From Nitrococcus sp. (GTDB lineage Bacteria > Pseudomonadota > Gammaproteobacteria > Nitrococcales > Nitrococcaceae), in NCBI GenBank assembly GCA_030452365.1, contig JAKDMK010000014.1, positions 1 to 15,274 on the forward strand: 15,274 bases of DNA. The letters are read 5' to 3'. The notes below the pieces were generated by a model. The model searched no databases. It saw only the letters and a program-made list of their open reading frames with translations, and had not been told where the DNA came from. A program made the position numbers and the translations under genes. Of this stretch, positions 1 through 15,274 are shown piece after piece. The number at the start of each line of letters is the position of its first letter. The first letter of the stretch is position 1.

Positions 1-1060
1 CGTTCTGTTCCAGCCATTGTGACAAGCCCACGGTCAGCCGTTCATCACCGAGTAAAATGGGGATAATCTGCGAGGTCGAGCTGTGGGTGTCGAATCCCAT
101 CGCACGTAGCCTTGCCCTCACGTGGTCGCAGAGACCATGCAAATAGCCGCGTTCCTGGTCCATCGCCGGGACAAGATCGAGACCGGCTTCGATCGATCCG
201 ATAACCGATGGCGGCAGCGCGGTCGTATAAATGAACCCTGGGCAGAAGTTGACCAGATAGTCCTTGATTCTCTTGGCACAGAGCACGAATGCACCGAAGC
301 TGCCATAGGCCTTGCCGAAGGTTCCGATTACCAGATCGATGCCGGCATTTCTCGCCGTCAATCCTAGGCCCTGCTCGCCCCACACCCCGACCGCATGGGC
401 ATCGTCGACGATCAGCAATGCCTGGTACTCATCCGCCAGCGCAACGAGCGCATCCACATCGCTGCGATCGCCATCCATGCTGAAGATGGACTCCGTTACG
501 ATCAATATTCGCTCGTAGCGCCCACCCGCGTCCCCAAGCTGGCGATCGAGATCCGCCAGATCCCGGTGCCGGTAGCGCCGGAAGGTGGCGCGGCTGAGCA
601 ATGCTCCCTGTAACAAGCTATTGTGGCTGAGCTTGTCGGCGAGCACGAGCGCGCCGCGCCCGGCCAGAGCGCCGATCAAAGTGCTGTTGGCCTGGAAACC
701 TGAATTAAAGACAAGCGCGGCTTCACGTTCATACAGGTGTGCCAGCTTGGTCTCCAGCCGAGAGTGAATATCGAACGTCCCGCACACGAGCCTGGAGCCT
801 GTCGCACCAGCGCCGTGGCTGCCCGCATAGCGTACAGCGCTCTCCTGCAGCGCGGGATGGCGGGATAGGCCAAGGTAATCGTTGGAACAGAACGTCAGCA
901 GGCGCGTACCGTTCTTGTAGACGATCACGGGATCGATCGGATCGGGAACCAGCGGTTGCAGGCAACGTAGCTGATCGTTATCTTTGCGTCCCGCCAGGGC
1001 CTGATCGATAAAGGCGTACTTATCCATCTTGGCATTGTTTGCTGCTGTTTGCAGAAGCAT
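1..1060 (-). CDS. bioF: 8-amino-7-oxononanoate synthase-like PLP enzyme (BioF family), 3' end cut by window edge
   Basis: A fold-type I, alpha-oxoamine synthase family enzyme. BioF condenses pimeloyl-ACP/CoA with L-alanine in the cytoplasm to start the biotin ring. Visible landmarks are SNDYLGLSRHP near the N-terminus, DKLSHNSLLQGA (the His that stacks on PLP), VDDAHAVGVWGEQG (PLP-binding Asp and His), and TFGKAYGSFGAF with the Schiff-base lysine at residue 239 counted from the ATG at 1027, close to its position in E. coli BioF. About 40-55 C-terminal residues lie beyond base 1. Two in-frame ATGs are possible. The one at 1060 has a weak GAG Shine-Dalgarno; the one at 1027 has none but gives a more family-typical N-terminus. 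The gene follows pabC after 147-180 nt. Other family members (2-amino-3-ketobutyrate ligase, other oxoamine synthases) are less likely but not excluded, because no other biotin gene is in view. Confidence 0.83.
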   Translation of the reverse strand, partial: MLLQTAANNAKMDKYAFIDQALAGRKDNDQLRCLQPLVPDPIDPVIVYKNGTRLLTFCSNDYLGLSRHPALQESAVRYAGSHGAGATGSRLVCGTFDIHSRLETKLAHLYEREAALVFNSGFQANSTLIGALAGRGALVLADKLSHNSLLQGALLSRATFRRYRHRDLADLDRQLGDAGGRYERILIVTESIFSMDGDRSDVDALVALADEYQALLIVDDAHAVGVWGEQGLGLTARNAGIDLVIGTFGKAYGSFGAFVLCAKRIKDYLVNFCPGFIYTTALPPSVIGSIEAGLDLVPAMDQERGYLHGLCDHVRARLRAMGFDTHSSTSQIIPILLGDERLTVGLSQWLEQN

Positions 1061-1070
1061 TGTCAGCTCG

Positions 1071-1166
1071 GGGCGGTGCGCTCTGGCGGGACCGTCGGCG
1101 GCAAGGACGCCGCCGTCGAGCCTACATGGAGGTATTCATGGCGTGTCCCACCAGAGCGTCCGCCCC
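1071..1166. repeat. Nested inverted repeats in the pabC-bioF gap (possible bioF leader structure)
   Basis: Arms at 1071-1092 and 1145-1166 are imperfect inverted copies of each other; the core GTCCC(A/G)CCAGAGCG matches in 13 of 14 positions, and CCGCCC also pairs if one base is skipped. Inside lies a perfect 7-bp hairpin, CGGCGGC (1096-1102) with GCCGCCG (1109-1115) and a 6-nt loop. Read on the minus strand, the structure ends about 10 nt before the bioF ATG at 1060. No U-tract follows, so it does not look like a simple intrinsic terminator. It could be a leader fold that affects bioF translation, or a decayed repeat element. The pairing is visible directly; any function is inference. Confidence 0.5.
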
Positions 1167-1207
1167 GGGCGCCTCGGTACGGCACACTGACAATAGCCGT
1201 GCAAGGG

Positions 1208-2026
1208 TTAGTATTTAGCACGGGCTTCGACCGCGTCGGCCAATTGCCGCGTTAGCAGACCAAGGGGGTAGCGTTGTCTGTTCAACGCAACAACGGGCCA
1301 GATCCCGATCACCGAGTTGCAGACAAAGACCTCATCCGCCTGCGCAACGTCTTGCAGGGCAAGCGCGGTCACTCGCAAGGGTATCGTCTGCTGCGACGCC
1401 ACCTCCAGGATAATTTCGCGCATCACGCCGGCGACGCCGCTCTGCGTCAGGTCCGCTGTCCACAATCGCCCGGCCCGCACGATGAAGAGGTTGGTCATCG
1501 TCCCCTCGATTACGCGATCCTGCCAATCAAGCATCAAGCCTTCCTGAAATCGGCTGTCGTCGCGCCACTCCATCCGCGCCAGCACCTGCTCGAGGCGGTT
1601 CAGGTGTTTGATCCCGGCCAATGCGGGATTGACCGCCAGCCGAGTCCGACAGATCCGCAGTCGAATACCCTCATGCTCCCGCGCATAGGCATGCGCCGGC
1701 CAAGGGTGGCGCATGATGATGTGACGGCCAGGAGCTGTCGGATCGGGCCGATAGCCGCGCCCGCCTATGCCGCGAGTCACGATCAGCTTGATGATCGCCC
1801 GGGCCTGGCCAGCCGATAGCTTAGCGATCTCCCGGCGCAGCTCGACCGTTCTGGGGGGCGTAATCCGCAGCCGGCCGCAGCCGGCGCGCAGGCGGCGCAG
1901 GTGGTAGGTGAGCCAGGGAATCCGGCCATCGCGCACGGCCATGGTCTCGAACAGGCCGTCGCCGTACTGCAGCCCGCGGTCGCGCGGATCCAGTAGGTCC
2001 GACGCACCGTATCCATCGTCATTCAT
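1208..2026 (-). CDS. pabC: Aminodeoxychorismate lyase PabC
   Basis: A fold-type IV PLP enzyme that converts 4-amino-4-deoxychorismate to 4-aminobenzoate and pyruvate in the folate pathway. Visible signatures are DRGLQYGDGLFETM near the N-terminus, GIKHLNRLEQV with the PLP lysine at residue 140, EGTMTNLF, and GVAGVMRE (phosphate-binding loop). At 272 aa it is about the size of E. coli PabC (269 aa). I chose the ATG at 2026: it overlaps the pabB stop by 8 nt (ATGAATGA), a typical arrangement for translational coupling, and it lacks its own Shine-Dalgarno. A TTG at 2041 is an alternative. D-amino acid and branched-chain aminotransferases share this fold, but the direct pabB neighbour makes PabC much more likely. 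Confidence 0.93.
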   Translation of the reverse strand: MNDDGYGASDLLDPRDRGLQYGDGLFETMAVRDGRIPWLTYHLRRLRAGCGRLRITPPRTVELRREIAKLSAGQARAIIKLIVTRGIGGRGYRPDPTAPGRHIIMRHPWPAHAYAREHEGIRLRICRTRLAVNPALAGIKHLNRLEQVLARMEWRDDSRFQEGLMLDWQDRVIEGTMTNLFIVRAGRLWTADLTQSGVAGVMREIILEVASQQTIPLRVTALALQDVAQADEVFVCNSVIGIWPVVALNRQRYPLGLLTRQLADAVEARAKY

Positions 2027-3431
2027 CGGCGCGCGGATCAATAGCCGCCTCCAGCGCGAGGATAAGACCGCGGGCCTTCGCCCGGGTTTCCGCTAATTCC
2101 CGGCTCGGCACCGAATCCACGACAATTCCGCCGCCGGCACGAAAGCTCAGCGCATCGCCAAAGCGTTCCATGGTGCGGATCAAAATGTTGAGATCCAGAC
2201 CGCCCTCGCGGTTGAGATAGCCCATCGAGCCTGTATAAGCGCCGCGCGGCGATCGTTCCAGCTCAGCAAGGATTTCCATGCAGCGTACCTTCGGACAGCC
2301 CGTGATGGTCCCGCCGGGGAAAACAGCACGGATGACCTCGCCGGGTGATACGCCGGGCGCCAGGCGCCCCTGCACGTTCGAGACGATATGATGCACGTGC
2401 GCGTAGGACTCCAAGGTCATCAGCTCATTGACCACGATCGAGCCGGGCCGGCAGACGCGGCCCAAGTCGTTGCGTTCAAGATCAATCAGCATGATGTGCT
2501 CGGCGCGCTCCTTGGGATGCGCGAGCAGCGCCCGCGTGTTGTTCCGGTCCCGCGCGGGATTCGATTGCCGCGGCCAGGTGCCGGCGATCGGGCGCGTCTC
2601 CACCATTGTATTGTGCACCCGCACCAACCGTTCCGGGGACGAGCTAATCACCGCTCGGTTCCCCCAGGTAGCCAGGCCCGCAAACGGCCCAGGATTGGCG
2701 CGCCGTAGCCGCCGGTACAGCTCGCTCGATAGTGTCCCTGGTTGTAATCGCCCGCACCAGCGTCGGGAAAGATTTACCTGAAATACATCCCCGGCGCGAA
2801 TGTAGCGCTTGATGCGGCGCACGGCGTCAAGGTAACGCGGCTCTGGCTCTTCGGCCAAGGCGCCAGCCAGTACACCGGAGCGGCGCGCGAGCGGACGACG
2901 CCCGACCAGCATCCGGATATCGGCCTCGATGCGCCTCACCAGATCGGCACGCTCGGGCTCGGCGACAAGCCATGTCCGCTGTTGTTCATGGTCGCGGATA
3001 ACGGCAGCCGGGATGCGCGTCGCCACCGCGATCGGCAACAGCGAGCCTGTCGGCAGCCGCAACACTGGCTCGATCTCCGCGGCCAACTCGTAGCCGAGAA
3101 ACAGAAACCACCCCCCGGTAAACGGCAGTGGTGCGGTATCCTGCGACGCAACCGGCAAAGCCACCCGCCGCCACCAGGCATCCAGGTTGGTCAGGAATCC
3201 GGCCTCGGGGGCGGTAACGCGACCCGACAGGCAGCCGTTCGCGCCAAGCTCGAGGGATTCCCCCGGAAACGCGAGCAGAATATCGTAACGCCCGTGGGCG
3301 GTACCAAAGGCGGCGCTCTCGAGCAAATGCGGGTAGCGTGCGGGGCGAAGGGCATGCAGATCGAGCAGATCCACCGCCTCGTCGCAGACTCGCGCCGCCG
3401 CTGCGACGGGTGCAGCATCCTTTATCGCCAC
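2019..3431 (-). CDS. pabB: Aminodeoxychorismate synthase component I (PabB), TrpE-like PIAGT variant
   Basis: A chorismate-utilising enzyme of the TrpE/PabB family. PabB aminates chorismate to 4-amino-4-deoxychorismate using ammonia from a PabA glutaminase, which is not in this window. An N-terminal regulatory-type domain (about residues 20-150, with an LLES segment) precedes the chorismate-binding domain (about 205-460). Visible motifs are RPIAGTWPR, LIDLERNDLGRV, VFPGGTITGCPK, YTGSMGYL and RAGGGIVVDS. Residue 283 in the PI-x-GT motif is Ala, as in anthranilate synthase TrpE; E. coli-type PabB has Lys here. The overlap with pabC argues for a folate role, but anthranilate synthase is the alternative. 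Start: GTG at 3431, with AAGGG 7 nt upstream; TTG at 3434 is also possible. The gene sits 60 nt after the secretin-like gene, so it may share that transcript. Confidence 0.88.
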   Translation of the reverse strand: MAIKDAAPVAAAARVCDEAVDLLDLHALRPARYPHLLESAAFGTAHGRYDILLAFPGESLELGANGCLSGRVTAPEAGFLTNLDAWWRRVALPVASQDTAPLPFTGGWFLFLGYELAAEIEPVLRLPTGSLLPIAVATRIPAAVIRDHEQQRTWLVAEPERADLVRRIEADIRMLVGRRPLARRSGVLAGALAEEPEPRYLDAVRRIKRYIRAGDVFQVNLSRRWCGRLQPGTLSSELYRRLRRANPGPFAGLATWGNRAVISSSPERLVRVHNTMVETRPIAGTWPRQSNPARDRNNTRALLAHPKERAEHIMLIDLERNDLGRVCRPGSIVVNELMTLESYAHVHHIVSNVQGRLAPGVSPGEVIRAVFPGGTITGCPKVRCMEILAELERSPRGAYTGSMGYLNREGGLDLNILIRTMERFGDALSFRAGGGIVVDSVPSRELAETRAKARGLILALEAAIDPRADE

Positions 3432-3491
3432 CAAACAACCCTTACCAAAGCACGCAATGGAGAGGAATCCCTGGGCTGGGACTGGGCAGCC

Positions 3492-4280
3492 TTACTGCAC
3501 AAGCTCGACTCTGATCTCAATCTGTTGCAAATTCGATGCGACGCTTCGGGTGCTGAAAACGATACCTGAGCCTTCTTGCGCCGCGCCTTCCCGAACCGTA
3601 GCAATCGGTATCCATTCCCCCGGCTTGCCGGAGACCGTGCTGACGAGGCGACGATGCTGAACCGCACCGTCAGTATTGCCGCTGCTGTCCGCCACGCTGA
3701 TGTCGATGATGGCGCGACCGTCGATGAGCCGCGCGGTGGCGTAGAAGCCTTGCGGCCGATGCTGATAGCGTTTGCGCTCGGTATAGGCCGCGCCGATCGT
3801 GCCCAATATCACGCTGCGATCCGTTATCGGTACGCTCTCTCCGGTATCGATGAAGGCGGGCTGGCCCGCCAGGACCGTTACCGTCTGTAGCAAGCGACTG
3901 TCTTGCGCCGATCGGCTGCTGTACACCTCGACGCCCTTCCGGTTTGCACCGATACCTCCACGCCCAGCCGCGGCGCCGCTCATACGGCGTACGCTGATGC
4001 GCAGCGACTGCATAGCGGTATCCAGCGCCCGCGCGAGCTTGCGTATCCGTTCGATGGCCTCAGGGCTGCCGCGCACGATCAGCCGTGAGCCGGCCGCTCT
4101 GACAACGACATCCTCACCTGCCACCGCGGAGAGCGTGGGTACCAGCTCTTCGGCGAGCCGGTGCCGCAGCTCGATGACCTCGATCTGCGCCGCTGCTGCA
4201 AGGTCCGCAAGCAACACCAGCAACAAACCGGCGACCAGAGCAGCCAGCCGCCACGACTTGGTCAAACCACAATCATGCAT
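3492..4280 (-). CDS. Exported secretin-like protein with a NolW/STN-type N-terminal domain
   Basis: This 262-aa protein begins with a basic start, a hydrophobic stretch (about residues 11-30) and an AAA-AQ cleavage site, so it is probably exported to the periplasm. Residues about 32-90 (IEVIELRHRLAEELVPTL to about IERIRKLARALD) look like the small mixed alpha/beta domain found in secretins and NolW proteins, which usually bind partners or oligomerise. A Gly-rich linker follows, then a beta-rich part (LLQTVTVLAGQPAFIDTG, VPITDR) that recalls the start of a secretin barrel. The protein is far too short to form a full outer-membrane secretin channel. The ATG at 4280 has GGA 5 nt upstream. It lies 60 nt before pabB and may be cotranscribed, though no functional link is obvious. 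The specific role is unknown. Confidence 0.7.
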   Translation of the reverse strand: MHDCGLTKSWRLAALVAGLLLVLLADLAAAAQIEVIELRHRLAEELVPTLSAVAGEDVVVRAAGSRLIVRGSPEAIERIRKLARALDTAMQSLRISVRRMSGAAAGRGGIGANRKGVEVYSSRSAQDSRLLQTVTVLAGQPAFIDTGESVPITDRSVILGTIGAAYTERKRYQHRPQGFYATARLIDGRAIIDISVADSSGNTDGAVQHRRLVSTVSGKPGEWIPIATVREGAAQEGSGIVFSTRSVASNLQQIEIRVELVQ

Positions 4281-4369
4281 AGGATCCGTCGCTTACGGGT
4301 AATTCGGTTATGCTTTCTACCTCTGCAGCACCGATTCGTTTTGAAGGTTGAGTATAGAGCATAGGAAAC

Positions 4370-4413
4370 AAAAACCCCGCCCCGGCGCGCATGGGGCCGC
4401 CCTCAGCGCGGCC
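4370..4413 (-). terminator. Candidate intrinsic terminator after the M16 peptidase gene
   Basis: On the minus strand just past the M16 stop codon there is a GC-rich segment that can pair GCCCC/GGGGC (plus-strand 4379-4383 with 4393-4397) or CCCC/GGGG (4375-4378 with 4393-4396). A run of five T residues follows (plus-strand A run, 4370-4374). A competing 6-bp hairpin, GGCCGC/GCGGCC (4395-4400 with 4408-4413), overlaps the stop codon. The stem is short, so the call is moderate. It would separate the peptidase from the secretin-like/pabB/pabC genes. Confidence 0.45.
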
Positions 4414-7115
4414 TATTGCGGCGGTCCCTGCTTGACGCGAGCCAATCCCTGCGGCCGCACCCACTGCCGGAAGGCTTCCATGACCTTGCGTCCATCCATC
4501 TTCAGGTAGGCTTGGGCGGCGTGCAGCGGCTCGTCCAGCGGCAAGTCGTGAGTTGCGCGGTCGAGCAGGCCCTCGGCGATGCCCTGCTGGCTCGATTGGG
4601 CCAGCGGAATCGCGCGTACCAGTTGAGCTTTGGCCCGGAATAGCTCCTCGCCGTCCACCGGCTCGTGCTGCATTTGCGCCAGGGTCTGGCGCACGATCGC
4701 GCTCGCAACGTCGACGTTCTCCGGGTCGCTGGCGAAGGCGATGGAGAAATCCGCGCGGGTCTTGGTGGCGTCGACATCGGAGTGCACGTAGTACACCAGC
4801 CCGCGTTCGCTGCGCAGGGCGCGATACAGGCGGCTGGCGTAGAAGCCACCGCTGAGCACCTGATTGCCCAGTTGCAGGGCGTAGTAGTCCGGATGTTTAC
4901 GGGTCACGCCCAGAGTCTGCGCCAGCACCACCCTATCCTGCACCCGGGTCGGGTCGGTCACGGTGATACGGGTGGTACCGCTTGGCGGCACCGGTGGCAG
5001 GGTAGTATCCGGCTGCGGTCCCCGGGCCTGCCAATCCGCGAAGTAGTGGCGGATGGTGTCGGTCGCGCGTTGCGGCTCAATATTGCCAATCACAACGACG
5101 CTGGTGAGGTCAGGCCGGAATATCTTGCCGTAATAGGCTTCGACGTCCGCGAGCTCCAGGCTAGACACGGTTTCTGGTGTAGCCTGGCGCAGGGTAGGGT
5201 CGCCCTGCGGATATAGCGCCTTGATGAGCGCGCGGCGGAAACGGTAATCCGGGCTTTGGAGCCGGCCAGCAACCGATGCCGCCACCTGCGAGCGCACGGT
5301 TTTGAACGCCGTCGGCGGCAACGCCGGGTGCAATTCGTGCTGTGCCAGCAGCTCGACGCCGCGCTTGAAGTGCTCGGCCAGAACCACCAAGCTGAAGTCC
5401 TGGCCGGCGGATTCCTGCGCGCCGATTTCGTCCAGCTCACGCTGCAGGGCGAGCCGATCCAGCTTCTCAGTGCCATACGCAAAGAGCTGGTCCAGCACCT
5501 CATCCACCCCTTCCTCTCCCGCAGGCATAGTCAGCGCCGGCTCATTGCGGATATGACCGTAAACCGAGACCGTGTCGCTGGTGTAGGCCGGTTGCACGAT
5601 CACTTTGAGGCCGTTGTCCATGGTGGTGACCACCGGGTCGATCTCGACCTCGGGCATGGACAGCTGCTGCAGCTCGGCGGCGGCCCAGTCCGGCAGCTTG
5701 ACTTTGCCCAGGTTGGTGAGCTCGAAGTCGTGCTCGCCGCTGCCGCTTGCCCCACCCGCCACCGCCTCCCCGGAGCGAGTTGGCCGCAGGAGCCCGGTAA
5801 TGGCGGTGTCCAGATTCAGGTACTGCCGCGCCACGCGGTTGACGTCCGCCACGGTGACCCGCTGAATCGCGTCCACCACCGCGTCTGGTGAGTCCAGGCC
5901 CTGTACCGTGAGCGCATAAGCCCAGCTCATGGCCAAGCCGGAGATGGAGTTCTGTTCAGCCTCGGCGCGGGTAACCGCGCTGCGCTTAGCGGCTTCGACC
6001 AGCGATGGGGAAATACCTTTGCGGATCCGCTCCCGAATGACTTCACGCATCCTCTGCAGCAGCGCCTCACCGTTGTCGCCGCGCGGATACGCACCGATGG
6101 CGTAGCCCATGCCAACTTGCGGATAGGTGTTGAGCGAGAAGTTGGTGGCCAACGCTTTGCCGTGGGCGACCAGGGCATAGAGATCGCTGCGAGGGCTGTC
6201 GAGCGCATCAGCCAGCACGGCCGAGGCGGCATAGTCCGCATCCTTGTAGCCCGGCAGCCGCAAGGCGATCACCGCCAGGCCATACGGCGCGGCCGTCTCG
6301 GTGCTGAGCTGTTCAGGCTCCAGCGGTTGCAGTTTCACCTTGGGATGCTCCGGCAGCGGGCGCGAAGGAATGCCGCCGAACAACGAGCGCACGCGATCCA
6401 ACACCTGTTGCGGATCCACGTCGCCGACCACCACCAGGGTCGCGTTGTTAGGCACGTACCACTTGTCGTAGAACGCCTGTAATTCGCCCGCAGTGGTGTT
6501 CTTCAGGCCCTCGATCGTACCCAGCCCGTCGATGGCGTAGGGAGTGCCTTCGAACATCTGCCCCACCAGCCGGGTAAAGAACTTGTACTCGGGGTCGGAC
6601 AGGTTCGAGGCCACCTCCTGCAGGATCGCGCCACGCTCCTTTTGCCACAGCGCTGGGGCGTTCATGATGCCGCTCATGCGCAGTGACTGCATGTGCAGGA
6701 TCACGCCCAGGAACTGCGCCGGAGCGGTGAAGTAGTACTGTGTAACGGTCTGCCGGGTGACGGCGTTGAAGCTCGCGCCGCTAGCCGAGGATATGGCGGA
6801 TAGCTGTTCTGCGGTGAGGCCGGGACTGCCGCGGAACATCATGTGCTCAAGGGCGTGGGCGCGGCCCGGAAAGCCGGTTGGTGTCTCGTTGGCACCGACC
6901 CGATAGGTGACCACACTAGTGGCTACCGGCGCCAGGCGATTGGGGACGACGACCACACGCAGCCCGTTGTCCAATTGCGCGCGCACCACGTTGCCGGCGT
7001 CGGCCTCGTCGCTGCTCGGCGTGCTCGTGCAGCCGGCCAGAAACACTACGACGATGCTCGCCAGAGCGAGAAGGCAAAGGCTGGTGGTGGAGAAACGGGG
7101 GCTGGACAATTTCAC
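4413..7115 (-). CDS. M16 family zinc peptidase, two-domain lipoprotein
   Basis: A 900-aa insulinase/pitrilysin-type (M16) metalloprotease. The N-terminus is a lipoprotein signal with lipobox LAGC (lipidated Cys29); Thr at +2 favours outer-membrane sorting, so it probably acts in the periplasm. The first M16 domain carries the inverted zinc motif H87-A-L-E90-H91, and E167 in KERGAILQEVASN fits the third zinc ligand at the spacing usual for the family. The second M16 domain starts near residue 500 (DNGLKVIVQPAYTSDT) and lacks HxxEH, as expected for the non-catalytic half of two-domain members; LYRALRSERGLVYYVHS matches the conserved R/Y segment that binds substrate. The start is GTG at 7115 with AGGAAG six nt upstream. 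It lies 128 nt after the thiolase and could be separately transcribed. The substrate is unknown. Confidence 0.92.
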   Translation of the reverse strand: MKLSSPRFSTTSLCLLALASIVVVFLAGCTSTPSSDEADAGNVVRAQLDNGLRVVVVPNRLAPVATSVVTYRVGANETPTGFPGRAHALEHMMFRGSPGLTAEQLSAISSASGASFNAVTRQTVTQYYFTAPAQFLGVILHMQSLRMSGIMNAPALWQKERGAILQEVASNLSDPEYKFFTRLVGQMFEGTPYAIDGLGTIEGLKNTTAGELQAFYDKWYVPNNATLVVVGDVDPQQVLDRVRSLFGGIPSRPLPEHPKVKLQPLEPEQLSTETAAPYGLAVIALRLPGYKDADYAASAVLADALDSPRSDLYALVAHGKALATNFSLNTYPQVGMGYAIGAYPRGDNGEALLQRMREVIRERIRKGISPSLVEAAKRSAVTRAEAEQNSISGLAMSWAYALTVQGLDSPDAVVDAIQRVTVADVNRVARQYLNLDTAITGLLRPTRSGEAVAGGASGSGEHDFELTNLGKVKLPDWAAAELQQLSMPEVEIDPVVTTMDNGLKVIVQPAYTSDTVSVYGHIRNEPALTMPAGEEGVDEVLDQLFAYGTEKLDRLALQRELDEIGAQESAGQDFSLVVLAEHFKRGVELLAQHELHPALPPTAFKTVRSQVAASVAGRLQSPDYRFRRALIKALYPQGDPTLRQATPETVSSLELADVEAYYGKIFRPDLTSVVVIGNIEPQRATDTIRHYFADWQARGPQPDTTLPPVPPSGTTRITVTDPTRVQDRVVLAQTLGVTRKHPDYYALQLGNQVLSGGFYASRLYRALRSERGLVYYVHSDVDATKTRADFSIAFASDPENVDVASAIVRQTLAQMQHEPVDGEELFRAKAQLVRAIPLAQSSQQGIAEGLLDRATHDLPLDEPLHAAQAYLKMDGRKVMEAFRQWVRPQGLARVKQGPPQ

Positions 7116-7243
7116 GGCAACTTCCTATTGCTGATATTTGCAGTAGCTTTGTCGGCCGGCGGCACCTAGACCCTATCCCAATCCTACCTAGGCTCGGTAG
7201 TTTCCTGCGCGTCAGCGCAACGCCCATCGGCCGGTTGCAATGG

Positions 7244-8443
7244 CTATACGGCCTCGAATATGCCGGCCGCGCCCATACCGGTGCCAACGCACATGGTCAC
7301 CATCCCGTAGCGCAAACCGCGCCGGCGCAGGCCGTGCAGCAGAGTGGCGGTGCGGATGGCACCGGTGGCGCCGAGCGGATGGCCGAGCGCAATAGCCCCG
7401 CCGAGGGGGTTGACTCGCTCGGAGTCCAGCCCTAGTTCGCGCATCACCGCCAGGCTTTGGGCCGCGAACGCCTCGTTGAGCTCGATCCATTCGAGCTGGT
7501 CCTGGGTCAGACCCGCGCGCGCTAAGGCCTGAGGAATCGCGACCTTCGGGCCGATGCCCATGATCTGCGGCGGCACGCCGACCACACTATAGGCGACCCA
7601 GCGGGCGAGCGGCCGCACGCCAAGGCGCTTGACCATCTGCTCGCTCATGACCACGACCGCCCCGGCCCCATCGCTGGTTTGCGAGCTGTTGCCCGCCGTC
7701 ACCGAACCGCGCGCCGCGAATACCGGGCGCAGCTTAGCCAGAACCTCCTGGGTGGTGCCCGGCCTTGGTCCCTCATCCGTATCCACGATCCGCTCGTGTA
7801 CCGCAACCGTCTGGCCATCGGCGGAGGGTGTCCGCTGGCGCAGCGTATAGGGCAGAATCCCGGCGCCGAGCTCGCCGGTCTCGATAGCGTGCAAAGCGCG
7901 CTGATGGCTCCGCACAGCGAAAGCGTCCTGATCCTCGCGCGAGACCCGCCAGCGCTCGGCCACTGTCTCGGCCGTCAGGCCCATGCCGAAAGCGATGCCA
8001 ATGTTTTCCTCGTGCGCGAAGATGGCCGGATTGAACGAGGGCTTATTGCCCATCCAGGGAATGGCGCTCATGCTCTCGGCACCGCCGGCAATGATGCAAT
8101 CGGCCTCACCCAGCCGCACTCGATCCGCGGCCATGGCGATGGCCTGCAGCCCGGAGGCACAAAACCGGTTGACGGTGGCGCCCGGCACCGCATCCGGCAA
8201 GCCGGCGAGCAAGGCCCCCATTCGAGCCACGTTGAGCCCCTGCTCCGCCTCGGGCATGGCGCAGCCGATGAGCACGTCCTCGATCGCCGCCGGCTCCAAG
8301 CCGGGGACCGCGTCGATTACGCCGCGCAATACGTGGACAAGCAGGTCATCCGGCCGCGTGGACCGGAATACACCGCGTGGGGCCTTGCCCACCGGCGTGC
8401 GTACGGCCGCCACGATGAAGGCATCCTGAATTTGTCTCGCCAT
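7244..8443 (-). CDS. fadA: Acetyl-CoA C-acyltransferase (3-ketoacyl-CoA thiolase)
   Basis: The last step of beta-oxidation: 3-ketoacyl-CoA plus CoA gives acetyl-CoA and a shortened acyl-CoA. This 399-aa thiolase has every catalytic landmark: the nucleophile Cys95 in [18 protein letters not shown], His355 in [14 protein letters not shown] and Cys385 in [21 protein letters not shown] and [13 protein letters not shown] resemble the Bacillus FadA type more than E. coli FadA or FadI. The ATG at 8443 is chosen because a strong GAGGAGGAGG Shine-Dalgarno precedes it; a TTG at 8461 would put that signal inside the gene. Only 14 nt separate it from the HAD/crotonase gene, so it belongs to the same operon. 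The hydratase/dehydrogenase upstream supports a degradative rather than biosynthetic thiolase. Confidence 0.95.
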
Positions 8444-8457
8444 AGCCTCCTCCTCAA

Positions 8458-10824
8458 TCAATTCCGCAACGGCTTGCCGGTCTTGAGCGTGTGGGCGATT
8501 CGATCCCGCGTCTTCTGGTTGCGCAGCAACGTCATGAAACCCTCGCGCTCAAGGTGCAACAGCCAACTCTCGGACACGCTAATCCCGGCATCCACGTCAC
8601 CACCGCAGAGAACGCTCGCCAAGCGTGCGGCAACCTCATAGTCGTACGCGGATATAAAGCCGCCGGAGCGCAGATTGACCAGAAAGGCCTCGAGCGTGGC
8701 CGCCCCATCCCGGCCCGCAACGCGCAAAGGCTGCTTCAATGGCGGGCGATAGCCAGCCTCAGCCAGCGCGATGGCCTGCTGCTGCGCCACATGCAATACC
8801 TCATCGGGGTGCAAAATAACCGTGCTATTGGGACCAAGCAGGCCGAATGTTTGCGCCTCGCGCGCGCTCTTCGCCACGCTGGCCTTGGCTACTGACTCGA
8901 AGTAGCGGCGCAGGAACGGGAACGGATCGCCATCCGCAGCAAGCTGCGCCGCCCGCCGCGCGAGCTCCTTGCAGCCACCGCCGGCCGGAATGAGGCCCAC
9001 TCCTGTCTCCACCAAACCGATATAGCTCTCGAGCGCGGCCACCACATGATCGCAGTGCATGAGGAACTCGCAGCCACCGCCGAGTGCCAGCCCACGAACG
9101 CCACCGACCACCGGGATTGACGAGTCGCGCAGGCACCCAGTGGCCTGCTGAAAGCGCGCTACCGTTCGCTCCAGGATTGGGTAGTCATCGGCGTCAAGGG
9201 CTGCAACCACCTGCTTTAGGTTGGCTCCGACCGAAAACGGCTCGGAATCCTGCCATAGAACGAGGCCTCGGAAGGAGCGCTCGGCGATGTCCACGGCCTC
9301 TATGATCCCGTCCAGGACGTCACTGCCGATCGCGTGCTGGCGCGCTTTGAAGCTCAGGATTGCGATGTCCGGCCTGAGGTTCCACAGACGTACCGCCTCG
9401 GTCTCGAACACCGTCTCGCCATGTGCGGCTGGTCGCTCGCCCAGGAGCTTTTCGGGGAAATATTGCCGCTGGTAGACCGCCAGCGCGGAGCGGGGACGAT
9501 ACACCCCGTCCGACGGCGCGTAGGAGCCGTCGGCTTTATGCACGGTCTCGATCCGGTGCACCCAATCGGGCAAAGGCACGGCCGCGAGCGTGCGCCCGGC
9601 GTCGATGTCCGCCTGGATTGCAGCCGCGGTCTCGCGCCAGCCGGCGGCCTGCCAAAGCTCGAACGGTCCGCGTTGCCAACCAAAGCCCCAGCGAATGGCC
9701 AGATCGACATCGCGCGCATTGTCGGCGATATGCGCCAGCAGATACGCCGCATAGTGGAACATATCCCGGTGGATACACCAGAGAAACTGCGCCTGCGGGT
9801 GCTCGGCTTGGCGCAGCCTCGCGAGCAAACTGCCCGCATCGGCCTGGCCGAGGATCTCCTGCAGCTCGGGCGCGGCCTCCGGCTCAGCGGGTCGATAATC
9901 GCCTCTATCGGCATCGAGCACCTGGATTTCCTTGTCTAGCTTGCGGTAGACGCCGGCGCCGGATTTCTGCCCCAGCGCCCCGGCCTTGATGAGCCGGCGC
10001 ATCCACTCGGGCAGCTTCAGGTAATCGACCCAGGGGTCATCGCGCAACCGCTCGGTCGAACCCTCCACCACATGCTGCAAAGTATCCAGGCCCACCACAT
10101 CCGCGGTGCGGAAGGTGGCGCTCTTGGGTCGGCCGATGGCCACGCCGGTCAGCGCGTCCACCACATCGAACGGCAGGCCGAGCCGATCGGCATGATGCAT
10201 CGCGGCCATGATCGCAAACACGCCGATGCGGTTGCCGATGAAATTCGGCGTATCGCGCGCACGCAGCACGCCCTTGCCTAAGGTAGCGGTGAGGAAAGTC
10301 TCCAGCTGATCGAGGACCCAGGGCGCGGTCTGCTCGCTCGGAGTCAGCTCCACCAAACGCATGTAGCGCGGCGGGTTGAAGAAGTGGATGCCGCAAAAGC
10401 GCTCGCGTATGGCCTCGGGTAGAACATCGGCCAGCTGATTGATCGACAGGCCCGAGGTATTGCTACCAACCAATGCATGCGGGGCAATGTAAGGGCCAAT
10501 CCGGGCAAAAAGGTCGCGCTTGATATCGAGCCGCTCGGCCACGGCCTCGATCAGCAGATCGCACTCGCGCAAGGCCTCCAGATGCTGTTCGTAGTTGGCC
10601 GAGACAAGCAGCTCAGCGTGCGCCGCGGTGGCCAGTGGACTCGGCTGCAGCTTGCGCAGCCGCGCTATCGCCCGTTGCACATGGGCATTGGGCTCGGCAC
10701 CCTCGGCCGGCAGCTCGAACAACACCGCGCGCACGCCGGCGTTCACCAGATGGGCCGCGATTTGCGCGCCCATCACCCCCGCACCGAGGACAGCGGCACG
10801 ACGTACGTGAGTGACTTCGCTCAT
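8458..10824 (-). CDS. fadN: Bifunctional 3-hydroxyacyl-CoA dehydrogenase/enoyl-CoA hydratase, FadN-type domain order
   Basis: This fusion enzyme carries out the two middle steps of beta-oxidation, hydration of enoyl-CoA and NAD-linked oxidation of 3-hydroxyacyl-CoA. The N-terminal half is the dehydrogenase: Rossmann motif GAGVMG at residues 14-19, SNTSGLSINQLA, and catalytic His in GIHFFNPPRYMRLVEL. Two helical 3HCDH-type segments follow (about 185-300 and 340-420). The crotonase domain (about 470-660) has both catalytic glutamates, in LALGGGCEF and GLVETGVGLIP, and an oxyanion-type FSVGANL segment. Dehydrogenase first and hydratase second is the FadN arrangement, the reverse of E. coli FadB/FadJ. 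The ATG at 10824 has AGGAG 9 nt upstream; the ATG at 10830 is only 3 nt from it. The gene follows fadE by 35 nt. Confidence 0.93.
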   Translation of the reverse strand: MSEVTHVRRAAVLGAGVMGAQIAAHLVNAGVRAVLFELPAEGAEPNAHVQRAIARLRKLQPSPLATAAHAELLVSANYEQHLEALRECDLLIEAVAERLDIKRDLFARIGPYIAPHALVGSNTSGLSINQLADVLPEAIRERFCGIHFFNPPRYMRLVELTPSEQTAPWVLDQLETFLTATLGKGVLRARDTPNFIGNRIGVFAIMAAMHHADRLGLPFDVVDALTGVAIGRPKSATFRTADVVGLDTLQHVVEGSTERLRDDPWVDYLKLPEWMRRLIKAGALGQKSGAGVYRKLDKEIQVLDADRGDYRPAEPEAAPELQEILGQADAGSLLARLRQAEHPQAQFLWCIHRDMFHYAAYLLAHIADNARDVDLAIRWGFGWQRGPFELWQAAGWRETAAAIQADIDAGRTLAAVPLPDWVHRIETVHKADGSYAPSDGVYRPRSALAVYQRQYFPEKLLGERPAAHGETVFETEAVRLWNLRPDIAILSFKARQHAIGSDVLDGIIEAVDIAERSFRGLVLWQDSEPFSVGANLKQVVAALDADDYPILERTVARFQQATGCLRDSSIPVVGGVRGLALGGGCEFLMHCDHVVAALESYIGLVETGVGLIPAGGGCKELARRAAQLAADGDPFPFLRRYFESVAKASVAKSAREAQTFGLLGPNSTVILHPDEVLHVAQQQAIALAEAGYRPPLKQPLRVAGRDGAATLEAFLVNLRSGGFISAYDYEVAARLASVLCGGDVDAGISVSESWLLHLEREGFMTLLRNQKTRDRIAHTLKTGKPLRN

Positions 10825-10859
10825 CCTCATGCTCTCCTAAGCAGACTTATTAGGGCCAA

Positions 10860-13352
10860 TCATTCGGCGGCACGGCGGGGCCAGCTGGCGTCCAGGCGCG
10901 CGGCTCGTGTTTGACGATCAAGCTCGGGTGCCAGCTCGGACGGGTCGAACGCATCGGTCTGAATCGCATCCCAGCGCAAGCGCTCGTATTCGCGCACCAA
11001 ATCCGCCTGTTCGCGCTCCAGTATCCCCTGCTCCAGGCAGGAGGCCAACTGCTCCTCGAAGGTGAAGCCCTTGGCCTGCCTCCTGGCCAGCGCTTTGATG
11101 AAGCGTTGGTAAGGCGTCTGTGCGCGCAGCAGCAGGTTGAAGGCGGCTTCCATGCGTCCGACTGGATCGTCGGCGGATCGGCCCAGGTAAACATGCTGCG
11201 CGAGGCGCTCGCGCACCCCACCGGCCTCCATCATCTGCCGGGCGATGCGGGCACTCAGGCGATCGTTCGGCGCCTTGTAGGGCCGACCCAGGGGAAATAC
11301 CGCAAACCGCAACGCATGCCCTACGCCGGTTATAGGAAAATTGTCGAAAAACCCATCAAAGGCCTGGTAGATCTCGCTCAGGCAATACTCGACCGCCCAT
11401 TGCATCGAGGCCAGTTCCTGTTCCGGCCGACCGGCATCGGCATGGTACTTGAGCACCGCCGAGGCAAGATAGAGATTGCTCAGCACATCGCCCAGCCGGG
11501 CCGAGAGGCGCTCCTTGCGCTTGAGCTCACCGCCCAGCACGCCCAAGGTCACGTCGGTGACGAACGCCAATGCGCTGCTCATCCGCGTGAGCTCGCGATA
11601 ATAGCGCGCGGCCGGCCCGCTGACCGGGGCCGCGACGAGACGGGCACCGGTCAGGGCATGCGTGAAGGTGCGCACGCCCCGGCTGCTGGTATAACCCATG
11701 TGCGCGAACAGCAGACTATCGAAGCGCTGCAATCCCCGCCGTGGATCACTGTCGTGCACCGCCGCCATTTCATCTCGCACATAGGGATGACAGCGAATGG
11801 CACCCTGGCCGAAGATCATCAGGCTTCGGGTCAGGATGTTCGCCCCCTCGACGGTAATAGCCACTGGAACGGACTGGTAAGCGTAGCCTAGGTAGTTGCG
11901 TGGGCCATAAATAATGGTCCGCCCGCCGTGAACGTCCATGGCATCGTTGATGGTAAGGCGCATGTGCTCGGTCATATGGTATTTGGCGATGGCGGAAACG
12001 ACCGCCGGCTTGATGCCCATGTCACCGGCACTCGCCGTCAGCACCCGGGCTGCCTCCAATAGATAGGTGCGTCCGGCGATCCGGGCCATGGCTTCCTGCA
12101 CACCCTCGAACTCACCGATCGGCAGCTTGAACTGACGGCGGATACGGGCATAGGCACCGGTCATGCGATAGCTGAGCTTAGCCGCCGCCGTTCCCAACGC
12201 CGGCAACGAGATGGCGCGTCCCACCGCCAGGCATTCCACCAGCATCCGCCAGCCCTTGCCGGCCATGGGCTGGCCGCCGATGATCCAATCAAGAGGAATG
12301 AACACATCATCACCCGCGACCGGGCCGTTCATAAACGCAAGCGCCATGGGGAAATGGCGCTGGCCGATTCGCACCCCCGCGTGATTCGTCGGAATCAAGG
12401 CACAGGTAATTCCGAGCGACTCCTCAGCGCCGAGTAAATGCTGTGGGTCGTAGAGCTTGAACGCGAGCCCGAGCACCGTTGCGACCGGGGCCAGCGTGAT
12501 GTAGCGCTTGTTGAAACTCAAGCGTATCCCCAGCACCTTTCGTCCGGCGTGCTCGCCCTTGCAGACGATCCCGTAATCGGGCATGGAACCCGCATCCGAG
12601 CCCACATCCGGACCAGTCAGGGCAAAGCAGGGAATCTCGCGACCGTCGGCAAGCCGCGGCAGCCAGTAATCCTTTTGCGCCTGGGTGCCGTACTTCATCA
12701 GCAACTCGCCCGGTCCGAGCGAGTTCGGGACCATCACGGTCACCGCGGTGGAGAGACTGCGCGTGGCGATCTTGGAGACGACTGTTGACTGCGCCAGGCT
12801 GGAGAAAGCAAGCCCGCCGTACTCCTCTGGAATGATCAAGCTGAAGAAGCGCTCCCGTTTTAGATAATCCCAGACCTCGGGCGGCAGATCATGGTCCTTG
12901 CGAACAATGCGATCCTCATCGAGCATCCCGCAAAGTGTCTCTACCTGGTGGTCGAGGAATGCTTGCTCCGCGGGCGTAAGCCGCGTTACCTGGAAGCCGA
13001 GCAACTTGGACCAATCCGGTCGACCTTGGAACAGCTCCGCTTCCCACCAGATATCGCCGGCGTCCAACGCCTCCCGCTCGGTCACGCTCATGGTAGGTAG
13101 CGCCTTGCGAAACAGGCCGAACAAAGGGCGTGTGATCAGCCGGCGGCGAATCGAGCCGACATTGAGCACTATCGCCGCAGGAATGAACAGCACCGCCGCG
13201 ACCAGCAGTCCCACCGCACCTATCCCCCCGCTTGCGAATAGGGCCAGCAGGTAAACCGCGCCCGCCGCGGTCCAGAGTGCCCGCGACACGCCAACGTAGG
13301 CCAGTGCCCAAACACCGGTTAGTGCGATCAGAATTGCAACCAGGGTGTACAT
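10860..13352 (-). CDS. fadE: Acyl-CoA dehydrogenase FadE, membrane-anchored type
   Basis: FAD-dependent oxidation of acyl-CoA to trans-2-enoyl-CoA, the first committed step of beta-oxidation. At 830 aa it matches the long proteobacterial FadE (E. coli 814 aa), not the short ~400-600 aa dehydrogenases. The N-terminal ~65 residues are strongly hydrophobic (two likely membrane segments) and end in GSIRRR, so the enzyme probably sits at the inner face of the cytoplasmic membrane. The catalytic core runs from about 140 to 520: IPEEYGGL, CFALTGPDVGSDAGS (flavin and substrate contacts), DAMDVHGGR, and VEGANILTRSLMIFGQGA. A helical FadE-specific C-terminal domain of about 300 residues follows. The ATG at 13352 has GGAG 7 nt upstream. 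It lies 84 nt after tetR and 35 nt before the HAD/crotonase gene. Confidence 0.97.
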   Translation of the reverse strand: MYTLVAILIALTGVWALAYVGVSRALWTAAGAVYLLALFASGGIGAVGLLVAAVLFIPAAIVLNVGSIRRRLITRPLFGLFRKALPTMSVTEREALDAGDIWWEAELFQGRPDWSKLLGFQVTRLTPAEQAFLDHQVETLCGMLDEDRIVRKDHDLPPEVWDYLKRERFFSLIIPEEYGGLAFSSLAQSTVVSKIATRSLSTAVTVMVPNSLGPGELLMKYGTQAQKDYWLPRLADGREIPCFALTGPDVGSDAGSMPDYGIVCKGEHAGRKVLGIRLSFNKRYITLAPVATVLGLAFKLYDPQHLLGAEESLGITCALIPTNHAGVRIGQRHFPMALAFMNGPVAGDDVFIPLDWIIGGQPMAGKGWRMLVECLAVGRAISLPALGTAAAKLSYRMTGAYARIRRQFKLPIGEFEGVQEAMARIAGRTYLLEAARVLTASAGDMGIKPAVVSAIAKYHMTEHMRLTINDAMDVHGGRTIIYGPRNYLGYAYQSVPVAITVEGANILTRSLMIFGQGAIRCHPYVRDEMAAVHDSDPRRGLQRFDSLLFAHMGYTSSRGVRTFTHALTGARLVAAPVSGPAARYYRELTRMSSALAFVTDVTLGVLGGELKRKERLSARLGDVLSNLYLASAVLKYHADAGRPEQELASMQWAVEYCLSEIYQAFDGFFDNFPITGVGHALRFAVFPLGRPYKAPNDRLSARIARQMMEAGGVRERLAQHVYLGRSADDPVGRMEAAFNLLLRAQTPYQRFIKALARRQAKGFTFEEQLASCLEQGILEREQADLVREYERLRWDAIQTDAFDPSELAPELDRQTRAARLDASWPRRAAE

Positions 13353-13402
13353 AAGGCTTCTCCGTTCGCGCCAATCGACAGCGCGCCACTCTCCCCTCGC
13401 CC

Positions 13403-13419
13403 GCCGCCGTCGCGGCGGC
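13403..13419 (-). other. GC-rich hairpin in the tetR-fadE gap
   Basis: GCCGCCG (13403-13409) and CGGCGGC (13413-13419) form a perfect 7-bp stem with a 3-nt loop. It lies between the tetR stop and the fadE Shine-Dalgarno. No T-tract follows on either strand, so it is not a classical terminator. It could stabilise or set the processing of the fadE mRNA, or mean nothing in such GC-rich DNA. Confidence 0.4.
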
Positions 13420-13436
13420 TAGGCCATGGAGGTTTC

Positions 13437-14030
13437 CTATACATGAACCAGATCCCGGCTATATCCGGGAATGAGCGCCTCGCCGATGAAGTGCATGTAC
13501 TCGTGGAAGTCATCGCCGATGGGAATAAGCTCCGGGGCGTCACGGCGCAGTTGCAGCGTTCCGAGGAACACCGAATAGGCCAATACCGCCCGCCGCCAGG
13601 CTTCCCCCGCCGATAGGCCCATGGCCGTGTAGCACTCGCGCAGGAACTGGACTCGATGATCCATCACGCGCCGTACAACCGTCTGAATCGGGTGGTTTTC
13701 CATAGCCCCGGTAAGGGCTAGATAAAGCCGTCCCGCGCGCCGGCTGCCATCCGCCTCACGAAACAAGCGCGCGAGTCGCTTGCGTGGGTCCCGCTCCTGT
13801 GATACCCGGGCGAGCACCTCGTCGGTTTCCCGGCGTTCCCAATGATCGAGTGCCGCCTGAATCAGAGCCTGGCGGTTGGCAAAATGCCAATAGAAGCTGC
13901 CTTTGGTAACGCCGAGTCGACGCGCCAACGACTCTACCGCCACCGTTTCCATTCCGGACTCGGCAATAACCTCGAGCGCGGCTTCCGCCCACGCATCGGC
14001 TGTCAACGACGGCCTAGAATTCCCACGCAT
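13437..14030 (-). CDS. TetR-family transcriptional regulator, probable regulator of the fad operon
   Basis: A 197-aa one-domain TetR regulator. The N-terminal helix-turn-helix is clear: VAVESLARRLGVTKGSFYWHF, about residues 30-50, ends in the family hallmark for DNA recognition. The rest is a helical ligand/dimer domain with no recognisable specificity. It heads the operon that continues into fadE, the HAD/crotonase gene and the thiolase, so a role as a fatty-acyl-CoA-responsive repressor is likely by analogy with other TetR-type beta-oxidation regulators; the ligand is not shown. The start is the ATG at 14030: a promoter with a perfect palindrome lies just upstream and would put the transcript start at or one base before this ATG. 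An in-frame ATG at 14066 would add 12 unlikely residues and place the palindrome inside the gene. Confidence 0.88.
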   Translation of the reverse strand: MRGNSRPSLTADAWAEAALEVIAESGMETVAVESLARRLGVTKGSFYWHFANRQALIQAALDHWERRETDEVLARVSQERDPRKRLARLFREADGSRRAGRLYLALTGAMENHPIQTVVRRVMDHRVQFLRECYTAMGLSAGEAWRRAVLAYSVFLGTLQLRRDAPELIPIGDDFHEYMHFIGEALIPGYSRDLVHV

Positions 14031-14037
14031 ATAATGC

Positions 14038-14066
14038 AATCTAGTCCATACGCATGCGTATGGCAA
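14038..14066 (-). promoter_or_regulatory. Promoter of the tetR-fad operon
   Basis: On the minus strand, TTGCCA (14066-14061, 5 of 6 with the sigma-70 -35 box) is followed after exactly 17 nt by TAGATT (14043-14038, 4 of 6 with -10). Transcription would begin near 14030-14031, at the tetR ATG. tetR has no Shine-Dalgarno, so its mRNA may be leaderless. The call is by consensus only. Confidence 0.55.
14046..14063. promoter_or_regulatory. Perfect 18-bp palindrome, probable TetR operator
   Basis: CCATACGCATGCGTATGG reads the same on both strands with no mismatch. It sits in the spacer of the tetR promoter and overlaps the -35 box, so a protein bound here would block the polymerase. Length, symmetry and place fit a TetR-dimer operator and autoregulation. 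I found no second copy upstream of fadE or the COX-like gene. Confidence 0.65.
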
Positions 14067-14450
14067 CTCTGAGCCGAAGGGGTTTACTCCCCCGCCGCCG
14101 CGCTACTATGAAGGGCTCCAACTCCCTGCCATCCGTCTTGCTGCGCTTCTGTGATACTTGTACAGCCATACCACCTCAGCTAGGAAAGCTTGAGTACCGA
14201 AACTTGTGCACAATGAGTCAAGTTTTCCATGGGGCGAGTTGCTCCTGTTCACAGAAGGCGCGGTGTTGGTGGAGCGCAACGGGTGCTCGGTGCAGCCCAC
14301 GTCCTCAACTCGCCCGTGTAACAACTCGTCGGTCTGAGGCGGAGCCTCGTTGTGGTGTAACTGGTAACGTGTCGCCGTAATTCCCCGTAATTCCCAGATT
14401 GCCCACTACTTGCGCATCGGATGTCCCGCTACTGCAAGTGAAGCATCCGA
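14067..14450. other. Intergenic stretch without a supportable gene
   Basis: Nothing here reads as a convincing gene on either strand. The open frames are short, lack Shine-Dalgarno signals and give Ser/Arg/Cys-rich translations unlike any family I know. One short plus-strand frame ending with TGA at about 14336-14338 has a protein-like piece (LLLFTEGAVLVERNG) but no good start, so a decayed gene remnant is possible. Small signals seen are AAACTTG/CAAGTTT inverted (14200-14206 with 14219-14225), GAGGC/GCCTC (14336-14340 with 14344-14348), a tandem 10-mer, and an 8-bp inverted repeat near its right end. Confidence 0.5.
14375..14394. repeat. Tandem duplication of a 10-mer
   Basis: CCGTAATTCC occurs twice back to back with no mismatch (14375-14384, 14385-14394). 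It lies in the gene-free stretch before the COX-like gene and may mark a junction, a slippage event or a binding-site pair. Confidence 0.7.
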
Positions 14451-14451
14451 T
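14416..14451. repeat. 8-bp inverted repeat upstream of the COX-like gene
   Basis: ATCGGATG (14416-14423) and CATCCGAT (14444-14451) are perfect inverted copies separated by 20 nt. Their right arm touches the proposed -35 box at 14451-14456. The pair could be a regulator site or a hairpin. Confidence 0.5.
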
Positions 14452-14479
14452 TACCAACGCCGGAAGGGGCGTTTATACT
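14451..14479 (+). promoter_or_regulatory. Candidate promoter for the COX-like gene
   Basis: TTACCA (14451-14456), a 17-nt spacer, then TATACT (14474-14479) fit a sigma-70 promoter on the plus strand. Two more TATACT boxes at 14502-14507 and 14509-14514 are alternatives but have poor -35 boxes. The proposed transcript would have an untranslated leader of about 78 nt. Confidence 0.45.
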
Positions 14480-14508
14480 TCCTGTACTCGTTTATCTTTC
14501 CTATACTC
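14471..14508. repeat. 19-bp imperfect tandem repeat in the COX-like gene promoter
   Basis: Two adjoining 19-bp units, 14471-14489 and 14490-14508, both begin GTTTAT and end with TACTC; they match at 16 of 19 positions. The first unit contains the proposed -10 box. Confidence 0.65.
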
Positions 14509-14563
14509 TATACTCCACGTCTGGGCGGGACCACTGGTACAACGCCAAAATCCTAAACTAAAA

Positions 14564-15274
14564 ATGGGTATGAACATGGATGAATTTTTCTTCCAGTTGG
14601 TTTTGCGGATTGCAAACAGATTCCCATGGATTGCGAGGGTTGCCTCGCGGATAACGTGGTTGAGGCGGTTTATCAGTGACATTATTATCAATTGGCTAGC
14701 CTATTCCGCAAAGCCCCGACCCAGACCCTTTTCAATGGCTTCGTCGTATACGACATGGGAATCGTTAACTGACAGATCTTTTACCGGACGCCATCTGCCA
14801 GAGGCGGAAGGAGATCGGAACCTCCCGGACATAGAGAAAATCGTTGATCTATGGCGAAGAAACGAGAATGTAGAGATACCTTCGGTCAATACAAGCATAT
14901 TATTTTCATTCTTTGCCCAATGGTTTGTCGATAGTTTTCTTAGGACAGATTTTCGCGACCGTCGAAAAAATACATCGAACCATGAAATCGATCTTTGCCA
15001 GATCTATGGTTTAGGTAAAGAAAATACCCATATTCTACGATTACGCAAAGAAGGCAAGCTGAAGTACCAAGTTATAGATGGAGATATTTATCCTCCCTAT
15101 CTCTTTAACGTTGACGAGACGACTACGGATAAGTGGGTGTTTGCCAATGACGAATTTAAAAAGTTGCACCCACGATATGTTTTGGATTTTGTTTTTAATG
15201 GTGTTCCAGAGAGCCGGTTAAAGCGCATGCTTGCCGTTGGATTGGAGCACGGCAACTCCTCAATTGGCTATACC
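14564..15274 (+). CDS. Cyclooxygenase (prostaglandin H synthase)-like haem oxygenase, 5' part only
   Basis: The first 237 residues of an animal-haem-peroxidase-superfamily protein, open to the window edge. Similarity to mammalian COX is clear by eye: YTTWESLTDRSF (residues 62-73; COX YISWESFSNVSY), FFAQWFVDSF (116-125; COX FFAQHFTHQF), then a long match through LRLRKEGKLKYQVIDGDIYPP (about 158-178) and RLKRMLAVGLEHG. There is no signal peptide or EGF-like domain. The first ~50 residues form amphipathic hydrophobic segments that could be a monotopic membrane-binding region. Distal Gln is kept (Q119) but the distal His position is Asp (D123). The catalytic Tyr and proximal His lie beyond the window. 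Base composition is much lower in G+C than its neighbours, suggesting transfer. The start is unsure: ATGs at 14564, 14570 and 14576 are in frame and none has a Shine-Dalgarno. The likely reaction is fatty-acid dioxygenation; substrate unknown. Confidence 0.85.
   Translation, partial: MGMNMDEFFFQLVLRIANRFPWIARVASRITWLRRFISDIIINWLAYSAKPRPRPFSMASSYTTWESLTDRSFTGRHLPEAEGDRNLPDIEKIVDLWRRNENVEIPSVNTSILFSFFAQWFVDSFLRTDFRDRRKNTSNHEIDLCQIYGLGKENTHILRLRKEGKLKYQVIDGDIYPPYLFNVDETTTDKWVFANDEFKKLHPRYVLDFVFNGVPESRLKRMLAVGLEHGNSSIGYT

Follow-up and report, generated by a model that had tools for sequence, protein, structure and literature searches.

The stretch of DNA analyzed here (the window, 15,274 nucleotides) is contig C339 of the fragmented bin G000, which comprises 3.16 Mb in 656 contigs and is 95.4% complete with 4.2% contamination. 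The host is a gammaproteobacterium, as judged by its FadE, which shares 86% identity with a protein labeled Nitrococcus sp. and 67–70% with the next named proteins, from Arhodomonas, Alkalilimnicola and Sediminicurvatus. Profile matches on the reverse strand reveal a TetR-family regulator (13437..14066), a FadE-type acyl-CoA dehydrogenase (10860..13352), a 3-hydroxyacyl-CoA dehydrogenase/enoyl-CoA hydratase (FadB, 8458..10830) and a thiolase (7244..8461), which are neighbors lying outside the dioxygenase system. Divergent from this block, an open reading frame on the forward strand (14564–15274) extends through 237 codons and runs off the contig end. Both the frame and the divergent block are real features, present as the first-pass annotation had described them. 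The contig stops within this gene, whose 5′ part (14576..15274, forward strand) would encode the first 233 residues, out of about 535, of a 10S-dioxygenase (10S-DOX)-type heme fatty-acid dioxygenase related to cyclooxygenase (COX).

The reading frame is open also upstream of 14564, back to a TTG at 14399, and includes in-frame alternative starts at ATG 14564 and ATG 14570. To judge from sequence comparison, translation most likely begins at ATG 14576 rather than at 14564, because this codon is where the nearest relatives start (those from Nitrosospira and Nitrosomonas open with MDEFFF or MNEFFF at the equivalent position) and because nucleotides 14556..14575 of the forward strand align by eye with their ribosome-binding stretch. 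The Shine-Dalgarno sequence of the window copy appears weakened.

Relationship to cyclooxygenases

When compared with the PDB, the 237-residue frame matches COX-1 and COX-2 chains with E values of 2.4e-19 to 9e-17, far beyond chance. The matches cover at most residues 14–180 of the query, begin at residues 14–16 in the membrane-binding region, and include the near-identical blocks GKLKYQV and YPP that had been noticed at first pass. Although the fragment scores only 14.9 bits against the Pfam An_peroxidase family (PF03098; cut-off 25), this is probably because the 3′ part is missing, and a full-length relative from a Nitrosospira MAG (L006) scores 138 bits, which is over the cut-off. The L006 protein matches COX-2 over residues 12–531 with an E value of 3.6e-63, and its predicted model has a COX-like fold that begins with three N-terminal helices and aligns to COX from residue 79 on. 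The window and its relatives carry no EGF domain and begin at the membrane-binding helices. The gene very likely belongs to the COX-related family. We rejected identity with plant alpha-dioxygenases, for which the match of L006 is far weaker (2e-17 versus a rounded 4e-63), and a plain peroxidase was likewise considered and dropped, as was classical COX.

Residues of the active site

A pattern scan of contigs from 84,980 species, each represented by a single genome, yielded 63 confirmed loci that carry related genes. The scan pattern, NHEIDLCQ, lies near the distal helix and biases this set to the present clade, but the distal motif itself was not used as a pattern. Motif counts refer to 62 loci, with L048 left out owing to a broken frame at the match start, and the residue table includes 58 of the 63, with L048, L051, L045, L046 and L066 (truncated) left out.

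The distal heme helix of the window (14912..14941, forward strand, as are the codons below) reads FAQWFVDSFL in the alignment with COX and relatives, where COX has FAQHFTHQFF, and all 62 relatives carry FAQWFTD. An Asp codon (14930–14932) occupies the position of COX His-207, as it does in 62 of 62 relatives, and a Gln codon (14918–14920) occupies the position of Gln-203. Beside the Asp, the window has Val (14927–14929), at a position held by Thr in all 58 aligned relatives. The position of Arg-120, the carboxylate binder of COX, is Leu in the window (14696..14698), and Arg is also absent from all 57 relatives with a residue there (the remaining one of the 58 has a gap), with Gln taking its place in L006 and L007. 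Measured against a COX-2 chain, Gln-203, Tyr-348 and Tyr-385 are each retained in 58 of 58 relatives and His-388 in 57, and in every one of the 58 Ser-530 is replaced by Ala and Gly-526 by Val or Ile. A YRWH motif, comprising the catalytic Tyr and the proximal His, is present in 60 of 62 relatives, the exceptions being the truncated L051 and L060, of which L060 lacks the proximal His. The corresponding region of the window gene falls beyond the contig end, which coincides with the end of the range annotated at first pass. Among positions that are invariant in the relatives, 21 of 22 are retained in the window. We infer that the window copy possesses the catalytic Tyr and His and that it is expressed, and its product is proposed below on the same footing.

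These replacements bear on whether the gene is of the COX type in the strict sense, as the first-pass wording implied. COX-1 and COX-2 are its best relatives of solved structure, by both sequence and fold, and among the matches listed many relatives have been named prostaglandin-endoperoxide synthase 2 by JGI. However, the distal His, Arg-120, Ser-530 and Gly-526 are replaced in every aligned relative with a residue at the position, and the pattern of replacements is that of 10S-DOX as published (PMC13049297). Moreover, C20 polyunsaturated substrates would not be expected in bacteria of this kind. A true cyclooxygenase that forms prostaglandin-like endoperoxides is therefore scarcely credible here, and the strict label lacks support. 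Instead, we favor with considerable confidence a 10S-DOX-type enzyme, which is a sister kind of cyclooxygenase.

Comparison with characterized dioxygenases

The closest characterized enzyme that we found appears to be the linoleate 10S-dioxygenase of Nostoc punctiforme (NpDOX, UniProt B2J5P4), reportedly the subject of Brash et al. 2014, which we set alongside our sequences by its published description. According to a 2026 review, NpDOX is a protein of 542 residues with membrane-binding helices B to D and about 31% identity to COX, carries the distal helix F143-tds-F, has Ile-483 in place of Gly-526 and Ala-487 in place of Ser-530, and turns oleate and linoleate into 10S-hydroperoxides (PMC13049297). 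Both the window and its relatives resemble NpDOX in having Asp for His-207 within an F-x-D-S-F distal helix and in having membrane-binding helices with no EGF domain. The relatives, at about 540 amino acids, further share with it Ala for Ser-530, Val or Ile for Gly-526, and the retention of Tyr-348, Tyr-385 and His-388. In contrast, the terminal substrate motif shares by eye GxDAF and little else with the published 10S-DOX motif. The two cyanobacterial members that were compared share 46% identity with the L006 protein.

The gene partner also differs, being a catalase-related hydroperoxide lyase in Nostoc, according to its published description (PMC13049297), and a lipoxygenase in the Nitrosomonadaceae. 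No catalase-related partner like that of Nostoc was seen among the neighbors annotated on one Acaryochloris plasmid, nor was one found among the 38 neighbor proteins scanned, out of 407 listed in 56 loci.

Differences from COX-1 and COX-2 are evident both in the window (no EGF domain, distal His-207 or Arg-120) and in its relatives (no Ser-530). Fungal dioxygenase-P450 fusions of the linoleate diol synthase family belong to a common superfamily with the window gene, but they are described as having a distal His and as differing in the membrane-binding region (PMC13049297, PMC9579011), and no P450 domain is seen in L006. Bacterial genes in Mesorhizobium (L039, 7983–10892) and Methylocapsa (L050, 7962–11126) do combine a dioxygenase with a C-terminal P450 domain, have the distal helix FAQWFTD, and recall the fungal linoleate diol synthases.

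Proposed reaction

A radical mechanism involving a ferryl heme, a tyrosyl radical, hydrogen abstraction and O2 capture is established for COX and for fungal dioxygenases. By analogy with this enzymology, peroxide would oxidize the heme of the window enzyme, and the resulting ferryl heme would generate a radical on the equivalent of Tyr-385. The tyrosyl radical could then abstract an allylic hydrogen from a C16–C18 unsaturated fatty acid held in the channel, and addition of O2 would lead to release of a fatty-acid hydroperoxide. Stereospecific oxygenation of C16–C18 unsaturated fatty acids to hydroperoxides is thus the most likely activity by analogy, and no prostaglandin-type endoperoxide would be expected. 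In such a scheme, the distal Asp could serve as the acid-base group for peroxide and, together with Gln-203, might replace His in peroxide handling. Because the distal His is invariably replaced by Asp in this family, it can be asked directly how a COX fold of this kind handles peroxide. In regard to the earlier suggestion that fatty acids are routed to oxylipins, the production of oxylipins as such stands as the best available interpretation, but the link to beta-oxidation lacks support, as considered below.

Distribution of related genes

Genes of this type had been supposed to be rare in bacteria. However, a search of 5.8 billion proteins scored 7,996 candidates and placed at least 3,999 protein clusters at E ≤ 1e-10, and the COX-related kind is therefore widespread in bacteria. 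This COX-sister branch is large, with thousands of bacterial sequences versus the one characterized member (Nostoc 10S-DOX) that we found in the open-licence literature.

Among the 63 loci, the genes most similar to the window are those of the Nitrosospira MAG (L006) and of a Nitrosovibrio (L007), at 84–85% identity, followed by twelve other Nitrosomonadaceae at 72–78% and by actinobacteria, alphaproteobacteria, cyanobacteria and others at 30–52%. In a tree of the N-terminal region, built from 61 loci and the window (L048 and L051 left out), the window is nested within the Nitrosomonadaceae (15 rows, SH-aLRT 100) beside L006 and L007 (93). The gene is found in none of four same-genus and none of 18 same-family genomes, and the 95 genomes searched contain, besides G000, distant partial matches (27–28%) in two genomes from other families in the class. 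Base composition also sets it apart, with a GC3 of 0.459 for the dioxygenase fragment versus 0.67–0.81 in six host genes.

The synonymous distance of the window copy is 0.50 from L007 and 0.63 from L006, with a Ka of 0.09 for both and Ka/Ks ratios of 0.14–0.18. Its amino-acid branch is 3–4 times as long as those of L006 and L007. This longer branch, the weakened Shine-Dalgarno sequence, the Val next to the Asp, where the relatives invariably have Thr, and the failure to find a 3′ half or a lipoxygenase on other contigs of the bin are features that a decaying remnant might display, one that by chance ends near the contig end. However, 233 codons remain open, the Ka/Ks ratios are low, and all but one of the 22 invariant positions are kept, such that we regard decay as quite unlikely.

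In Jannaschia, Roseibium and Stappia, a gene whose product has a RoxA-like cytochrome c domain directly precedes the dioxygenase gene (L059, 5157–7613; L064, 5161–7620; L065, 5161–7620). The host genus carries a narG/narH/narJ/narI-like operon (L119, 2524–11245; L118, 2360–9133), and a NarG-like match is present in five of five host-genus genomes, four of them over the cut-off. In G000 a cytochrome c gene precedes the nar-like operon, an arrangement that presumably would fit a nitrite oxidoreductase operon and a nitrite-oxidizing host.

Neighboring beta-oxidation genes

The first-pass annotation raised the idea that the dioxygenase and the TetR-controlled fad operon form a regulatory fork at which fatty acids enter either beta-oxidation or oxylipin synthesis. 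The two are indeed divergent neighbors with a TetR regulator adjoining. However, two repeats and about 510 bp separate the regulator from the dioxygenase, and TetR and FadE are adjacent in four of four same-genus genomes, all of which lack the dioxygenase gene. In three of these genomes a whole FadB follows, and in the fourth the contig stops within it. Thiolase is present in two (the stretches from the other two end before it), and DNA identity across the TetR-fad block is 80–91%. The best match, G003, has other content upstream of TetR.

Comparison of gene neighborhoods leads in the same direction. No match to TetR, FadE or FadB (E ≤ 1e-5) occurs in the 63 related loci, where the one thiolase is a distant homolog in L057 (30% identical), and the 14 Nitrosomonadaceae loci have no match to any of the four proteins at this threshold. 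What adjoins the dioxygenase in these 14 loci is a lipoxygenase, which is therefore the conserved partner in the donor clade, in place of beta-oxidation genes. As the window gene also looks newly arrived, a single regulated fork is very improbable.

Upstream DNA and origin of the gene

Window positions 12600–14071 match the same-genus genome G003 at 91%, and two repeats of the host genus follow. One, of about 175 bp (14180..14351, forward strand), has whole or partial copies on contigs C607, C189 and C152 of the bin and in G003. The other (14418..14490, forward strand) has a copy upstream of a gene resembling a glycosyltransferase on C420, a host contig that is 93% identical to G003 and 79% identical to G004 over parts. 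This second repeat contains a predicted promoter-like site (TTACCA-17-TATACT, 14451–14479, forward strand), which is one of two such sites in the region, one per strand, where 0.4 are expected.

A 22-letter core of the promoter-bearing repeat, counted with up to three mismatches, occurs six times in G000, with none for the reversed control. Two of the six are in the window, at 14469–14490 and as a weaker copy with three mismatches at 14488–14509 (forward strand). The core is also found four times in G003 (versus one for the reversed control) and once in G001, and no copy with up to three mismatches is present in G002 or G004. Of nine copies outside the window, five are followed by an open reading frame of at least 228 amino acids that starts within 360 bases downstream, and four have none in the stretch examined. 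Labels assigned by eye include lepA and the glycosyltransferase, lyase and kinase genes downstream of copies of 14418–14490. The two repeats differ in character, one being promoter-like and the other containing inverted-repeat stretches, and an integron attC site was dropped as an identity for the upstream repeat, to which it fits poorly by eye.

Similarity to the Nitrosomonadaceae has its upstream edge at 14554–14576, depending on the genome, and the 14 genomes from this family have no match upstream of 14554. Considered together with the host repeats, these matches indicate that the DNA is host-like to at least 14490 and donor-like from about 14556. A single transfer event accounts for this junction, and the sequence relationships suggest that horizontal transfer from an ammonia oxidizer resembling Nitrosospira or Nitrosovibrio most likely brought the gene to the Nitrococcus-like host.

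Alternatively, a host contig may have been misjoined within 14491–14555 to a Nitrosospira-type contig during assembly, in which case the gene is real but belongs to another organism. The evidence for transfer comes from the end of a single contig in a MAG that has 656 contigs and 4.2% contamination. Moreover, about 700 bases of the gene precede the contig end, the rest of the gene and a lipoxygenase were found on no other contig of the bin, the base composition is donor-like, the four same-genus and 18 same-family genomes lack the gene, and immediately upstream are repeats, a feature that tangles assemblies. However, these repeats are those of the host and have no match in the 14 Nitrosomonadaceae genomes, so that a shared repeat, from which chimeras usually arise, is not in evidence. 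The longest exact match between 14400–14700 and the 14 Nitrosomonadaceae loci is at most 18 bases, although those loci do not include the true donor strain. Relative to L006 and L007, the window also has a longer amino-acid branch than the synonymous distances suggest, which argues slightly against a misjoin. Such an artifact is unlikely but deserves serious weight, and transfer appears to be the fairly likely origin of the junction. Overall, the window probably holds the N-terminal part of a bacterial 10S-DOX-type heme fatty-acid dioxygenase that was transferred from a Nitrosospira/Nitrosovibrio-like ammonia oxidizer and that now sits behind a host repeat bearing a promoter-like site. Provided that the junction is real, it represents a probable gene transfer between organisms of nitrifying communities.

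The 3′ half of the gene was not found elsewhere in G000 by searches with the full-length L006 protein and PF03098, whose only matches were the end of the window and, on C11 and C268, another gene of catalase-like/peroxidase type. Contig C11 (L004, 1–1710, reverse strand) carries at its end the start of a gene with catalase-like and An_peroxidase regions, and C268 (L003, at its start) carries the end of an An_peroxidase gene, also at a contig end. These two pieces are possibly one second dioxygenase-type gene in the host bin.

The lipoxygenase partner in ammonia oxidizers

In 14 of 14 loci from Nitrosomonas, Nitrosospira and Nitrosovibrio (L006–L019), the dioxygenase gene is directly followed, on its own strand, by one for a lipoxygenase (phmmer), and PF00305 is present in the three of these lipoxygenases that were tested. 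The two genes are separated by 35–184 bases according to the starts taken, or by three bases in L018, for which we chose an earlier start; in N. europaea (L014), for example, the dioxygenase spans 8010–9611 and the lipoxygenase 9647–11344. Four lipoxygenases were examined for catalytic residues, and all end in Val or Ile. Three have the full five-His metal motif, which in the L006 lipoxygenase was not seen with regular spacing. The other 49 loci have no lipoxygenase match (tblastn, 1e-5). Neighbors were listed for 56 of the 63 loci. A search of the five genomes G000–G004 yielded no lipoxygenase, and although an empty result of this kind carries no weight unless a positive control accompanies it, the same query finds kin in the 14 loci by tblastn and phmmer.

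These observations allow for a tentative proposal, which we consider possible though somewhat less likely than otherwise, that Nitrosomonas and Nitrosospira use a two-gene oxylipin operon whose enzymes would both act on the same fatty acids, and that its first gene crossed to a nitrite-oxidizer-like relative of Nitrococcus, where it was placed behind a host promoter-like repeat. The outcome might be an oxylipin signal, or a membrane-lipid chemistry, common to both nitrification partners. We found no description of the dioxygenase-lipoxygenase pair in open-licence papers, and the pair in N. europaea and its relatives is testable in cultured strains. The genes flanking the N. europaea pair are a tyrosinase gene and a large An_peroxidase gene (L014, 6322–14261), and a large An_peroxidase gene also follows the lipoxygenase in N. 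communis (L008, 11409–14447).
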